NCBI GenBank assembly: GCA_019247515.1
Contig: JAFAOS010000504.1
Location: forward strand, 1-64,000
Source of the DNA: Chloroflexota bacterium
GTDB taxonomy: Bacteria > Chloroflexota > UBA6077 > CF-72
Direction: 5' to 3'
DNA length: 64,000 bases
Below the pieces are notes generated by a model, which worked only from the letters and a program-made list of their open reading frames with translations, searched no databases and was not told where the DNA came from. Position numbers and translations under genes: made by a program. This document shows positions 1 through 64,000 of this stretch, piece after piece. Numbering within the stretch: position 1 is the stretch's first letter; each line of letters starts with the position of its first letter.

Positions 1-43
1 GGTCGCGCAGCCAGCCTGAGAATCGACGCCATTCTCAATGCTT

Positions 44-75
44 GGGTGGACCTCTTTCAAGGGTCCACCCTTTTT
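44..75 (+). terminator. rho-independent terminator of a gene left of the window
   Basis: A 9-bp perfect stem (44-52 GGGTGGACC with 62-70 GGTCCACCC) closes a 9-nt loop and is followed by a run of T at 71-75. The T-run lies only on the plus-strand side, so it terminates a plus-strand transcript that enters from the left. The coding end of that gene cannot be assigned here. Confidence 0.85.
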
Positions 76-110
76 CGTGCCGCCGATCCGGATCTAGCGG
101 CAGAGATCTG

Positions 111-797
111 CTAACAGGACAGATCTGCCTCGTCCAGTGACGCCAGCCCCTCCCGGAGTGCGTAGAGTGCCGCCTGTGTGCGGCTCGCGAGCTGGAGCTT
201 GCGCAGGATGCTGCTGACGTGACTGCGCACGGTGGCTTCACCCACCACCAGCGTGTCGGCGATCTCATGATTACTCATCCCTCGCGCCAATAACCGCAAG
301 ACCTCCATCTCGCGCTCTGACAGCGGTTCTGAGGTTTTCGCCTGCTTTGGCTGTGCTGGCCGGTTCAATTCCTGGAGTACCATGCGCGCGATCGCGGGGT
401 GCAAAACCGTCTCGCCGCGGTGCGCCTGGCGGATGGCCTGCAGCACCTCTTCCGGAGCGGAGTGTTTCAGGAGATAGCCCTGCGCACCGGCTTTGAGTGC
501 GGGGAAGACGTCCTCCTCCGCGGCATGACTGGTGAGCACCACGATTCGCATATCGTGGTGTTGCGCGGTGATCTGGCGTGTCGCGTCGATTCCACCGGTC
601 CCTGGCATTTCCAGGTCCATCAGGATCACATCAGGTCGGAGACGCTCCGCAGCATGCGCTGCCTGGTCGCCATTGTCCGCCTCACCCACAACTTCGATAC
701 CCGGTTCGCGATCCAACAGCGCGCGCATACCCTTGCGGACGACGGCGTGATCGTCAACCAGCAAGACGCGAATCAGCTTCTCGTTGGGTTCTGTCAT
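111..797 (-). CDS. NarL/LuxR-type response regulator
   Basis: This 228-residue protein is a two-component response regulator that binds DNA. The N-terminal receiver domain (about residues 8-125) has the acidic pair in LLVDDH and a phospho-acceptor Asp near residue 61 in the stretch VILMDLEMPG. The C-terminal LuxR/NarL helix-turn-helix (about 158-220) begins LSEREMEVLRLLARG. Its start overlaps the end of the upstream histidine kinase by 4 nt (ATGA), so the two are translationally coupled and are almost certainly cognate. The target genes are unknown; the decayed receiver gene lies beyond the kinase. Confidence 0.95.
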   Translation of the reverse strand: MTEPNEKLIRVLLVDDHAVVRKGMRALLDREPGIEVVGEADNGDQAAHAAERLRPDVILMDLEMPGTGGIDATRQITAQHHDMRIVVLTSHAAEEDVFPALKAGAQGYLLKHSAPEEVLQAIRQAHRGETVLHPAIARMVLQELNRPAQPKQAKTSEPLSEREMEVLRLLARGMSNHEIADTLVVGEATVRSHVSSILRKLQLASRTQAALYALREGLASLDEADLSC

Positions 798-1993
798 GCG
801 GGCACATCGATTCGTACGCAGGTGCCCGCCCCGGGAGCACTATCGACCTGCAGGCCACCCCCAAGACGAGCTACGCGTTCACGCATCCCAGCCAGACCGA
901 AGCCACTCGTAGAAGTCTCGGTCGCAAATCCCACGCCGTTATCCTCGATCTCCATCACGACGCGGCCGAACGCGACAGTCAACGCAACACGCACGCGGCT
1001 AGCCCGTGCGTGTTTCAGCACATTGCTCAACGCTTCCTGGGCCAACCGATACAGGTCCTGCTCTCGATCAGGCGCAAGGCGTATGTCACTACTGCATTCG
1101 AACTCGGCGGCGAGCCCCGCTCGGGCTTCGACGGCCTGCAACCGAGAACGCAAAGCTGCGGCCAATCCGTGCTCGTCCAGAATCTGAGGTCGAAGCTCGA
1201 ATAGAAGTTGGCGCATCTCCGCAAGCGCCTCCTGGGTTGTTTCGGCAACATCAGCCAGGTTGGTGCTAACCGACGCCGGATCGCCGTCGTTCATTGCCCG
1301 CCGCGCGGCAGCGGTATACAGGGAGATTCCATACAGGCCTTGCGTGACGGAATCGTGTAGCTCACGAGCCAGGCGCTGCCGTTCCTCAAGGACGGCGGCC
1401 TGGCGAGCCCGCTCGTGGAGGCGGGCGTTTTCGATCGCCACCGCCGCCTGACGCGCGATGGCCAGTGCGAGACCCGCGTCACGTTGGCTGAATGCGTCGA
1501 ATGCGGGGCTTGTCAGGCTCAACAGGCCGACGACGCGATCCCTGATCACCAGCGGAACCCACATCAACGAAGTGATCACGTCCAGGGACGGCCGCATCGC
1601 GCTGCCGCCCACGACACGGCGGAACATTTGCGCGACGTCCGACTCGGCCCAGATATCGCGCATGCGGATGGGTTCGCCGCTCGCCAGCTGTGACCAGTGC
1701 GGCTCCATCGCTGCGGTCTGAAACCGCACCGTCCTGGCCACCTCCTGGTTGAACGCGTTCGGACCGCGAAAACCGAGGAACGCGAACTCGTCGCCCTGGA
1801 GCTCCCAGATGCTCGTTCCTGCGTAATCGACCAACCTCTTCATGTGGTCGAGCAGGACTTCGAGCAGCCTTGGAAGCTCGAGCGTGGACGCCAGGTCGCG
1901 CGCAGCGTCGAGCAGAGCGGCGACTTCAGCCCCGAAGTCGTCGAGGCCGCTTTTTCCGAGAGCGTTGTCGCCTGGCTGTGTGGCGGGCCGCAT
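794..1993 (-). CDS. GAF-domain sensor histidine kinase (HisKA_3/NarX-like)
   Basis: A 399-residue cytoplasmic sensor kinase with no membrane segments. A GAF domain occupies roughly residues 25-195. The dimerisation/phospho-acceptor segment follows, with the His in RQRLARELHDSVTQGLYG (about residue 214). An HATPase_c domain has the N-box around EALSNVLKHA, a G1 box with DNGVGF, and a G2-like GFGLAGMRERV. This is the HisKA_3 architecture that pairs with NarL-type regulators, which fits the overlapping downstream regulator gene. The GAF ligand cannot be told from sequence; redox, gas or small-molecule sensing are all possible. Confidence 0.94.
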   Translation of the reverse strand: MRPATQPGDNALGKSGLDDFGAEVAALLDAARDLASTLELPRLLEVLLDHMKRLVDYAGTSIWELQGDEFAFLGFRGPNAFNQEVARTVRFQTAAMEPHWSQLASGEPIRMRDIWAESDVAQMFRRVVGGSAMRPSLDVITSLMWVPLVIRDRVVGLLSLTSPAFDAFSQRDAGLALAIARQAAVAIENARLHERARQAAVLEERQRLARELHDSVTQGLYGISLYTAAARRAMNDGDPASVSTNLADVAETTQEALAEMRQLLFELRPQILDEHGLAAALRSRLQAVEARAGLAAEFECSSDIRLAPDREQDLYRLAQEALSNVLKHARASRVRVALTVAFGRVVMEIEDNGVGFATETSTSGFGLAGMRERVARLGGGLQVDSAPGAGTCVRIDVPA

Positions 1994-2180
1994 TGGAACG
2001 GCTAACTCTACCCGGGCTGAGGGAGTGGGCTCCAGAGTTTAGGTCCCAAACATGGTGGACCAGGGCGATTGCGCAGCCCAGAGTCGCCGCCCTGCCGACT
2101 CAGGCGTGAGCTGCGTGTGCTTCAGTACCTGTTGAGCGCCTCCTGCGGTTCAGAGAGCGGTCGGCGCTGGGCCGAGAGGG

Positions 2181-2559
2181 TCAGAGGTGGAGCGCGTCCA
2201 GAAGCTCGTCGGGCCGACCGGCCTTTGCGACGAACGCGTCCGCGCCCGCTCCAAGAGCATCGTCACGCCGATCGACTGCCAGGCTGTGACCACCACCCGC
2301 ACGCTCGGCCATCGGCGCTTGATTTCGGCAGTTGCGGCGATGCCATCGAGGTGCGGCATGCACCCGTCGAGGATCACCATGTCAGGCGCGAGCTGCTCGA
2401 TTCTGTCGGATGGCCTGTTGACCGTCTGAGGCCTCGCCAACCACCTCGAGACCACGGTGCGCCGACAGCAACGCCCCTAGCGCTGCGCGTGCGCTCCCGA
2501 TCGTCTGCGATGAGCAGGCGAATTCGGCGATCAGTCCGTGGCTGGCGTTCGACGTTCAT
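2181..2559 (-). pseudogene. receiver-domain response regulator, broken by several frameshifts
   Basis: Reading the minus strand from the ATG at 2559 gives a clear receiver start (RIRLLIADDRERTRSA). The homology then moves to a second frame near 2480 (RALLSAHRGLEVVGEASDG), a third near 2420 (IEQLAPDMVILDGCMPHLDG, with the phospho-acceptor Asp) and a fourth near 2260 (GADAFVAKAGRPDELLDALH), where it ends. At least three single-base shifts in under 400 nt make it unreadable as one protein. It is either a decayed single-domain CheY-like regulator or a badly assembled stretch. It sits behind an intact kinase/regulator pair. Confidence 0.75.
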
Positions 2560-2799
2560 GGCGCTTTGAGTGTGGCCTATAACGACCCGCCCCGACATCT
2601 GATGAATCATGGGTTCACACGGGCCAGGCATTCGACATTTGTTGGAGTCATGTTCAACAGATCGCGACAGCGCATTCCACCCCGCGGCGGATGTTGGCGA
2701 CGCAGCCTTGCGAGACACTTTGAGCAGTGCAGAAGCGATTCCGACCAGGACCGTCGGCCTTCGCTTCCACACGGACTCCGATGAAAGGACACCTCACCA

Positions 2800-3018
2800 A
2801 TGTCGCATCCGTACATGTTCGAGGTTCTGGTTTCGGAACACGTCGAGAACCTTCTTGCGGAAGCTAACCGAGATCAGCTGGTTGCATTGGCTCACTCCAC
2901 CGGAGGTCAAGAATCCGCATTTGCTCCCATCGTTTCGTTCATGAACCTCCTGCGCTCACAAATTCTTGCCCCCGCCTACACAGCACTTCTCTCGCGGACC
3001 GTTGCTTCCAGCCTCTGA
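2800..3018 (+). CDS. small hypothetical protein (72 aa)
   Basis: The family is not recognised with certainty. The ATG is preceded by a good ribosome binding site (AAAGGAC, about 10 nt upstream). The product begins MSHPYMFEVLVSEHVENLL, a pattern I associate with short, poorly characterised Gram-positive and Chloroflexota proteins of similar length. It is mostly helical and soluble, with no Cys. The frameshifted hydrolase gene starts 11 nt downstream with its own GGAGAG site, so the two could be co-transcribed. The ribosome binding site supports a real gene; its function is unknown. Confidence 0.5.
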   Translation: MSHPYMFEVLVSEHVENLLAEANRDQLVALAHSTGGQESAFAPIVSFMNLLRSQILAPAYTALLSRTVASSL

Positions 3019-3029
3019 GGAGAGTTGAC

Positions 3030-4072
3030 ATGCTGGATTTGATTCCGCGAATCCGTAGTGGTCGTCGTCGCCCGGTCGCGGCGCGCAGTGCTGGCCGCCG
3101 AATCCTTGTCTGGACGGGCCGCATCCTGGCGGTCCTCCTGGGGCTGGCGCTGCTGGGTGCCGGCTACGAGTCGGTCTCAGAAGCCGCCGACGCGCGCGCC
3201 TATCCCCCGCCCGGCCGGATGGTCGACGTGGGTGGCTATCCACTCCACATCAACTGTGTTGGTACGGCAGTCCAACCGTCGTGATCGAGAGTGGCTTGGG
3301 AGACTGGTCGGCGTCGTGGAGCAATGCCGTGCAGCCGGAGGCGGCCAGGACAACGCGGGTGTGCACCTATGACCGCGCGGGAATGGGCTTCAGCGAACCT
3401 GGCCCGCTGCCGCGCACAGCCGCGCGCTTCGCTCAAGAGCTGCACACGTTGCTGCAGCGCGCCGACATCTCGGGGCGGTACGTGCTGGCCGGGCATTCCT
3501 CGGGCGGCTTGACCGTGCGGGTGTTTGCCGCAGCCTATCCGGCCGAGGTCGTCGGGGTGATGCTGATCGACTCGGTGACCCCGGGCCACGGTGCGCAGGC
3601 TGAAGCGCCCACCGCGACAGGCTGGTTGTCGATCGCAACGCTCCCGGCACGCATCGGCCTGCCGCGATTGCTGGCTGGGCCACTCGATCTGAGGGCGGGC
3701 ATGGCGCCCGAGATCGCGAATGCCTACGTCGCCAATTCCGTAACTCCGCGATCGGCGCAGACCGGCCTGGATGAATTCGTCGGTATGTCGCAAGGTGCTG
3801 CCGAGGCTGGCGCAGTCACAAGCCTCGGCGAACTCCCCCTGATAGTACTCTCGCGCGCGCCCAATCGCGATCTGGACTGGGATCGCAAACAGACCGATCT
3901 CCTCCGCTTGTCATCGAACAGCCAGCACCTCTTTGCCGACAGGAGCGGACACAACATTCAGCTTGATGAGCCAGAGGCGGCAGCCAACGCGATTGTGCAG
4001 ATGGTCGAGCAGGTTCGGGGCAGTGACTCCACGTTGCTAAGCTCGGGGGCGGCTGACGAATATCTCACCTGA
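3030..4072 (+). pseudogene. alpha/beta hydrolase, split by a 1-nt deletion
   Basis: The first frame (3030-3284) encodes a membrane-anchored start: a basic stretch, then one hydrophobic helix (ILAVLLGLALLGAGY), then the first hydrolase strands up to YPLHINCVGTA. The second frame (to 4072) continues with VIESGLGDWSASW, the nucleophile elbow GHSSGG, the acidic region LIDSVTPGHGAQ and a C-terminal catalytic His in DRSGHNIQLDEP. Restoring one G at 3266-3267 (ACGG to ACGGG) joins the frames as CVGTGSPTVVIESG, the normal family sequence. All triad residues are present, so a sequencing or assembly deletion is as likely as genuine decay. Confidence 0.8.
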
Positions 4073-4662
4073 GAACCGACGCGGCCTGCGTGGTCCCCGA
4101 CACCGAGGTCGTACGCCTCAGAGTGGTCCGCTTGCAGAGCTGTCAGCTTGCTAGGTCATCGCGCCGCTCACGGTCGGCGCGCTGCTCACCGGCCATTGAT
4201 GACGCGCCTTTTCCGCCTGCGTTACGTGTGAGCAGCCACTCCGTCAATCGCTGTATTCCGCAAGGCAGGCGTCCGCTGGTGAGTGGCTCGACGTGTCACT
4301 CGGCATGACGACTGGCCGCTCGAGGTTTCAGTTGAGCCTGTCCAGCGCAGTTTGCTCGAGCGCCCGCTTCGAGACCGCGACCGCGCTGCATACCACGTGC
4401 ACGCAAACACCCTTCAGAGGCGACGCTGGCGCTCCGCTAATCCTCGGCGCGGAAAGGACCTTGCCCCCAACGCTTTCGCTCCAGAGACTGCACCGCTGGG
4501 ATTGGCCGAGCAGGGAGCTTTCCGCGACGCGCGGAAGCAAATGGTCTAAAAACGCGTCACAGTCCCGGGAAATGGTCTAAAAATGGTCTACAGATGAGAC
4601 TGTGGATCATATGGACAGTACACTATCCGAACACTCGTTCGGATTTTGAACTTGATTTTTGG
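4073..4662. other. 590-nt gap without a convincing gene
   Basis: No reading frame here has a ribosome binding site, a recognisable domain or neighbours that suggest coding. The right part holds short direct repeats of AAATGGTCTAAAAA, listed separately. The region lies immediately 3' of the tRNA-Gly gene, a common integration site for mobile elements, but no integrase or attachment core was identified. Confidence 0.6.
4539..4590. repeat. short direct repeats next to tRNA-Gly
   Basis: AAATGGTCTAAAAA occurs at 4539-4552 and again at 4570-4583. A third partial copy (ATGGTCTA) overlaps at 4583-4590. The copies lie about 75-120 nt beyond the 3' end of the tRNA gene. They could be remains of an insertion boundary or chance AT-rich repeats. 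Confidence 0.5.
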
Positions 4663-4735
4663 AGCGGGGAACGGGGCTCGAACCCGCGACCTCAACTTTG
4701 GGAAAGTTGCGCTCTGCCGACTGAGCTATCCCCGC
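4663..4735 (-). tRNA. tRNA-Gly(CCC)
   Basis: Minus-strand cloverleaf of 73 nt. The acceptor stem pairs GCGGGGA with TCCCCGC. The D-arm contains TAGCTCAGTCGGCAGAGC. The anticodon arm is CAACT-TTCCCAA-AGTTG with anticodon CCC (plus-strand GGG at 4700-4702). The T-arm is GCGGG-TTCGAGC-CCCGT. The discriminator base is U, as expected for bacterial tRNA-Gly. The 3' CCA is not encoded. Confidence 0.96.
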
Positions 4736-4795
4736 GTTGGAGCGGATTGTACTGCTTCTGGGGCGGGCGCGGGCGGGTCTGTACGATCCTGGCGT

Positions 4796-5752
4796 ATGGC
4801 CTTGAGCTTTGGCGTGGCGCTGGACTTCGGCTCCAGGCTGCGGCTGCTGGCTGAGCAGCTCGAGCGGCAGGCTCGACTGCTGCGACTCGCCGAGGAGGCT
4901 GGGTTCGAGCTGGTAGCGGCCGGCGAGAGCTCCGCGGCGGGTGGGTTTCACCTGCCGAACGCGCTGCAGGTGCTGGCGGCTATCTCGGCGCGGACCCGAC
5001 TGCGGCTGTGCACGGGCATCACGCTGCTGCCGGCCTGGGATCCCTGGAAACTGGCGCTCGACGCGGCGCAGCTCGACCAGCTCTCGGGCGGGCGCTTCGT
5101 GTTGGGGGTGGGCATCGGCACCCCCGCGCTGCAGGCGCGGGCGGGGTGGCCGGGCGAGGCGATCGGCCAGCGCGTCGACGAATACCTCGCCGCGCTGCGC
5201 GCACTGTGGTCGGGCCAACGCGCGTACCACGGTCGGCAACTGCACATCGACGCCGGGCTGCCCATCCTGCCGACAACCGCCGACCGGCCGCCGATCTGGG
5301 TCGGCGGGGGCGTGCGGCGGTCGGCTGTTCGTGCCGCGCGGCACGGTGAGGGCTGGTACGCCGGGGTCACCTTTCGCCTCTCGGACCTCCCAACCAACAT
5401 CGGCTGGTATCGCGACGCGCTGACCACGGCCGGCAAGCCGCTCGACACCGCTCGGGTGATCGTCAATCGCCTCGCGCTCGCGGGCAGGACGTCCGCGGAG
5501 GTCACCGAATTGACCCAGGCGTATCTGGGCGAAACCCTGCGAGCCTACGGCGGCAGCGAGGCGCTGCAGACGACAATCGACGACATGGCGCTTGTCGGCA
5601 CCGCGGATCAGATCGTGGCGCAGGCCGAGCGCTATCGCGACCTCGGGGTCACCCACATCTTCGCGCGATTGAGCCTCGACGAAATTCCCGTCGAGGTGGC
5701 GCAGCGGACCGTCGAGATTTTTGGACGCGAGGTCATCCCCCGGTTCCCATGA
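4796..5752 (+). CDS. LLM-class (luciferase-like) F420/flavin-dependent oxidoreductase
   Basis: A 318-residue TIM-barrel enzyme of the bacterial luciferase superfamily, which oxidises organic substrates using FMNH2 or F420. Typical stretches are the substrate/cofactor loop TRLRLCTGITLLP, the phosphate-binding region LSGGRFVLGVGIG, and the late barrel strands with PPIWVGGG. The start ATG at 4796 gives a protein beginning MALSFGVALDFG; any upstream extension would run through the tRNA. A -10-like TACGAT at 4782-4787 puts the expected transcription start at or near the ATG, suggesting a leaderless mRNA. The next gene overlaps by 4 nt. The substrate is unknown. Confidence 0.88.
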   Translation: MALSFGVALDFGSRLRLLAEQLERQARLLRLAEEAGFELVAAGESSAAGGFHLPNALQVLAAISARTRLRLCTGITLLPAWDPWKLALDAAQLDQLSGGRFVLGVGIGTPALQARAGWPGEAIGQRVDEYLAALRALWSGQRAYHGRQLHIDAGLPILPTTADRPPIWVGGGVRRSAVRAARHGEGWYAGVTFRLSDLPTNIGWYRDALTTAGKPLDTARVIVNRLALAGRTSAEVTELTQAYLGETLRAYGGSEALQTTIDDMALVGTADQIVAQAERYRDLGVTHIFARLSLDEIPVEVAQRTVEIFGREVIPRFP

Positions 5753-6891
5753 CTCGCAACCCTGGCCTGACCTCGGGCAATGCCCTCAAGCTCGGTTTGT
5801 TCGGCTCCAACTGTTCGAACGGGCGCTCGTACACGACCGTGCCCGGGCGCTGGGACGCTTCCTGGGACAACAATCTCAAGCTTGCCCAGCTCGCCGACAG
5901 CCTCGGACTGGAGTGCATGGTGCCCATCGCGCGCTGGAAAGGCTACGGCGGCGAGACCAACGTCAATGGCTCCAGCTTTGAATCGATCGCCTGGGCGTGT
6001 GGTCTCCTGGCGGCGACACAACGCATCAACGTCTTTTGCACGGTCCACGTGCCGCTGCTGCATCCGATCATCGCCGCCAAGCAGATGGCGACCGTGGACC
6101 ACGTCGGCGGAGGCCGCCTGGGCGTGAACGTTGTCTGCGGCTGGAACGAAGACGAGTTCCACATGTTCGGGCTCGACAAGCACGAGCACGACGACCGCTA
6201 CGCGCAGGGCGAGGAGTGGTGGACGATCATTCGGCGTGTGTGGTCCGGCGAGCCGGCGTTCGATTTCCGCGGACGTTTCTATGACCTCCTGGCGGTGGAA
6301 GGCCAACCGACGCCCTGTACGGGCGAGCGTCCGTTGATGATGAACGCCGGCAGCTCGCCACGCGGACGTCAATTTGCGATCGAGCACTCCGACATGCACT
6401 TCGACGGCGTTCGTTCGCCCGAGGAGAGCGCGGCGCGCATCGCCCAGAGCAAATCACAGGCGCGCGCGCTCGGACACGACCTGCAGGTGTGGACGCCGGT
6501 CGGCGTGATTTGCCGCGCTACGCAGGCGGAAGCGGACGATTTTTTGCGGCACCTGGTCGACAACGCGGATTTTGGGGCGCTCGGCTACCTGGCGGAAATG
6601 CACGCCAACGACGCGCGGGGACGCACCGACGCGGAAGGTGTCCTGCGTCAAGCGGGCGAGGGGCCCCTCGAACGTCAGGTCCTCGCCCGGGGCTCGTACT
6701 GCGCCGTCGGGAGTCCAGACCACGTTGCCGCGGAGCTGCTCAAACTCCACGCGGCCGGCTTCGACGGACTGGTTCTCAATTTTTTCAGTTATCTGGATGA
6801 GCTACCCTATTTCGCCGAGCAGGTGCTGCCGAGGCTGGAACGCGCAGGCGTGCGCTACCGCCACTCGTCCACCGAGACGGTCTTGCCGTAG
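5749..6891 (+). CDS. LLM-class flavin-dependent monooxygenase (RutA/SfnG/SsuD-like)
   Basis: A 380-residue luciferase-family monooxygenase that overlaps the previous gene by ATGA, so the two form a translationally coupled pair. Typical features of the FMNH2-dependent alkanesulfonate/pyrimidine/dimethylsulfone monooxygenase branch are NCSNGRSYTTVPGRWDASWD near residue 25, the cofactor loop GGGRLGVNVVCGWNEDEF (about 121-138), a HDDRYAQGEEW segment, and the insertion NAGSSPRGRQFA. It probably attacks a C-S or C-N bond or an amide using reduced flavin from a separate reductase; none is nearby. It converges on the selenoprotein gene, with a 37-nt overlap of coding ends. Confidence 0.9.
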   Translation: MTRNPGLTSGNALKLGLFGSNCSNGRSYTTVPGRWDASWDNNLKLAQLADSLGLECMVPIARWKGYGGETNVNGSSFESIAWACGLLAATQRINVFCTVHVPLLHPIIAAKQMATVDHVGGGRLGVNVVCGWNEDEFHMFGLDKHEHDDRYAQGEEWWTIIRRVWSGEPAFDFRGRFYDLLAVEGQPTPCTGERPLMMNAGSSPRGRQFAIEHSDMHFDGVRSPEESAARIAQSKSQARALGHDLQVWTPVGVICRATQAEADDFLRHLVDNADFGALGYLAEMHANDARGRTDAEGVLRQAGEGPLERQVLARGSYCAVGSPDHVAAELLKLHAAGFDGLVLNFFSYLDELPYFAEQVLPRLERAGVRYRHSSTETVLP

Positions 6892-8495
6892 CTGGCCCCA
6901 AAAATCCGCCAGTAGCCGTTGGTTTCGCCACCGACGACCACCACCTGGATCTCGTGGGGCTGGAACATGTGGATCAGCTCTTCCGGGTCCGCCTTCAGCA
7001 TCGACGCGTACGGCTCCTCGCCGTACGTGGCTCGCGGGTACACGTAGTTCTGGATGAGCTGGTAGTCCCAGTATTCGCCAGCGGGCATGCACGCGTTGTT
7101 GTAGATCCAATCCACCAGCTTGGCCTTGGTGTCGAAACCGCCGCGATCGATAAATTGTTGGGCGGTGATCGGATCCAGCACCAGCAGCGGCTGTTCGCGT
7201 GGGTCCATGCCGCGGAGCATGCTGCGGACGTGGTTCTGCCAGTATCTCTCGCGCAGGCCGAGCGTGAAGGCGGTGTGCCGCACGCCGCTGAACATGCTGA
7301 CGGTGCTGTCGGAGGCCTTGAAGCCGTGGGTGACGTGGAGCGGCTCCCACGGACTCCGCTCCTCGTTTTCGGCAAACGTGACGTTGTTATAGCTGTAGTT
7401 GTTGCCCTGCGATCCGAGATAGGTCAGACCGGGTTCAGAACCGCCCTGCAGGTTCTGCGACAACAGCGCATACGCGCGCCCGATCGTGGCGTTGGCGTGG
7501 TTGTAGGGGCCGAGCGCGCCGATGCCCCAGTTCATGTTCAGCTCGTGGCGGATCGGTCCGTTCACGATGCACATGGCGGCGGCTGAACTGGAGGTGCTGC
7601 CGCGACCGGAGACCCCCGCGGCGGCAATGGCCAGGATGACTGGAAAATACTCTGGACGCGCCCCCGCCATGACGGCGTTGACCGCCACTTTCTCGACGGT
7701 GTATTCCCAGAATTCGCGGAAGTGGGTCGGACGCATGTGTCCGACGACCTCGTCTGGCTTGTGGCTGGTGTGCGCCAGCATCTCGGCGACGCGTTCTTCG
7801 GTCGGCAGCACGATGGGCAGCTGGTCGGTCCAGTGGTTGTCGAGAAACAGCTGGCGGAGCTCGTCCTCGGAGCCGGCCTCGACCAGGCGCGGAGTTGTGC
7901 GCTCGTAGACGACCTTCTCCAGGTCCTGCGCATCGAAGGGACGGGTGAGAGCTTCGATCACCTCCTGCATCAGAGGCCGACCGGTGACCTGGTCGTTGCC
8001 GTCGACGTAGGCGCGCAGCTCTTTGGGCGTCTTGCCCATGACCGGCATCGGCACGAACACCGCTCGGGCGCGGGGCATGCCGTTGACGCGGGCTACCGAG
8101 CGAACCGCGCGCTCGAAGATGCGGGTGTGCACCGCCACGGTGGGGACGCCGTACCTGGCGTCAATGGTCATCGCGTGCACGGCGACCGCCGGCGCGCAGG
8201 TGCTTCAATGGCCGACGCCGACGATGGCGGCGTCTCCATTCGACTTGATGTACTCCCAGGTCTCGGGATCGTCGCGGGTATAGACCGAGTTCAAGCGGAT
8301 CAGTTCGGCCTGGACGCCAGGCATGTGCTCCTGGAACCAGGCCTGCATCTGGCCGAGGAAGATGTCGGCGTCGTCGAAGCGACAGTCGACGAGAAAGACC
8401 TTCTTGCCTTCGAGGGTGTCCAGGCGCGGGGCCATGTCCTTGGGCGTCACGCGGGGCGGGTAGCCCTGGGGGTTCAGAACCGTGAGAGTAGTCAT
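6855..8495 (-). CDS. UGSC-type selenoprotein with in-frame UGA (Sec97)
   Basis: Read from the ATG at 8495, the frame meets TGA at 8207-8205 (codon 97) and then stays open to 6855, giving 546 residues. Around the TGA the product reads IVGVGH-U-STCAPAVAVHAM. This is the redox arrangement U-x-x-C in the strand-loop where UGSC-family (seleno)proteins carry Sec or Cys. The part before TGA (residues 1-96) has no other end-of-domain feature. The part after it lacks a ribosome binding site and would begin inside a beta-strand, so one UGA-decoded protein is the better reading. A stem-loop with a GGUC apical loop follows the UGA directly. The C-terminal half (about 180-546) is a globular domain I cannot assign. 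It lies downstream of a sugar ABC importer operon on the same strand. The reaction is unknown; a thiol/selenol redox role is inferred from the motif. Confidence 0.78.
8172..8198 (-). promoter_or_regulatory. candidate bacterial SECIS element
   Basis: Immediately 3' of the UGA on the minus strand, the RNA can fold TGCG/CGCG, GC/GC and CGGC/GCCG around the tetraloop GGTC (plus-strand 8184-8187), with a C-A mismatch and a bulged U. The apical loop starts 17 nt after the UGA, inside the range expected for bacterial SECIS elements. The GG of the loop matches the guanines recognised by SelB, and a bulged U is also seen in the E. coli fdhF element. This was folded by eye. Confidence 0.6.
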
Positions 8496-8522
8496 GCCAG
8501 CACGGTGATTTTAACATTGGAC

Positions 8523-8546
8523 GGAGCTCGCGCATGCGCGAGCTCC
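8523..8546. terminator. 24-nt perfect palindrome between SBP and selenoprotein genes
   Basis: GGAGCTCGCGCA at 8523-8534 is followed directly by its exact reverse complement. Flanking CCAAT/ATTGG sequences extend the symmetry with small bulges to about 8516-8555. There is no T-run on either side. On the minus strand it lies just after the solute-binding protein gene (stop at 8560) and before the selenoprotein gene (start 8495). It probably acts as an attenuator or mRNA-stabilising hairpin that sets different expression of the two genes. Confidence 0.6.
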
Positions 8547-8559
8547 CACCCAATAAAAT

Positions 8560-9909
8560 CTAGCTCTCGCCCAGGTCCTTCAGCGCGCGCAGCACGGACT
8601 GTTTTTCGTTGTTGAGCTGATCGGCCACGTCATTGAACACTGTTTGTGCGGGCTCGTCGCTGGTGATGATGCGGTCCAGGCCCATGCCGATGATGTTGTC
8701 GCCGTTGGGCACCAGCTCGCGGGCCGAGTCCTGAGGTCGTGTCTTGGGTAGCTGATCGACCGTCGTCTTGAAGTTCGGATGTTGCTGGTAGAACGTCTGC
8801 ATCTCGGGGCTTTGCAGCGCGGCCTGACGCACGGGCATGTAGCCGGTGTTTTGCGACCAGAAGACGGTGTCCGTGCCCGTCGCATACGCCACCCACTTCA
8901 TCGCCGCCTGTTGCTTCGCTTTGTCGGTCGTCGCGGCAGTGATCGCCATGCCCGAGCCGCCCGTGCAGCATCCGAAGCCGGCTGGACCCTCGGGCAAGAA
9001 CGCGGTGCCGACCTGGAATTTCGCGGCCGATTCGTGGCCCGCCAGCGCCGCCGTGGAGTCCAGATATGCCAGGTTCGCCGCCGAATTGAAATCGGTCGAC
9101 ACGTCCTGCGAGGCTTGCGCGATGCCCGCGCTGACCATGGACCGCCACAGCTCGCCGGCTTGCACGGAGTTCGGTTCCTGGATCCGAATGGTGAAGTCCG
9201 GATCCGAATACACGCCTCCGTAGGCCCACACGATTCCCTGGAACACCCATGCCTCGGTGGTGGGCCCACCGCCCAAGCCAAACGCCGCGGGCGCCAGCGG
9301 CTTCAGCTTCGGAGCAAAATCCTTAGTGAACTCGTCCCAGGTATTCGGCCCCCGATCCGGCAAGCCGGCCTTGGCCCAGGCGTCCTTGTTGTAATAGAGG
9401 ATCGGCGTGCTGCGCGCGAACGGCAGGACGACCTGCTTGCCCGCGCGGATCGTCTCCTTGTAGAAGACGTCCACGTAGTCCGACGGATTGACGCTTTCCG
9501 CTTTCATCAGGTCGTCGAGCGGCTGCAAGGCTTTGTTGAGGTAGAACTTGAACCACCACACGTCGGAAAGCAGGACCACCTCCGGCGCGTTCTTGGCCTG
9601 AATCGCGGCGGTCAACTTGTTGGCGAGCGTCGCGTAGTCGTTCTGATTCTCCAGGTTGAGCTTGACGTCTTGTTGGGCCTGATTGAAGCGGTCCACCAAC
9701 TGCTGCTGAACGTCGGCGTTGTGGCCGGTGAACGCACCCCAGTACGTGATGGCAACTTGAGACCCGGTGGCGGCTACCGTCGCCGGAGCGGCGGTTGGAC
9801 CAGCAGCCGGAGCGGAGGTCGTCGTCGGCGACGAACACGCCGCGATCAGCGCGACCGCCGCCGTGCCACCCAGTCCCTTCAACAGATCGCGTCGATGCAT
9901 CGATGTCAT
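8560..9909 (-). CDS. extracellular sugar-binding lipoprotein of an ABC importer (family 1, UgpB/MalE-like)
   Basis: A 449-residue periplasmic-type binding lipoprotein. The start at 9909 gives MTSMHRRDLLKGLGGTAAVA, a twin-arginine-like signal (HRRDLLKG) followed by the lipobox IAAC, so it is membrane-tethered. A Ser/Thr/Ala/Pro linker precedes the fold that begins ITYWGAFTGHNADVQQQLVD. Family-1 features include VVLLSDVW, the hinge segment ILYYNKDAWAKAGLP and a late KWVAYATGTD. It probably binds a sugar, glycerol-phosphate or glycoside. Its gene follows the two permeases in one operon. A ribosome binding site (AAGGTGGG) lies about 13 nt upstream. An alternative start at 9900 changes nothing important. 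Confidence 0.92.
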   Translation of the reverse strand: MTSMHRRDLLKGLGGTAAVALIAACSSPTTTSAPAAGPTAAPATVAATGSQVAITYWGAFTGHNADVQQQLVDRFNQAQQDVKLNLENQNDYATLANKLTAAIQAKNAPEVVLLSDVWWFKFYLNKALQPLDDLMKAESVNPSDYVDVFYKETIRAGKQVVLPFARSTPILYYNKDAWAKAGLPDRGPNTWDEFTKDFAPKLKPLAPAAFGLGGGPTTEAWVFQGIVWAYGGVYSDPDFTIRIQEPNSVQAGELWRSMVSAGIAQASQDVSTDFNSAANLAYLDSTAALAGHESAAKFQVGTAFLPEGPAGFGCCTGGSGMAITAATTDKAKQQAAMKWVAYATGTDTVFWSQNTGYMPVRQAALQSPEMQTFYQQHPNFKTTVDQLPKTRPQDSARELVPNGDNIIGMGLDRIITSDEPAQTVFNDVADQLNNEKQSVLRALKDLGES

Positions 9910-9935
9910 ATGCGTGTGCAAACCCACCTTCTCAC

Positions 9936-10910
9936 TTACCCTTTGACCGCGCCCGCGGCGATTCCTTCCACGATGTGGCGCTGCACCAGCAGGAACAGCA
10001 CCAGAACTGGCAACACCACGTAGAGCGTGCCGGCCATGACCACGCCCCACTCGGTACCCGTTTCCTTCTGAAACAGCAGCGCGATACCGACCGACAGCGG
10101 CCGCATCTCCGTCGAATTGGTGATGATCAGCGGCCAGAGATAGTCATTCCAGCGCTGAACGGCGGTGAGCAGAATCAGCGTGGCCACGACCGGCCGGGAC
10201 ATCGGCAGCACCACATTCCAGAGGGTGCGGAGGTGATTGGCGCCGTCCACTCGGGCCGCATCCAGCACCTCACGTGGCAAGCTCAGAAAGTGCTGGCGCA
10301 TGAGAAAGGTGCCGAAGGCGGAGACGAAACCCGGCAGCAGCAGTCCCTGGTACGTATTTGTCCAGCCAACCAGTGCCAGGGTCAAGAAATTGGGCAGGAC
10401 CGTGAACTCGTCGGGAATCATGAGCGCCATCAACAGCAGCAGAAAAACGGCGTTCTTGTGTGGAAACTTCAAGTAGGCGAATGCGTACCCACAGAAGACC
10501 GCTTGCAGGATTTTGACGGAGCCGCTCACCAGCGTATACAGCAAACTATTGACGTAGAAGTTGCCAAAGGGCGCCTGGTTCCATGCGGCGGCGAAATTGT
10601 CGAGCGTCGGCGCCAGCGGAATCCACGTGGGGGGCGCGGTGAAAATCTCCTGGTTGGTCTTGAAGGCGGCGAGCAACATCCAGTAGATCGGGATGCCAAC
10701 CAGGACGACGGCGATCGCCATCGCCGTATACCCGAGTCCGTGGAGCAGATGCTTGCCGATCGGCGACGCGGAGCGGATCGACCTTGTGCCCGACGGCCCA
10801 GCGCCGCGGGAGGTGGCTTGCGATGGACCCCCGTCCGTGCGCGAAGGGACCGCTTCGGTCGGGGCGGCCGTCACGGCGCGTGAAGTCGTGGAGCGCGCGA
10901 GATCGACCAT
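9936..10910 (-). CDS. carbohydrate ABC transporter permease (MalG/UgpE family)
   Basis: A 324-residue inner-membrane permease with six predicted hydrophobic segments after a hydrophilic, Thr/Arg-rich N-terminus of about 50 residues. The cytoplasmic EAA loop is present (LDAARVDGANHLRTLWNVVL, about residues 220-239), which is where the ATPase docks. The N-terminus is longer than usual, and a later start is possible. Its start overlaps the preceding permease gene by about 1 nt. The importer operon has no ATPase gene, so a shared MsmX/UgpC-type ATPase elsewhere is likely. Confidence 0.92.
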   Translation of the reverse strand: MVDLARSTTSRAVTAAPTEAVPSRTDGGPSQATSRGAGPSGTRSIRSASPIGKHLLHGLGYTAMAIAVVLVGIPIYWMLLAAFKTNQEIFTAPPTWIPLAPTLDNFAAAWNQAPFGNFYVNSLLYTLVSGSVKILQAVFCGYAFAYLKFPHKNAVFLLLLMALMIPDEFTVLPNFLTLALVGWTNTYQGLLLPGFVSAFGTFLMRQHFLSLPREVLDAARVDGANHLRTLWNVVLPMSRPVVATLILLTAVQRWNDYLWPLIITNSTEMRPLSVGIALLFQKETGTEWGVVMAGTLYVVLPVLVLFLLVQRHIVEGIAAGAVKG

Positions 10911-11836
10911 CAGTAGGTCACTCGCCGCTCGACGTAGCGCAACTGCACGGCGGTCAGCACCAGCATCACCACGAACAAGACCACGGCATACACGGCGGCG
11001 GTGCCGGCATGAAACGCCACAAACGCCTGGTTGTAGTACTCGTAGAGGAGGGTGGTCGTGGCGATGACCGGTCCACCCTTCGTCATCACGTTGATGATGT
11101 CAAAGGCCTGGAAGGACAGCAGCAGTGTGGTGACGAGCAGAAAGAACGTGATGGGCGCCAGGCCCGGTAACGTCACCGCGCGGAAGCGGTCCCAGGCGCT
11201 GGCGCCGTCGACGCGGGCCGCTTCGTACAACTCCTTCGGAATGCCCTGCAGACCGGCCAGAAAGATCACCGCCGCGTAGCCAAGGGTCTTCCATACGTAC
11301 ACGATGATGATCGCCGGCAGCGCCCAGTGGAGGTCGACCACCCAGCGCGGTGACGGCAGCCCGACCCAACCCAGGGCGGTCTTCAGGATGCCCCAGTTGG
11401 GATCGAAGATGAAATACCAGACCACGGCGACCGCCGCGCCCGACAGGACGGTCGGGGTGAAGATGACCGTGCGCGCGCCATCGCGGAAACGCAGTGCTTG
11501 ATTCAGAAGCAGCGCCAGCGCCAGACCGAAGACCAGCGTGAGCCCGACCGATGCCGCGGTAAAGATGACGGTGGTGAGCACGATCTGCCAGAAACGGGGA
11601 CTGCTCAGCACGCTGATCCAGTTGTCGAGTCCGACGAAGCGCTTGTCGGGCGAGATCATGTCCCAATCGGTAAAGCTGAGTGAGACGTTCTGGACGAGCG
11701 GCCAGTACGCGAAAATGGCCAGCAGCAGCAGGTTCGGAACGACGAACGCCAGAAATGTGGCGTATTCGCGCCACTCGCGGCGTGACCGGGCGCGCTGGTC
11801 GGCGGCAAGAGATGCGGCGCTCACGATGGCAGGCAT
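10910..11836 (-). CDS. sugar ABC transporter permease (MalF/UgpA family)
   Basis: A 308-residue membrane protein with six hydrophobic helices. The first is FLAFVVPNLLLLAIFAYWPL and the EAA loop is ELYEAARVDGASAWDRFRAV (about residues 205-224). It pairs with the downstream MalG-type permease and the lipoprotein binding protein, in the order permease, permease, binding protein. Its first half shares DNA, in another frame, with the run-on end of the cyclase reading frame described next. That overlap is far too long to be natural and argues for a broken cyclase stop rather than a problem with this gene. Confidence 0.93.
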   Translation of the reverse strand: MPAIVSAASLAADQRARSRREWREYATFLAFVVPNLLLLAIFAYWPLVQNVSLSFTDWDMISPDKRFVGLDNWISVLSSPRFWQIVLTTVIFTAASVGLTLVFGLALALLLNQALRFRDGARTVIFTPTVLSGAAVAVVWYFIFDPNWGILKTALGWVGLPSPRWVVDLHWALPAIIIVYVWKTLGYAAVIFLAGLQGIPKELYEAARVDGASAWDRFRAVTLPGLAPITFFLLVTTLLLSFQAFDIINVMTKGGPVIATTTLLYEYYNQAFVAFHAGTAAVYAVVLFVVMLVLTAVQLRYVERRVTY

Positions 11837-12362
11837 AGGATAGTCGCCTGCCTGCCCATGCGTTGGTTAACACCCGTGGCCCCGCGACCTCGAATAGCTG
11901 CCATTCACCAGGCAAGCCCTTGAGCAGGTGGGGTCCGCGATCGATCAGCTTGACGGCGGTTGCCGACAGCGCATCACGCACGGCGCTCGACACAAGTACT
12001 TCGTCGGCCTGCGCGGCACTCATGACGCGTGCCGCGGCGTGCACATTCAGACCGCTGACCTTTTCGCCGCCAGTTTGACACGGGCCTATGTGAACGCCGG
12101 TGCGGATGCGCAGTCCGAGCGAATGGAGCGCCAGCCGGATGGCCGTCGCGCAGCGGACCGCGGCCGTGACGGAATCGAAGACCGCGAAAAACCCGTCGCC
12201 CGCGGTGTCGACTTCGCGCCCGCCGAAGCGCCCCAGCGAGCGCCGGACAGCACCGCGGTAGCGGGTCAGTAAGTCGTCCCAGCGCTCGTCGCCGAGGCGC
12301 ACCACGTGCTCCGTTGAGCCGACGATGTCGGTGAACAGCAGGCAGAACGTGGCGGACGACAT
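11100..12362 (-). CDS. class III adenylate/guanylate cyclase domain protein with abnormal run-on end
   Basis: The first ~165 residues are a class III nucleotide cyclase catalytic domain: CLLFTDIVGSTE (metal Asp), VDTAGDGFFAVFDS (second metal Asp region), GVHIGPCQTGGEKVSGLNV and the Asn/Arg helix LNVHAAARVMS. The domain ends around 11870 with LLKGLPGEWQLFEVAGP, the usual C-terminus of such single-domain proteins. The frame then continues, without similarity to anything, through the upstream half of the ABC permease gene to 11100. One frame over, a TAA lies directly after the domain (in GTGTTAACC near 11873). A single-base error or mutation there would explain the run-on. The true protein is probably about 170 residues. 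Confidence 0.7.
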   Translation of the reverse strand: MSSATFCLLFTDIVGSTEHVVRLGDERWDDLLTRYRGAVRRSLGRFGGREVDTAGDGFFAVFDSVTAAVRCATAIRLALHSLGLRIRTGVHIGPCQTGGEKVSGLNVHAAARVMSAAQADEVLVSSAVRDALSATAVKLIDRGPHLLKGLPGEWQLFEVAGPRVLTNAWAGRRLSYACHRERRISCRRPARPVTPRVARIRHISGVRRSEPAAAGHFRVLAARPERLTQLYRLGHDLARQALRRTRQLDQRAEQSPFLADRAHHRHLYRGIGRAHAGLRSGAGAASESSTAFPRWRAHGHLHPDRPVGRGGRRGLVFHLRSQLGHPEDRPGLGRAAVTALGGRPPLGAAGDHHRVRMEDPWLRGGDLSGRSAGHSEGVVRSGPRRRRQRLGPLPRGDVTGPGAHHVLSARHHTAAVLPGL

Positions 12363-12444
12363 GTCGCTAGATTCGCGGTGCGAACCGCCCATTGCGCCTG
12401 AATGAACGCGCCACGGCCTGAATTTCGGCTGAAAATGACGAAAA

Positions 12445-14358
12445 TCAAACCAGAACGAGGCGTTCGGCGAGGATCAGGGCGTCGGTTGGCCAGTAAATGG
12501 CGGGCCGCGGCTGCCGAACCTCGGGCTGACCGGGCATGGGTCGGCACGACAGGACCATGGCCTGCCACTGCTCGGGGATAGCCGCCCGACCGTGGACCGC
12601 GCCGAGGAGCGCACCGCAGATGGCGGCGTTGGTATCCGTGTCGCCGCCTTTTCGGACGGTAGCCACCAGGCCTGCTTCCAGACTCGCGGCGTGCAGCAGC
12701 TGGAAAAACGCGTTCTGGAGCGCGACCAGCACCCAGCCCTGTTGCGACAGATAGTCGACGGGCGCCACGTCTCGGGCAGCCTCGACGGCGTCGATCAGCC
12801 CTGCATCAGCTTTGTGTTGACGTAACCATCGCAGCGCGTGGGCACAGGTCTGCCGCGGATCGAGACCTTCGCGGATCGCCGCCGCCAGGGTCACGGCGAA
12901 CACGGCCGACGCCGTCTGAGCAACCTCGTGCGGATGGGTCAGTTGCGCGTCCTGCCGCGCGGCCATCGCAACGCTCGCCGGATCACGCAGCGCGCCCCAG
13001 ATACCCAGCGGGCTCACGCGCATGAGCGCGCCGTTGGCCTGGCTGTGCTCGTTGGCGGCCGCGCAGGCGCGGGCGGCGGCCTGGCCGGCGCGCACGTCGT
13101 CGGCCGCGATCGCGCTCAGCGCTCGAGCGGTGGTCCCGCCGACGTCGAATGGTCGACACCACGGGTGATCGCAGGCTTCCGGCGCCTGAGTATGGGTCCA
13201 ACCGTGGTACCAGCCGGCGTACGCGGCGGCGACCGCCTCCTGCTCAAAACCGGCGCGCGCGACCACGGTCCGCGCCAGCAGCAGCGCCAGCTCGGAATCG
13301 TCCGTGGGCTGGCCCGCGATGATCGAGTGCGGTCCGCCAGAGGCGAGTTGGCGCGGGCCGCCGTCCGGGTAGCGACTGGCAACCTGGTCCTCGGACTGAA
13401 ACTCTACCAGCGCACCCAGCGCGTCACCTGCCAACTGGCCCAGGAGGCAGCCGTGGGCGCGGTTCAGAACTCCGGGGTCGTGCACAAGTTTGCCGACCTG
13501 CGCGCGGAGTGGCGCAAGGTCGGGCGGCGGCGCGGCCGGACCGAATCCGCTACGCGAGGTGCCCTCCCACTGGCGCTGTACCAGCTCGCGCGCGACGTTC
13601 GGGTGACCGGCAAACACGCGCGAGACCGAGTCCGGAGCATCCGTCCGATAGGTGATCGCCGCGCCGTGCTCGTCCAGCATGACTCCGCCGGCGGCACGTA
13701 CGAGGGCGTGACCCGCGGCGTAATCCCAGGCACGCAGATAGTTCAGCGACAGCGTTGCGGCGTGATCGCCGGTCGCAACCAGCGCCAGGCGGTAGGCGAT
13801 GCTCGGAGTGCTGACGTACCGTGCGGGCGCGACGCACGCCAGGTACCCGACCGGATTGCGGTTACCGGCCTGCGAGACTCCGAGGACGTCCTGCGGCTGC
13901 AGTTGTTCGGACCACGTGCGGTGCGGGAGCGCGTGGCCGTTGCGATGGATGGGTCCGCAACCTTCAGCCCAGCAGATCAGGTCGCCGCGATCGTCGGGCG
14001 CGTCGACAGCGCAGACGACGCCGAGAACGGGGACGCCTTCGCGGACGAGGCCGATCGCGATGGCGTGGCCGCGGTAGCCGCGCTGCATGGTGGTGGTGCC
14101 GTCGTTCGGGTCGACGAACCACACCGGAGCGTGCGTGTCGTGGGCTGAGCGGGCGCCGGTCTCCTCGCCGACAAAGCCCCAGGCCGGGAAGGCATCTTCC
14201 AGGATGGCGCGAATGGTCAGCTCGGCCTCGTCGTCGGCGGGACAGTGGCCGATCTCGCCGCGGGGCCCCTCGGAGCGGGCGCATTCGGCCAGCAGAATGG
14301 CGCGGGCCGCCGCGGTGGCTTTGAGCGCGACGTCGAGCGCGCGCTGGAGCTCAGCCAC
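12445..14358 (-). CDS. fusion of inositol-monophosphatase-family domain and ADP-ribosylglycohydrolase
   Basis: A 637-residue two-domain protein in one uninterrupted frame. Residues 1-265 are an inositol monophosphatase-superfamily domain with the metal motifs GEE (64-66), DPNDGTT (83-89) and WD (211-212). A Pro/Ala-rich linker (about 266-295) leads to an ADP-ribosylglycohydrolase (DraG/ARH) fold. That domain has GCLLGQLAGDALGA (303-316), the metal-binding TDDSE (352-356) and GGDTDTNA (571-578). All metal ligands known for both families appear intact, so both activities are plausible: phosphate-ester cleavage and hydrolysis of an ADP-ribosyl bond. The Ldh2-type dehydrogenase gene lies 18 nt upstream on the same strand. 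I do not recall this fusion as a described architecture. Confidence 0.88.
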   Translation of the reverse strand: MAELQRALDVALKATAAARAILLAECARSEGPRGEIGHCPADDEAELTIRAILEDAFPAWGFVGEETGARSAHDTHAPVWFVDPNDGTTTMQRGYRGHAIAIGLVREGVPVLGVVCAVDAPDDRGDLICWAEGCGPIHRNGHALPHRTWSEQLQPQDVLGVSQAGNRNPVGYLACVAPARYVSTPSIAYRLALVATGDHAATLSLNYLRAWDYAAGHALVRAAGGVMLDEHGAAITYRTDAPDSVSRVFAGHPNVARELVQRQWEGTSRSGFGPAAPPPDLAPLRAQVGKLVHDPGVLNRAHGCLLGQLAGDALGALVEFQSEDQVASRYPDGGPRQLASGGPHSIIAGQPTDDSELALLLARTVVARAGFEQEAVAAAYAGWYHGWTHTQAPEACDHPWCRPFDVGGTTARALSAIAADDVRAGQAAARACAAANEHSQANGALMRVSPLGIWGALRDPASVAMAARQDAQLTHPHEVAQTASAVFAVTLAAAIREGLDPRQTCAHALRWLRQHKADAGLIDAVEAARDVAPVDYLSQQGWVLVALQNAFFQLLHAASLEAGLVATVRKGGDTDTNAAICGALLGAVHGRAAIPEQWQAMVLSCRPMPGQPEVRQPRPAIYWPTDALILAERLVLV

Positions 14359-14376
14359 GAATTCGAGGCAAAAAGC

Positions 14377-15474
14377 CTACCGATGCGTGCTCGTGCCGAA
14401 TGGCAACCGCGCGCCGGTGTGTTCGGCTACCCACTCCAGCTCGTCGAGGGTGAACTGCTCGATCGGAATGCCTTCGCGCATATAGTTACGGGCGTTGTCG
14501 TTCTCCAGGTCGCCGGGTGCATAGACGCGCTCGACCCCGCGGCGGGGTGGGTTCGCCTGGATCCGCTGGCGGACACCGCGCACCTCGTTGGTCAGTCGCG
14601 CCGGATCGGTAAATTGGGCCACGTCGTACGCGGCGAACCAGTGATTGGTGCAGCCGGTGGCGCCTGGCCGCTGGTCGTCGAAGGCGGCTCCGGCCAGAAA
14701 TGAGGTGATGGCCGCGAGCGCGATCGCCATGCCCGACCCCTTGTAGTCGCCGACCGGCGCGTACGTGCCGCCCTCGTTGGCCGCGCGCGGATCAGTGGTT
14801 GGTTCGCCCTCCTTGTCCAGCGCCCAGCCCGCGGGGATTGGCTCGTTGCGCCGACGGAAAATGTCCAACCGGTTGCCCGCGACAACACTCAGCGCGATAT
14901 CGATGAACAGCGATTCGGCGTCGTTGGGCCGCAGCTCGCCGTCGGCGGCGACCACTTTCGACGGAATGGCCCACGCCGGAGGGTTATTGCCGACGACACC
15001 AGCCTTGCCACCCCACGGCGCGACGCGCGCGGTGGCGGTCGTGAACGAAAAGCCGATCATGTTGTGGCGCAGCGGCAGACGCGCCCAGTAGCCGGAAGCG
15101 CCATAGTGGTTGCTATCGCGCATGAACACCGTGCCGACACCATACTGGCGGGCCAGCTCGATCGCGTGCTGCATGCCGACGTGACCGGCCACGTGGCCGA
15201 GCCCATTGTCGGCAGTCATCACGCGCGCCGCGGGTCCGCCGCCCACCTCACGCATGTTGGGCTTCGGGTTGATCTGACCGTTCAACAGCAGTGACACGTA
15301 GTTACGCAGGTTCTTCAAACCATGCGTGACGGTGCCGTGCAGATCAGCGTCGACGATGCCTTCGGCCGCCTTGCGAGCGTCCTCGGGTGGCACCCCCGCC
15401 GCCGTGTACGCCTCAGTCGCAAACTCCACCAGCTCGGCCCACGACACGATGGCCGCGGCGCGCACCTTTTCCAT
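14377..15474 (-). CDS. malate/L-lactate dehydrogenase-family oxidoreductase (Ldh2)
   Basis: A 365-residue NAD(P)-dependent dehydrogenase of the Ldh_2 (YlbC/ComC/DpkA-type) family, which reduces 2-oxo or imino acids. Diagnostic stretches are GVPPEDARKAAEGIVDADLHG with the following THG, the active-site segment VFMRDSNHYGASGYWA (about residues 117-132), NPPAWAIPS and GDYKGSGMAIALA. It is divergent from the methyltransferase gene, with 95 nt between starts. It precedes the phosphatase/ADP-ribosylhydrolase fusion in a probable two-gene operon. Substrate candidates are malate, lactate, ureidoglycolate and sulfolactate; sequence alone does not decide. Confidence 0.9.
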   Translation of the reverse strand: MEKVRAAAIVSWAELVEFATEAYTAAGVPPEDARKAAEGIVDADLHGTVTHGLKNLRNYVSLLLNGQINPKPNMREVGGGPAARVMTADNGLGHVAGHVGMQHAIELARQYGVGTVFMRDSNHYGASGYWARLPLRHNMIGFSFTTATARVAPWGGKAGVVGNNPPAWAIPSKVVAADGELRPNDAESLFIDIALSVVAGNRLDIFRRRNEPIPAGWALDKEGEPTTDPRAANEGGTYAPVGDYKGSGMAIALAAITSFLAGAAFDDQRPGATGCTNHWFAAYDVAQFTDPARLTNEVRGVRQRIQANPPRRGVERVYAPGDLENDNARNYMREGIPIEQFTLDELEWVAEHTGARLPFGTSTHR

Positions 15475-15569
15475 ACGCGACCAGTCTATGTCTTCGATAC
15501 CTCGGCCGGTTCAGCTCGCGGCCCGACGCGGCGGCAGGGCGATGGGTGGTAGAAAAGGAACCCGACTGT

Positions 15570-16580
15570 ATGGATGCGCCGAGCGTTGAAGACCGCCCTA
15601 TCTGGGACCTGTGGTTGTCCCAGTACCACTTACCCGTCGTGCTCGCGGCCGACAAGCTCGGCCTCTTCGAGTTCCTCCGCGACCAACCGGCCACGGTTGA
15701 GGAAATCTGTCAGCACCTCAAACTGCTGCGCCGCTCCGCCGAGGCGCTGACGGCTGCGCTGGCCTCCACGGGGTTTCTGGTGCAGCACGATGCCAGGTAC
15801 CAGCTCACGCCGCTCAGTCGCACCTACCTGTTGCCCGAGAGCGAGTTCTACTGGGTGCCGATGCTGGGCGCCGCCGGCTTCGGCCACCTGACTACCGAGG
15901 TCCTCCTGAAGAACCTGGGTACGGAGAATCTTGGTGAAGAGGACCGTGTGACTCGCCGGTGGGAGCATGGCGAAATGTCCGCCGCCGACGCGGCGGCCAG
16001 TAACCAGCGCATGCACAGCCACTCGTTTCCATCCGCGCTGGGTCTGGCGCGCGCCTACGATTTTCCGCAAACTCGCCGACTTCTGGACGTGGCCGGTGGT
16101 TCCGGCGGCTACGCGATTGCCCTCGCGTTGCAGCATCCTCACCTGCGCTGCACGGTTGCCGATTTGCCGCCGGTGGCCAATGACGCCCGAAACTACATTG
16201 ACAAGTACGGCTGCCAGGCACGCGTCGACACGCTCAGCTTCAACATGTTCGACGACGAGTGGCCCTCCGGCTATGACGCCATCCTGATGACGAACATCCT
16301 TCACGACTGGGACCCGAGGCGTCGGGCTGACCTCGTGACTTCCAGCTTCAGGGCATTGCCGCCCGGCGGCCACCTGTTCATCCACGAGATCCTGCTGAAC
16401 GATGCGCAGGATGGTCCGGTCCCGGCGGCGATGTTTTCGACGATGATGCTCGGCACGCGCGGCAAGCAACTGTCGTTTGTGGAGCTGCAGACTCTGCTGA
16501 CGGAAAAAGGTTTTGTCAAGGTCCAGGTCAAGCCCACGTACGGGTACTATTCGCTGGTGATCGGAACAAAAGAGCTCTGA
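15570..16580 (+). CDS. SAM-dependent O-methyltransferase (winged-helix dimerisation type)
   Basis: A 336-residue class I methyltransferase. The N-terminal winged-helix/dimerisation region (about 1-100) is of the type found in small-molecule O-methyltransferases. The SAM-binding motif is LLDVAGGSGGYAIALA (about 170-185), and a catalytic-base His lies in TNILHDWDP (about 240). The start at 15570 is supported by AAAAGGA about 10 nt upstream; the longer frame to the left lacks this. The enolase-superfamily gene starts 2 nt after its stop. It is likely to methylate a hydroxyl of an aromatic or polyketide-like compound, although its context is catabolic. Confidence 0.88.
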   Translation: MDAPSVEDRPIWDLWLSQYHLPVVLAADKLGLFEFLRDQPATVEEICQHLKLLRRSAEALTAALASTGFLVQHDARYQLTPLSRTYLLPESEFYWVPMLGAAGFGHLTTEVLLKNLGTENLGEEDRVTRRWEHGEMSAADAAASNQRMHSHSFPSALGLARAYDFPQTRRLLDVAGGSGGYAIALALQHPHLRCTVADLPPVANDARNYIDKYGCQARVDTLSFNMFDDEWPSGYDAILMTNILHDWDPRRRADLVTSSFRALPPGGHLFIHEILLNDAQDGPVPAAMFSTMMLGTRGKQLSFVELQTLLTEKGFVKVQVKPTYGYYSLVIGTKEL

Positions 16581-16581
16581 C

Positions 16582-17685
16582 ATGCAGGACACGGTCATCA
16601 CCGACGTCACCACCACCGTGCTGCTCCAACCGGAGGTGGTGGGTTTCCAGGACGCGACGATTCGGCATCGCGGGTCGGGGCGCAGCAGCCTGTTCGTTCA
16701 CATCAAAACCGCCTCCGGCCACGAAGGCTTTGCGCCTGGATTGGCCCTGTCGCGCGAGATCATTCACCGTGTCCTGAAGCCGGCGCTGGTCGGTCAGGAC
16801 CCGCTGTGCATCGAGAAACTCTGGGATGACATGTTCTGGCGCGTGCGTGGTTTCGGACGCAAAGGCCTGGCATTCGCGGCGATCTCGACGGTCGACATCG
16901 CCTTGTGGGACCTGAAAGCCAAGCTGTTCGGCGTGCCGCTGTACCGCCTGCTGGGTCCATTCACGGACCGCGTGCCCATCTACGGTTCCGGCGGCTGGAC
17001 CCACTATTCCGAAGCCGAACTGGTGCGCGAGCAGATGGGCTTCGTCGAACGCGGCATTCCGCGCGTCAAGATGAAAGTCGCCAAGAACTTCGGCCGCGCG
17101 GAGGCGGAGGACGTGCAACGTCTGGCCGCGGTGCGCAAAGCGGTGGGCGACGACGTCGAGATTTACGTGGACGCCAACAACGGCTACTACGCCAAGCAGG
17201 CCATCGGCATGGCTCGCCACCTGGCCGAGTACGACGTCAAGTGGTTCGAAGAACCGGTGCTGGCTGACGACATCGCCGGATTAGCCGCGATCGCGCGTGC
17301 GATCGACATTCCCGTCGCCACGGGTGAGCATGAGTACACCCGTTACGGGTTCAAGGAGCTGATCGCGCAGGGCGGGGCCGACATCGTGCAACCGGACGTG
17401 GGCCGCGTGGGCGGGGTCACGGAGTGGATGAAGGTCGCCCATCTGGCGCACGCCTTCAATTTGCCGGTCGCGCCGCACGCGGTGCAACTCGTGCACCTGC
17501 ACCTGGCGTGCTGCACGCCGAACCTGAAGGTGGTGGAGTACCTCGGGGCGGTGGAGGAGGGCGATCGGGTGTGGTACACAGACTTCCCGGAGCCCGTCGA
17601 CGGCTACTGGTCGCCGTATGCGGACCGCCCGGGGCTGGGGCTCGAGCTCAGCCCAGAGGCGGTCCGGAGATACTCCGTCGACTGA
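16582..17685 (+). CDS. mandelate racemase/muconate-lactonizing (enolase superfamily) enzyme
   Basis: A 367-residue member of the MR/MLE branch of the enolase superfamily, which abstracts the alpha-proton of a carboxylate. The acid/base K-x-K is in RVKMKVAK (about 165). The three metal ligands are in YVDANNGY, WFEEPV and VATGEHEYT, and a C-terminal His lies in PVAPHAVQLVHLH. These place it among sugar-acid dehydratases and racemases; the exact substrate is unknown. It is adjacent to the methyltransferase and converges on the MHS transporter with 3 nt between stops. Such enzymes often act with HpcH-type aldolases, one of which is in the facing operon. Confidence 0.9.
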   Translation: MQDTVITDVTTTVLLQPEVVGFQDATIRHRGSGRSSLFVHIKTASGHEGFAPGLALSREIIHRVLKPALVGQDPLCIEKLWDDMFWRVRGFGRKGLAFAAISTVDIALWDLKAKLFGVPLYRLLGPFTDRVPIYGSGGWTHYSEAELVREQMGFVERGIPRVKMKVAKNFGRAEAEDVQRLAAVRKAVGDDVEIYVDANNGYYAKQAIGMARHLAEYDVKWFEEPVLADDIAGLAAIARAIDIPVATGEHEYTRYGFKELIAQGGADIVQPDVGRVGGVTEWMKVAHLAHAFNLPVAPHAVQLVHLHLACCTPNLKVVEYLGAVEEGDRVWYTDFPEPVDGYWSPYADRPGLGLELSPEAVRRYSVD

Positions 17686-17688
17686 CTT

Positions 17689-19086
17689 CTAACCGGACAC
17701 GTTCGGCGCGGTGGCCGCGGCCGGCTCGACTGGCGACCATACCCCCGCTTCGGACTCGCCGTATTCGTGCGCGATGTCGACGCCCGCGCGCTCCTTCATC
17801 AGCGCAACGGCGATGATGGAGATGATCGCGCACGCCAGGATGTAGAACGCCACCGCGGTGCCCGATCGGAAGGCCGCGAACAGGGCCACGGCGATCAGCG
17901 GCGCCGGACCGCCGGCGAAGACTGACGCGAGCTGATAGCCAATCGACGCGCCGCTGTAGCGCAGTCGGCCCGGGAAACTCTCGGCGATCATCGCCGCCTG
18001 CGGCCCGTACTGCATGTCGTGGGGGATCAGCGAGGTGGCAATGACCAGGAACACCACCACTGGAATTCCCGTGCTCAGGAGTCCGAAGTAGGCAAAGCCG
18101 AACAGACCCGTCAGCGCCGCACCGATGATGTAGATGGGCCGACGGCCGTAGATGTCCGAGAGGTGCCCGAACAGCGGAATCATGATGAAACCGAGAATGG
18201 ACGCCACCATCACCGGCAAGAGGATGAAGTTGCGATCGAAACCGAGGGCCGGCGCCGCGCCGACCGCGTACGTGAAGATGAAGGCGGTGAAAATGTAGAA
18301 GGGAGCCTGCTCGGACATCCGCGCGAGCGCCGCAAGGATGATCTCCCCGGGATGGCGCTTGATGACCTGGACCACCGGCTGTCGCTCGACGCGCTCCTGG
18401 GCCACGAGCTGCTGAAAGATGGGTGTTTCCAGGATGCCCAGTCGGATCCAGAGCCCCACGCCCACCAGGATGATGCTCAGCAGGAACGGAACGCGCCAGC
18501 CCCACGTCACGAAGTCCGGTCCCGAAATGAGGCTGAACGCCAACACGATGACGTTGGCCAGCAGCAGACCCGCTGGCACCCCGAACTGCGGCCAACTGGC
18601 ATTGAAGCCGCGTCGACCGTGACGCCCCCATTCCATCGACAGCAGCACCGATCCGCCCCACTCGCCCCCGACGCCGATACCCTGCACGAAACGCAGGATG
18701 CTGAGAATGATGCCGCCCGCAATCCCGATCGAAGCATAGCCGGGCACCAGCGCGACGAGGAAGGTACCCAGTCCCATGAGCAGCAGGCTGGCGATCAGCG
18801 CGGCCTTACGCCCGATGCGATCGCCATAGTGGCCGAAGATCGCCGCGCCGATGGGTCGGGCTACGAAACCCACGAAATACACGGCGAACGCGTTGAGCTG
18901 ACTGGTCAAGGGGTCCGAGTTTGGAAAAAACAGACCGGCGAAGACCAGGGGCGTGACCGTGCTGTACAGGAAATAGTCGTACCACTCGATGGTCGTGCCA
19001 ACCGTGCTGGCGATGATCGCCCGACGTAAATGTCGAGTGCGCTCTGGGTCCTCTGGCTCTGCGATTGCCGCGGCGCGTGTGCTCAT
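17689..19086 (-). CDS. MFS transporter of the metabolite:H+ symporter (MHS) type
   Basis: A 465-residue, 12-helix inner-membrane symporter. The start contains GTTIEWYDYFLYS, typical of MHS transporters such as ShiA, ProP and KgtP. The conserved loop 2-3 motif GHYGDRIGRKAAL and the helix-5 region RFVQGIGVGGEWGGSVLL are also present. It is likely to import an organic acid with protons. It is the last gene of the minus-strand catabolic run that begins with the Rieske oxygenase, separated from the CinA-like gene by 85 nt. Uptake of the substrate degraded by that operon is the obvious role (inference). Confidence 0.93.
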   Translation of the reverse strand: MSTRAAAIAEPEDPERTRHLRRAIIASTVGTTIEWYDYFLYSTVTPLVFAGLFFPNSDPLTSQLNAFAVYFVGFVARPIGAAIFGHYGDRIGRKAALIASLLLMGLGTFLVALVPGYASIGIAGGIILSILRFVQGIGVGGEWGGSVLLSMEWGRHGRRGFNASWPQFGVPAGLLLANVIVLAFSLISGPDFVTWGWRVPFLLSIILVGVGLWIRLGILETPIFQQLVAQERVERQPVVQVIKRHPGEIILAALARMSEQAPFYIFTAFIFTYAVGAAPALGFDRNFILLPVMVASILGFIMIPLFGHLSDIYGRRPIYIIGAALTGLFGFAYFGLLSTGIPVVVFLVIATSLIPHDMQYGPQAAMIAESFPGRLRYSGASIGYQLASVFAGGPAPLIAVALFAAFRSGTAVAFYILACAIISIIAVALMKERAGVDIAHEYGESEAGVWSPVEPAAATAPNVSG

Positions 19087-19171
19087 TGCGGGTCCTCCAT
19101 AGCAAAGGACGCGCCACGAGTCCGAGCCCGTCCACCCACCTCGTGACGCGCTCTCCGCGATTACTTGGCAC

Positions 19172-19663
19172 TCAGTGTACCGCGCCGATCACCTCGTGGC
19201 AGAGCCGCAGTGCGCCGGCAGCAAAGACCGACATGTTTTCGTGACGATCAGCTGTCCCTGTTTCAAGCGTGCGCGACGCCTCCGACGGGCCGCTGACCGC
19301 CAGACACACATGGCCTGGCGCGTCGCCGTAGCGGTTGCCCGTCGGTCCCGTGGCGCCTGTTTCGCCAATGGCCCACGTGGTCCCGAGCCGCTCGCGGATT
19401 GCGCGCGCCAGCATCAGCGCGTAGGCCTCGGTCGACGCGCGCACGCCCTCGAGGGATGACTCGGGGATTGCCAGCATCGCGTTGCGCGAAGTCCGGGTGT
19501 AGACGACGCCGCCGCCCACGAAATATGCGCTCGCGCCGCCTACCGACAGAAGGGCGGCCGAGATCAGTCCGCCGGCGCTGGATTCGGCCACCGCGATGGT
19601 CTCGTGGCGGTCGACCAGCAGTCGAGCGATTCGTTCGCCGAGCTCCAGCAGCTCGTCCTCCAT
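19172..19663 (-). CDS. CinA C-terminal-domain protein (nicotinamide-nucleotide amidase, PncC-like)
   Basis: A 163-residue stand-alone CinA amidase domain. Family members hydrolyse nicotinamide mononucleotide to nicotinate mononucleotide and ammonia. Hallmarks are the active-site segment AVAESSAGGLISAALLSV (about 24-41), VVYTRTSRNAMLAIP, and the glycine-rich GETGATGPTGNRYGD (about 101-115). The length matches the single-domain form. The gene lies 3 nt from the aldolase gene, inside a catabolic operon, an odd place for NAD salvage. A different amide substrate from the pathway is therefore possible. Confidence 0.88.
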   Translation of the reverse strand: MEDELLELGERIARLLVDRHETIAVAESSAGGLISAALLSVGGASAYFVGGGVVYTRTSRNAMLAIPESSLEGVRASTEAYALMLARAIRERLGTTWAIGETGATGPTGNRYGDAPGHVCLAVSGPSEASRTLETGTADRHENMSVFAAGALRLCHEVIGAVH

Positions 19664-19666
19664 CTC

Positions 19667-20548
19667 TCAGGCGACTCCCACGCGCTGCGACGCCTTGCGA
19701 CCGAGCTGGAGCGCGTTGAACGAGCGTTCGGGCGACGCCATCAGCCAGCGAAAGCCCATATCCAGCAGCCGCTCGACGTTACTGGAGTCCACATGTGGAT
19801 GGCCGCACACCACTCCGGCGTTCTTGCAGGTTGACAGAATCTGGCCGATGGCCGCGGCGACGGTCGGGTGTTCGTACTGGCGCGGAAAGCCCAGGTCCTG
19901 CGACAGGTCGCCTTCGCCAATGAGCACCACGCCAATACCCTTGACCTCGCGCAGGATGTCGGGCAGGTTCTTGATGGCGCGCGCTTCCTCGCACATGACC
20001 ACCACCATCAGCTCGCCGTCGGAGGCCAGCGGCCAGACGTCGGCGCGCTGGTAATACTCCTGTTGGCTCAGACCCCAGTAGCGCGCCGCGGCGCCCGGCG
20101 CGTCGCCGCGCTGACCCGCCGGCGCGTAGAGCGGGGCGGAGCTCGGTCGCGGATAGCGGCACGCGACCACCGCGTTGCGCGCGTCCTCCACCGTGCTCAC
20201 GTGCGGCCAGATCACGCCGTAGACGCCGGAATCCAGCACCTGCTTGGCGATCCACTGGTTCATTTCGCCACCGTTGGGCGGGATGCGCACGAATGGCGCG
20301 ACCGCGGGCGCCAGCGTGGCACTGGTGACGATCTGTCGGCGGTTGAGCATGTACTGCATGCAATCGCGCAGGGCGCGAATGTCGTACGGTCCGTGCTCCA
20401 TCTCGAAGACCACCGCGTCGTACGCCGCATCGGCGATCGCCTGCGCCTGGCTGACCTCCGGGGGTGAGAAGGTGACGAACGTAGGCTGGTTCGACTCCAG
20501 CGCGCGAATGACCGGATTCAAGCGAGGAATGTCAGGCATTGTGGTCAC
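19667..20548 (-). CDS. HpcH/HpaI-type aldolase/lyase
   Basis: A 293-residue TIM-barrel class II pyruvate aldolase or citrate-lyase-beta-like enzyme. Features are AVVFEMEHGPYDIRALRD near residue 46 (catalytic region with the family E-H-x), PFVRIPPNGGEMNQWI, the metal Glu in VVVMCEEARAIKN, and the metal Asp region LIGEGDLSQDLGFP (about 214-227). It is longer than HpaI and carries an insertion around residues 140-180, as in several uncharacterised Chloroflexota and actinobacterial members. It overlaps the upstream flavin monooxygenase gene by 4 nt. It probably cleaves a 2-oxo-4-hydroxy acid made by the other operon enzymes. Confidence 0.88.
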   Translation of the reverse strand: MTTMPDIPRLNPVIRALESNQPTFVTFSPPEVSQAQAIADAAYDAVVFEMEHGPYDIRALRDCMQYMLNRRQIVTSATLAPAVAPFVRIPPNGGEMNQWIAKQVLDSGVYGVIWPHVSTVEDARNAVVACRYPRPSSAPLYAPAGQRGDAPGAAARYWGLSQQEYYQRADVWPLASDGELMVVVMCEEARAIKNLPDILREVKGIGVVLIGEGDLSQDLGFPRQYEHPTVAAAIGQILSTCKNAGVVCGHPHVDSSNVERLLDMGFRWLMASPERSFNALQLGRKASQRVGVA

Positions 20549-21708
20549 ACACCTACTTTCTCAGGGACCCGCGCCGAGAATGCGGGCATCACATCGCGGG
20601 CGAACATGCGCAACTGGGTAATCCACTCGTCCGCGGGCATGCCTTCGGGCCAGTGGAGGACGACGTGCTCCAGTCCTGGATATTCGGCTTCGAGGTCTCG
20701 CAGGCGTTGAATGACTTCGGAGGATGTGCCAACGAGCCACGCTTTCTGGCGAACACCCTCTTCGATGGTCGGCACGCCGCTGGGGGCACCCGGCGTACCC
20801 CATGGCCGCCCCTGTTCATCCGCGTAGCGCACGAATCCAAATGGAGCAAACCACTTGTAGCGCTCGTCATGATACGGACGGACTCCAGCGATGCCGTCCG
20901 CCAGCGAATCGGCCAGGTACAGTCCGGCGCCCCAGGCCAGGTCTTCGCCGGGCAACAGGTTCCGACCAATCTTCGCCGCCTCGTCACGAAACTGACCGAA
21001 GATCTGGCGCGTAATCAGTTCGCCGTTCATGGTCACCATGCCTTTGATACGGTGCTGGACCATGAATGGAATCGACTTGCCGCTGGCAATCGCCTGCCAG
21101 ACCTCGACGGGACGATTGACCGGTCGCGGCACCATCGTCACGTCCCTCAGATCGTACCCGCGGTATTTGACGGGAGCAGGAATGGTGTAGAAGCGCCCCT
21201 TGTGACTCCAGTTCTCCTCGTCGAAGGCTTTGAACATGATCTCCATCTGCTCGCGGAACATCGCCGCGTTGGCCTCGGCGTCGAGCAGCGGACCGCCGAG
21301 TGTCTCAACCTCGCGGGTGTGATAGCCGCGCCCCACGCCCATGACGATGCGTCCGCGGGTGAGATAGTCGGCCATCGCGAAGTCCTCGGCCAGTCGAATC
21401 GGATGCCACATCGGAGTGACGTTGAAGGCGCAGCCGAACTTCAACCGCCGTGTCTGAGTGGCCAGGTACGTGCCCATGAGGATGAGGTTGGGGATCACCT
21501 CGTAACCTTCACGCTGAAAGTGGTGCTCGGCCAGCCAGAGCGTTTCATAACCGAGGTCATCCATCACATGCGCGACGTCCTCGGCCATGGCCATACCTTC
21601 AACCAGGCGCTGATTTGGATACAGGCGTTCATCCGCCGGCGTGCCGTCGCGACCGACGTTGTCGAGCGCAATGTGGCCGACATACAGGACCGAGAACCTG
21701 CTGATCAC
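20545..21708 (-). CDS. LLM-class flavin-dependent monooxygenase
   Basis: A 387-residue luciferase-family TIM barrel. The early strand LGYETLWLAEHHF, the cofactor-binding strand LKFGCAFNVTPMWHPIRLAED, and the phosphate loop RGRIVMGVGRGYHTREVETLG are characteristic of the two-component alkanal-monooxygenase-like group. It overlaps both neighbours by 4 nt, so it is translated as part of a tightly coupled block with the dehydrogenase before it and the aldolase after it. It is likely to hydroxylate or cleave the pathway intermediate with reduced FMN; no dedicated flavin reductase is seen nearby. Confidence 0.9.
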   Translation of the reverse strand: MISRFSVLYVGHIALDNVGRDGTPADERLYPNQRLVEGMAMAEDVAHVMDDLGYETLWLAEHHFQREGYEVIPNLILMGTYLATQTRRLKFGCAFNVTPMWHPIRLAEDFAMADYLTRGRIVMGVGRGYHTREVETLGGPLLDAEANAAMFREQMEIMFKAFDEENWSHKGRFYTIPAPVKYRGYDLRDVTMVPRPVNRPVEVWQAIASGKSIPFMVQHRIKGMVTMNGELITRQIFGQFRDEAAKIGRNLLPGEDLAWGAGLYLADSLADGIAGVRPYHDERYKWFAPFGFVRYADEQGRPWGTPGAPSGVPTIEEGVRQKAWLVGTSSEVIQRLRDLEAEYPGLEHVVLHWPEGMPADEWITQLRMFARDVMPAFSARVPEKVGV

Positions 21709-22616
21709 GGCGTTTTTTCTTTCGCGGTCTCCAGCACGACACCCGCGCGCTCTTCTTGCAGCCTGACGAACACGTCCGGTGACAGTGGACCCCAGCCGCG
21801 GCGCAACGCTTCCTGTTTGTCGCGCTCGACGATCTCGCCGATCGCCATGGGCACATTGAACTCGTGCGCGAGCTCGATGGCCAGGTGGGTGTCCTTAGCG
21901 GACAGGATGCTGGTGAAGCCCGGGTCTTCGAAATGGCGGACAAACAATTGCTTCGGAAACGTATCGACGATCGCGCGGCAGGTCCCGGTGCTCTGCCCGA
22001 TCGCCGTCGCCAGGATGTCCAGGTCGACTCCCGCCTTGACGCCCAGGGACAGGATCTCACCGGCCGCGGCGATCTGCGCCTGCGACGACAGGTTGTTGCA
22101 GAGTTTGACGATGGCGCCGTTGCCGCTGCCACCGCAATAAAACAGACGCTTGCCGAATGCCGACAGTACCGGGCGAACGCGCTCGAAGGCGTCTTTGTCG
22201 CCGCCCACCATGATCGACAGCGTGCCCGCCTCGGCGCCGGTCACGCCGCCGGCCACCGGTGCATCCAGCATCGTGATGCCTTTGGCCGCAAAGGCGGCGC
22301 ACAGCTTGCGGACAGTCGTCGGCGAGTTGCTGGAGAGATCGACATAGATGCTGCCGCTCTGCATGGACTCCAGCAGACCGTCAGGCCCGCTGGCGACGGC
22401 TTCTACCTCCGGCGGCCCCGGCAACGACGTGAACACGATCTCGGCGGCGCTGGCCGCCTCGGCCACGCTGCTGGCCCGCCGCGCGGTGGGCGTCCTGGTC
22501 AGTTGAGTGACGGCTTCCGTCCGCAGGTCAAACGCCGCGACGTCGTGCCCGGCTTCGGCCACGTGACGCGCCATGTGCTGACCCATGTGTCCCAGTCCGA
22601 TGAATCCAACCTGCAT
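21705..22616 (-). CDS. 3-hydroxyisobutyrate dehydrogenase-family NAD(P) oxidoreductase
   Basis: A 303-residue beta-hydroxyacid dehydrogenase. The Rossmann start is VGFIGLGHMGQHMARHVAEAG. The substrate-binding DAPVAGGVTGAEAGTLSIMVG lies near residues 118-138. The catalytic Lys is in NGAIVKLCNN (about 170). Relatives oxidise 3-hydroxyisobutyrate, tartronate semialdehyde or other beta-hydroxy acids. It lies 41 nt after the Rieske oxygenase gene and overlaps the monooxygenase gene by 4 nt. It probably oxidises a hydroxy-acid intermediate. Confidence 0.92.
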   Translation of the reverse strand: MQVGFIGLGHMGQHMARHVAEAGHDVAAFDLRTEAVTQLTRTPTARRASSVAEAASAAEIVFTSLPGPPEVEAVASGPDGLLESMQSGSIYVDLSSNSPTTVRKLCAAFAAKGITMLDAPVAGGVTGAEAGTLSIMVGGDKDAFERVRPVLSAFGKRLFYCGGSGNGAIVKLCNNLSSQAQIAAAGEILSLGVKAGVDLDILATAIGQSTGTCRAIVDTFPKQLFVRHFEDPGFTSILSAKDTHLAIELAHEFNVPMAIGEIVERDKQEALRRGWGPLSPDVFVRLQEERAGVVLETAKEKTP

Positions 22617-22657
22617 TCGGCTATGTCACCACATCGCGCGGTGATGCACCATCGGGG

Positions 22658-23974
22658 TTAGACCGCGGGAATACCTCCGAGCACTTCGCGGCTGAGCCCG
22701 TCGTGGGTGACGAACGCCTTGCGCCGCTCGGCCGTGGCCTCGACCCAGTTCACTCCCCTGGGCAGCACGATGCCGCCTGAGCGCGTGCCGTAGAGTGATG
22801 GGTCCTCCGCACCGGGCGGGGGCGTGCCATTGTCGCGCAGCGCGCGCGCCGCGTCGATGAGCCGCCGCCGCGTGCGGATGATCATCGCGTCGCTGGTGCC
22901 CAGGTGCTCTTCCCAGCGCTTGTAGATCGGCCCCATGCTCTCGGTGACGGCCTGGTCCTGCAGGAAGATGCTGGGGATGCCCGTGTAGCTCTGCATCGAA
23001 CGTTGCTGCTCACGATCGATCTGGTAGTCGTTCGACTCGTTGGCCACGCAGCGGAAGCGATCGAACCAGCCCGTGCCATTCGGATACGTCTCGGTGAAGT
23101 TGAGCGAATTCCCGCGCGGCGTGCCGCCGCGGGCGCCCGCCTTGCTCAGCGTCAGGGCCAGGGTGTGATGGTCGTCCATCGGCACCCACGCACGCGCGCG
23201 GATCTCGAGCCCGAGCACACCGGTCGGGATCATCGCCCAGAACGGGAACAGGAACTGGGCGATCCGGTAATAGACGTGGTCCTCATCGGCCGGTCGGTGC
23301 GCGGTGTACATGACGCCGATGTCGGTTGGCACGACCTCGTACTGTGGGGCGCGGTTGTTGAGTGCGACCTTGCCCCAGCTGCCTTCGGGCGCGTCGCCGG
23401 CGGCCATGGCGCCCGTGTGCAGAAAGACCGTGTGGCCGGTGTCGATGTCGCCTTCGAGCGCCTGCATCCAGTTGCACTCGCGCTGGTAGATGCTCAGCTG
23501 CCATTCACCGTCGGGCAGCATGTTCGGCTCGAGGTCGGGCAGTCGGGGCGGCTCGCGTTTGGAGCCCATGTAGGCCCAGATGATTCCGCCGCGCTCGTGT
23601 GTCGGATAGGCAACCGCCCTGACCTTGGATTTGAAATCGGACTCGGCCGGCTCGTTGGGCATGTCGACGCAGGTGCCGTCGACGTCGAACTTCCAGCCAT
23701 GGTAGACGCAGCGCAGGCCGGCTTCCTCGTTGCGGCCGAAAAACAGCGAGGCGCCGCGATGTGGGCAGTTGTTCTGGAACAGGCCGACCTTGCCGTGCGT
23801 ATCTCGGAAGGCGATGAACTGCTCGCCGAGCAAGGTGACTCGCATCGGATCGCTGTCGGCGTTCGGCAATTCCGAGGACAGGACGGCGGGTATCCAGTAC
23901 TGGCGCATCAGATCGCCCATGGGCGTGCCGGGGCCAACGCGGCACAGCAGCTCGTTGTCTTCCTTACTCAGCAT
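22658..23974 (-). CDS. Rieske non-heme iron oxygenase, alpha subunit (A)
   Basis: A 438-residue oxygenase component. The Rieske [2Fe-2S] motif C-x-H-x17-C-x2-H is present as NCPHRGASLFFG and LRCVYHGWKFD (about residues 67-90). A mononuclear iron site lies in the C-terminal domain around EGDIDTGHTVFLH (about 185-200). The start at 23974 gives MLSKEDNELLCRVGPGTPMG, parallel to its divergent paralogue; longer upstream extensions run antisense through that paralogue. It heads a minus-strand operon with a dehydrogenase, flavin monooxygenase, aldolase, amidase and transporter. The family includes vanillate, carnitine and phthalate oxygenases. No reductase component is adjacent. Confidence 0.93.
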   Translation of the reverse strand: MLSKEDNELLCRVGPGTPMGDLMRQYWIPAVLSSELPNADSDPMRVTLLGEQFIAFRDTHGKVGLFQNNCPHRGASLFFGRNEEAGLRCVYHGWKFDVDGTCVDMPNEPAESDFKSKVRAVAYPTHERGGIIWAYMGSKREPPRLPDLEPNMLPDGEWQLSIYQRECNWMQALEGDIDTGHTVFLHTGAMAAGDAPEGSWGKVALNNRAPQYEVVPTDIGVMYTAHRPADEDHVYYRIAQFLFPFWAMIPTGVLGLEIRARAWVPMDDHHTLALTLSKAGARGGTPRGNSLNFTETYPNGTGWFDRFRCVANESNDYQIDREQQRSMQSYTGIPSIFLQDQAVTESMGPIYKRWEEHLGTSDAMIIRTRRRLIDAARALRDNGTPPPGAEDPSLYGTRSGGIVLPRGVNWVEATAERRKAFVTHDGLSREVLGGIPAV

Positions 23975-24361
23975 GTCTTCGATGTTAGCCCTGGGGGCTA
24001 CCTGGCGTATCCTCAAGGCGTGCTGTCGCGTGAAGAGAACGAGCTTCTCACCAGAGTCGGACCCGGAACACCCATGGGCCAGTTGATGCGCTGTTTCTGG
24101 CAGCCTTTTGCCCTCAGCAGCGAGCTGCCGCACGCCGACAGCGATCCGATTCGCGTGAAGCTGCTCGGCGAAGAGCTGGTGGCGTTTCGCGACACACGCG
24201 GGCAGGTCGGCCTGATCCAGAACAACTGCCCGCACCGCGGCGCTTCGCTGTTTTTCGGCCGCAACGAGGAAGCCGGCCTGCGCTGCGTCTATCACGGCTG
24301 GAAGTTCGACGTCGACGGCACATGCGTCGACATGCCCAACGAGCCGGCCGAGTCCGATTTC
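23633..24361. repeat. inverted repeat, 153-nt arms, within the two Rieske genes
   Basis: Positions 23633-23785 (read on the minus strand) and 24209-24361 (plus strand) encode the same Rieske segment. They differ at 7 of 153 positions by my count, and most differences are synonymous. The rest of the two genes is far less alike. The arms face each other across the shared promoter region. Such DNA-level identity limited to one domain indicates recent gene conversion. Confidence 0.85.
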
Positions 24362-25306
24362 CGCAACAAGGTGACCGCCGCGACCTACCCGACCGTCGAT
24401 CGGGGTGGTGTCGTCTGGGCCTACCTCGGTCCAGGGTCCGCCAAGCGGCCCGCGCCGCCGGAGCTCGAATGGACCCACGTGCCCGAATCGCATCGCATCG
24501 TCACCAAGCGCGTCCAGTTCTGCAACTACCTGCAGAACGTCGAGGGGGAGGTGGACTCCAGCCACGTCTCGTTCCTCCACAGTCGCAATTCCGCGGCCGA
24601 TTCGGCGGGGATCCGCTCGGATGACCTGCGCACCACGCTGCCGAACTACATGGCTCGCGACCGGGCCCCGCGCTTTTTCGTGCTGCCCACCGAGTATGGC
24701 GTGCTCATCGGCGCCCGACGCGACGCCGAGTCCGATTCGTACTACTGGCGCATCACGCAGTTCCTGATGCCGAGCTACACGATGATCCCGTCACCCACTG
24801 GCGCGCCGGTGTCCTTTACCGGCGCCACGCCGATGGACGACCAGCACATGATGGGTTTCACGGCGACCTGGCATCCGGATCGTCCGCTCACCGCGGCCGA
24901 GCGCGCCCAGATCGAATCGTGGACCGGCGTCCACACCGAAGTGGACCCAAAAACCTTCAAGCCGCTCCGCAATCGGGACAATGACTATCTGATCGACCGC
25001 TCGGTACAGCGCTCGGGCGAGTCGTACACCGGTATTCGAGGCATTCGCGAAGAGGACCTGGCAGTCCAGGAATCCATGGGCGACGTGTGCGATCGCACGA
25101 CCGAGCATCTGGGCAGCGCGGACCTGGCGGTGATCGCGATGCGGCGGCGCCTGCTCGAGGCGGTGCGGACATTCCAGGAGCGCCGGGAGACGCCGTACGA
25201 GGCGCGCAACCCGGACGCGTATCGGGTGCGCTCGGCGGCGCTGGTGCTCCCGCGCGACGTGGAGTGGCACACCGGCGCGGCGCACGCCCTGATCGCGTCG
25301 AAATAG
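24020..25306 (+). CDS. Rieske non-heme iron oxygenase, alpha subunit (B)
   Basis: A 428-residue paralogue of the divergent oxygenase A. The GTG start at 24020 gives a product beginning (V)LSREENELLTRVGPGTPMGQ, collinear with A. It has the Rieske cluster ligands in NCPHRGASLFFG and LRCVYHGWKFD and a putative iron site at VEGEVDSSHVSFLHS. The N-terminal Rieske parts of A and B are almost the same, including at the DNA level (see the inverted repeat), while the catalytic domains diverge strongly. The two probably share electron donors but act on different substrates. Only 45 nt separates the two start codons, so both promoters must be packed there or overlap. Confidence 0.93.
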   Translation: MLSREENELLTRVGPGTPMGQLMRCFWQPFALSSELPHADSDPIRVKLLGEELVAFRDTRGQVGLIQNNCPHRGASLFFGRNEEAGLRCVYHGWKFDVDGTCVDMPNEPAESDFRNKVTAATYPTVDRGGVVWAYLGPGSAKRPAPPELEWTHVPESHRIVTKRVQFCNYLQNVEGEVDSSHVSFLHSRNSAADSAGIRSDDLRTTLPNYMARDRAPRFFVLPTEYGVLIGARRDAESDSYYWRITQFLMPSYTMIPSPTGAPVSFTGATPMDDQHMMGFTATWHPDRPLTAAERAQIESWTGVHTEVDPKTFKPLRNRDNDYLIDRSVQRSGESYTGIRGIREEDLAVQESMGDVCDRTTEHLGSADLAVIAMRRRLLEAVRTFQERRETPYEARNPDAYRVRSAALVLPRDVEWHTGAAHALIASK

Positions 25307-25313
25307 GCTGCTC

Positions 25314-27200
25314 TCAGGAGAAGAAGTAGCGCTCGCGAGCGCGGCCGCGCTCCCACTCGGCGCGCGCCTCTTGCACGCCCGGCATGTTGCTGACTTCGGA
25401 GACGGCGACGTCCCACCAGCTTGCGTAATTTGGCACGCTCTCGAACCGATCGTTTTTCACGTAGATGACGGTCGTCCGATCCATGGCCCGAGCGGAGTCG
25501 AGCGCCGAGACCACGTCGGCGTACGTCTGACACTCGATCACGCAGGCGCCCAGGCTCCGCGCGTTGGCGGCCAGGTCCACCGGTAGGTCCTCACCCGGCG
25601 CGTCATCACCGGGTAAACCCCCGGCTTTGGGATACACATATCTCGTCCCGAAACCTGACTGACCCAGTGAGCGGCTGAGCGCGCCGATGCTTTTGAAGCC
25701 GCCGTTGTCCATCAGCACGATGGTCAACTTGTAGCCCTCCTGGATCGAGGTGACAATTTCCGAGGACATCATCAGGTACGATCCGTCGCCGACCAGCACG
25801 TACACCTCGCGCGAGGCGTCCGCCATTTTCGCGCCGAGTCCGCCGGCGATTTCGAAGCCCATGCACGAATATCCGTATTCCAGCTGGTACTGCTTCGGAT
25901 GACGGCTCCGCCACAGCTTGTGCAGGTCGCCCGGCAGGCTGCCCGCGGCGCACACCATGACTCCCTCCGGGTCGCCGAGCTCGTTGACGGCGCCGATCAA
26001 CTCACCCTGGCTCGGCAACGGGGTGAGGCGCTGGGCGTAGATGCGGTCGACCTCCGACTCCCACTCCGCGTGGAGCCGCTCCGCCGATTCACGATAGCTT
26101 CGCTCCACCACGTAACCGCCGAGCGCCTGGCCCAGCTCATCGAGCGTGACGCGCGCGTCGCCGACCAGGGCAAGTCCGGAGTGTTTTGCCGCGTCGAAGC
26201 TCGCGACGTTGACGTTGACGAATCGGACGTCCGGAGATTGAAAGGCGGTCTTCGACGCGGTGGTGAAGTCCGAGTAGCGGGTGCCGATGCCAATGACCAG
26301 GTCCGCGTCACGCGCGATGGTGTTGGCGGCCAGGGTGCCGGTCGCGCCAATCGCGCCCAGGTTGAGCGGGTGGTCGAAGCGGAGGCTGCCCTTGCCAGCC
26401 ATGGTCTCGCCGACTGGAATGCCGGTCTGCTCGACCAGAGTCCGCAGCGCGTCGGCCGCATCACTGTAGAGCGTCCCACCACCAGCGACGATCAGCGGTC
26501 GGCGGCTAGCGCGAATCCACTGCGCGGCAAGCTGCACGGCGCGGGCGTCGGGCCGGTTGCGCGCGATCCGCCACACGTGTTTCGAAAACAGCTCGCCAGG
26601 AAAATTGAACGCCTCGGTCTGCACGTCCTGGGGCAGGGCGAGTGTCACCGCGCCGGTTTCGGCCGGACTGGTGAGCACGCGCATCGCCTCCGGTAACGAG
26701 GTCAGCAGTTGCTCCGGTCGCGAGATGCGGTCCCAGTAGCGACTCACCGGCTTGAAGCAGTCGTTCACGGAGATATCCTGCGAGCTTTCGGACTCCAGTT
26801 GTTGGAGCACGGGCGCCACGTTGCGGCGGGCGAAAATATCACCAGGCAGCAAGAGCACCGGCAGGCGGTTGACGGTCGCCGTCGCCGCGCCCGTGAGCAT
26901 GTTCGTGGCGCCCGGGCCGATCGACGACGTGCACGCAAACGTCTGCAGCCGGTTCTTCATTTTGGCATAGCTGATCGCGACGTGGACCTGGGCCTGCTCA
27001 TTACGCGACTGGTAGTAGCGGAACGCGGGCGTCTGCTGGAGCGCCTGGCCGATGCCCGCCAGGTTGCCATGTCCGAAAATACCGAAGCAGCCAGCAAAAA
27101 AGGGCTGCTCGTGCCCGTCGCGCTCAACATGCTGGGCCTGCAGGAACGCGATCAGCGCCTGTGCAACGGTTAGCCGCCGTTCCCCAGAGCTCTCAGACAT
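25314..27200 (-). CDS. iolD: ThDP-dependent trihydroxycyclohexane-1,2-dione hydrolase (IolD)
   Basis: A 628-residue thiamine-diphosphate enzyme. IolD opens the ring of 3D-(3,5/4)-trihydroxycyclohexane-1,2-dione in myo-inositol catabolism. Family signatures are FFAGCFGIFGHGNLAGIGQA near residue 34, YYQSRNEQAQVHVAISYAKM with the cofactor-activating Glu, FACTSSIGPGATNMLTGAA, and the ThDP-binding segment GDGSYLMMSSEI...DNGGF (about 485-515). The length fits the family. No other iol genes are close, so this may be an orphan copy feeding on a related cyclic diketone. It converges on the Rieske B gene with 7 nt between stops. Confidence 0.92.
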   Translation of the reverse strand: MSESSGERRLTVAQALIAFLQAQHVERDGHEQPFFAGCFGIFGHGNLAGIGQALQQTPAFRYYQSRNEQAQVHVAISYAKMKNRLQTFACTSSIGPGATNMLTGAATATVNRLPVLLLPGDIFARRNVAPVLQQLESESSQDISVNDCFKPVSRYWDRISRPEQLLTSLPEAMRVLTSPAETGAVTLALPQDVQTEAFNFPGELFSKHVWRIARNRPDARAVQLAAQWIRASRRPLIVAGGGTLYSDAADALRTLVEQTGIPVGETMAGKGSLRFDHPLNLGAIGATGTLAANTIARDADLVIGIGTRYSDFTTASKTAFQSPDVRFVNVNVASFDAAKHSGLALVGDARVTLDELGQALGGYVVERSYRESAERLHAEWESEVDRIYAQRLTPLPSQGELIGAVNELGDPEGVMVCAAGSLPGDLHKLWRSRHPKQYQLEYGYSCMGFEIAGGLGAKMADASREVYVLVGDGSYLMMSSEIVTSIQEGYKLTIVLMDNGGFKSIGALSRSLGQSGFGTRYVYPKAGGLPGDDAPGEDLPVDLAANARSLGACVIECQTYADVVSALDSARAMDRTTVIYVKNDRFESVPNYASWWDVAVSEVSNMPGVQEARAEWERGRARERYFFS

Positions 27201-27260
27201 CAGCCATAAGCTATCAGCTTTGAGTGACGCGCCCTGAGCGCCTGACCTACCCTCAACAAC

Positions 27261-28673
27261 GTGAGGAGGGCACTCGTCACCCTGGCCGCGTGCGTGCTCA
27301 CCGCGGCGTGCTCCAGCCCGGCGCCGCGGGAGCCGACACCGCGCTCAGTCGCGGCGCCGGTGCCGACGCAAACTCCGGCTGCCGTCCAGGTGCAGGCCGC
27401 CGCACCGCAGCCGTTGCCCTCGACGGTTGTCCGCGCGGTTGCCTCGCCCAGCCCGGCGAGCATGCCGCTGTCGGTCCTGGCCGGGCGCAGCGGCGCCGAC
27501 CTGCGGGTCAGTCTGGATCAGGCGCTCGAGGAAAACGCGTACCTGACCGCGGCGGTCATGCAAGCGGCCAGCAACGCGCGCCTGGATGAGCTGATCGGCG
27601 CCTCGACCATGCTCGACCAGAGCACCCTCAACGTGGCGGAGATCGTGGGCAATGTCAAAGGTGCCAACAGTGCTCAGGTGCTGGCCGACGCCTGGCGCGC
27701 GCAGACCACGGACCTGATCGTGTACAGCCAGGCCCAACGGTCCGCTCCACCAACCGATCTCGACCAGCAGCGGACGGTACTTGCCGCTCAGCTCGCCATG
27801 GGCGACTTCTCCGAAGAGGCCGCCGAAACCATCCTCCAGCGGCGGACCCAGCAGGAGCTGGCCGTGGCCGACAGCCTGGCCAGTCACGACACCGCACAAG
27901 CGACCCAGCGACTCGCCACGCTCGTCGAGGGCAACGCTGACCTGAGTCAACCGCTTGCCGCGGCGATGGCCAGTCAACTACCCGACCTGTTGCCGCCAGC
28001 CACCACCGGCGCCGACATCGACGTCCGCTTGCGGCTCGGCGGCAGCCTGCTCCAGCACCTGTACCTGAGTGGCGACGCGATCGACGCCGCCGCGGACAAC
28101 CGTGCCGCCGATGCGCAGGCGTACGCGGCCGCCGCCGGCGTCGTCTCCGATGATCTTGGCAACCAGTTGGCCAGCATGTACACGCCGGACGTGGGCCAGG
28201 GCGTCGCCGATCGTCTGCGTGTTCAGACCGAGGCGCTGGTGTCGGCGGCCTCGGGCGGGGATCGACATCAAGCCAACGCCGACATCGACCGCACGCGAGG
28301 TGAGATCGACTCGCTGCTGTCGGGCGCCAACCCACTGCTGGCGCCCGGACTGCTGTCCCAGGAGCTGCGCGCCAGCGAGCAGCCGATGCTCACCTCGGCG
28401 GATGCCTTCGAGTCCCGCGACTTCGCGACCGCGTACGCGCGCCTGCACGAAGCGGCGCGGCAGAGCCAGAAGTCGGCCGAAACGCTGGAGCTGGCCATCG
28501 TGGACCGCTATCCCGGCCGCTACCTGGTGCTGCCGACGCCCGCGCTGGGGCAGGCCAACCGGACGCTCAACCCCACCAACCCGGGCGCGCTGCGCTCCGT
28601 GACCACGGGGCGCGGCCCAGGAGTCGGTCCCGACGTGGGTCCGCGGGTCGGTCCGTTCGGCGGCCGCCACTGA
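27261..28673 (+). CDS. secreted lipoprotein of unknown function
   Basis: A 470-residue protein not recognised as a named family. The GTG start gives MRRALVTLAACVLTAACSSP, a clear lipoprotein signal with the lipobox LTAAC, followed by a Pro/Ala/Thr-rich linker to about residue 65. The rest is almost entirely helical and Ala/Gln-rich. Two stretches look like duplicates of one another: about 75-155 (LDQALEENAYLTAAVMQAAS...) and about 252-335 (LGGSLLQHLYLSGDAIDAAA...). A Gly/Pro tail (GRGPGVGPDVGPRVGPFGG) ends the protein. TACCCT about 7 nt before the GTG could serve as a -10 of a leaderless promoter. An envelope role is inferred from the signal only. Confidence 0.8.
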   Translation: MRRALVTLAACVLTAACSSPAPREPTPRSVAAPVPTQTPAAVQVQAAAPQPLPSTVVRAVASPSPASMPLSVLAGRSGADLRVSLDQALEENAYLTAAVMQAASNARLDELIGASTMLDQSTLNVAEIVGNVKGANSAQVLADAWRAQTTDLIVYSQAQRSAPPTDLDQQRTVLAAQLAMGDFSEEAAETILQRRTQQELAVADSLASHDTAQATQRLATLVEGNADLSQPLAAAMASQLPDLLPPATTGADIDVRLRLGGSLLQHLYLSGDAIDAAADNRAADAQAYAAAAGVVSDDLGNQLASMYTPDVGQGVADRLRVQTEALVSAASGGDRHQANADIDRTRGEIDSLLSGANPLLAPGLLSQELRASEQPMLTSADAFESRDFATAYARLHEAARQSQKSAETLELAIVDRYPGRYLVLPTPALGQANRTLNPTNPGALRSVTTGRGPGVGPDVGPRVGPFGGRH

Positions 28674-28703
28674 GCCGCGGAGCAGCCAGAATGCCCGAAG
28701 ACG

Positions 28704-29270
28704 TCAGGACGCGCGCTTGGCCACCATGACTTGCGTCGGCCTGAGCACCCGATCGCCCTTACGGTAACCCTGACGGACCACGTGCAGTACGTGGCCCTCG
28801 GCCACGCTGGTGCTCGGCGCCGAGCCGAGCGCCTCGTGCAGCCGCGGATCGAACTCGGCCCCGTCGGCCTCGATCTGCTCGACGCCCTCGGCGGCCAGCA
28901 AGCCGCGCAAGTTGCGCTCGACCAGCAGCACGCCCTGGCCCCAGCCAGATTGGCGCTCGGCCTCCGACGCGTTTGACAGGGCGCGGTCGAAGTCGTCCAG
29001 GATCGGGAACAGCCGCTGCAGCACCGACAGGCCCGCGTCGCGCGCCTGCTGGGCGCGTTCCTCTTCCACGCGGCGGCGGAAGTTGATGAAGTCGGCCTGG
29101 GTGCGCTGCGCGAGGCGCAGGTACTCGTCGGCCTTGTGTTCGATTTCGGCGAGCTCGCCGCGGAGGGTCTCGAGCTCGTCGGTTGGGGTGGGCGCCTCGG
29201 CCGGAGTGGCGTGTGGCTGCCCGTCAGATTCAGGCGCTGGTGAAGTTGGTTGGTCTTGTTGCACCGACAT
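28704..29270 (-). CDS. grpE: GrpE, nucleotide exchange factor for DnaK
   Basis: A 188-residue GrpE. An acidic, disordered start is followed by a long coiled coil (ELETLRGELAEIEHKADEYLRLAQRTQADFIN, in part). The conserved NFRRRVEEER and FPILDDFDRALSNA segments come next, then a C-terminal beta-domain with FDPRLHEALG...VVRQGYRKGDRVLRPTQVMVA. The start at 29270 (MSVQQDQPTSP) is preferred over one 10 codons upstream, which would use part of the divergent promoter. It is transcribed away from hspR and dnaK, unlike the usual dnaK-grpE order. Confidence 0.95.
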   Translation of the reverse strand: MSVQQDQPTSPAPESDGQPHATPAEAPTPTDELETLRGELAEIEHKADEYLRLAQRTQADFINFRRRVEEERAQQARDAGLSVLQRLFPILDDFDRALSNASEAERQSGWGQGVLLVERNLRGLLAAEGVEQIEADGAEFDPRLHEALGSAPSTSVAEGHVLHVVRQGYRKGDRVLRPTQVMVAKRAS

Positions 29271-29287
29271 TGCCCAAAGTATATGAT
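29259..29287 (+). promoter_or_regulatory. strong housekeeping promoter of hspR(-dnaK)
   Basis: TTGCAC (29259-29264) and TATGAT (29282-29287) are separated by exactly 17 nt, a near-consensus sigma-70 type promoter. Transcription would begin around 29294, leaving at most about 8 nt before the ATG at 29302, so the mRNA is nearly leaderless. The -35 element lies inside the start of grpE, so the divergent promoters overlap. No clear HspR-binding inverted repeat (CTTGAGT/ACTCAAG type) was seen. Confidence 0.75.
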
Positions 29288-29301
29288 ATGTCGGACACAA
29301 A

Positions 29302-29700
29302 ATGTATCGCGACCCGCATCAAATTTCGGCGGGTACGTCGAGCGCGGCTCGCTCGCGTACCTCGGATGCACTCTACGTCATCAGCGTCGCCGCTCGACTC
29401 GTCGAGATGCATCCCACCACCCTGCGCAAGTACGAGCGCGTCGGCTTCCTCGAGCCCAGCCGTACGCCCGGGCGCACCCGCCTGTACTCCCTGGAAGATA
29501 TCCACCGCCTGCGGCAGATCAAACATCTCGTCGAGGACCGCGAGATGAATCTCGCCGGCGTTCAGATGGCTCTAGACTTAACGGAATTGCTCGGTGAAAT
29601 CTCGACCGCAATCGATCAAACACCCGATATGGTTACCCTTCGACGCCGCGTCCAGGCCCCACTGCGCGCCGCGTTCGCAACTCTGGGAGCCCAACAGTAG
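29302..29700 (+). CDS. hspR: MerR-family heat-shock repressor (HspR-like)
   Basis: A 132-residue MerR-type regulator. The winged helix-turn-helix contains YVISVAARLVEMHPTTLRKYERVGFLEPSRTPGRTRLYSLEDI (quoted in part: LRKYERVGFLEPSRTPGRTR). The dimerisation helix follows with IKHLVEDREMNLAGVQMALDL. These match HspR, the repressor of dnaK operons in Actinobacteria and Chloroflexota. The first ~20 residues are not conserved-looking; translation may start slightly later. Its position between divergent grpE and dnaK supports heat-shock control, probably with DnaK as co-repressor (known for the family). Confidence 0.88.
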   Translation: MYRDPHQISAGTSSAARSRTSDALYVISVAARLVEMHPTTLRKYERVGFLEPSRTPGRTRLYSLEDIHRLRQIKHLVEDREMNLAGVQMALDLTELLGEISTAIDQTPDMVTLRRRVQAPLRAAFATLGAQQ

Positions 29701-29778
29701 TCAAATGCTTACATCCATTTCAAAGTTCATGGTTGCGCCCGCCCACGGCGAACGAAGAAAGGCTAGGTAGAGAGGACG

Positions 29779-31683
<1,905 letters not shown>

Positions 31684-31692
31684 GCCACAGGC

Positions 31693-31920
31693 CTAGCGCT
31701 CGCGCATTCGCGGAGCGGTGGTTGCCGACAAACGGTCGGTCACCACCGCTCTTTTTGTGTCCTTGCGCTGGGCTCGCCGCGTGCCGAGGTCGACTGCCAG
31801 CAAACTGGCGGTGGCCATGTCCTCGTCGACGTAACCCTCCTGAAACAAGCGCCAGATGGCGACGCGCGCGGCGTCCACTGCGTCGGATGGTGTGGCTGGT
31901 GAAGCTTCGGTTGCTTGCAT
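31693..31920 (-). CDS. small hypothetical protein (75 aa)
   Basis: Not recognised. From the ATG at 31920 the product begins MQATEASPATPSDAVDAARV and continues with a helical, protein-like core, AIWRLFQEGYVDEDMATASL, then a basic tail. A longer start at 31971 is possible. The tail is encoded over the dnaK terminator, so that part may not be under selection. No membrane segment, Cys or known motif is present. The amphipathic core is the main argument that the gene is real. Confidence 0.45.
   Translation of the reverse strand: MQATEASPATPSDAVDAARVAIWRLFQEGYVDEDMATASLLAVDLGTRRAQRKDTKRAVVTDRLSATTAPRMRER
31713..31756 (+). terminator. rho-independent terminator after dnaK
   Basis: GAGCGGTGGT (31713-31722) pairs with ACCACCGCTC (31742-31751) over 10 bp and is followed by TTTTT (31752-31756). 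A smaller hairpin, CTAGGCC/GGCCTAG, lies just before it at about 31680-31696, over the dnaK stop codon. The terminator overlaps the C-terminal codons of the facing small gene. Confidence 0.88.
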
Positions 31921-32021
31921 TTCAACCAGTGCCCTCCACCCCACGGATACGCAGCCCGCGTACCCACGCAACGCGCCAGAACGTTACAGAAGCAAAGCGA
32001 CGGTTACAATTGTCGGCGGGG

Positions 32022-32363
32022 TCAGTCGCCGTACGGCACTGAGAACTGGGTGTCGAACCAGTCGAAATAGTCGTGGACGAAGATGTTGTCGGCACCGACC
32101 AGCGCGCGGACTTTGGGCTCGATGCTGCCAACGTGCGACTTCTTGATCGGGCACGATTCACACGCGCCCTGGGCATAGACGGTCACGTGGTACTCGCCGT
32201 CGCGACGCTCGGGCGGCAGGTAGGACAGTGAGGGGCGCCAGCTCGTGACCACGTCTTCGCCCATCACGTCGGCGGCCGCCTGCAAGATTTCGTAGTCGAA
32301 CTCTTCGGCGCGAATCTCTTCGAGCGCGTCGACAATCTTCTGCAGCATCGGATCATCGGTCAT
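32022..32363 (-). CDS. small CxxC protein, NifU-like
   Basis: A 113-residue acidic protein starting MTDDPMLQKIVDALEEIRAE. The central segment VTVYAQGACESCPIKKSHVG carries a CxxC pair in a position resembling the NifU C-terminal Fe-S scaffold domain (GxCxxCP), but the rest is divergent, so a general metal- or redox-binding role is safer. The start at 32363 removes a non-conserved extension. TATAAA on the minus strand, about 20-25 nt before the ATG, is a possible -10. The divergent small gene starts about 100 nt away. Confidence 0.65.
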   Translation of the reverse strand: MTDDPMLQKIVDALEEIRAEEFDYEILQAAADVMGEDVVTSWRPSLSYLPPERRDGEYHVTVYAQGACESCPIKKSHVGSIEPKVRALVGADNIFVHDYFDWFDTQFSVPYGD

Positions 32364-32467
32364 GTGTGGCTGTGCCCAATAGATGTTTATACCGAAGCCG
32401 CTCCCGCTTCCGTCTGCCTTTCGTGGCAACGAGCGGGGCCGGCACGCAGCCTGCACTCGGTGAACCG

Positions 32468-32710
32468 ATGCAACCGCCCGACCCGCCCGATCTCCGAGCC
32501 ATGCTCGCCGCCATGCACCAGCTGCACCCGAGCGGCACTCATCGCCGAGAACTCCTGGTCCAGAATGGTCTATTGGCCGTCGAACGGGTGCGCGATCCGC
32601 TCCTGGCTGACGCCATCGTCATCTCGATCGGGGAACGCGCGCGAGTCATGGCCCATCATGAGTTCCGCTCGTGGTTGGAGGAGGTGCGGAGCGCATTCGA
32701 CACAATCTGA
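32468..32710 (+). CDS. small hypothetical protein (80 aa)
   Basis: Not recognised. The ATG at 32468 gives MQPPDPPDLRAMLAAMHQLH, then a mostly helical, soluble chain with LLAVERVRDPLLADAIVISI and a C-terminal amphipathic helix FRSWLEEVRSAFDTI. The ribosome binding site is weak (CGGTGA). It lies 18 nt before the protease-inhibitor gene on the same strand and could share its transcript. Partner or function cannot be stated. Confidence 0.45.
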   Translation: MQPPDPPDLRAMLAAMHQLHPSGTHRRELLVQNGLLAVERVRDPLLADAIVISIGERARVMAHHEFRSWLEEVRSAFDTI

Positions 32711-32728
32711 CGCATACTGAGCGTCGGC

Positions 32729-33052
32729 GTGCAATTCGACGAGCAGCGCAATGGCGACGAGGTTGACCTGACGTCAGGCGCCGAGTTCGAGGTCAGTCTC
32801 GCCGAACGGCCGACTACGGGTTATCGCTGGAACGTGATCTCGAGTGGCGAGCCCGCCTGCCGCATTCGGCATGATTCGTTCGACGCGGATACCGCGCTAC
32901 ACGGCGGCAGTGGCGCGCGAATCCTGTACTTTGAGGCGGTGGAGCCTGGGCTCGGCGTTATCGAGCTTGCCTATCGCCGAGCCTGGGAGGCGAACGCGGC
33001 GCCCGCGCGTCGGTTCGTGCTTCGCGTCCGCGTCGCCTCCGAGCGCGCCTGA
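32729..33052 (+). CDS. chagasin-family (I42) cysteine-protease inhibitor
   Basis: A 107-residue all-beta inhibitor with a GTG start. The three loops known to fill the active site of papain-type proteases in chagasin-family inhibitors are visible: RPTTGYRW (residues 27-34, family NPTTGY-x-W), the Gly-rich loop HGGSGARILYF (about 57-67), and the third loop AYRRAWE (family RPW). There is no signal peptide, so the protein is cytoplasmic as read. It faces a papain-type protease gene with one nucleotide between their stop codons, which makes that protease the obvious target. Confidence 0.9.
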   Translation: MQFDEQRNGDEVDLTSGAEFEVSLAERPTTGYRWNVISSGEPACRIRHDSFDADTALHGGSGARILYFEAVEPGLGVIELAYRRAWEANAAPARRFVLRVRVASERA

Positions 33053-33053
33053 G

Positions 33054-33845
33054 TTACTGGATCATCCGCAGCGTCCAGAAGTCGCTGGCGAGCTGCGCGT
33101 CGCTCAGGTACAGGTACGGCATGTGGCAATAGCCGTGGTCGCCCCAGCCGGCGCCCCACGAGTTGCGAACGATGAACCGCTGCTGCGCATCGTCGTAACC
33201 AACCGCCAGCACCGCGTGGCCACCCAGCACCTGCTCGCCGGCTTGGGGCATCGGTACCACACCCGACTGTGCCACCTGCTGACTCTCGAAGCTCTCGTAC
33301 ACGGTGAACCCGAAGACGAAGGGGTAGCCGGCGGCGAGACAACCTTTCATCTGACTGAGCACCTGCGGCACGCGCTGGTACTGGATCGCCTGGTACTTCA
33401 GCGCCTCGGTGTACGCGTCCTGCGAAGGCTTGACGGTCAGTTTATTGTTGGGCGGGAACGGGTCCGCGTCGTACGGCCAGGTGGGGTCTTCTCGACAGAC
33501 TCCGAGTTGCGCAATGGACTTCATGCCGTCGCGAATCTGCGCACCGCTGTCGGAGCCGGTGGTGTGTTCGATGGCCCGCTCGTTGTAATAAATGAACAGA
33601 CGCGACGGCACGAACGGCGATGGCGCCCCCAGGTTCTGCTTTATCTGGCTGAACTCGTGCGCGGCCCCGATGGCATTGGCCGTACAACTGCCAATCTGGC
33701 CCTGGTCGTACACCGCCGGGCAGCCCGGGCGTAAATCTACCTGGCTTGGCAGTGCAGACAACGTTTGCGGCGGCGCCGCGTACAGGTGGTCGCGCTGGTC
33801 GGGCAAGTCCCGAACCCAGCCATAGCGCGCAATCTGATAAGGCAT
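33054..33845 (-). CDS. papain-family (C1) cysteine peptidase
   Basis: A 263-residue C1 protease. The oxyanion Gln and catalytic Cys are in DQGQIGSCTANA (Gln48, Cys54). The catalytic His is in GGHAVLAVGYDD (His210) and the Asn in RNSWGAGWGD (Asn228). It lacks a signal peptide and a long propeptide; only about 35 residues precede the mature-like core (LPSQVDLR). Control by propeptide is therefore unlikely and control by the facing inhibitor more plausible. Relatives of this short bacterial form are common in environmental genomes, with unknown substrates. An export route is not evident. Confidence 0.93.
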   Translation of the reverse strand: MPYQIARYGWVRDLPDQRDHLYAAPPQTLSALPSQVDLRPGCPAVYDQGQIGSCTANAIGAAHEFSQIKQNLGAPSPFVPSRLFIYYNERAIEHTTGSDSGAQIRDGMKSIAQLGVCREDPTWPYDADPFPPNNKLTVKPSQDAYTEALKYQAIQYQRVPQVLSQMKGCLAAGYPFVFGFTVYESFESQQVAQSGVVPMPQAGEQVLGGHAVLAVGYDDAQQRFIVRNSWGAGWGDHGYCHMPYLYLSDAQLASDFWTLRMIQ

Positions 33846-33990
33846 CGATCAAAATCCTCCCACAATTGCGACGAACGGTGCGGGCGTCTCGCGGGCCCAC
33901 ACAATACGCCTTGTTGCGCGACTTGTGAAGAGGGGAATGTTGTGAAATCCGTCACAGACGGCTGCTCGAATCAGTCCTAGATGGCGCGCC

Positions 33991-34025
33991 GCGCCTGGCC
34001 GACGGGGAGAGAAGCCTCCAGGCGC
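33991..34025 (+). promoter_or_regulatory. stem-loop in the 5' leader of the short-peptide gene
   Basis: GCGCCTGG (33991-33998) pairs perfectly with CCAGGCGC (34018-34025) around a 19-nt purine-rich loop. It lies 38 nt before the peptide's ATG. There is no T-run, so it is more likely an mRNA stabiliser or leader control element than a terminator. Confidence 0.5.
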
Positions 34026-34063
34026 AGCGCACATCTGTCGTTGCACACAAAGGAGATTCGAAA

Positions 34064-34324
34064 ATGAGCTCAATCGTCGAGCTGCCGATCCGCCTCGAGG
34101 AATCGGACAAACTCGCATCACTGGACGACGTCCTTGGCACGCTCAAGGTCGTCTACACCACCACCGCCTGTTCCCAGTGTGGACGCATGGTCACCCTGAC
34201 GGAGATCACCACGCCGCGCGTTCGCGACGCGGCGCTGGTCTGTTTTTTCCGACATCGCTCGAGCTCGGGGGCCGGCACTCTCTCCGGCCGACCCCCGGGC
34301 TCCGTGCGGGAGATAGATAGATAG
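34064..34324 (+). CDS. Cys-containing short peptide, candidate RiPP precursor
   Basis: An 86-residue product with one of the best ribosome binding sites in the window (AAAGGAG, 8 nt before ATG). The first ~30 residues (MSSIVELPIRLEESDKLASL and on) look like a leader. Then come YTTTACSQCGRMVTLTEITT and a third Cys in ALVCFFRHR (Cys36, Cys39, Cys60). The tail after about residue 65 is low-complexity and is encoded by a strong hairpin and a repeat tract, so it may not be part of the functional peptide. The next gene is a DUF692/MNIO enzyme, a family that modifies Cys or Asp residues of ribosomal peptides. The precursor role is inferred from this position. A small zinc-ribbon protein is the alternative. 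Confidence 0.55.
   Translation: MSSIVELPIRLEESDKLASLDDVLGTLKVVYTTTACSQCGRMVTLTEITTPRVRDAALVCFFRHRSSSGAGTLSGRPPGSVREIDR
34261..34302 (+). promoter_or_regulatory. strong hairpin between peptide and DUF692 gene
   Basis: GAGCTCGGGGG (34261-34271) pairs with CCCCCGGGCTC (34292-34302) over 11 bp with one G-U pair. It encloses a second small stem, CCGG/CCGG, with loop CACTCTCT. There is no T-run. Placed after the Cys-rich part of the peptide and before the enzyme gene, it fits a transcript-processing or attenuation element that keeps enzyme levels below peptide levels. Confidence 0.55.
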
Positions 34325-34330
34325 ATAGAT
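34311..34330 (+). repeat. (AGAT)5 tetranucleotide microsatellite upstream of the DUF692 start
   Basis: Five perfect AGAT units are followed by ACACAC and then the ATG at 34337. The only ribosome-binding-like sequence, GGGAG (34308-34312), runs into the first unit, about 24 nt from the ATG. Tetranucleotide runs of this kind are prone to slippage. The peptide's TAG stop lies inside the repeat. Confidence 0.9.
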
Positions 34331-34336
34331 ACACAC

Positions 34337-35302
34337 ATGTCCACGTTCGTTCCACCCGCGCGACTGGGAGTCGGCTGGTCCTATTTTCCCACCGCGCCAG
34401 AAGTCAATGCGCGCGTGCGCGATCTCATCGACTTCGCCGAAGTCAGCCCGGATACGCTGTGCCGCGAAGTCCAGACCGATCGCGGACCACGGATGCACTT
34501 GCAACCAGCGCTGGTGGACACCGCGCGGCGCCCGCTCGACGGCATACCGGTCACCGTCCACCGACTGGAGCTGTCCATTGGTTGCCAGCACGTGGAACGA
34601 CTCGTACGTCATGATGCTGGACGAGTTTCGATGCATACACGATTTCGCCTGGCACAGCGAGCACCTGGGCTACCTGCTCACCGAGGACCGCCGCGGCCAG
34701 ACCCTCAACGCGGGGGTGCCCCTGCCATTGCCCTTCACGCGGGAAGCCGTTGACCTGGTCGCCCCGCGGGCCGACTGGTTGATCGACCGTTACGGGACGC
34801 CGTTTCTGCTCGAAAATGCGGTCTATTACTTTCCGGACTTGCCCGCCGACCCGGGTTGGGACGAGATCGTCTTCCTCAACCGCCTCGTCGAATCGAGCTC
34901 CTGCGGGCTGCTGCTGGACCTCTTCAATCTGTATTGCAATAGCCTCAACCACCACTTCGATCTGATCGACGCGCTGGCGCGATTGCGACTCGACCGCGTT
35001 GTGGAGGTCCACCTCGCCGGCGGCAAATTTGTCGACGGGTTCATTCTGGACGGGCACTGCAACGCGGTCCCGGAGCCGGTGTGGGCCGCGCTGGAGTGGC
35101 TCTTGCCACGCGCGGACAATCTGGCCGGAGTCGTGTACGAAGTGCTGGAGCCGGCGCTGCCGCTGGTCGGCCTGGACACCCTCCGCGATCAGCTCCTCCG
35201 TCTGCGTACCACGTGGAACGCGGCGCGCGCGGAGCGCCGCGTGAGTCTCGCCGCCTGGCAAGCCTCCCTGGCAAGCGCTGGTGGCGGGAGTTCCGGGTCC
35301 AG
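34337..35302 (+). pseudogene. DUF692/MNIO-family enzyme (MbnB-like), frameshifted as read
   Basis: The protein starts in one frame: ARLGVGWSYFPTAPEVNARV, then IDFAEVSPDTL, then PVTVHRLELSIG. It switches near 34588 to the next frame: STWNDSYVMMLDEF, AWHSEHLGYLL, PFLLENAVYYF, LLLDLFNLYCNSLNHH, VVEVHLAGGKFVDGF and ILDGHCNAV. Removing one T from GGTT at about 34582 joins them smoothly. The His, Glu, Asp and Asn residues that bind the iron centre in this family are all present. Family members (MbnB, TglH and others) oxidatively modify Cys or Asp in ribosomal peptides with a partner protein. The second frame has no stop until 35687, inside the partner gene, so a second base error near 35290 is likely. 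Confidence 0.75.
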
Positions 35303-35830
35303 ATGGCGGCCCCGCTCACGCTATCTGTACTGGACCCCGAACGGCGGGCGGCGCTGGTCGCCGAGTACGTGCGCCGCTATTCGCGTCCGTCGTCCTTCTT
35401 TCTGCGCGAGGCGATCCCGTTCCTGGACCTCGCCATCGAGCTGGCTTCGGACGTTGCGCACCTTCGGGCGCTCGCCGAATTCGAACGCGCCATGCTGGTG
35501 CTGGGTGAGGCGCTCGCCAGTGGCGCTCCGCTCGCGGTCGACGACGAGCTTCGACCGGATGACCTGGTCAGCGCGCATCCACTCGCGGCGATCGTGCGCT
35601 TCGAGGCGCCGCCTGAACGTGTCCTGGCCGCGGCTTCGAGAGGCACCGCGATGCCGCCACGCACGGATTCTGCGCACTGGCTGCTGATCGCGCCCGGTCT
35701 GCCGAACCTGGCCCGCGCCTGCGCCGCATCCGAGGCCACGCTCTTCGAATCGCTTCAGACTTCGCCCGCGCGCGCTTCGCAGTCACTCGCAAGTCTGTGG
35801 CGTGCGGGCGCGCTGCAACGCCGCCAGTAG
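35303..35830 (+). CDS. putative MNIO partner protein (DUF2063/MbnC-like)
   Basis: A 175-residue protein from the ATG at 35303, with GGGAG about 12 nt upstream. The pattern resembles the DUF2063 proteins that follow DUF692 genes: an N-terminal helical region ERRAALVAEYVRRYSRPSSF, then LRALAEFERAMLVLGEAL, then a beta region HPLAAIVRFEAPPERVLAA, and a C-terminal winged-helix-like end. Partner proteins of this type bind the peptide leader and complete the MNIO active complex (known for methanobactin and related systems). The assignment rests on order and loose pattern. Fusion to the preceding enzyme is also possible, because the same frame is open upstream. Confidence 0.6.
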   Translation: MAAPLTLSVLDPERRAALVAEYVRRYSRPSSFFLREAIPFLDLAIELASDVAHLRALAEFERAMLVLGEALASGAPLAVDDELRPDDLVSAHPLAAIVRFEAPPERVLAAASRGTAMPPRTDSAHWLLIAPGLPNLARACAASEATLFESLQTSPARASQSLASLWRAGALQRRQ

Positions 35831-35834
35831 AACC

Positions 35835-37093
35835 GTGCCACGCGCGGCTGGGATCCTCCGCAACCCGGACTTCTTGCAGGTCTGGACCGCTCAATCCGTT
35901 TCGATGACCGGCTCGCAGGTCAGCGTGCTGGCCATTCCGCTCATTGCCGCCGTCGTGCTGAACGCCTCTCCATTCGAAATGGGCGTGCTGCGTACCGTCA
36001 GTTTCCTGCCGGTGCTAATTCTCGGTCTGCCAGCCGGCGCCTGGCTCGACACCGTCCGCCGCCGCCCGGTCATGATCGGTGCGGACCTGGGCCGCGCTGC
36101 CGTGCTGGGGCTGCTGCCTGTCGTCGCGCTGGCCGGCGCGCTGCGCATGGAGTACCTGTATCTGGTCGCCTTTGTCACGGGCGGTTTATCACTGGCCTTC
36201 GACGTCGCTCAATCGGCGTGGCTGCCGGGCGTCGTCAATTCCGAGCGTCAGCAGCTCCTCGACGCCAACAGCAAGCTGGAACTGAGCCGCTGGACCGTCC
36301 AGATTGGCGGTCCGGGTCTGGCCGCTGGCCTGGTCCAGGTTGCCGGGGCTCCGCTGGCGCTGCTCGCCGACTGCCTCTCGTTCGCGATTTCCGCGCTGAT
36401 GCTGAGCCGAGTACGCATCGCGGAGCCGACCGCCCACCGCGCGAAAACGTCGTCTTCGATCTGGCGCGACATTCCGGCGGGACTCCGGCTGGTCGCTCAG
36501 GACGCGTTGTTGCGCACAATGGCCGTGACCGCTGCCATCAGCAACGTGTTCGCGTATGCGCAAGCCGCCGTTTTACTGCTGTTTGTCACCCGCGACCTGG
36601 CGCTACCGCCACGGTGTATGCCGCCATCCTGGGCGGCTTTGGCCTCGGCGGCGTATGTGGCTCGCTCCTGGTGGCGCGCGTGGCCGGCCTCGTCGGACAA
36701 CGCGGCGCGATCTGCCTCGGGGCGGTGTTGATGGCAGCCGGTGACGCGCTGGTTGCACTGGCGGGCGGACCGCTCATGCCTTTTGCCGGCGTCGGTCTCG
36801 TCGCGGGTCAGTTCGTGACCGGTATCGGGCTGCCAGTGTGCACGATCACCATGGTCAGTCTGCGCCAGGCGGTCACCCCGACCGATCTGCTTGGACGCGT
36901 GAGCGCCACCACCCGACTGCTGGCCTGGGGTGCGATTCCACTCGGAGCCTTACTCGGCGGTGCGCTCGGCGACAGTATCGGTCTGCGAGCGACGCTGGTC
37001 GTCTCGGCCGCTGGATCGGCACTGGTGATGGCCTGGGTGCTGCACGCATTCACCATACGTGACGCTTTTGCTCAGAAAATAGTCGCCACGTGA
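35835..37093 (+). pseudogene. MFS transporter (exporter-like), frameshifted as read
   Basis: Starting at GTG 35835, 4 nt after the partner gene, the first frame encodes helices 1-7 of an MFS_3/EntS-like exporter: ILRNPDFLQVWTAQSVSMTG, the loop WLDTVRRRPVMIGADLGRAA, and AFDVAQSAWLPGVV. Near 36605 the homology jumps to another frame, VYAAILGGFGLGGVCGSLLV, and runs to 37093 with the remaining helices. One base gained or lost in CTACCGCCACGG accounts for the break. Family members often export siderophores or peptides. Next to the peptide/DUF692 genes, it would be the exporter of the product (inference). Confidence 0.75.
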
Positions 37094-37153
37094 CGCTTTC
37101 TGGCTCCGCCGTGACGCTTCCCGTGACGCCCACTGGTTTACATTGCCGCTGCC

Positions 37154-38695
37154 GTGCTGGCTTGCATCACCACCGCCGCCGTCGACGGCCTCGAAGGTCG
37201 CCTCGTCGAGGTCCAGGTAGACCTGGCGCTGCAGGGCCTGCCCAGCTTCTTTCTGGTCGGCCTGCCAAACGCGGCCGTCAAGGAAGCCAGGGAGCGCGTC
37301 CGCACCGCGATCAAAAATAGCGGCTTGCAATATCCGCTGCGTCGCATCACCGCCAATCTGGCTCCGGCGGAGCTTCCCAAGCAGGGCCCGTCGTACGATC
37401 TGCCGCTGGCAGTCGCCATCCTGGTCGCCTCGGGTCAGGTGGAGCCACCCCCGCCCGGCACCATGTTCGTGGGCGAACTTTCACTTGACGGGCATGTCCG
37501 CCACACGCAGGGCATCCTGCCGATGGCGGCCACCGCGCGGAGCGCCGGTGTCAAATTAATGTACGTATCCGCGGAAGACGCCACCGAAGCAGCCCTGATC
37601 GAGGGCGTCGAGGTCACCGGGGTTCCGACACTCGTGGACCTGGTGGCCCACATGCGCGGTGATGCGACTCTGCCGCCGACTCCGCCAACCGTGGCGGCTG
37701 ACGACAATGCGCTCTCGGAGGAGGTGGCTGATTTCGCGCAGATCCGCGGGCAGGGCCATGCCAAACGCGCCCTCGAAATTGCCGCGGCCGGGGCCCACAA
37801 CGTGCTGTTGACCGGCGTGCCGGGCGCTGGCAAGACCCTGCTCGCCAGAGCGCTGCCGGGCATCCTGCCGCCGATGACACCGGAGGAGACGTTGGAGGTG
37901 ACGCGCATTTACTCCGTTGCCGGTGTGCTCGCGCCGACAACACCGGTGGTCCGCCACCGGCCGTTCCGAGCACCGCATCACACCGTCAGCTACGCCGGGC
38001 TGGTCGGCGGGGGTTCCTCGCCCCGGCCCGGCGAAATCAGCCTGGCGCATCGCGGCGTCCTGTTTCTGGACGAAATTCCCGAGTTCCACCCGCGCGTGCT
38101 GGAGGTGTTACGCCAGCCGATTGAAGACGGTATCGTGACGATCGCGCGCGCCCGCGAGACGCTCACGTTTCCGGCCAGGTTTACCCTCATCGCCGCCCGG
38201 AATCCATGTCCGTGCGGCTTTTATGGCGACGCCTCGCGGCCGTGTTCGTGCGCGGAATCGGTGGTGACTCGCTATCAAAAGCGGCTCTCCGGTCCCATCC
38301 TCGACCGTATCGACCTGCACGTCCCTGTCCAGCGGGTGGAGTTTGCGGCGCTGGCCGGCGCCGAGCGCGCTGAAAGCTCCGAAAGCATTCGCCGACGAGT
38401 CGGCGATGCGCGGTATCGTCAATGGCGACGTTTCGCGGAACACCCGTCGATCACCTGCAACGCCGAGATGCGGGTGGGCGATATCCGCGCCTACTGCGAG
38501 CTGGACTCACCCGGCGCTTCGCTGCTCCGCAGCGCCGTCGAAAGCTTCGGGCTCAGTGCGCGGGCATACCATCGTGTGCTGCGGGTCGCCCGCACCATCG
38601 CGGACCTGGCGGACGCCGAAGAGATCGACGTCAGCCACGTGGCCGAGGCCATCCAGTATCAGCCCCGCGAGCAGTACGGCGGCAATCTCGAATGA
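37154..38695 (+). CDS. comM: YifB/ComM family Mg-chelatase-like AAA+ ATPase
   Basis: A 513-residue protein with a GTG start (VLACITTAAVDGLEGRLVEV). The N-terminal Lon-protease-like fold (about 20-170) has FFLVGLPNAAVKEARERV and GELSLDGHVR. The AAA+ module follows with Walker A GVPGAGKTLLARALPGI (about 218-234), Walker B VLFLDEIPEF, and the zinc-like NPCPCGFYGD. The C-terminal domain has LSGPILDRIDLHVPV. ComM is a hexameric branch-migration helicase used in natural transformation. This fits with dprA, present at 54.6 kb. The gene is complete and of normal length. Confidence 0.95.
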   Translation: MLACITTAAVDGLEGRLVEVQVDLALQGLPSFFLVGLPNAAVKEARERVRTAIKNSGLQYPLRRITANLAPAELPKQGPSYDLPLAVAILVASGQVEPPPPGTMFVGELSLDGHVRHTQGILPMAATARSAGVKLMYVSAEDATEAALIEGVEVTGVPTLVDLVAHMRGDATLPPTPPTVAADDNALSEEVADFAQIRGQGHAKRALEIAAAGAHNVLLTGVPGAGKTLLARALPGILPPMTPEETLEVTRIYSVAGVLAPTTPVVRHRPFRAPHHTVSYAGLVGGGSSPRPGEISLAHRGVLFLDEIPEFHPRVLEVLRQPIEDGIVTIARARETLTFPARFTLIAARNPCPCGFYGDASRPCSCAESVVTRYQKRLSGPILDRIDLHVPVQRVEFAALAGAERAESSESIRRRVGDARYRQWRRFAEHPSITCNAEMRVGDIRAYCELDSPGASLLRSAVESFGLSARAYHRVLRVARTIADLADAEEIDVSHVAEAIQYQPREQYGGNLE

Positions 38696-38716
38696 GCGCC
38701 GCGCGCGTTGGGTACC

Positions 38717-39895
38717 ATGCCTGAAGTGAGGCGCAGCGAAGACCGCATCCTGACAACCCACGCCGGCAGCCTCATTCGTCCGCCGGAGGTCGCGAGGTTC
38801 GACGCCGAGCGCCGCGATGGGCAGGGCGTCGATCAGTCTGCCTACGACGCGGCACTGAAGCATGCCGTCCACGACGTCGTGCGCAGGCAGGCCGAGGTCG
38901 GCATCGACATTGTCGACGACGGTGAATTTTCGAAATCGAGCTGGGGAACATACATCAATCAGCGCGTTTCGGGCTTTTCACACGATGCCAATCGGCGGGT
39001 GCCGATCAATTACCGCGGGCGCGACGCCGAGCGTTTCGCCGCGTTTTTCGAGTCAGAGGCCGCCGCTGGAAATGGACCGCGCCGGCGCGGCGGAGGCGCC
39101 GACGTGTGTGTCGCGCCAATCGTCTATTCAGATCGGCACAGCATCGAGCGCGACATCCGCCACGTGAAGACGGCCGCTGCGGCCGCGGGTGTTGAAGAGG
39201 CGTTCTTGCCGGTCGTAGCGCCGGCCAGCTCCGCCTTCAACGCCGTCAATGACTACTACGCCACCGACGAGGAGTACGTCTACGCTCTGGCGGACGCCCT
39301 GCGCCACGAGTACCTGGCCATCTACGAGTCGGGCCTGATCCTGCAAGTGGACGACGCCGTCCTGGCCAATGCCTACGACCACCTGATGGCGCGCGGCCGG
39401 AACGTCTACCGCACCTGGGCGGAGTTGCGCATCGAAGCGCTCAACCACGCCCTGCGCGGCATTCCCGCGGACCGCGTGCGCTATCACCTGTGCTACGGCA
39501 GCTGGCACGCCCCGCACATGGCCGATGCGCCCCTCGAAGATATCGTGGACCTGATCCTGCGCGTGAACGCCGGCGCGTACTCCATCGAGGCAGCCAACGT
39601 GCGGCATGAGCACGAGTGGCGCGTGTGGCAGACGGTCAAACTCCCCGAAGGCAAGTCGCTGATCCCGGGCGTGGTCACCCACCATACGCTGAGCGTCGAG
39701 CATCCGCGCCTGGTGGCGGATCGCCTCGTCCGCTACGCCGGCATCCTCGGACGCGACAACGTCATCGCCGGCACCGACTGCGGCTTTCAGCAAAGCGCCG
39801 GCGTCGAGCGCGTCCACCCGAGCGTGATGTGGGCAAAGCTGCAGGCGCTCGCCGACGGCGCGCGCCTGGCCAGCCAGGAGCTCTGGCCAGGCTGA
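38717..39895 (+). CDS. cobalamin-independent methionine synthase (MetE) C-terminal-like enzyme
   Basis: A 392-residue single-domain relative of the catalytic half of MetE. The start ILTTHAGSLIRPPEV is typical of the family. The four zinc ligands of MetE all have counterparts: His and Cys in RYHLCYGSW, Glu in YSIEAANVRHE, and Cys in IAGTDCGFQQ. It therefore probably transfers a methyl group to a thiol. The short forms are often catabolic (for example demethylases or thiol methyltransferases) and need not make methionine. The ATG at 38717 is preferred to a TTG 9 nt upstream. It follows comM after 21 nt. Confidence 0.88.
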   Translation: MPEVRRSEDRILTTHAGSLIRPPEVARFDAERRDGQGVDQSAYDAALKHAVHDVVRRQAEVGIDIVDDGEFSKSSWGTYINQRVSGFSHDANRRVPINYRGRDAERFAAFFESEAAAGNGPRRRGGGADVCVAPIVYSDRHSIERDIRHVKTAAAAAGVEEAFLPVVAPASSAFNAVNDYYATDEEYVYALADALRHEYLAIYESGLILQVDDAVLANAYDHLMARGRNVYRTWAELRIEALNHALRGIPADRVRYHLCYGSWHAPHMADAPLEDIVDLILRVNAGAYSIEAANVRHEHEWRVWQTVKLPEGKSLIPGVVTHHTLSVEHPRLVADRLVRYAGILGRDNVIAGTDCGFQQSAGVERVHPSVMWAKLQALADGARLASQELWPG

Positions 39896-39916
39896 ACTGG
39901 CCGCGCGGCTTGCGGC

Positions 39917-40393
39917 TCAGGCTCCGACTGGCGTCAGGCCGCGCTTGTGCATCTCGCCCTCGATGTCCAGACGCCCGCCCTGGCGGGTTGCCCACTCTTC
40001 TTGCGGCACCATCCAGAACACTTCGAACTCGTTGCCATCGGGGTCCTGCGCGTACAGGCTCAGACTCGAGCCGTGGTCGTTGACGCCGACCAGCGCGTTG
40101 GCCGCGATCAGCGTGTCGCGGGCGCTGGCCAGTTCGGGCAACGTGTCCACCTGCCATGCGAGGTGATACAGGCCGACGCGTTCCCCGCGGGTCGGATCGG
40201 GCGCATTCGGTCCAATGCTGAACAGGCCCAGGTCGTGATTGTTCTCGGTATTCGCGCTCGTCTTCAAAAAGTACGCGCGATCGCCCATATGCGCCGCGAC
40301 GACGAATCCGAGCACATCCTGATAGAAGCGCGCCGCGCGCTCCGCGTTGCGCACGTACAGCACGGCGTGGTTGAGTCGTTTGATTTCGAACAT
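39917..40393 (-). CDS. VOC/glyoxalase-family (extradiol dioxygenase-like) protein
   Basis: A 158-residue vicinal-oxygen-chelate protein with two beta-alpha-beta-beta-beta units. Metal ligands are likely in LNHAVLYVRN (His), GLYHLAWQVD (His) and GNEFEVFWMV (Glu), as in catechol 2,3-dioxygenases. It ends GRLDIEGEMHKRGL. The start at 40393 has an AGAGGGGAT site about 12 nt upstream on the minus strand. It converges on the MetE-like gene and is divergent from the ribose-type ABC operon. The reaction is unknown; ring-cleaving dioxygenase or isomerase are the likely types. Confidence 0.88.
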   Translation of the reverse strand: MFEIKRLNHAVLYVRNAERAARFYQDVLGFVVAAHMGDRAYFLKTSANTENNHDLGLFSIGPNAPDPTRGERVGLYHLAWQVDTLPELASARDTLIAANALVGVNDHGSSLSLYAQDPDGNEFEVFWMVPQEEWATRQGGRLDIEGEMHKRGLTPVGA

Positions 40394-40465
40394 GTCTGAA
40401 GAGATCCCCTCTGAGTTGTACAACGCGCTTCCGCGGCCGCGCATTCCACGGATCAGATGGCGACG

Positions 40466-40471
40466 TATACT
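40466..40471 (+). promoter_or_regulatory. -10 element of the ribose-type ABC operon
   Basis: TATACT fits the bacterial -10 consensus well. The -35 region (around TTCCAC, 40444-40449) is weak, so an activator may be needed. It would give a leader of about 70 nt before the binding-protein gene at 40550. Confidence 0.45.
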
Positions 40472-40549
40472 ACGCACCCTGCACCCGGGCCCGGCAGGGG
40501 AGTGAGACCTGTACAGCCCCATACGAATCCAAAGGTGGGAATACCGCAG

Positions 40550-41542
40550 ATGTCGCGTACTGGTGTTGTGAGATGGCTGTCAATTGCCGCGGCCACCGCG
40601 CTGCTGGGCGTCATGCCTGGGCAGTTGCATGCTCAGTCCTCGCCTACCATCGCCCTCGTCGTGGGCGTCAAAGGCGACCCGTTCTACGTGACGATGCAAA
40701 AAGGCGCTCAGGCCGAGGCCGACGCGATGGGCGCGGAGTTGATCGTCGATGGTCCGGCTCAATTCGATCCGGTGCAGCAGACGCCCATCGTCGACGCACT
40801 CATCGCCCGCAAAATTGACGCGCTGCTCATCGCCGCGACCGACAAACAGGCCATGATCGAGCCGCTGCAGCGCGCCAACGACGCGGGCATCCCGGTGATT
40901 TCGGTCGATACGTTTATTGGCGATGGTGACTACGTGAACGGGCCGGTCACTTTCCCGCTGTCGTACATCGGCTCCGATAACACACAAGGCGGCATGATTG
41001 GCTGTCAGGCCTTGCTCGACGCCGTTGGTGGCTCGGGCAAGTTCTACATCCAGAACGTCAAACCCGGCATCAGCACCACCGATCAGCGCGAGCAGGGCTG
41101 CAGGCAGGCGATCCAGGCCGCCGGCGCCGGGGCCTCCCTCGTCGGCGTCGACTACAACGGCGATAGCGCGGCCACCGCCGCCCAGCAGACGTCCGCGCTC
41201 CTCCAGCGCACGCCTGACCTGACGGCCATCTTCGGCGCGAACCTGTTCAGCGCCGAGGGCGCCGCCCAGGCCGTCAAGAACGCCAATCTGTCGGGCTCCG
41301 TCAAGATCGCCAACTTCGATGCCCCGGAGCAGGCCATTGCTGACTTGAAGGCTGGCACGGTCGACCTGGTCATCGCCCAGAAACCGGCAGACATGGGCAC
41401 CACCGGTGTGGACTACGCGCTGCAAGCCATCAGCGGCGACACGTCCCAGATCCAGAAGCGCGTGCCGACTGGCTACGTGGTCATCACGCGCGACAACGTG
41501 AATTCACAGGAAGCCCAGGACGCGATCTACAAGGGCCAGTAA
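40550..41542 (+). CDS. ribose/sugar ABC transporter substrate-binding protein (RbsB-like)
   Basis: A 330-residue periplasmic binding protein of the PBP1 (ribose/galactose) class. A signal peptide (VVRWLSIAAATALLGVMPGQ, cut near LHAQS) is followed by the domain start SPTIALVVGVKGDPFYVTMQKGAQAEA. PIVDALIARKIDALLIAATD, ISVDTFIGDGDY and ILNRTPDLTAIFGAN-like segments match sugar-binding members. The ATG at 40550 is backed by AAAGGTGGGA about 12 nt upstream. It is first in an operon with permease, ATPase and aldolase. The ligand is probably a monosaccharide or polyol. Confidence 0.93.
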   Translation: MSRTGVVRWLSIAAATALLGVMPGQLHAQSSPTIALVVGVKGDPFYVTMQKGAQAEADAMGAELIVDGPAQFDPVQQTPIVDALIARKIDALLIAATDKQAMIEPLQRANDAGIPVISVDTFIGDGDYVNGPVTFPLSYIGSDNTQGGMIGCQALLDAVGGSGKFYIQNVKPGISTTDQREQGCRQAIQAAGAGASLVGVDYNGDSAATAAQQTSALLQRTPDLTAIFGANLFSAEGAAQAVKNANLSGSVKIANFDAPEQAIADLKAGTVDLVIAQKPADMGTTGVDYALQAISGDTSQIQKRVPTGYVVITRDNVNSQEAQDAIYKGQ

Positions 41543-41549
41543 AACCCGT

Positions 41550-42692
41550 ATGGAGCCAGCCCCGTCTGGTGTTTCGGTTTCGCCGGACGGGCCGGCCGCC
41601 GGTGGACCCGCGCCACCACCGACCGCCGAATCTGAAGATGTAGAGCCACGTCCAAATCGGGCTCTCGAGTTCGTTGGCCGGTTCTGGGCGTGGATTTTTC
41701 TCCTCGTCCTGGTCACGTTTTTCTCGGCCACGGGCAGAGGCTTCCTGGACCTGTTCAACTTCCAGGCCATCGGCGCCAACATGGCGATCATGCTGATCAT
41801 GGCCCTCGGCCAGACGTTCGTGATCATCTCCGGCGGCATCGACCTGTCCACCGGCTTCGTCATGGGCCTGAGCTCGGTCGGAGTGGCGCTGGCGATCTCC
41901 CGTCTCGGAGCGGATGCCTCACTGCTGGTGGCGGTACCGGTCGGTCTCGCCGCGGCCCTGATCGCCGGCGTGCCGGCCGGGTTCGTCAATGGCGTGCTGA
42001 TCGCGCGGCTGCGGGTTCCGCCGTTTATCGGCACGCTGGGCATGTACGGAATCGCGCGTGGCGTCGGATTCATCCTGTCTGGCGGACAACCCGTCAGCAT
42101 TCAGGTGCGCGGCCTGGGTCAGGTGGGCAACGGCTATCTGCTGTACTACTATCCGTCGGCCGGGTTCACTTTTTTCAATCCTCCGCCCGGGCTGGCCGGG
42201 GCCCAGTTGCGCCAGGTCGTCGGCATCCTGCCCCACACGGTGACGGTGACGGTGGTGCTGATCGTCGCGTGCTGGTTCCTGCTCTCGCATATGCGCTTCG
42301 GCCAGCACACGTACGCCGTAGGTGGTAATAGCGAAGCGTCGCTGCGGGCGGGTATACCAGTGCGGCGGCACGTGTTTCGGATCTACGTTTTGTCGGCGCT
42401 GCTGGCTTCGATCGCGGGATTCGTGTATTCGATGCGGTTCACCAATGGCGCGGCGAATGCCGGCGATCCGCTGCTGTTGGATTCGATTGCGGCGGTTGTC
42501 ATTGGCGGCGCCTCGCTGTTCGGAGGCGAAGGTACCATTTTTGGCACGCTCATCGGCGCCCTGATCATCTCTGTCATCCAGAACGGGCTCGTCATTCTGG
42601 CGATCAATCCGTTCTGGCAATTCGTGGCGGTGGGCGTCGTCATTATTCTGGCGGTGCTGGTCGACCAGGCCAAGACGCGCGTGGTGCGTTGA
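41550..42692 (+). CDS. ribose-type ABC transporter permease (RbsC-like)
   Basis: A 380-residue membrane protein with a long, Pro-rich cytoplasmic N-terminus (about 50 residues) and about ten hydrophobic segments. Typical RbsC features are LGQTFVIISGGIDLSTGFVMGLSS (about 90-112), RVPPFIGTLGMYGIARG, and the coupling segment FGQHTYAVGGNSEASLRAGI (about 250-269), where the ATPase binds. It lies 7 nt after the binding-protein gene and 1 nt before the ATPase gene. Confidence 0.93.
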   Translation: MEPAPSGVSVSPDGPAAGGPAPPPTAESEDVEPRPNRALEFVGRFWAWIFLLVLVTFFSATGRGFLDLFNFQAIGANMAIMLIMALGQTFVIISGGIDLSTGFVMGLSSVGVALAISRLGADASLLVAVPVGLAAALIAGVPAGFVNGVLIARLRVPPFIGTLGMYGIARGVGFILSGGQPVSIQVRGLGQVGNGYLLYYYPSAGFTFFNPPPGLAGAQLRQVVGILPHTVTVTVVLIVACWFLLSHMRFGQHTYAVGGNSEASLRAGIPVRRHVFRIYVLSALLASIAGFVYSMRFTNGAANAGDPLLLDSIAAVVIGGASLFGGEGTIFGTLIGALIISVIQNGLVILAINPFWQFVAVGVVIILAVLVDQAKTRVVR

Positions 42693-42693
42693 C

Positions 42694-43458
<765 letters not shown>

Positions 43459-43467
43459 GAAATTGCC

Positions 43468-44235
43468 ATGACTTCCTCGAATCCTCTCAAAGACAAACTC
43501 ACCGCCGGTCAGGCCACCACCATTATCGCCCCATATGCCACCTCGGCCGGACTGGTGGAGATGTTGGGCCATTTTGGATTCGACGGCGTCTTCCTGGACT
43601 GCGAGCATGGCCCCGCCAGTTGGGACGAGGTCGAGAACATGATTCGCGCCGCGGAGGTCGCCGGCTATAGCTCGGTGGTGCGCGTGCAGGCCAACGAGGC
43701 AGCGACGATCACGCGCGCACTCGACCGCGGCGCCGGCGGCATTCAGGTGCCGCACATCAACACGGCGGCGGAAGCGGCGGCGGTCGTCGAACACGCCAAG
43801 TACGCGCCGCTTGGCCACCGCGGCTGGAGTGGCTGGCGCGGCGCATACGGTCTCAATGGCGCGGAGTACGCCCGCCTGGCCAACGCCTCGACCCTGGTGG
43901 CAGTCATGCTGGAAGAGACGGAGGCGCTGGACAACCTGGATGAGATCTTGCGTGTGGACAACGTGGACGTCTTTTTCGTCGCACCGGGAGACCTGGCTCA
44001 GTCAATGGGCCTGCAGGGTCAGGCCAACCACCCCACCGTTCAGCATGCGATCGACGACGCGCTGCGCCGAATCAAAAGCGCTGGCAGGGTATCAGGCACG
44101 CTGACGACGCCCGGCAGCCTCGATCGCTACCTCGATCTGGGCGTGCTGTTCCTGTACGTTGGACTGCAGTCACTCCTGGAACCGGCGAGCCAGGCTTTCA
44201 TCCAGCGCGTCAACGCCGTCCGCGCTGGACGTTAA
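43468..44235 (+). CDS. HpcH/HpaI-family class II aldolase
   Basis: A 255-residue pyruvate-type aldolase. The family pattern FDGVFLDCEHGPASWDEV with its E-H-G lies near residue 43. GGIQVPHINTAAEA, the metal Glu in VMLEETEALDN, and the metal Asp with its surroundings in FFVAPGDLAQSMGL (about 171-184) are present. Such enzymes cleave 2-keto-3-deoxy sugar acids or 4-hydroxy-2-oxoheptanedioate. As the last gene of the ribose-type transporter operon (9 nt gap), it probably processes the imported sugar acid. Confidence 0.91.
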   Translation: MTSSNPLKDKLTAGQATTIIAPYATSAGLVEMLGHFGFDGVFLDCEHGPASWDEVENMIRAAEVAGYSSVVRVQANEAATITRALDRGAGGIQVPHINTAAEAAAVVEHAKYAPLGHRGWSGWRGAYGLNGAEYARLANASTLVAVMLEETEALDNLDEILRVDNVDVFFVAPGDLAQSMGLQGQANHPTVQHAIDDALRRIKSAGRVSGTLTTPGSLDRYLDLGVLFLYVGLQSLLEPASQAFIQRVNAVRAGR

Positions 44236-44548
44236 CGCCGTCGCCCGGCAATCGCCAGATGCGACAATAGTCCACATCGCAGATATCCCCTGGCGGGTGG
44301 CGCCACTGGACGACCCGGGCCTGCCCGCATTCATCAAGCAACGCGCGCTGCCGGACCCGGCCACCGCGCGCTGCGAGCTGTGCGACGCCCGCCCACGCCA
44401 GCCGCTGTCGACGGTGCTGATCGTCGACGGTCCCGACGGACTGCCCGTGCCGTTCCTGGTCTGCAACCAGTGCCGCCGCACGCTCGACGAGCTCCACGCC
44501 CTGCTGGAATCGGCCGACCGCTCGTCCCCCGCGCCGCAATCCTGGTGA
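44159..44548 (+). CDS. small zinc-ribbon-like protein, start uncertain
   Basis: The frame is convincing only from about 44260: IVHIADIPWRVAPLDDPGLP, then two CxxC pairs in RCELCDARPR and LVCNQCRRTL about 35 residues apart, typical of a zinc ribbon. The only ATG in frame (44159) would overlap the aldolase gene by 77 nt. No GTG or TTG start lies between, so a rare start codon or a small base error is possible. The family is not recognised. The gene ends 30 nt before the facing amidase. Confidence 0.5.
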   Translation: MDCSHSWNRRARLSSSASTPSALDVNAVARQSPDATIVHIADIPWRVAPLDDPGLPAFIKQRALPDPATARCELCDARPRQPLSTVLIVDGPDGLPVPFLVCNQCRRTLDELHALLESADRSSPAPQSW

Positions 44549-44578
44549 GCGGTCCGCTCGAATCAGGCGACAAGCCGC

Positions 44579-46063
44579 TCAGGGCAAGTCGAGTGTCGTC
44601 GGCAGGAACCGCGGCGGGCGACGTACCGGAGCGGCCTGCTCGAACGCGTACGCCAGTCTGACGAGAGTCGCTTCGCCGCGGGGCGGGCCCATGAAGGTCA
44701 CACCGACTGGCAGCAGGTCGAGAGCGAATCCAGCCGGCACCGTCAGCAGCGGAAAGCCGCCTACGGCCGCGGCCTGCGAGCTGCCGCCCAGGTGGCGGTC
44801 GCCATCCAGCAGGTCGATGACCCAGGCGGGCGCGTTGGTGGGCGCCACCAGCGCGTCGAACCCACGTTCGTCGAACATCGCGGCAAATCCGCGCGCGAAC
44901 GCGAGGTCGTGCGCGAGCGCTCGCCGATACAGCGGATCTGACAGGGTCCCGCGCGTCTCGGACGCCTCGAACAGCTCCTGGCGGAAGTAGGGCATCTCCT
45001 GCTCGGCGTGCTCTTCGTTGAAGCGAATCAGGTCCGCGAGCGACTTGACGGTGGCATCCGGGCGGGTTGCCAGGTATTTCGCCATGCCGGCTTTGAGCTC
45101 GAACTCCATCACGATGCGTTCGGCACGTTGCTCGGTGTCTTCGAAGTTGGCTCGCAGCTCGGCGTGGCCTGGAATCTCGACCTCGTCCACCAGTTGCGCG
45201 CCACAGCCTTTGAGCACCTCCAGCGCATGTTGAAAAATGCGGTCGGTGTGCTCGCTGAAGCCGGTGTGGAACTTGCGCGCCACACCGATGCGCGCGCCCT
45301 TCAGCGCGCCTTTGTCCAGGTTCGCGCGGTAGTCCACACCCGATTCCGCAATGGCCGACAGCACCGCCGCGGCGTCGCTCACCGTGCGCGCATGCGGACC
45401 CACGACGTCCTGCGTATGTGAAATCGGAATCACACCCCGGCCGCTCGTCAAACCGACCGTCGGCTTGATGCCGACGACGCCGTTGTTCGACGACGGGCTC
45501 ATGATCGAGCCGTCGGTCTCGCTGCCCAACGCCGCCAAGCACAGGTTGGCCGAGACGGCCGCGCCCGAGCCGGAGCTCGAGCCGCCCGGACTTCGATCCA
45601 GGACGTACGGGTTGCGCGTCTGACGTCCGCGCCCGCTCCAGCCGCTCGAGGAGCGCGACGAACGGAAATTGGCCCACTCGCTCAGGTTGGCCTTGCCCAG
45701 CAGGACCGCGCCCGCCTGCCTGAGCCTGGCGACCACCGGCGCATCGGCGGTCACCTTCGCGCCAAGCAGTGCCAGAGAGCCAGCGGTCGTCTGCATGCGG
45801 TCGGCGCTATCGATGTTGTCCTTGACCAGGATCGGCATGCCGTGGAGCGGCCCGCGGACGTGGCCGCCCGCGCGCTCCTGGTCCAGGGCATCGGCGATCT
45901 GAAGCGCTTCCGGATTGACCTCGAGCACGCTGCGCAGACCCGGCCCACGCCGATCGACGGCCTCGATGCGCTCGAGGTAGCCCTCGACCAGTTGACGCGA
46001 AGAGATCTCGCCAGAGGCCATGCGCGCCTGGGCCGCGTCGATGGTCAACTCGTCGAGGTCCAT
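44579..46063 (-). CDS. amidase (amidase-signature family)
   Basis: A 494-residue amidase-signature hydrolase with the Ser-cisSer-Lys triad: Lys81 in MPILVKDNIDSADRM, the cis-Ser/Gly-Ser stretch SPGGSSSGSGAAVSANL (about 153-169), and the nucleophile Ser in its GSETDGSIMSP continuation. GIKPTVGLTSGRGVIPIS is another family segment. Length and motifs are normal. Lacking GatB and GatC beside it, it is more likely a catabolic amidase than GatA. The substrate is unknown. It stands alone between convergent and divergent neighbours. Confidence 0.93.
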   Translation of the reverse strand: MDLDELTIDAAQARMASGEISSRQLVEGYLERIEAVDRRGPGLRSVLEVNPEALQIADALDQERAGGHVRGPLHGMPILVKDNIDSADRMQTTAGSLALLGAKVTADAPVVARLRQAGAVLLGKANLSEWANFRSSRSSSGWSGRGRQTRNPYVLDRSPGGSSSGSGAAVSANLCLAALGSETDGSIMSPSSNNGVVGIKPTVGLTSGRGVIPISHTQDVVGPHARTVSDAAAVLSAIAESGVDYRANLDKGALKGARIGVARKFHTGFSEHTDRIFQHALEVLKGCGAQLVDEVEIPGHAELRANFEDTEQRAERIVMEFELKAGMAKYLATRPDATVKSLADLIRFNEEHAEQEMPYFRQELFEASETRGTLSDPLYRRALAHDLAFARGFAAMFDERGFDALVAPTNAPAWVIDLLDGDRHLGGSSQAAAVGGFPLLTVPAGFALDLLPVGVTFMGPPRGEATLVRLAYAFEQAAPVRRPPRFLPTTLDLP

Positions 46064-46125
46064 GCCGTTGCCGACATACTAGCCGCCCCCCCGCGGGGGA
46101 ACAGCTGCGTGCCCCCTGGCGGGTT

Positions 46126-46179
46126 GGGACCCACAAGGTGCTCTGGGGAATGTTTCCTTGACCGTCCCACATGGGTCCC
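46126..46179. promoter_or_regulatory. inverted repeat in the amidase/osmC divergent region
   Basis: GGGACCCA (46126-46133) and TGGGTCCC (46172-46179) are exact complements 38 nt apart. They lie between the amidase start and the osmC start. TGGGGAA is also repeated nearby (46144-46150, 46183-46189). These could be operator sites for a dimeric regulator. A TATGAT (46203-46208) is a possible -10 for osmC, but it lacks a good -35. Confidence 0.35.
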
Positions 46180-46257
46180 CGCTGGGGAAACGATCTTTGA
46201 CCTATGATCCCATCGAGCCTCGAAACAACACCCCACCACGTGAGGAGCACCGACCCT

Positions 46258-46704
46258 ATGGCAGCGGTTCGACAGGCGACGGTCACCTGGAACGGCGATC
46301 TTCCTTCCGGCAAGGGCAACGTCAGCGGCGCCACCAGCGGCGCCTTCAAGAGCCTCGAAGTCAGTTGGCCACGCCGCTCCGAGGCGGACGCCAACGGCAT
46401 CACCAGTCCCGAAGAGCTGCTGGCCGCCTCGCACGCCAGCTGCTACGCCATGGCGCTGTCCGCCGGCCTGGGCCGCGCCGGCACCCCTCCCGAGTCCCTG
46501 AACGTGAGCGCCACGGTCACCTTTGACCGCGTCGGCGACGGCTTCAAGGTCGTCTCGAGCGCCCTGGAAGTCCGAGGCAAGGTGCCGAAAGTCGACGCCG
46601 CCGGCTTTCAGCAGGCCGCCGAAGCCGCCAAGGACGGCTGCCCCATCTCGCAAGCCCTGAAAGGCAACGTCGACCTGAGCGTCAAAGCCTCGCTGGAGAA
46701 GTGA
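46258..46704 (+). CDS. osmC: OsmC/Ohr-family peroxiredoxin
   Basis: A 148-residue thiol peroxidase of the OsmC branch, which reduces organic hydroperoxides. Both redox cysteines are present: the first in LLAASHASCYAMALSAGLG (about residue 61) and the second in AKDGCPISQAL (about 127). The start MAAVRQATVTWNGDLPSGKG is typical of OsmC. GAGGAG lies about 9 nt before the ATG. The reductase gene starts at GTG 46701, overlapping the stop by 4 nt, so the two are co-translated. Confidence 0.94.
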   Translation: MAAVRQATVTWNGDLPSGKGNVSGATSGAFKSLEVSWPRRSEADANGITSPEELLAASHASCYAMALSAGLGRAGTPPESLNVSATVTFDRVGDGFKVVSSALEVRGKVPKVDAAGFQQAAEAAKDGCPISQALKGNVDLSVKASLEK

Positions 46705-47465
46705 GCGGCGACCTTACTGGAAAGCTCGCACTGATCACCGGCGGTGGCCGCGGCATCGGCCGCGCCATCGCCCTCGAGCTCGCCCGCCGCGGGGCGGACG
46801 TGCTCATCAACTACGTCCGCCACCCCGACGCCGCTCGCGACGTCGCCACCGAGGTCCAGACCAGCACCGGCCGCGTCGCCGAAACGTTGAGGGCCAACGT
46901 CGGCGACGCGGCGAGCGTCGACAAGCTCTTCGCCGATATCCAGGAGCGATTCGGCTACCTCGACATCCTGGTCAACAACTCCGCCTCGGGCGTCAACCGC
47001 CCGGTGACCGAGTTGACCCCACACCACTGGGACTGGACGCTCAACGTGAATGCCCGCGGGGCGTGGCTGTGCGCGCTCCGCGCTTTACCTTTAATGAAGG
47101 CGCGTGGCGGCGGCGCGGTCGTGTCGATCTCGAGCCTGGGCGGCAGCCGCGTGATGCACGACTACTTCCTGGTGGGCGTCTCGAAGGCGGCGCTCGAGGC
47201 GGTCACCCGCTACCTGGCCGTCGAGCTTGCGCCGCACGGCGTGCGCGTCAACGCGGTCTCGGGCGGCCTGGTGCAGACTGACGCGCTGAAGTCATTTGTC
47301 TGGGGGCCCGAGGTGATCGAAAAGACCGTGGCGCGGACGCCCGCGGCACGCATGGTCGAGCCCGAGGACCTGGCCCGCGTCGTGGCGTTCCTGTGCACCG
47401 AGGACGCCAGCATGATTCGCGGACAGACGCTGGTGGTCGACGGAGGATTTTCTCTGCTGGCCTGA
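46701..47465 (+). CDS. SDR-family reductase, FabL-like (YX6K active site)
   Basis: A 254-residue short-chain dehydrogenase. The cofactor loop is LITGGGRGIGRAIAL, NNSASG is the NNAG-type motif, and catalytic Ser is in VSISSLGGS. The catalytic pair is Tyr and Lys in HDYFLVGVSKAALE with six residues between (YX6K), as in enoyl-ACP reductase III (FabL), in place of the YX3K of ordinary SDRs. The C-terminal IRGQTLVVDGGFSL is standard. An enoyl-ACP reductase role in fatty-acid synthesis is plausible, with NADPH preferred (Arg in NYVRHP). Coupling to osmC is unusual. Confidence 0.87.
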   Translation: MSGDLTGKLALITGGGRGIGRAIALELARRGADVLINYVRHPDAARDVATEVQTSTGRVAETLRANVGDAASVDKLFADIQERFGYLDILVNNSASGVNRPVTELTPHHWDWTLNVNARGAWLCALRALPLMKARGGGAVVSISSLGGSRVMHDYFLVGVSKAALEAVTRYLAVELAPHGVRVNAVSGGLVQTDALKSFVWGPEVIEKTVARTPAARMVEPEDLARVVAFLCTEDASMIRGQTLVVDGGFSLLA

Positions 47466-47499
47466 CCTGCCGAGCCCCTGGACTCTCCGCGAGCTCGTC

Positions 47500-47598
47500 T
47501 TACCCCCGCCGAGCGATCGCCCCCGTGCGTTCCTTCTCCTCGCGCTTTTTCGCTTTCACCCGGTGCTTTCGCCAGGCAACCTTTTTGCGTTTGTTCAT
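47500..47598 (-). CDS. 32-residue highly basic small protein
   Basis: Minus-strand ATG at 47598 to TAA at 47502-47500 encodes MNKRKKVAWRKHRVKAKKRE and twelve more residues ending AIARRG. Half of the residues are Lys, Arg or His. The pattern resembles the very short basic ribosome-associated proteins (AURKAIP1/COX24-domain type, about 30 residues) that annotation usually misses. The gene sits alone, facing the FabL-like gene and divergent from glyA, with 44 nt between the ATGs. The ribosome binding site is weak (GGTGAG). Confidence 0.55.
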   Translation of the reverse strand: MNKRKKVAWRKHRVKAKKREEKERTGAIARRG

Positions 47599-47642
47599 AG
47601 GCTCACCGATTGTACGAAGTACACTCCCAGGGAGACGTACCC

Positions 47643-48896
47643 ATGTCCGTAGTGATGCGGAAGCCCACCGACTTGCAGTCGGTCGATCCTGAGGTTGCGG
47701 AGCTCATCGCGCGCGACCGTGACCGTCACTCGCGCACGCTCAACTTCATCGCCAGTGAGAACTACGCGTCCCAGGCCGTCCTCGACTGTCTTGCCTCGCA
47801 CCTGAATGTCAAATACGCCGAGGGCTACCCGCGCGCGCGCTACTACCAGGGCGTCGGCCTGGTCGACGACATCGAGCAGTTGGCCATCGATCGCGCCAAA
47901 CAGCTCTTCGGCGCCGAGCACGCCAACGTCCAGGCGTATTCGGGCAGTCCGGCCAATATGGCCGTCTATTTCGCGCTGCTCAAACCCGGCGACACGGTCC
48001 TCGGAATGGACCTCAGTCAGGGCGGCCACCTGACCCACGGCAGCCCGGTCAGCTTCTCGGGCCAGTTCTACAACTTCGTCCACTACGGAGTTGACCCGCA
48101 CTCAGAGTGGCTCGACTACGACGCCCTGGCGGACCTCGCCCAGCAGCACCGACCCAGGCTGATCGTCGCCGGCGCCTCCGCCTATTCCCGCATCATCGAC
48201 TGGCGGCGCGTACGTGAGATTGCCGACAGCGTCGACGCCCGCTTCATGGCCGACATCGCCCACATCGCCGGCTTGATCGCCGCGGGCGTCCACCCCAGCC
48301 CGGTGCCGTTCGCCGATGTCGTGACCACCACGACCCACAAGAGCTTGCGCGGCCCGCGCGGGGCCATGATCCTGTGCAAGCAGGCACTCGCCCGCGACAT
48401 TGACCGCACCGTGTTCCCGGGCATTCAGGGTGGGCCGCACCTGGCGTCCGTCGCGGCCAAGGCAGTGTGCTTTCACGAAGCGATGCAGCCCGAGTTTCGG
48501 ACCTACCAGCAGCAGGTGGTCGACAACGCCAGTGCCCTGGCCGAGGGACTGATGCGGGGCGGCCTGCAGATCGTGTCCGGCGGCACGGACAATCACCTGC
48601 TGGTGGTCAAACTGCTCGATCGTGGCTACTCGGGGCGCACCCTGGCGCGAGCCCTCGAGAGCGCGGGCATCATTACCAGCATGTCGACCGTGCCAGGCGA
48701 GACCCGCAAGCCAGCGGTCACCAGCGGCGTGCGGTTCGGGACCCCGGCGATCACCACGCGTGGCGCGAACACCAGTCACATGCAGCGCGTCGCGCAGATC
48801 GTCAGTACGGTTGCCGAAGACCCGGCCGATGAGCTGGCCGTGAGCCGACTACGCGCTGAAGTGGAGGCCATCGCCGGCGAGCTGTCGGCCGTGTAG
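47643..48896 (+). CDS. glyA: serine hydroxymethyltransferase
   Basis: A 417-residue PLP enzyme that interconverts serine and glycine with tetrahydrofolate. Signatures are LNFIASENYASQAVLDCLAS, YAEGYPRARYYQGVGLVDDI, HANVQAYSGSPANMAVY, and the PLP-Lys segment VVTTTTHKSLRGPRGAMIL (Lys near 229). The start at 47643 (MSVVMRKPTDLQ) has GGGAGAC upstream; an earlier in-frame codon lies within the likely promoter, where TACACT (47629-47634) is a -10 candidate. The nfeD-like gene follows after 7 nt. Confidence 0.97.
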   Translation: MSVVMRKPTDLQSVDPEVAELIARDRDRHSRTLNFIASENYASQAVLDCLASHLNVKYAEGYPRARYYQGVGLVDDIEQLAIDRAKQLFGAEHANVQAYSGSPANMAVYFALLKPGDTVLGMDLSQGGHLTHGSPVSFSGQFYNFVHYGVDPHSEWLDYDALADLAQQHRPRLIVAGASAYSRIIDWRRVREIADSVDARFMADIAHIAGLIAAGVHPSPVPFADVVTTTTHKSLRGPRGAMILCKQALARDIDRTVFPGIQGGPHLASVAAKAVCFHEAMQPEFRTYQQQVVDNASALAEGLMRGGLQIVSGGTDNHLLVVKLLDRGYSGRTLARALESAGIITSMSTVPGETRKPAVTSGVRFGTPAITTRGANTSHMQRVAQIVSTVAEDPADELAVSRLRAEVEAIAGELSAV

Positions 48897-48903
48897 TCCT
48901 CCC

Positions 48904-50079
48904 GTGCCCATCCGGTTGCTCCGCGCCGCCACAGTCGCACTCGTCGCCTTCGTGTACATCGTGGGCGCCGTCAGCGCCCAGTCAAACCACGCGGTGCTCG
49001 TCGGGCACATCGACGGCATCATCAATCCCGCGACCGCCAACTACGTCGATCGCGTCATCACCGACGCCGAGCGCTCCAGGGCCCTGGCCGTCGTCTTCTC
49101 CGTGGACTCGCCCGGTGGGCTCGCCGACCCGACGCGTCAAATCGATCAGCGCATCGAACGCTCGAACGTGCCGGTCCTGGTGTACGTCGCATCGAATAGC
49201 GAGCACATTGCCTATGCCGCCAACCAGGTGGGTTTGACGCCCGCTCTCGACCAGCAGGCCATCACAGGCAGCTACCAGGTTGCCAACGTGTCCGATCTTC
49301 TGCAGCAAGCAAACGGAAGCAGCATCCAGGTCGCCGCGGGCCCCATCACTCTGGACACGGCCAACGCGCCGACCCGCCCCGCGGACATGACGGCGGTCGA
49401 GTCGTTCGTGCACACGCTCACCAATCCGACGATTGCCTACATTCTGCTGAGCATGGGCAGCCTTGGTCTCATCCTCGAGCTGCTCCATCCCGGCTCGGTG
49501 TTCCCCGGCGTGGTTGGCGGGATTTGCCTCTTGCTGGCCTTCTACGCGCTCGGCTCGCTGCCACTCAACCTGGCGGGCGTGGCGCTGGTCGGCTTTGGCC
49601 TCCTGCTGTTTGGACTGGAGCCGTTTTTGACCGCCCACGGGGTCCTGGCCCTCGGTGGCGGGGTCGCCTTTGTGTTCGGCTCGCTGCTGCTCATCAATGC
49701 TCCGGACGCGCCGTATCTGCGCGTCTCGCCAGTAGCCATCGGCGCGGTCACCACGGTTCTGGCTGGCTTCTTCGTGTTGCTGGTTGGTTTCGTCCTGCGG
49801 GCGCGCCGAAGCCGGGCTGTCACGGGACACGAGGGCCTTGTCGGAGCGACGGGGGTGGTGCGCCGCGACATCGAACCCGGGCGCCAGGGGCTGGTCCAGG
49901 TGCTCGGCGAGTTGTGGCGGGCGACGGCCGCCGATGGGCGTCTGTTGGAGGGCCAACCTATCGTCGTCCAGAGCGTCGACGGACTCGTCCTGGTCGTGCG
50001 GCGGGCAAGTGGCAGCCGGCCGGCTCCTCCGCGGCCCGCCGCGCCAGTGACGGCAAAGTCGAAAGCCGCCGGCCGCTGA
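48904..50079 (+). CDS. NfeD-family membrane protein with truncated ClpP-class protease domain
   Basis: A 391-residue protein with a GTG start and an N-terminal signal/anchor (LLRAATVALVAFVYIVGAVS). The protease part begins normally (VLVGHIDGIINPATANYVDR, AVVFSVDSPGGLADPTRQID) up to VPVLVYVAS. It then skips the segment that carries the catalytic Ser (SAGT-type) and Lys and resumes at a late stretch (VSDLLQQANGSSIQVAAGPI). The four-helix NfeD membrane domain (about 170-300) and the C-terminal OB-fold (GLVGATGVVRRDIEPGRQGL) are intact. It is thus predicted to lack protease activity. NfeD proteins act with stomatin-like membrane proteins. Confidence 0.85.
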   Translation: MPIRLLRAATVALVAFVYIVGAVSAQSNHAVLVGHIDGIINPATANYVDRVITDAERSRALAVVFSVDSPGGLADPTRQIDQRIERSNVPVLVYVASNSEHIAYAANQVGLTPALDQQAITGSYQVANVSDLLQQANGSSIQVAAGPITLDTANAPTRPADMTAVESFVHTLTNPTIAYILLSMGSLGLILELLHPGSVFPGVVGGICLLLAFYALGSLPLNLAGVALVGFGLLLFGLEPFLTAHGVLALGGGVAFVFGSLLLINAPDAPYLRVSPVAIGAVTTVLAGFFVLLVGFVLRARRSRAVTGHEGLVGATGVVRRDIEPGRQGLVQVLGELWRATAADGRLLEGQPIVVQSVDGLVLVVRRASGSRPAPPRPAAPVTAKSKAAGR

Positions 50080-51396
<1,317 letters not shown>

Positions 51397-51418
51397 CTGA
51401 AACAGAAGGGAGCCTCCA

Positions 51419-52531
51419 GTGGCAGTACGTGTAGGCATCAATGGGTTCGGTCGCATTGGCCGTCAGGTGCTCAAGGCGCTCCTCGATCGGCACGCCGATG
51501 ACGTCGAGGTAGTGGCGATCAACGACCTGTTCGACACCGAAACCAACGCGCACCTGTTCAAATACGACAGCAACTACGGCAACTACCCCGGCAAGGTTGA
51601 AGCTCGCGAATCGTCGTTTGTCGTCGACGGCAAGGAAATCCAGGTCGTCGCCGAGCGTGACCCCGGCGCGATCCCGTGGAAAAAGTTCGGCGCGCAGATC
51701 GTCATCGAATCGACCGGCCTGTTCACCGATGCCACGCGGGCCAAAGCCCACCTCGACGCCGGCGCCGAGAAGGTGATCATCTCCGCGCCCGCCCGCCACG
51801 AAGACATCACCATCGTGCTCGGCGTCAACGAGGATCGATTCGACCCCGCCAAGCACAACATCATCTCCAACGCCTCGTGCACCACCAACGGCCTCGCGCC
51901 GGTGGCCAAGGTCCTGTTCGACAAGTTCGGCATCGAGCGCGGCATCCTGACGACGGTCCACTCGTACACCAACTCACAGCGGCTGCTCGACGTCGCGGCG
52001 CGCGACCTGCGCGACGCCCGCGCGGCGGCACTGAACATCGTTCCGGCTGAGACCGGCGCCGCCCGAGCCGTGGGACTGGTCATCCCCGAGCTGCAAGGCA
52101 AGTTCGGCGGCATGTCGTTCCGCGTGCCGACCTCGACCGTCTCCGTCGTCGATTTCACGGCCGTCCTCGGGCGCGAAGTCAGCAAAGACGAAATCAACGC
52201 GGCGATGCGCGAGTTCTCTCAGGACAGCATGCTCGGCATCCTCGGCTACACCGAGGAGCCGCTCGTTTCCTCAGACTTCCGGGGCGACAGCCGCTCCTCC
52301 ATTTTCAGCGCCCTCGACACGCTGGCAATCGGCAACCTGGTCAAGGTCATCAGCTGGTATGACAACGAGTATGGCTATGCCTGTCGCCTGTCGGACATCA
52401 CCGCCTTCGTCGCGAGGCACCTGAGCGGGCGGACTTCGGCGAACGGCTCGATGTTGAAGGAGATCGTCGGCGATCCCGCGCGGTGGGGCGCAAGCTCCGC
52501 AGAGCGCGCTTCGGCCGGCGCGCGCAGCTAG
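51419..52531 (+). CDS. gap: glyceraldehyde-3-phosphate dehydrogenase (type I)
   Basis: A 370-residue GAPDH. The GTG start has AAGGGAG 5-10 nt upstream. The NAD-binding start is VRVGINGFGRIGRQVLKALL. The catalytic Cys is in SNASCTTNGLAPVAKVL (about 154) with the His in TTVHSYTNSQRLLD. The residue after the first beta-strand core is Asp (INDLF), suggesting NAD preference. The C-terminus is about 30 residues longer than usual (GSMLKEIVGDPARWGASSAE), low in complexity and of unknown use. pgk follows after 7 nt. Confidence 0.97.
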   Translation: MAVRVGINGFGRIGRQVLKALLDRHADDVEVVAINDLFDTETNAHLFKYDSNYGNYPGKVEARESSFVVDGKEIQVVAERDPGAIPWKKFGAQIVIESTGLFTDATRAKAHLDAGAEKVIISAPARHEDITIVLGVNEDRFDPAKHNIISNASCTTNGLAPVAKVLFDKFGIERGILTTVHSYTNSQRLLDVAARDLRDARAAALNIVPAETGAARAVGLVIPELQGKFGGMSFRVPTSTVSVVDFTAVLGREVSKDEINAAMREFSQDSMLGILGYTEEPLVSSDFRGDSRSSIFSALDTLAIGNLVKVISWYDNEYGYACRLSDITAFVARHLSGRTSANGSMLKEIVGDPARWGASSAERASAGARS

Positions 52532-52538
52532 CCGCCGA

Positions 52539-53723
52539 GTGGCTCGCCTCTGCACCATCCGCGACGTGGACTGGCGCGGCAAGACCGCCGTCGTCCGTGT
52601 CGACTTCAACGTGCCGCTCGGCCGCCAGGATGGTCGCGTGGCCGACGACACGCGCATTCGCGCCGCGCTGCCCACGCTGCAGTACCTGCGGCAGCACGGC
52701 GCGCGCGTCGTCCTGCTGTCCCACCTGGGTCGACCAGACGGCAAGCGCGATGCGAAGTACTCACTCCAGCCCGTCGCCGATCGGCTTGGCGAGCTGCTCG
52801 GCTCGTCATGCCCGTTCGGATCGGACTGCGTTGGTCAGGCGGCCCAGTCCGCGGTGCGCGCGATCGGCCCGGGCGAGGTCGTCCTGCTCGAAAACGTGCG
52901 CTTCCATCCCGAGGAGGAAGCCAATGACCCTGGATTCGCCGCAGACCTGGCCAGGCTCGGCGACGTCTTCGTCAACGACGCGTTCGGAACCGCCCACCGC
53001 GCCCACGCGTCGACCGAAGGTCTGGCTCATCACCTGCCAGCGATCGCGGGCCTGCTGATGGAAAAGGAGATCGTCACCATCGGCGAGGCCCTGGACAACC
53101 CCAAACGGCCGTTCGTGGCCGTGGTGGGTGGGGCCAAGGTCTCCTCCAAGCTGGCGGTGCTCGAGAACCTGATCGATCGTGTCGATCGCCTGCTGATCGG
53201 TGGGGGTATGGCCAACACTTTTCTGGCCGCGCGCGGCGAGCAGGTCGGTCGCAGTCTCCTCGAAGCGGACCTCGTCCCGACTGCCCGGGACCTGATGCGT
53301 CGCGGGGACAAGATCCTCCTGCCGAGCGACGTGGTGGTCACCACCGACCTCAAAGCGGCCGACACTCAACCACGCGCGTGCGCGAGCGACGCGGTCGGTC
53401 CTGACGAGATCATCGGCGACATCGGTCCGCGCACGGCCGCGGACTTCGGCCAGGCCATCCAGGCCGCCGGGACGGTGCTGTGGAACGGTCCCATGGGCAT
53501 CTTCGAGGACCCTCGCTTCGCCGACGGCACGCTCCAGGTGGCCCGCGCCATGGCGGCCTCGCGGGCGACGACGATCGTCGGTGGCGGCGAGTCTGTCCAG
53601 GCCGTGGAGCAGGCGGGCGTTGCCGACAAGCTCAGCCACGTGTCGACGGGTGGCGGCGCGTCGCTGGAATTCATCGAAGGCAAGGTCCTGCCGGGCGTCG
53701 CGGCGCTCAGGTCGGACTGCTGA
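52539..53723 (+). CDS. pgk: phosphoglycerate kinase
   Basis: A 394-residue two-lobed kinase that transfers phosphate from 1,3-bisphosphoglycerate to ADP. The GTG start gives a product with TAVVRVDFNVPLGRQDGRVA, the 3-PG-binding VVLLSHLGRPDGKRD and LLENVRFHPEEEAND, FVAVVGGAKVSSKLAVLENL, the nucleotide-binding NGPMGIFEDPRF (about 314), and the C-terminal GGGESVQAVEQAG...STGGGASLEFIEG. The stop codon overlaps the tpiA ATG by one base (TGATG), a translationally coupled junction. Confidence 0.97.
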   Translation: MARLCTIRDVDWRGKTAVVRVDFNVPLGRQDGRVADDTRIRAALPTLQYLRQHGARVVLLSHLGRPDGKRDAKYSLQPVADRLGELLGSSCPFGSDCVGQAAQSAVRAIGPGEVVLLENVRFHPEEEANDPGFAADLARLGDVFVNDAFGTAHRAHASTEGLAHHLPAIAGLLMEKEIVTIGEALDNPKRPFVAVVGGAKVSSKLAVLENLIDRVDRLLIGGGMANTFLAARGEQVGRSLLEADLVPTARDLMRRGDKILLPSDVVVTTDLKAADTQPRACASDAVGPDEIIGDIGPRTAADFGQAIQAAGTVLWNGPMGIFEDPRFADGTLQVARAMAASRATTIVGGGESVQAVEQAGVADKLSHVSTGGGASLEFIEGKVLPGVAALRSDC

Positions 53724-54493
53724 TGCCATCCATTCAGAGTGTGAGAAGGCCGATCGTCGCCGGCAACTGGAAGATGAACAACACGATTGCCGAAAGCCTG
53801 GCACTGGTGGATGCGATGCTGCCCCGCCTGCAGTCGTTCAAGGGCGTCGAACGAGTGGTGTGTCCGCCGTTCACGTCCTTGCCCGCGATTTCGGCCCGGC
53901 TGCGCGAGACGGACATCCTGGTGGGGGCGCAGAACGTGTACGCGGAGCCCAGGGGCGCCTTCACCGGCGAAATCTCGGCGACGATGCTCGAAGGCCTGGT
54001 GAGCTACGTCATCGTCGGTCATTCCGAGCGCCGCCAGTACTTCGGCGAAGACGACGCGCTGGTCAATCGCAAGGTCAAGGCCGCGCTGGGCAGCGGCCTG
54101 GCGCCAATCGTGTGCGTGGGCGAAACCCTGGCCCAGAACGAGCAGGGCGAGACGGAGGCGGTCGTGTCGCGTCAGGTGCGCGGCGCCCTCGACGGGGTGG
54201 AGCACCGTTCGGGCATCGTGGTCGCCTACGAGCCGATCTGGGCCATCGGCACCGGTCGAGCCGCCACGCCGGAGGGCGCCAATGCGACCATCGGCGTGAT
54301 CCGTCGCACGGTCGGGGAGGTGGCGGGCTCAGCGGTGGCCGACGGGCTGCAGATTCAGTACGGCGGCAGCGTGACGCCGGACAACTTCGCGGCGTTCATC
54401 GCCCAGCCGGATATCGACGGCGCCCTGGTCGGCGGCGCCAGCTTGCGGGCCGACCAGTTTCTGGAGATCGTGCGCCTGGCCGCGATCGCCTGA
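53723..54493 (+). CDS. tpiA: triosephosphate isomerase
   Basis: A 256-residue TIM barrel that interconverts dihydroxyacetone phosphate and glyceraldehyde 3-phosphate. Substrate Lys and Asn are in VAGNWKMNNT, the electrophilic His in IVGHSERRQYF (about 98), the base Glu in VVAYEPIWAIGTG (about 170), and the phosphate loops in QIQYGGSVTPDN and GALVGGASLRA. The ATG overlaps the pgk stop. A 118-nt gap with imperfect GC-rich dyads (around 54545-54565) separates it from dprA; no clear terminator was seen. Confidence 0.97.
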   Translation: MPSIQSVRRPIVAGNWKMNNTIAESLALVDAMLPRLQSFKGVERVVCPPFTSLPAISARLRETDILVGAQNVYAEPRGAFTGEISATMLEGLVSYVIVGHSERRQYFGEDDALVNRKVKAALGSGLAPIVCVGETLAQNEQGETEAVVSRQVRGALDGVEHRSGIVVAYEPIWAIGTGRAATPEGANATIGVIRRTVGEVAGSAVADGLQIQYGGSVTPDNFAAFIAQPDIDGALVGGASLRADQFLEIVRLAAIA

Positions 54494-54611
54494 GCCCCTA
54501 GCACACGCGGCGTCACACCGCGGCGATTTTCCTCGCTGTTCGCACGCGGCCGACGGCCGTGGCGATAAACAGCGCTGGTGTGACGCCCGATGCTGCACAT
54601 TCGCGCCCGAG

Positions 54612-55709
54612 ATGGACGAGCGCGCCTACTGGATCGTTCTCAACACCGCTGCTGGCATCGGCCCCATCCGTTTCCAGCGGCTCCTGGCGGTGTGCGGCAG
54701 TGCCCAGGCTGCCTGGGAGGCGCCGGACATCGAGCTGGCCGCCGCCGGGCTCGAACGCCGCACCATCGACTCCCTGCGCACGCTGCGCCAGCGCACCACC
54801 CCCGAGGCCATCCTGGACAAGCTGACCCAGCTGCATGTCACGCCGCTGACCCTGCTCGACGACGAGTACCCGCTCAACCTGCGCCAGGTTGCCGATCCGC
54901 CGCCGGTGCTTTTCACGCGCGGCCGCCTCGTGCCGTCCGACACGTCCGCGGTGGCGCTGGTCGGCACGCGGCGGGCGACCGGCTATGGCAATGCCGTGGC
55001 ATACCACCTCACGCGCGACCTGGCCAGCGCTGGCGTCACGCTGGTCAGCGGGCTGGCCAAAGGCATCGACACCGCCGTGCACGACGCCGCCATCCGCTGT
55101 GGCGGGCGCACGATCGCCGTGCTCGGCAATGGCCTCGACCAGGTCTATCCTGCCGAAAACGCGCCGCTGGCGCGCAAGATCCTGGATTGCCACGCCGGCG
55201 CGCTCGTGTCCGAATTCGCGCCGGGCATTCCGCCCGATGCGGTCAACTTCCCGCGCCGCAATCGCATTATTTCGGGGCTGTCGCTGGTCACGGTCATCCT
55301 CGAAGCCGGCGAGCGGAGCGGCGCGCTCATCACCGCCGACTTTGCTCTCGAGCAGGGGCGCGACGTGCTGGCGGTGCCTGGCAGCATCTTCAGTCCGACC
55401 TGCGCCGGCACCCACCAGTTGCTCAAGCAGGGCGCCACACCCGTGACGACCGCGAACGACATCCTCGACGTCCTCGAGTTGAGCGCCCTGCGTGGCACGC
55501 CCGCGGACACGGCTGTGGCATGCGACATGCCTGCCCTGGCCCAGGATGAGACCACGGTCTTGCACGCGCTCAGCCCCGAACCGCGTCACATTGATGCCCT
55601 CGCCCGCGATCTGACTATGCGGCCGGGTGAGGTTTCGGCGACACTGGCCGTGCTGGAATTGAAAGGATTGGCTCGCCAGGTCGGTTCAATGTTGTATACC
55701 CGGGCCTGA
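54612..55709 (+). CDS. dprA: DNA-processing protein DprA (Smf)
   Basis: A 365-residue protein that loads RecA on incoming single-stranded DNA during natural transformation. A helical SAM-like start (WIVLNTAAGIGPIRFQRLLA) precedes the Rossmann-like core: VALVGTRRATGYG, LVSGLAKGIDTAVHDAAI, NFPRRNRIISGLS and VILEAGERSGALITADFAL (about 110-270). A C-terminal winged-helix (LSPEPRHIDALARDLTMRPG, about 300-365) completes it. All core motifs are intact. With comM elsewhere in the window, it hints at transformation capacity, but both proteins also occur in non-competent bacteria. Confidence 0.96.
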   Translation: MDERAYWIVLNTAAGIGPIRFQRLLAVCGSAQAAWEAPDIELAAAGLERRTIDSLRTLRQRTTPEAILDKLTQLHVTPLTLLDDEYPLNLRQVADPPPVLFTRGRLVPSDTSAVALVGTRRATGYGNAVAYHLTRDLASAGVTLVSGLAKGIDTAVHDAAIRCGGRTIAVLGNGLDQVYPAENAPLARKILDCHAGALVSEFAPGIPPDAVNFPRRNRIISGLSLVTVILEAGERSGALITADFALEQGRDVLAVPGSIFSPTCAGTHQLLKQGATPVTTANDILDVLELSALRGTPADTAVACDMPALAQDETTVLHALSPEPRHIDALARDLTMRPGEVSATLAVLELKGLARQVGSMLYTRA

Positions 55710-55775
55710 TTGCCTTTGCCGGCGACAGCGAGGGAGTACACTCCGCGGCCCGGACGGGAGAGCACAACTCAAAGA

Positions 55776-58241
55776 ATGCCAAAACAAAACCTGGTGGTGG
55801 TCGAGTCGGCCGCCAAAGCCAGAACCATCGAGAAGTTCCTCGGACGCAATTACACCGTGCGCGCCTGCCTCGGCCACGTCCGCGACCTGCCGACCAGCCG
55901 CCTCGGCGTCGACGTCGAGCATCAGTTCGAACCCAACTACGTCGTACCCAAGGACCGCAAGGACGTCGTCAAACGCCTCAAAGATGAGGCTCGCGGCAAA
56001 ACGTCCGTGCTGCTGGCGACCGACCCGGATCGCGAGGGCGAGGCCATCGCCTGGCACCTGGTCTCCGCCCTGGGCCTGGATGGCGCCCAGCACGACCAGC
56101 AGGTGAGCCGCATCGAGTTCCACGAGGTCACGCGCGGCGCGGTCATGGACGCGCTCAACAACCCGCGCACCATCGACATGCACCGCGTCGACGCCCAGCA
56201 GGCGCGCCGCGTCCTGGATCGACTCATCGGCTATCCCGTCAGCACCTTCCTCGGCCGCAAGATTCGCCGCGGCCTGTCCGCCGGCCGCGTGCAGTCGGTC
56301 GCGGTGCGCATGGTCGTCGATCGCGAGCGCGAGATCCTGGCCTTCGTTCCAGTCGAGTACTGGACGCTGCAGGCCGAGCTCTCGCGCCACCAGAGTACCG
56401 CCAAATTTCTGGCGAACCTGGTCGAGCGTGCCGGGGACAAGATCGACCTCAAGACCGGCGTCGAAGCGCAAACCGTGCAGGCTGACCTGGACGGCGCGCG
56501 TTGGACGGTGGCCGGCGTCCGCGAACGTGAGCAACAGCGCCACCCGGACGCACCGTTCACCACCAGCACCTTGCAGCAGGAAGCCAGCCGCAAGCTGGGC
56601 TTTTCGGCGCGTCGGACGATGGTCGTCGCGCAGCAGTTGTACGAGGGCATCGACATCGGCGGTGAATCCGTGGGCCTGATCACCTACATGCGGACGGACT
56701 CGGTCAACGTGGCCCAGACCGCGCTGGATGAAGCTCGCGAGTACATTCGCACGAAGCTCGAAAAGGGCATGCTGCCCAGTGCGCCGCGTGCTTACCGTAC
56801 GCGCAGCAAGCTCGCGCAGGAAGCCCACGAGGCGATCCGTCCGACCTCGGTCTTCCGCGAGCCCGAAGCGCTGCGGTCTCGGCTCGAAGGCGACCAGTAC
56901 CGCCTGTACGACCTGGTGTGGAAGCGCTTTCTGGCATCCCAGATGGCTTCGGCCGTCTTCGACGTGACGAGCGTGGACGTCGACGCCCAGGGCCCGAGCA
57001 AGCCGATGTACCGCTTCCGGGCCAGCGGGTCGCGCCTGAAGTTCGCCGGCTTCCTGAGCCTGTACCGCGCCGGACGCGACGACGAAGAGCCCAGCGACGA
57101 GGACCGCCAACCCCTGCCGCAGCTGACCGCCGGCGATCTGCTCGACCTGGCGCGGCTCATTCCCGAGCAGCACTTCACCCAACCGCCGCCGCGCTACACC
57201 GAAGCCACGCTGGTGAAAGCGCTCGAGGAACGCGGTATCGGTCGGCCCAGTACCTACGCGCCCATCCTGGGCACGATCCAGGACCGCGGCTACGTCGAGC
57301 GTGACGGTCGACGGCTGAAACCCACCGAGCTGGGCATGACGGTCAACGACGTGCTGGTCCAGCAGTTCGAGGACATCATGGACCCGGACTTCACCGCCAT
57401 CCTCGAAGACAAGCTCGACGAGGTCGCCCAGGGCGAGCGGCGATGGGTTCCCGTCGTGCAGGAGTTCTACGAGCCGCTGACGCGTGACCTGGAACGCGCC
57501 AACACCGAAGTCGAACGCATCAGACCCGCCGAGATTCCGACTGACGAGGTCTGCTCCGAAGGGCACCCGATGGTCATCAAGGAGGGCCGCTTCGGTCGCT
57601 TCCTGGCCTGCTCAAAGTATCCGGAGCACAAGGAAACGCGCCCGCTGCCAGAAGAGCTACCCAAAGACGCGCCTGACGAGTTTTGCAGTCACGGCGTGAA
57701 GATGCAGCTGCGCACGGGCCGGTTCGGTCCGTTCTATACGTCGACGCACGACTGCGGCGAGACGAAGCCGTTCGCGCGGCGCGTCGGCGTGCTGTGCCCG
57801 ACCGATGGCGGCGAGATCCTGGAGAAGCGCTCGAAGAAGGGGCGCATTTTCTACGGGTGCGGCAACTGGCCGAACTGTGACTGGGTCTCGTTCAACCGAC
57901 CCCTGCAGGAGCCGTGTCCCGAGTGCGGCGGCCTGCAGGTCGACATGGGGCGCGGGCGCGTGCGGTGCCTGAAACACGAGGGCGAGCCGCCGCGGTTCGC
58001 CGCTCGGCAGAACGGCGCGGCGTCGACCGCCGACGGCAAGGCGAGTCCACGGCGGCGGACGACGGCCTCGGCGCGGACCAACGGCAAGGCCACGCGGTCG
58101 GCGACAAGCGCGCGCACCAACGGCAAGGCCGCCGCGTCGCCGCGATCGTCCGCCAACGGCAAGGCCGCCGCATCCCCACGATCCGCCGCCAACAGCAAAG
58201 CGCCGAGCACGCGCAAGTCGACCTCCACCCGAGCCAGATGA
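55776..58241 (+). CDS. topA: DNA topoisomerase I
   Basis: An 821-residue type IA topoisomerase that relaxes negative supercoils. The TOPRIM domain has LVVVESAAKARTIEKFLG and LLATDPDREGEAIAWHL. The catalytic Tyr304 is in GLITYMRTDSVN. The toroid includes GRPSTYAPILGTIQDRGYVE. Three C-terminal zinc-ribbon-like modules follow; the last (LCPTDGG, YGCGNWPNCDW, PCPECGG) has a full Cys set, while the first two have lost some. The end (about 755-821) is a basic tail with NGKA and SPRS repeats, probably for DNA binding. The start at 55776 was chosen by homology. A TACACT -10 candidate lies at 55735-55740. Confidence 0.97.
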   Translation: MPKQNLVVVESAAKARTIEKFLGRNYTVRACLGHVRDLPTSRLGVDVEHQFEPNYVVPKDRKDVVKRLKDEARGKTSVLLATDPDREGEAIAWHLVSALGLDGAQHDQQVSRIEFHEVTRGAVMDALNNPRTIDMHRVDAQQARRVLDRLIGYPVSTFLGRKIRRGLSAGRVQSVAVRMVVDREREILAFVPVEYWTLQAELSRHQSTAKFLANLVERAGDKIDLKTGVEAQTVQADLDGARWTVAGVREREQQRHPDAPFTTSTLQQEASRKLGFSARRTMVVAQQLYEGIDIGGESVGLITYMRTDSVNVAQTALDEAREYIRTKLEKGMLPSAPRAYRTRSKLAQEAHEAIRPTSVFREPEALRSRLEGDQYRLYDLVWKRFLASQMASAVFDVTSVDVDAQGPSKPMYRFRASGSRLKFAGFLSLYRAGRDDEEPSDEDRQPLPQLTAGDLLDLARLIPEQHFTQPPPRYTEATLVKALEERGIGRPSTYAPILGTIQDRGYVERDGRRLKPTELGMTVNDVLVQQFEDIMDPDFTAILEDKLDEVAQGERRWVPVVQEFYEPLTRDLERANTEVERIRPAEIPTDEVCSEGHPMVIKEGRFGRFLACSKYPEHKETRPLPEELPKDAPDEFCSHGVKMQLRTGRFGPFYTSTHDCGETKPFARRVGVLCPTDGGEILEKRSKKGRIFYGCGNWPNCDWVSFNRPLQEPCPECGGLQVDMGRGRVRCLKHEGEPPRFAARQNGAASTADGKASPRRRTTASARTNGKATRSATSARTNGKAAASPRSSANGKAAASPRSAANSKAPSTRKSTSTRAR

Positions 58242-59398
58242 GCCATCCCATGCGCCTCGAGCGCCTCCGCGCGGGTCTCGACTCCCGCCATCTCGACGGA
58301 CTGCTCGTCTCGCAGCCCGAGTCCCGCTACTACCTCAGCGGCTACGCCGGCCACGACCTCCCGCCGCGTGATTCCGCCGGCTACCTGCTGATCACGCGAG
58401 ACGCGGCCATGCTGCTGACCGATCCACGCACCACCGAGCAAGCCGAGCGTGAGTCGCCCGACTTCGAGGTCCTGACCTATACCTCCGGCAACCGCGGTCC
58501 GGCCATGGTCGCCGAGCAGGCCGCGAAGCTGGGTCTCCGGCGCCTAGGCTTCGAGTCGATCCACCTGCCGCATGCCGTCTGGACCGAGCTTCTGGCGCAT
58601 GTGCCCGCCTCGGTCGAGCTGGTACCCGAGCGGCGGCTCGTCGACGACCTGCGCGTCGTCAAGGACGCCCAGGAGCTCGATCAGCTCCAGGACGCCATCG
58701 ACGTCCTCGACCGCTGCCTCGCGGATGTCCTGGCTCGCGTTGAGCCCGGTCTGACCGAGAAGCAGGTCGCCCGCATGGTCGAGCTGTACCTGATCGAGCA
58801 TGCCGACGGCCCGAGCTTCCCGTCGATTGTGGCGAGCGGTCCAAATGCCAGCGTGCCGCACGCGGTGCCCTCGGACCGCCGCGTCCGGGAGGGCGAGCTG
58901 GTCAAAATCGACATTGGCGCGCGCGCCAGCGGCTACGTCTCGGACATGACCCGCACCGTTTGCCTGGGCCAGCCTGCTGACGCGCGCCTGCCCGAGATCT
59001 ACGCCATCGTCCTGGAGGCGCAGGAACACTGCGAGAAGCAGGTGCGCCCCGGTATGACTGGCCGTGAAGCCGACGCCATGGCGCGTGACGTCATCGTCCG
59101 CGCCGGCTACGGCAACGACTTTCTCCACGGCCTGGGCCATGGCATTGGCCTGGAAGTTCACGAACGACCATCGCTGTCTCAGACCCGCGGCGACGAGGTG
59201 CTTCAACCTGGCATGGTCTTTTCGGTCGAGCCAGGCATCTATCTGCCCGGCTGGGGCGGCGTCCGCATCGAGGACCTGGTCGTGCTCGAAGCCGAGGGCG
59301 CCCGCGTCCTGTGCCAGTCGCCCAAAGACCTGGTCCACCAGCCCGCTTCAGCAAGCGCGAAGTCCACCCCCGTGGGGTCCGTACCCTCACAGCACTAA
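58238..59398 (+). CDS. M24 metallopeptidase (Xaa-Pro aminopeptidase/dipeptidase type)
   Basis: A 386-residue two-domain aminopeptidase. The N-terminal creatinase-like domain (about 1-130) starts MRLERLRAGLDSRHLDGLLV. The pita-bread catalytic domain has the metal ligands Asp in VKIDIGARASGYVSDMTRT (two Asp), His in GLGHGIGLEVHE, and Glu in FSVEPGIYLPGWGGVRIEDL (two Glu). The ATG at 58238 overlaps the topA stop (ATGA); a second ATG at 58250 is a possible alternative. PepP/PepQ-type cleavage of X-Pro bonds is expected. Such genes commonly precede efp, as here. Confidence 0.93.
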   Translation: MSHPMRLERLRAGLDSRHLDGLLVSQPESRYYLSGYAGHDLPPRDSAGYLLITRDAAMLLTDPRTTEQAERESPDFEVLTYTSGNRGPAMVAEQAAKLGLRRLGFESIHLPHAVWTELLAHVPASVELVPERRLVDDLRVVKDAQELDQLQDAIDVLDRCLADVLARVEPGLTEKQVARMVELYLIEHADGPSFPSIVASGPNASVPHAVPSDRRVREGELVKIDIGARASGYVSDMTRTVCLGQPADARLPEIYAIVLEAQEHCEKQVRPGMTGREADAMARDVIVRAGYGNDFLHGLGHGIGLEVHERPSLSQTRGDEVLQPGMVFSVEPGIYLPGWGGVRIEDLVVLEAEGARVLCQSPKDLVHQPASASAKSTPVGSVPSQH

Positions 59399-59421
59399 CC
59401 TCCCGGAGGCACAATAGGCCA

Positions 59422-59979
59422 GTGATTTCGACTAGCGATCTCAAACGTGGAGCGATGATGGAGCTCGACGGACAGATCGTCCAGGTTCTCTCTTACGAGC
59501 ACCAGAAGATCGGCCGGGGCAGCGCCCAGGTGCGCATGAAGGTCAAAAATATCCGCACCGGCGCCATCTTCGACACGACCGCCCAGGCCGGCAGCAAGTG
59601 GCCGCGCATTCGCCTCGAGCAGCGGCACGTCCAGTACCTGTACACCGAAAACGACCTGCACTACTTCATGGATCAGGACACCTACGAGCAGTTCCCCCTG
59701 TCGCCAGCCCAGCTGGGTGACGCGGTGAACTACCTGAAAGATGGCATGGAGCTCGACGTCCTGATGTACGACGAAGAGCCGGTCGGCGTGGACATGCCCC
59801 TGAACGTCGTCCTGGAAGTGTCCCAGACCGAGCCTGGTTTCAAAGGCGACACCGCCACCGGCGGCAACAAGCCCGCGGTGCTCGAAACGGGGATGACCAT
59901 CAACGTTCCGCTGTTCGTCAGCACCGGCGACAAGATCAGAGTCGACACCCGCGACGGAACCTACGTCGAACGCGTCTAG
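59422..59979 (+). CDS. efp: translation elongation factor P
   Basis: A 185-residue EF-P, which rescues ribosomes stalled on polyproline. The GTG start is preceded by CCCGGAGG (about 13 nt). Domain I has ISTSDLKRGAMMELDGQIVQ; domains II and III follow with the family end GDKIRVDTRDGTYVERV. The tip loop reads EHQKIGRGSAQVRMKVKN, so the modified position is Arg32 in place of the Lys of the PGKG loop. That resembles the Arg32 of EarP-rhamnosylated EF-Ps. No earP-like gene is in the window. Confidence 0.96.
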   Translation: MISTSDLKRGAMMELDGQIVQVLSYEHQKIGRGSAQVRMKVKNIRTGAIFDTTAQAGSKWPRIRLEQRHVQYLYTENDLHYFMDQDTYEQFPLSPAQLGDAVNYLKDGMELDVLMYDEEPVGVDMPLNVVLEVSQTEPGFKGDTATGGNKPAVLETGMTINVPLFVSTGDKIRVDTRDGTYVERV

Positions 59980-60005
59980 CCTGTCCTGCTCCGCGGAGCG
60001 TAGCG

Positions 60006-61151
60006 ATGGCGCGTGAACCTCTCCTGCGCTTCGCGCCCTTCCAGCATTCCACGCACGTCTTTTCCGTCGGCGAGCTCGCCAGCCACATCGCCGGCGTGCT
60101 CGCCGATGACCCCCTGCTCCAGGACGTCTGGCTGCGCGGCGAGGTCACCAACGTCAGCCGCTCGCCCGCCGGCCACTACTACTTCTCGCTGAAGGACGAC
60201 CAGTCGCAGCTGCGGGCGGTCCTGTTCCGCGGCAGCGCCTTCAACTCCCCGGTCATGCCCGCCAACGGCCTGGCGCTGGTCGCCCACGGAGAGATCCACG
60301 TCTACGAGCGCAACACCACCTGCGAGCTCGTCGCCGACCTGCTGTTCCCCGAGGGCGTTGGTCTGGCTCAGATGCACAGCGAGCGCGTCTATCGCCAACT
60401 GGAAGCCGAGGGCCTGTTCAGCACCAGCCGCAAGCGCGCGATTCCGCGCCTGCCGAAACGCATCGGCGTCGTCTCGTCCGAGCGCGGCGCCGTGATCCAC
60501 GACCTGCTGAGCGTGCTCGAGCGACGCTATCCGCTCGCTGAAGTCATCTTTGTGCCGGCGCCGGTCCAGGGTCCAGGCGCGGCGGCGGCCATGGCCCGCG
60601 CCGTCGGACGGCTCGGCCACTGGACGCGCGAGGGCAGCGGCATCGACGTCCTGGTCGTCGCCCGCGGCGGTGGCTCCAATGACGATCTCGCCGCCTTCGA
60701 CGACGAGGGCCTCGCCCGAGCGATCTTTGCCAGCCCCGTCCCGGTCGTTTCTGCAGTCGGGCACGAGACGAACCTGACGCTGGCCGACCTGGTTGCCGAC
60801 CTGCGCGCACCCACGCCGTCGGCCGCCGCCGAGCTCCTGGCGCCGGATATCGCCACACTACGCCGAGACATCGCCGCGTACCGACGGCGCGCCGCCCAGG
60901 CGATCGACCAGCAATTCGTCCAGCGTCGGCGGGCGGTGGACCAGTTGGCGCGTCGGCTGCGCGCCCTCGGCCCGATGGCGACCCTGTCGCGCGGCTACGC
61001 CATTGTCGAAGCCGATGGCCATGTCCTGCACGAGGCGGCAAGCATCGCGCCTGGCGATCAGCTGCGCATCCGGTTGCACCGCGGCCAACTGACCAGTAGG
61101 GTGGAGACCGTTGAGCCCGAACCGCCAGACACCCGAGACCCTCAGCTTTGA
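60006..61151 (+). CDS. xseA: exodeoxyribonuclease VII large subunit
   Basis: A 381-residue nuclease subunit. The N-terminal OB-fold has HVFSVGELASHIAGVLADDP, LRGEVTNVSRSPAGHYYFSLKDD and VLFRG. The catalytic domain has RIGVVSSERGAVIHDLLSVL, VLVVARGGGSNDDLAAFDDE (about 217-236) and SAVGHETNLTLADLVADLRA with PTPSAAAEL. The coiled-coil part after that is shortened compared with the roughly 450-residue E. coli protein, as is usual in this type. It overlaps xseB by 41 nt. Confidence 0.96.
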   Translation: MAREPLLRFAPFQHSTHVFSVGELASHIAGVLADDPLLQDVWLRGEVTNVSRSPAGHYYFSLKDDQSQLRAVLFRGSAFNSPVMPANGLALVAHGEIHVYERNTTCELVADLLFPEGVGLAQMHSERVYRQLEAEGLFSTSRKRAIPRLPKRIGVVSSERGAVIHDLLSVLERRYPLAEVIFVPAPVQGPGAAAAMARAVGRLGHWTREGSGIDVLVVARGGGSNDDLAAFDDEGLARAIFASPVPVVSAVGHETNLTLADLVADLRAPTPSAAAELLAPDIATLRRDIAAYRRRAAQAIDQQFVQRRRAVDQLARRLRALGPMATLSRGYAIVEADGHVLHEAASIAPGDQLRIRLHRGQLTSRVETVEPEPPDTRDPQL

Positions 61152-61341
61152 GTCGGCGTTCGCCGAGCTCCAGCAGGTTGTCGAGCAGCTCGAAGCCGGC
61201 GGTGTGGACCTGGAACGCGCCGTCCATCTCTTCGACCGCGGCATTGCCCTCGCCCAGACCTGTGAGCGCCTGGTCGGAGACGCCGAGCTGCGCGTCACGC
61301 GCCTGACCGCCGAAACGGCCTCGCCCCTGTCCGACGCATAA
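61111..61341 (+). CDS. xseB: exodeoxyribonuclease VII small subunit
   Basis: A 76-residue helical protein that binds XseA. The family pattern LSFESAFAELQQVVEQLEAG, VDLERAVHLFDRGIALAQTC is clear. Translation appears to begin at a TTG inside the xseA end; other near starts would remove conserved residues. The overlap of 41 nt suggests coupled translation and fixed stoichiometry. Confidence 0.93.
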   Translation: MSPNRQTPETLSFESAFAELQQVVEQLEAGGVDLERAVHLFDRGIALAQTCERLVGDAELRVTRLTAETASPLSDA

Positions 61342-61353
61342 TCCGTCTCGCCT

Positions 61354-61788
61354 GTGGACGCGCTGATCGCCAACGACGTTCTTGGCGCGTGCATCGTGGC
61401 GTGGCTGGTGGCCCAATTCTCGAAGCCCTTGCTCCATTACGCACATACGCGCCGGCTGAACTTCCGCTACCTGGTCACCGCTGGCGGCATGCCGAGCTCC
61501 CACTCCGCGGTCGTCGTCGCTTTGGCCACCCGCGTTGGCGTCGACACCGGGCTGAGCTCAATCCTCTTTGCGCTGTCGGTGGTCTTTGCCGCCGTGGTGA
61601 TGTACGACGCCGCAGGAGTCCGCCGCGCCGTCAGCGTTCAGGCTCGCATCCTGAACCGCATGCTGGCCGAGATGATCGAGGCCCAGCACTTCAACGAGGA
61701 GCGCCTGCGAGAGCTCGTCGGCCACACGCCCTTCGAGGTGTTCGTGGGCGCCCTGATCGGCGCGCTGTCGGCGGTCAGCCTCCGCTAG
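61354..61788 (+). CDS. divergent PAP2-family (DUF212) membrane protein
   Basis: A 144-residue inner-membrane protein with a GTG start and three to four hydrophobic segments. The conserved motif GGMPSSHSAVVVALATRVG (about 44-62) and VMYDAAGVRRAVSVQARILN (about 87-106) identify the family, which is related to PAP2 acid phosphatases. The product ends in a final hydrophobic helix. The substrate is unproven; lipid phosphatase activity is suspected for relatives. It lies 12 nt after xseB and ends the plus-strand housekeeping run. It converges on the WYL regulator with 6 nt between stops. Confidence 0.92.
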   Translation: MDALIANDVLGACIVAWLVAQFSKPLLHYAHTRRLNFRYLVTAGGMPSSHSAVVVALATRVGVDTGLSSILFALSVVFAAVVMYDAAGVRRAVSVQARILNRMLAEMIEAQHFNEERLRELVGHTPFEVFVGALIGALSAVSLR

Positions 61789-61794
61789 CTGCTC

Positions 61795-62478
61795 TCAGCC
61801 GCCGGCCGCCGCCGATACTGCGACGACGTTGTCGAGATCGAACACCATGATGCGATTCCGCTGCCGGCACGTGCCGATCAGGTGCCAGGACTCGCAGTAG
61901 GGGAACAGCACCTCCGGCTGGACGATCGGCTCCTGAATGGCGGACACGGGGTCGCCCGCTGGATAGTGCAGCTTCACATAACTTTTGCGCAGCAGCGCTT
62001 CCGCCAGCGCCGCGAAGATTTCCTGTTGCCGGCCGCCCCGCTCCGACGCGGAGGCGGCCTCGAGCGTCTTGGCCACCAGCGGCCGCAGGTGCAGCGGGAA
62101 CAGAAATGGCAGTTTGGCCATCAGCGCCCGCAGGCGGTCCATCGGCAGGCTCGGGTCGTGCGCGGCGCGGCGCAGCAGCATCAGCAGCAGTTGGGCTTCG
62201 GCGAGGGAGAACTGCGGTCCGGGGCTCGGCGTGTCGATCAGGAAGCGATAGCCCTGGCGCCGCACGAGCGGAAGATTCATCTCCCGACGGATGACGTTCA
62301 GGTCAGCCTGGACCTGGCGTTCGCTCAGCGCGAACTGATTGGCGAGCTCCTTGCGGCTCTTGCCCGGGTTCGAGGCGATGTCCTCCGCCAGTTGCCAGAT
62401 ACGCCGAAATCGCTCGGCCACCAGTCGTTTGTGATCAGCAAACGCCACGCTGAATACGTCATCGTCCTCATGCCGCAT
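61795..62478 (-). CDS. WYL-domain transcriptional regulator
   Basis: A 227-residue regulator. The N-terminal helix-turn-helix (about 15-75) has NPGKSRKELANQFALSERQV. The middle and C-terminal regions match the WYL (PafC-like) fold, with VKLHYPAGDP and the ligand-binding core ESWHLIGTCRQRNRIMVFDL, where WHL replaces WYL. WYL domains sense nucleic-acid or nucleotide ligands in DNA-damage and phage-defence regulation, so its ligand may be similar. It is divergent from the secreted-protein gene, with 246 nt between starts that hold no other gene. Confidence 0.85.
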   Translation of the reverse strand: MRHEDDDVFSVAFADHKRLVAERFRRIWQLAEDIASNPGKSRKELANQFALSERQVQADLNVIRREMNLPLVRRQGYRFLIDTPSPGPQFSLAEAQLLLMLLRRAAHDPSLPMDRLRALMAKLPFLFPLHLRPLVAKTLEAASASERGGRQQEIFAALAEALLRKSYVKLHYPAGDPVSAIQEPIVQPEVLFPYCESWHLIGTCRQRNRIMVFDLDNVVAVSAAAGG

Positions 62479-62712
62479 ATGCGCTCAGCTCAACATAAAG
62501 TAGGCGATCGCGGCACACAGGAGTACCACGGTCACTGGGAATACAAAGAGAAGCAAACCTGCTTTGGAGGGGCCCTTTGTGCGTCACATTTCTGTGTGAC
62601 GTACCCGCTCCGGTTGGGGTCAGCCTCAGTCTAGCAACCGCCTTGTTCGGCTCCGCAATAGGTCACTGGACGGGTTTTCGAGAGTGTGACACTTACCCGC
62701 CGGCGGCATCCT

Positions 62713-62718
62713 TACAAT
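62713..62718 (+). promoter_or_regulatory. -10 element of a probable leaderless promoter
   Basis: TACAAT ends 6 nt before the ATG at 62725, so transcription would start at or next to the A of the start codon. A GTGACA at 62686-62691 resembles a -35 but is 21 nt away. No ribosome binding site precedes the ATG, which supports leaderless translation. Confidence 0.5.
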
Positions 62719-62724
62719 CTCGGA

Positions 62725-63738
62725 ATGGCGCTCCGGACGCTTGCATATGCCGCGTTCGGCGGCTTACTTGTCTGCCTCGCGGTGGCGCCGGCATCGGCCC
62801 AGCCTCGGCCGGCGTGGGAGCAATGGCAGCATCAGGTGGGCATTGTCGACGTGGGTGCGCGCAGCGGCGGCACGCTGTTGAGCATGGTCGCCGGACACCT
62901 GGTGACAATCGCGCCGGACACTGGCGCGGCCACTCCGTTCGCTGACGGTCAGGGCGGCTTCAGCGCCGATCCGACCGTCGAGGCCTATTTCGTCGTCGCC
63001 GTGAACCAGGCCGTGGACAACGCGAGCTGTGGCTGGCGCGCGGACGACGTGTACATCCTGGACCTGACTTCCCCGCCGGGTATCGCCCGCGTCGACGCCA
63101 CTGGCCAGTCGAGTCGCTTCGCCACCGTGACGGGCGTCGACACGCTAGGCGGCATCGCCCTGGACACGGTGGGCGCCTTCGGCCATCGCCTGCTGGTCAC
63201 GGGAACACACGACGGCAACCAGACCGCGGTCTTTGCCATCGACTGCAACGGCACACCCACCGTTTTGACCACGTCCGCGCCGCTGGTCGAAGGTGGCATC
63301 AGCGTCGCGCCGCCCACCTTCGGACACTTCGGCGGCGACCTGATCGCGTCGGACGAAAACAGCGGTCAGGTGTGGGCCATCGACGCCTCAGGTGACGCCT
63401 TGCTCGTCGGGGTGCCTAACCTGCCGACGGGGGGTGACACCGGCGTCGAAAGCGAAGGCTTCGTGCCGCCAGGCTTCATCAGCAGCAGCAAGTCAGGCTA
63501 CGCGTACCTGTCCGACCGCGGCACGCCCGACAACCCCTTCCCGGGCACCGACAGTCTGCTGCGCATCTCGTCGACAGCCCTGGCCTCGGCAGGCGTCCAG
63601 GACGGCGACCTGCTGGTGGCCACCGAAGGCAACGGCACGACGGTCGCCATCCGCTGCGCCGACACGTGCCAGTCGTTCACAGTCGCCCAGGGCACCCAGG
63701 GCGGTCACATTGAAGGCCACCTGCTCGTGGTCCCCTGA
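62725..63738 (+). CDS. secreted protein, beta-propeller-like, unknown function
   Basis: A 337-residue exported protein. The signal peptide is LAYAAFGGLLVCLAVAPASA with cleavage before QPRPAWEQW. The mature part has several repeats of about 50-60 residues that read like propeller blades: SMVAGHLVTIAPDTGAATPF, VYILDLTSPPGIARVDATGQ, VFAIDCNGTPTVLTTS and VWAIDASGDALLVGVP. Four Cys could form disulfides. No catalytic motif is evident. A binding or extracellular structural role is a guess from the fold. The gene stands alone with no downstream partner in the window. Confidence 0.82.
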   Translation: MALRTLAYAAFGGLLVCLAVAPASAQPRPAWEQWQHQVGIVDVGARSGGTLLSMVAGHLVTIAPDTGAATPFADGQGGFSADPTVEAYFVVAVNQAVDNASCGWRADDVYILDLTSPPGIARVDATGQSSRFATVTGVDTLGGIALDTVGAFGHRLLVTGTHDGNQTAVFAIDCNGTPTVLTTSAPLVEGGISVAPPTFGHFGGDLIASDENSGQVWAIDASGDALLVGVPNLPTGGDTGVESEGFVPPGFISSSKSGYAYLSDRGTPDNPFPGTDSLLRISSTALASAGVQDGDLLVATEGNGTTVAIRCADTCQSFTVAQGTQGGHIEGHLLVVP

Positions 63739-63867
63739 GTCCGCGTCGGCCAATTCACCCCCCTCGTTGCGGGCGATCCCGGGGCGACTTGAACGCCCGA
63801 CCTTCTTCCGAAGCAACGCAGCTGCGCGGAGCACGTTCTAGCGGGGCGCAATGTGTGGCACAGAGTG

Positions 63868-64000
63868 TCAATATGGCGCTGGCGCGCTTGTTGCCGCTGC
63901 CAATGCACGGCTCTTGAGGACCAGCGTCAAGAATTGATTTGCGTCTATGTTGGAGACTCTCGCGACGTCGTCCGTCGTTTGGCCCGAGACCATCAGGGCG
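63868..64000 (-). CDS. C-terminal end of a receiver-domain protein, cut by the window edge
   Basis: The last 43 codons before a TGA at 63870-63868 read ALMVSGQTTDDVARVSNIDA and continue NQFLTLVLKSRALAAA to the stop. This resembles the final strand and helix of a two-component receiver domain (the usual VSG-x-TTxxDVAR...GANxFLTKP). The Lys expected in FLTKP is replaced, so it may be degenerate. The start lies beyond the right edge. About 130 nt between its stop and the secreted-protein stop hold no gene. Confidence 0.5.
   Translation of the reverse strand, partial: ALMVSGQTTDDVARVSNIDANQFLTLVLKSRALAAATSAPAPY

Follow-up and report, generated by a model that had tools for sequence, protein, structure and literature searches.

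A predicted selenocysteine codon in a Chloroflexota gene that fuses a UGSC-type domain to an unnamed partner domain

A single TGA separates two consecutive open reading frames on the minus strand of a Chloroflexota contig, and the question raised by this locus is whether the two frames encode separate proteins or the halves of one selenoprotein. We analysed the locus within a 64,000-nt stretch of DNA (hereafter the window), together with the assembly to which it belongs (G000; 8.3 Mb, 579 contigs) and further genomes of its class and phylum, the compared genomes being mostly MAGs.

The joined reading frame and its orthologues

The frame at 6855-8495 (minus strand) contains one internal stop, the TGA at codon 97 (8207-8205), and ends with TAG. 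Read through, it yields a product of 546 aa whose residues at the junction are GVGH-U-STC. Gene calling with translation table 11 splits this frame into ORFs at 8205-8495 (96 aa) and 6855-8180 (441 aa). This is the outcome foreseen in the initial annotation of the locus, which had proposed that both ORFs belong to the same frame joined by the TGA, and all 16 of the orthologues described below agree with that proposal. The features of the joined gene are as follows.

6855..8495, minus strand: fused selenoprotein gene, 546 aa, codon 97 UGA predicted to encode Sec, stop TAG (16 TGA orthologues; uninterrupted Neorhizobium Cys orthologue)
8001..8480, minus strand: UGSC domain, residues 6-165 (PF24696, E=4.5e-24, above the gathering score, covering the TGA)
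8205..8207, minus strand: UGA codon, predicted selenocysteine U97 (TGA conserved in orthologues; Cys, TGC, in L035 and L091)
8196..8198, minus strand: Cys100, second redox residue, U-S-T-C motif (invariant across the UGSC-domain alignment, A7)

When the joined protein is compared with Pfam, the UGSC family (PF24696) matches across the TGA with 85.9 bits against a gathering cut-off of 25. The NCBIfam model NF041046 also crosses the TGA, at 58.8 bits, and does not reach its equivalog cut-off of 125. The proposed assignment of this site to the Sec/Cys redox site of the UGSC family is therefore upheld in part: Pfam membership and the GVGH-U-S-T-C residues stand, whereas the literal U-G-S-C motif is absent, the whole orthologue group carrying U-S-T-C, and the NCBIfam score lies below the level for an equivalog.

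To collect orthologues, we ran profile searches against the genomes of the class and against 400 from the phylum, and complemented these with a scan of genome contigs. All 16 full-length USTC sequences, the window's included, have TGA at codon 97, and identity to the window protein ranges from 67 to 86% across the orthologue group. Within this group, codon position 3 diverges ~2 to 8 times as much as position 2 on both sides of the TGA. Substitution is protein-like both upstream and downstream of the TGA, and a joined frame with TGA at the identical codon in all 16 sequences is far beyond what is expected by chance.

Two further orthologues, both alphaproteobacterial (L035 and Neorhizobium L091), carry Cys (TGC, within GVGHCSTC) in place of Sec. 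In the alphaproteobacterial contig L035, the C-terminal domain carries on downstream in another frame. On Neorhizobium galegae plasmids, a 64%-identical Cys homologue occupies one uninterrupted 543-aa frame, which directly demonstrates that both halves belong to a single protein. The copy in N. galegae VafX2 (L090 9962-11630) has been annotated as a pair of overlapping hypothetical proteins and is apparently frameshifted, whereas that of HAMBI 1141 is not. As the initial annotation had predicted, nearly all aligned homologues have U or C at the position of codon 97. It had also named the arrangement that would speak for separate proteins, namely homologues that end at this position as independent proteins, and none was seen among the USTC homologues found.

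The downstream ORF, moreover, lacks a conserved internal start. In place of the putative GTG start at 8180 (codon +9), L034 has GCG and L033 has TTG, and for a second candidate, the ATG at +12, three sequences have ATA or ATT. The start of the downstream half had first been placed within a conserved strand, which proved incorrect: GTG 8180 sits in the helix that follows the Sec loop and is unconserved.

Were the TGA a true stop, the halves would be independent proteins or a pseudogene, and standard-code gene calling does yield just these two ORFs. We regard this reading as extremely improbable, given that the TGA is fixed in 16 sequences with purifying selection on either side, that the internal start is unconserved and that a conserved RNA signal lies 3′ of the TGA; the single 543-aa frame of Neorhizobium, with TGC, in our assessment already refutes it.

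The predicted SECIS element and the selenocysteine machinery

The RNA signal is predicted directly downstream of the UGA.

8181..8195, minus strand: predicted SECIS core, 15 nt, GCGCCGGCGGTCGCC (invariant in 16/16 Sec orthologues, changed in Cys orthologues)
8171..8198, minus strand: predicted SECIS hairpin with GU in the apical loop (fold of 8165-8204; paralogue covariation)

At codons +4 to +8 past the UGA (GCG CCG GCG GTC GCC), all synonymous sites are identical in 16 of 16 genes. Of the 185 degenerate columns whose residue is invariant, only eight have a fully invariant codon, and codons +4 to +8, in succession, account for five of the eight. The resulting 15-nt run 3′ of the TGA is the longest invariant run in the gene, the next longest being 8 nt, and it is broken in both Cys orthologues. 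This run is, on our prediction, the SECIS element. Folded as a single sequence, the hairpin is no more stable than shuffles (z -0.06), a measure that is uninformative at this GC content, and the SECIS was therefore judged by conservation and covariation. UGSC-type paralogues have a hairpin at an equal distance, in which columns 17-21 pair with columns 27-31 in 92.9% of cells, with seven two-sided (compensatory) changes compared to 1.6 in shuffles. In bacterial SECIS elements, the G and U of the apical loop form the contact with SelB. No Rfam family matches the hairpin.

A further expectation of the initial annotation was that this lineage has a selenocysteine pathway, and selA, selB, selD and a UCA-anticodon tRNA-Sec were indeed all found in the assembly. 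Contig C530 carries selA (546 bits) with selB (352 bits) beside it, selD (366 bits, contig C29) has an in-frame TGA of its own (GAGUACK), and two tRNA-Sec genes with anticodon TCA both score above the Rfam cut-off. These two tRNA genes (L001 and L002, on contigs C41 and C171) are nearly identical and may be strain variants, given the 6% contamination of the assembly. The tetranucleotide composition of the window correlates with that of the Sec-machinery contigs at r 0.94-0.95 (0.94 for the selA/selB contig), compared to 0.77-0.83 for other GC-rich genomes, which makes contamination unlikely as the source of the Sec genes.

Across the class, selA is present in 26 of 29 genomes. In G328, a 77% complete genome with a TGA orthologue, selA and selB were not detected and tRNA-Sec is present; in G400, selA was not found and both selB and tRNA-Sec are present. 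The 98% complete genome G343, which has a fused UGSC gene with an in-frame TGA (L084, SSUGSC), yielded no selA candidate and no selB above the cut-off, and its tRNA-Sec is borderline at 48.8 bits. A simple rule by which Sec orthologues occur with selA and Cys orthologues without it fails, as the Cys-bearing alphaproteobacterium has both selA and tRNA-Sec.

These observations also bear on how the UGA might otherwise be read. Its decoding as some other amino acid, or by unspecific readthrough, would sit poorly with the Cys that both Cys orthologues have here and the U or C of nearly all aligned homologues, with the full Sec machinery in the genome, and with a SECIS constraint that is kept with UGA and lost with Cys; we give it very little credence. 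A selenium-dependent switch, producing the 96-aa product without selenium and the full enzyme with it, would be a consequence of Sec recoding in general. The 96-aa fragment, however, stops inside the domain just short of the redox site and shows no sign of use, and such a role is most improbable. We thus return to a selenoprotein spanning both halves: the sequence comparisons make Sec incorporation at codon 97 nearly certain, and that the frame at 6855-8495 encodes one fused protein with selenocysteine incorporated is very likely. By itself, this Sec call is a good correction of annotation.

The C-terminal partner domain and gene neighbourhood

The long uncharacterised C-terminal domain that had been ascribed to the 546-aa protein withstood further searches.

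6858..7898, minus strand: C-terminal partner domain, residues 200-546, of no named family (no Pfam, NCBIfam or PDB match)

Residues 200-546 (~350 aa) gave no matches in Pfam, NCBIfam or PDB, whether searched alone or through a profile built from 28 sequences, and the 28 relatives of the domain showed no consistent family match among them. AlphaFold, working from alignments of only 4-5 sequences, returned a mean pLDDT of 49 for the full protein and 36 for the C-terminal domain; only the UGSC domain was partly confident, and the model of the C-terminal half was unusable.

The partner domain is repeatedly associated with UGSC. In the window's assembly, the two are fused at three loci (the window, C462 and C564) with one TGA each, and contig C424 has two places where a separate partner gene adjoins a TGA-containing UGSC gene. 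Searches with the partner-domain profile find relatives, mostly fused or adjacent to UGSC, in 16 of the 29 genomes of the class and in 42 of the 400 from the phylum. The genome G010 alone has 27 matches, amounting to about a dozen UGSC/partner pairs (for example L053 and L061). In Natrinema (haloarchaeal) and on Roseovarius plasmids, a Cys-containing ‘UGSC family (seleno)protein’ adjoins a ‘hypothetical protein’. From these fused and adjacent arrangements, we take the unit to be a two-domain or two-subunit system. Some fused relatives retain the architecture but have lost both Sec/Cys residues (L095, L097 and L078; DMGTS in Vibrio and Sporomusa, DTRSG in G185), suggesting that the redox pair is dispensable for the action of the partner domain. 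No relatives were found on viral contigs.

Every UGSC match in G010 has one in-frame TGA, an unusual expansion of one selenoprotein family. On the Acidovorax sp. T1 plasmid p2-T1 (L094 5929-8000), UGSC and partner lie in one frame with a TGA; p2-T1 is a conjugative IncP plasmid, and the selenoprotein gene is near insertion sequences. The p2-T1 gene is annotated merely as a 97-codon hypothetical, an example of the systematic loss in annotation of such genes, which are cut at the TGA.

The immediate neighbourhood of the gene in the window comprises the following.

8560..11836, minus strand: ABC importer, upstream (solute-binding protein SBP_bac_8/1 and two BPD_transp_1 permeases by Pfam; operon link uncertain)
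4796..6891, plus strand: two luciferase-like monooxygenase genes (Bac_luciferase, PF00296), convergent with the selenoprotein gene
8523..8546, no strand: perfect 24-nt palindrome GGAGCTCGCGCATGCGCGAGCTCC in the interval between importer gene and selenoprotein gene (read from sequence)

The two flavin monooxygenases described as facing the gene are present as two Bac_luciferase proteins on the plus strand, the nearest NCBIfam models being SfnG/RutA/DmoA and F420_Rv2161c, all below cut-off. The gene had also been placed at the end of a sugar ABC operon. The importer genes are there, but membership of the selenoprotein gene in their operon is doubtful, because the palindrome (which lacks a T-run) lies between the solute-binding-protein and selenoprotein genes and because no conserved importer neighbour was seen outside the genus. 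An ABC importer or luciferase-like neighbourhood kept around all orthologues was looked for and not found; it recurs in some only. Elsewhere in the window, the ORF at 12448-14358 joins an inositol-monophosphatase-like N-terminus to an ADP-ribosylglycohydrolase-like C-terminus.

Transporters and catabolic enzymes near UGSC/partner copies vary from copy to copy. Malonyl-CoA genes neighbour the Neorhizobium copy, a tripartite tricarboxylate transporter binding protein the Variovorax copy, and aconitase X genes those of Vibrio and Sporomusa, while amidase, LigB, CoA-transferase and enolase-superfamily genes are found around C424. In three orthologues (L116, L117 and L121), a TrxR-like flavoprotein (CASC or CATC) is encoded directly downstream, starting within ~15 bases of the 3′ end, and in Roseovarius trxB lies downstream of the UGSC gene.

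A proposed two-part enzyme and its relation to known systems

By profile comparison (hhalign), the UGSC domain is related to GrdB at E=1.1e-6 and a probability of 91%, and the alignment pairs the Sec columns of the two. The GrdB set was drawn from the same phylum, three of its four members coming from genomes of the same class, and the one member checked matches PF07355 (E 2e-119) and scores above the TIGR01918 cut-off. Weak NCBIfam matches to selenoprotein B also occur among UGSC-domain members (TIGR01917 in 5 of 14, TIGR04483 in 3 of 14). An identity of the partner domain with GrdE/PrdA was rejected, as profile comparison shows no relation, and no PF09338 (GrdE/PrdA) gene was found in G000.

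Together, these comparisons suggest that the product is most likely a two-part selenoenzyme. In the mechanism we propose, the SECIS hairpin directly 3′ of UGA-97 would be bound by SelB, leading to delivery of Sec-tRNA. U97 and C100 (U-x-x-C) would constitute the redox site of the UGSC domain, related to the Sec part of GrdB, and this domain would form one enzyme with the covalently joined ~350-aa domain, which related systems encode in a neighbouring gene of its own. The partner domain may bind or activate a small organic substrate, which Sec97 would attack or reduce; Cys100 would then resolve the selenenylsulfide or adduct, and recycling could be carried out by thioredoxin or a dedicated thioredoxin-reductase-like flavoprotein. 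We infer the reductase activity, substrate class and electron route from context and distant homology, on which a substrate-specific reductase role for the fused protein has about an even chance of being correct.

The main rival is a generic peroxide- or disulfide-reducing selenoprotein in place of a substrate-specific catabolic reductase. The U-x-x-C motif and the TrxR-like neighbours would suit such a protein, and UGSC is usually grouped with thiol-redox selenoproteins, at least in the accessible part of PMC13188914. It fits less well with the large conserved partner domain, with kinship to GrdB and not to thioredoxin, and with neighbouring transporters and catabolic enzymes that differ among copies; furthermore, about a dozen pairs in one genome suit substrate diversity better than housekeeping. 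We consider this alternative the less likely of the two.

On the substrate-specific reading, the UGSC selenoproteins, which are plentiful in environmental metagenomes, may supply the redox component of a widespread class of two-component selenoenzymes, with an undescribed family as the other component: a GrdB-like Sec domain without GrdE/PrdA, expanded in some genomes into many substrate-specific copies that reduce or reductively cleave different organic substrates, the halves working as one in the fused USTC form. We put this forward tentatively, as somewhat short of an even bet. Through the fusion, an environmental selenoprotein family that is among the commoner unexplained ones becomes linked to a partner family without a name and to the chemistry of glycine reductase, and some operons point to a TrxR-like electron donor. 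The role of UGSC proteins thereby becomes directly testable, either with the fused gene or with the Cys form found in nature.

UGA recoding as selenocysteine is known already, as is the UGSC family, whose selenoproteins were reported in a 2008 analysis of Global Ocean Sampling data (PMC2398784) and are listed in current reviews (PMC9312934, PMC13188914); the accessible parts of these three sources give neither a UGSC function nor a partner domain. Set against largely open-access literature, what this analysis appears to add is a USTC subgroup with its fusion, the regular pairing of UGSC with a family that has no name, and the kinship to GrdB.

Like known UGSC selenoproteins (PF24696/NF041046), the window protein has the homologous domain, Sec in the first position of U-x-x-C and Cys homologues. 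It differs from them in its USTC motif, its ~350-aa C-terminal fusion and its NF041046 score (58.8 vs 125 bits). With GrdB, GrdF, GrdH and PrdB (TIGR01918, PF07355; glycine, sarcosine, betaine and D-proline reductases) it shares profile homology at the Sec site, and GrdB-type proteins have a UG[S/T]C-type motif and a strand-Sec-helix layout, as does the UGSC domain. In contrast to GrdB-type proteins, the window protein has just U97 and C100 and not UxxCxxC, and the ~350-aa N-terminal PF07355 part of GrdB is missing (no PF07355 match); GrdB pairs with GrdE/PrdA, from which the partner domain here differs. FarB, a GrdB-like selenoprotein with a proposed role in fluoroacetate dehalogenation, is a GrdB/GrdE-type complex without a UGSC domain or such a partner, as described in the accessible part of PMC10838667, and it offers an earlier example in which the Sec of a GrdB-like protein would serve as nucleophile towards a small organic acid.
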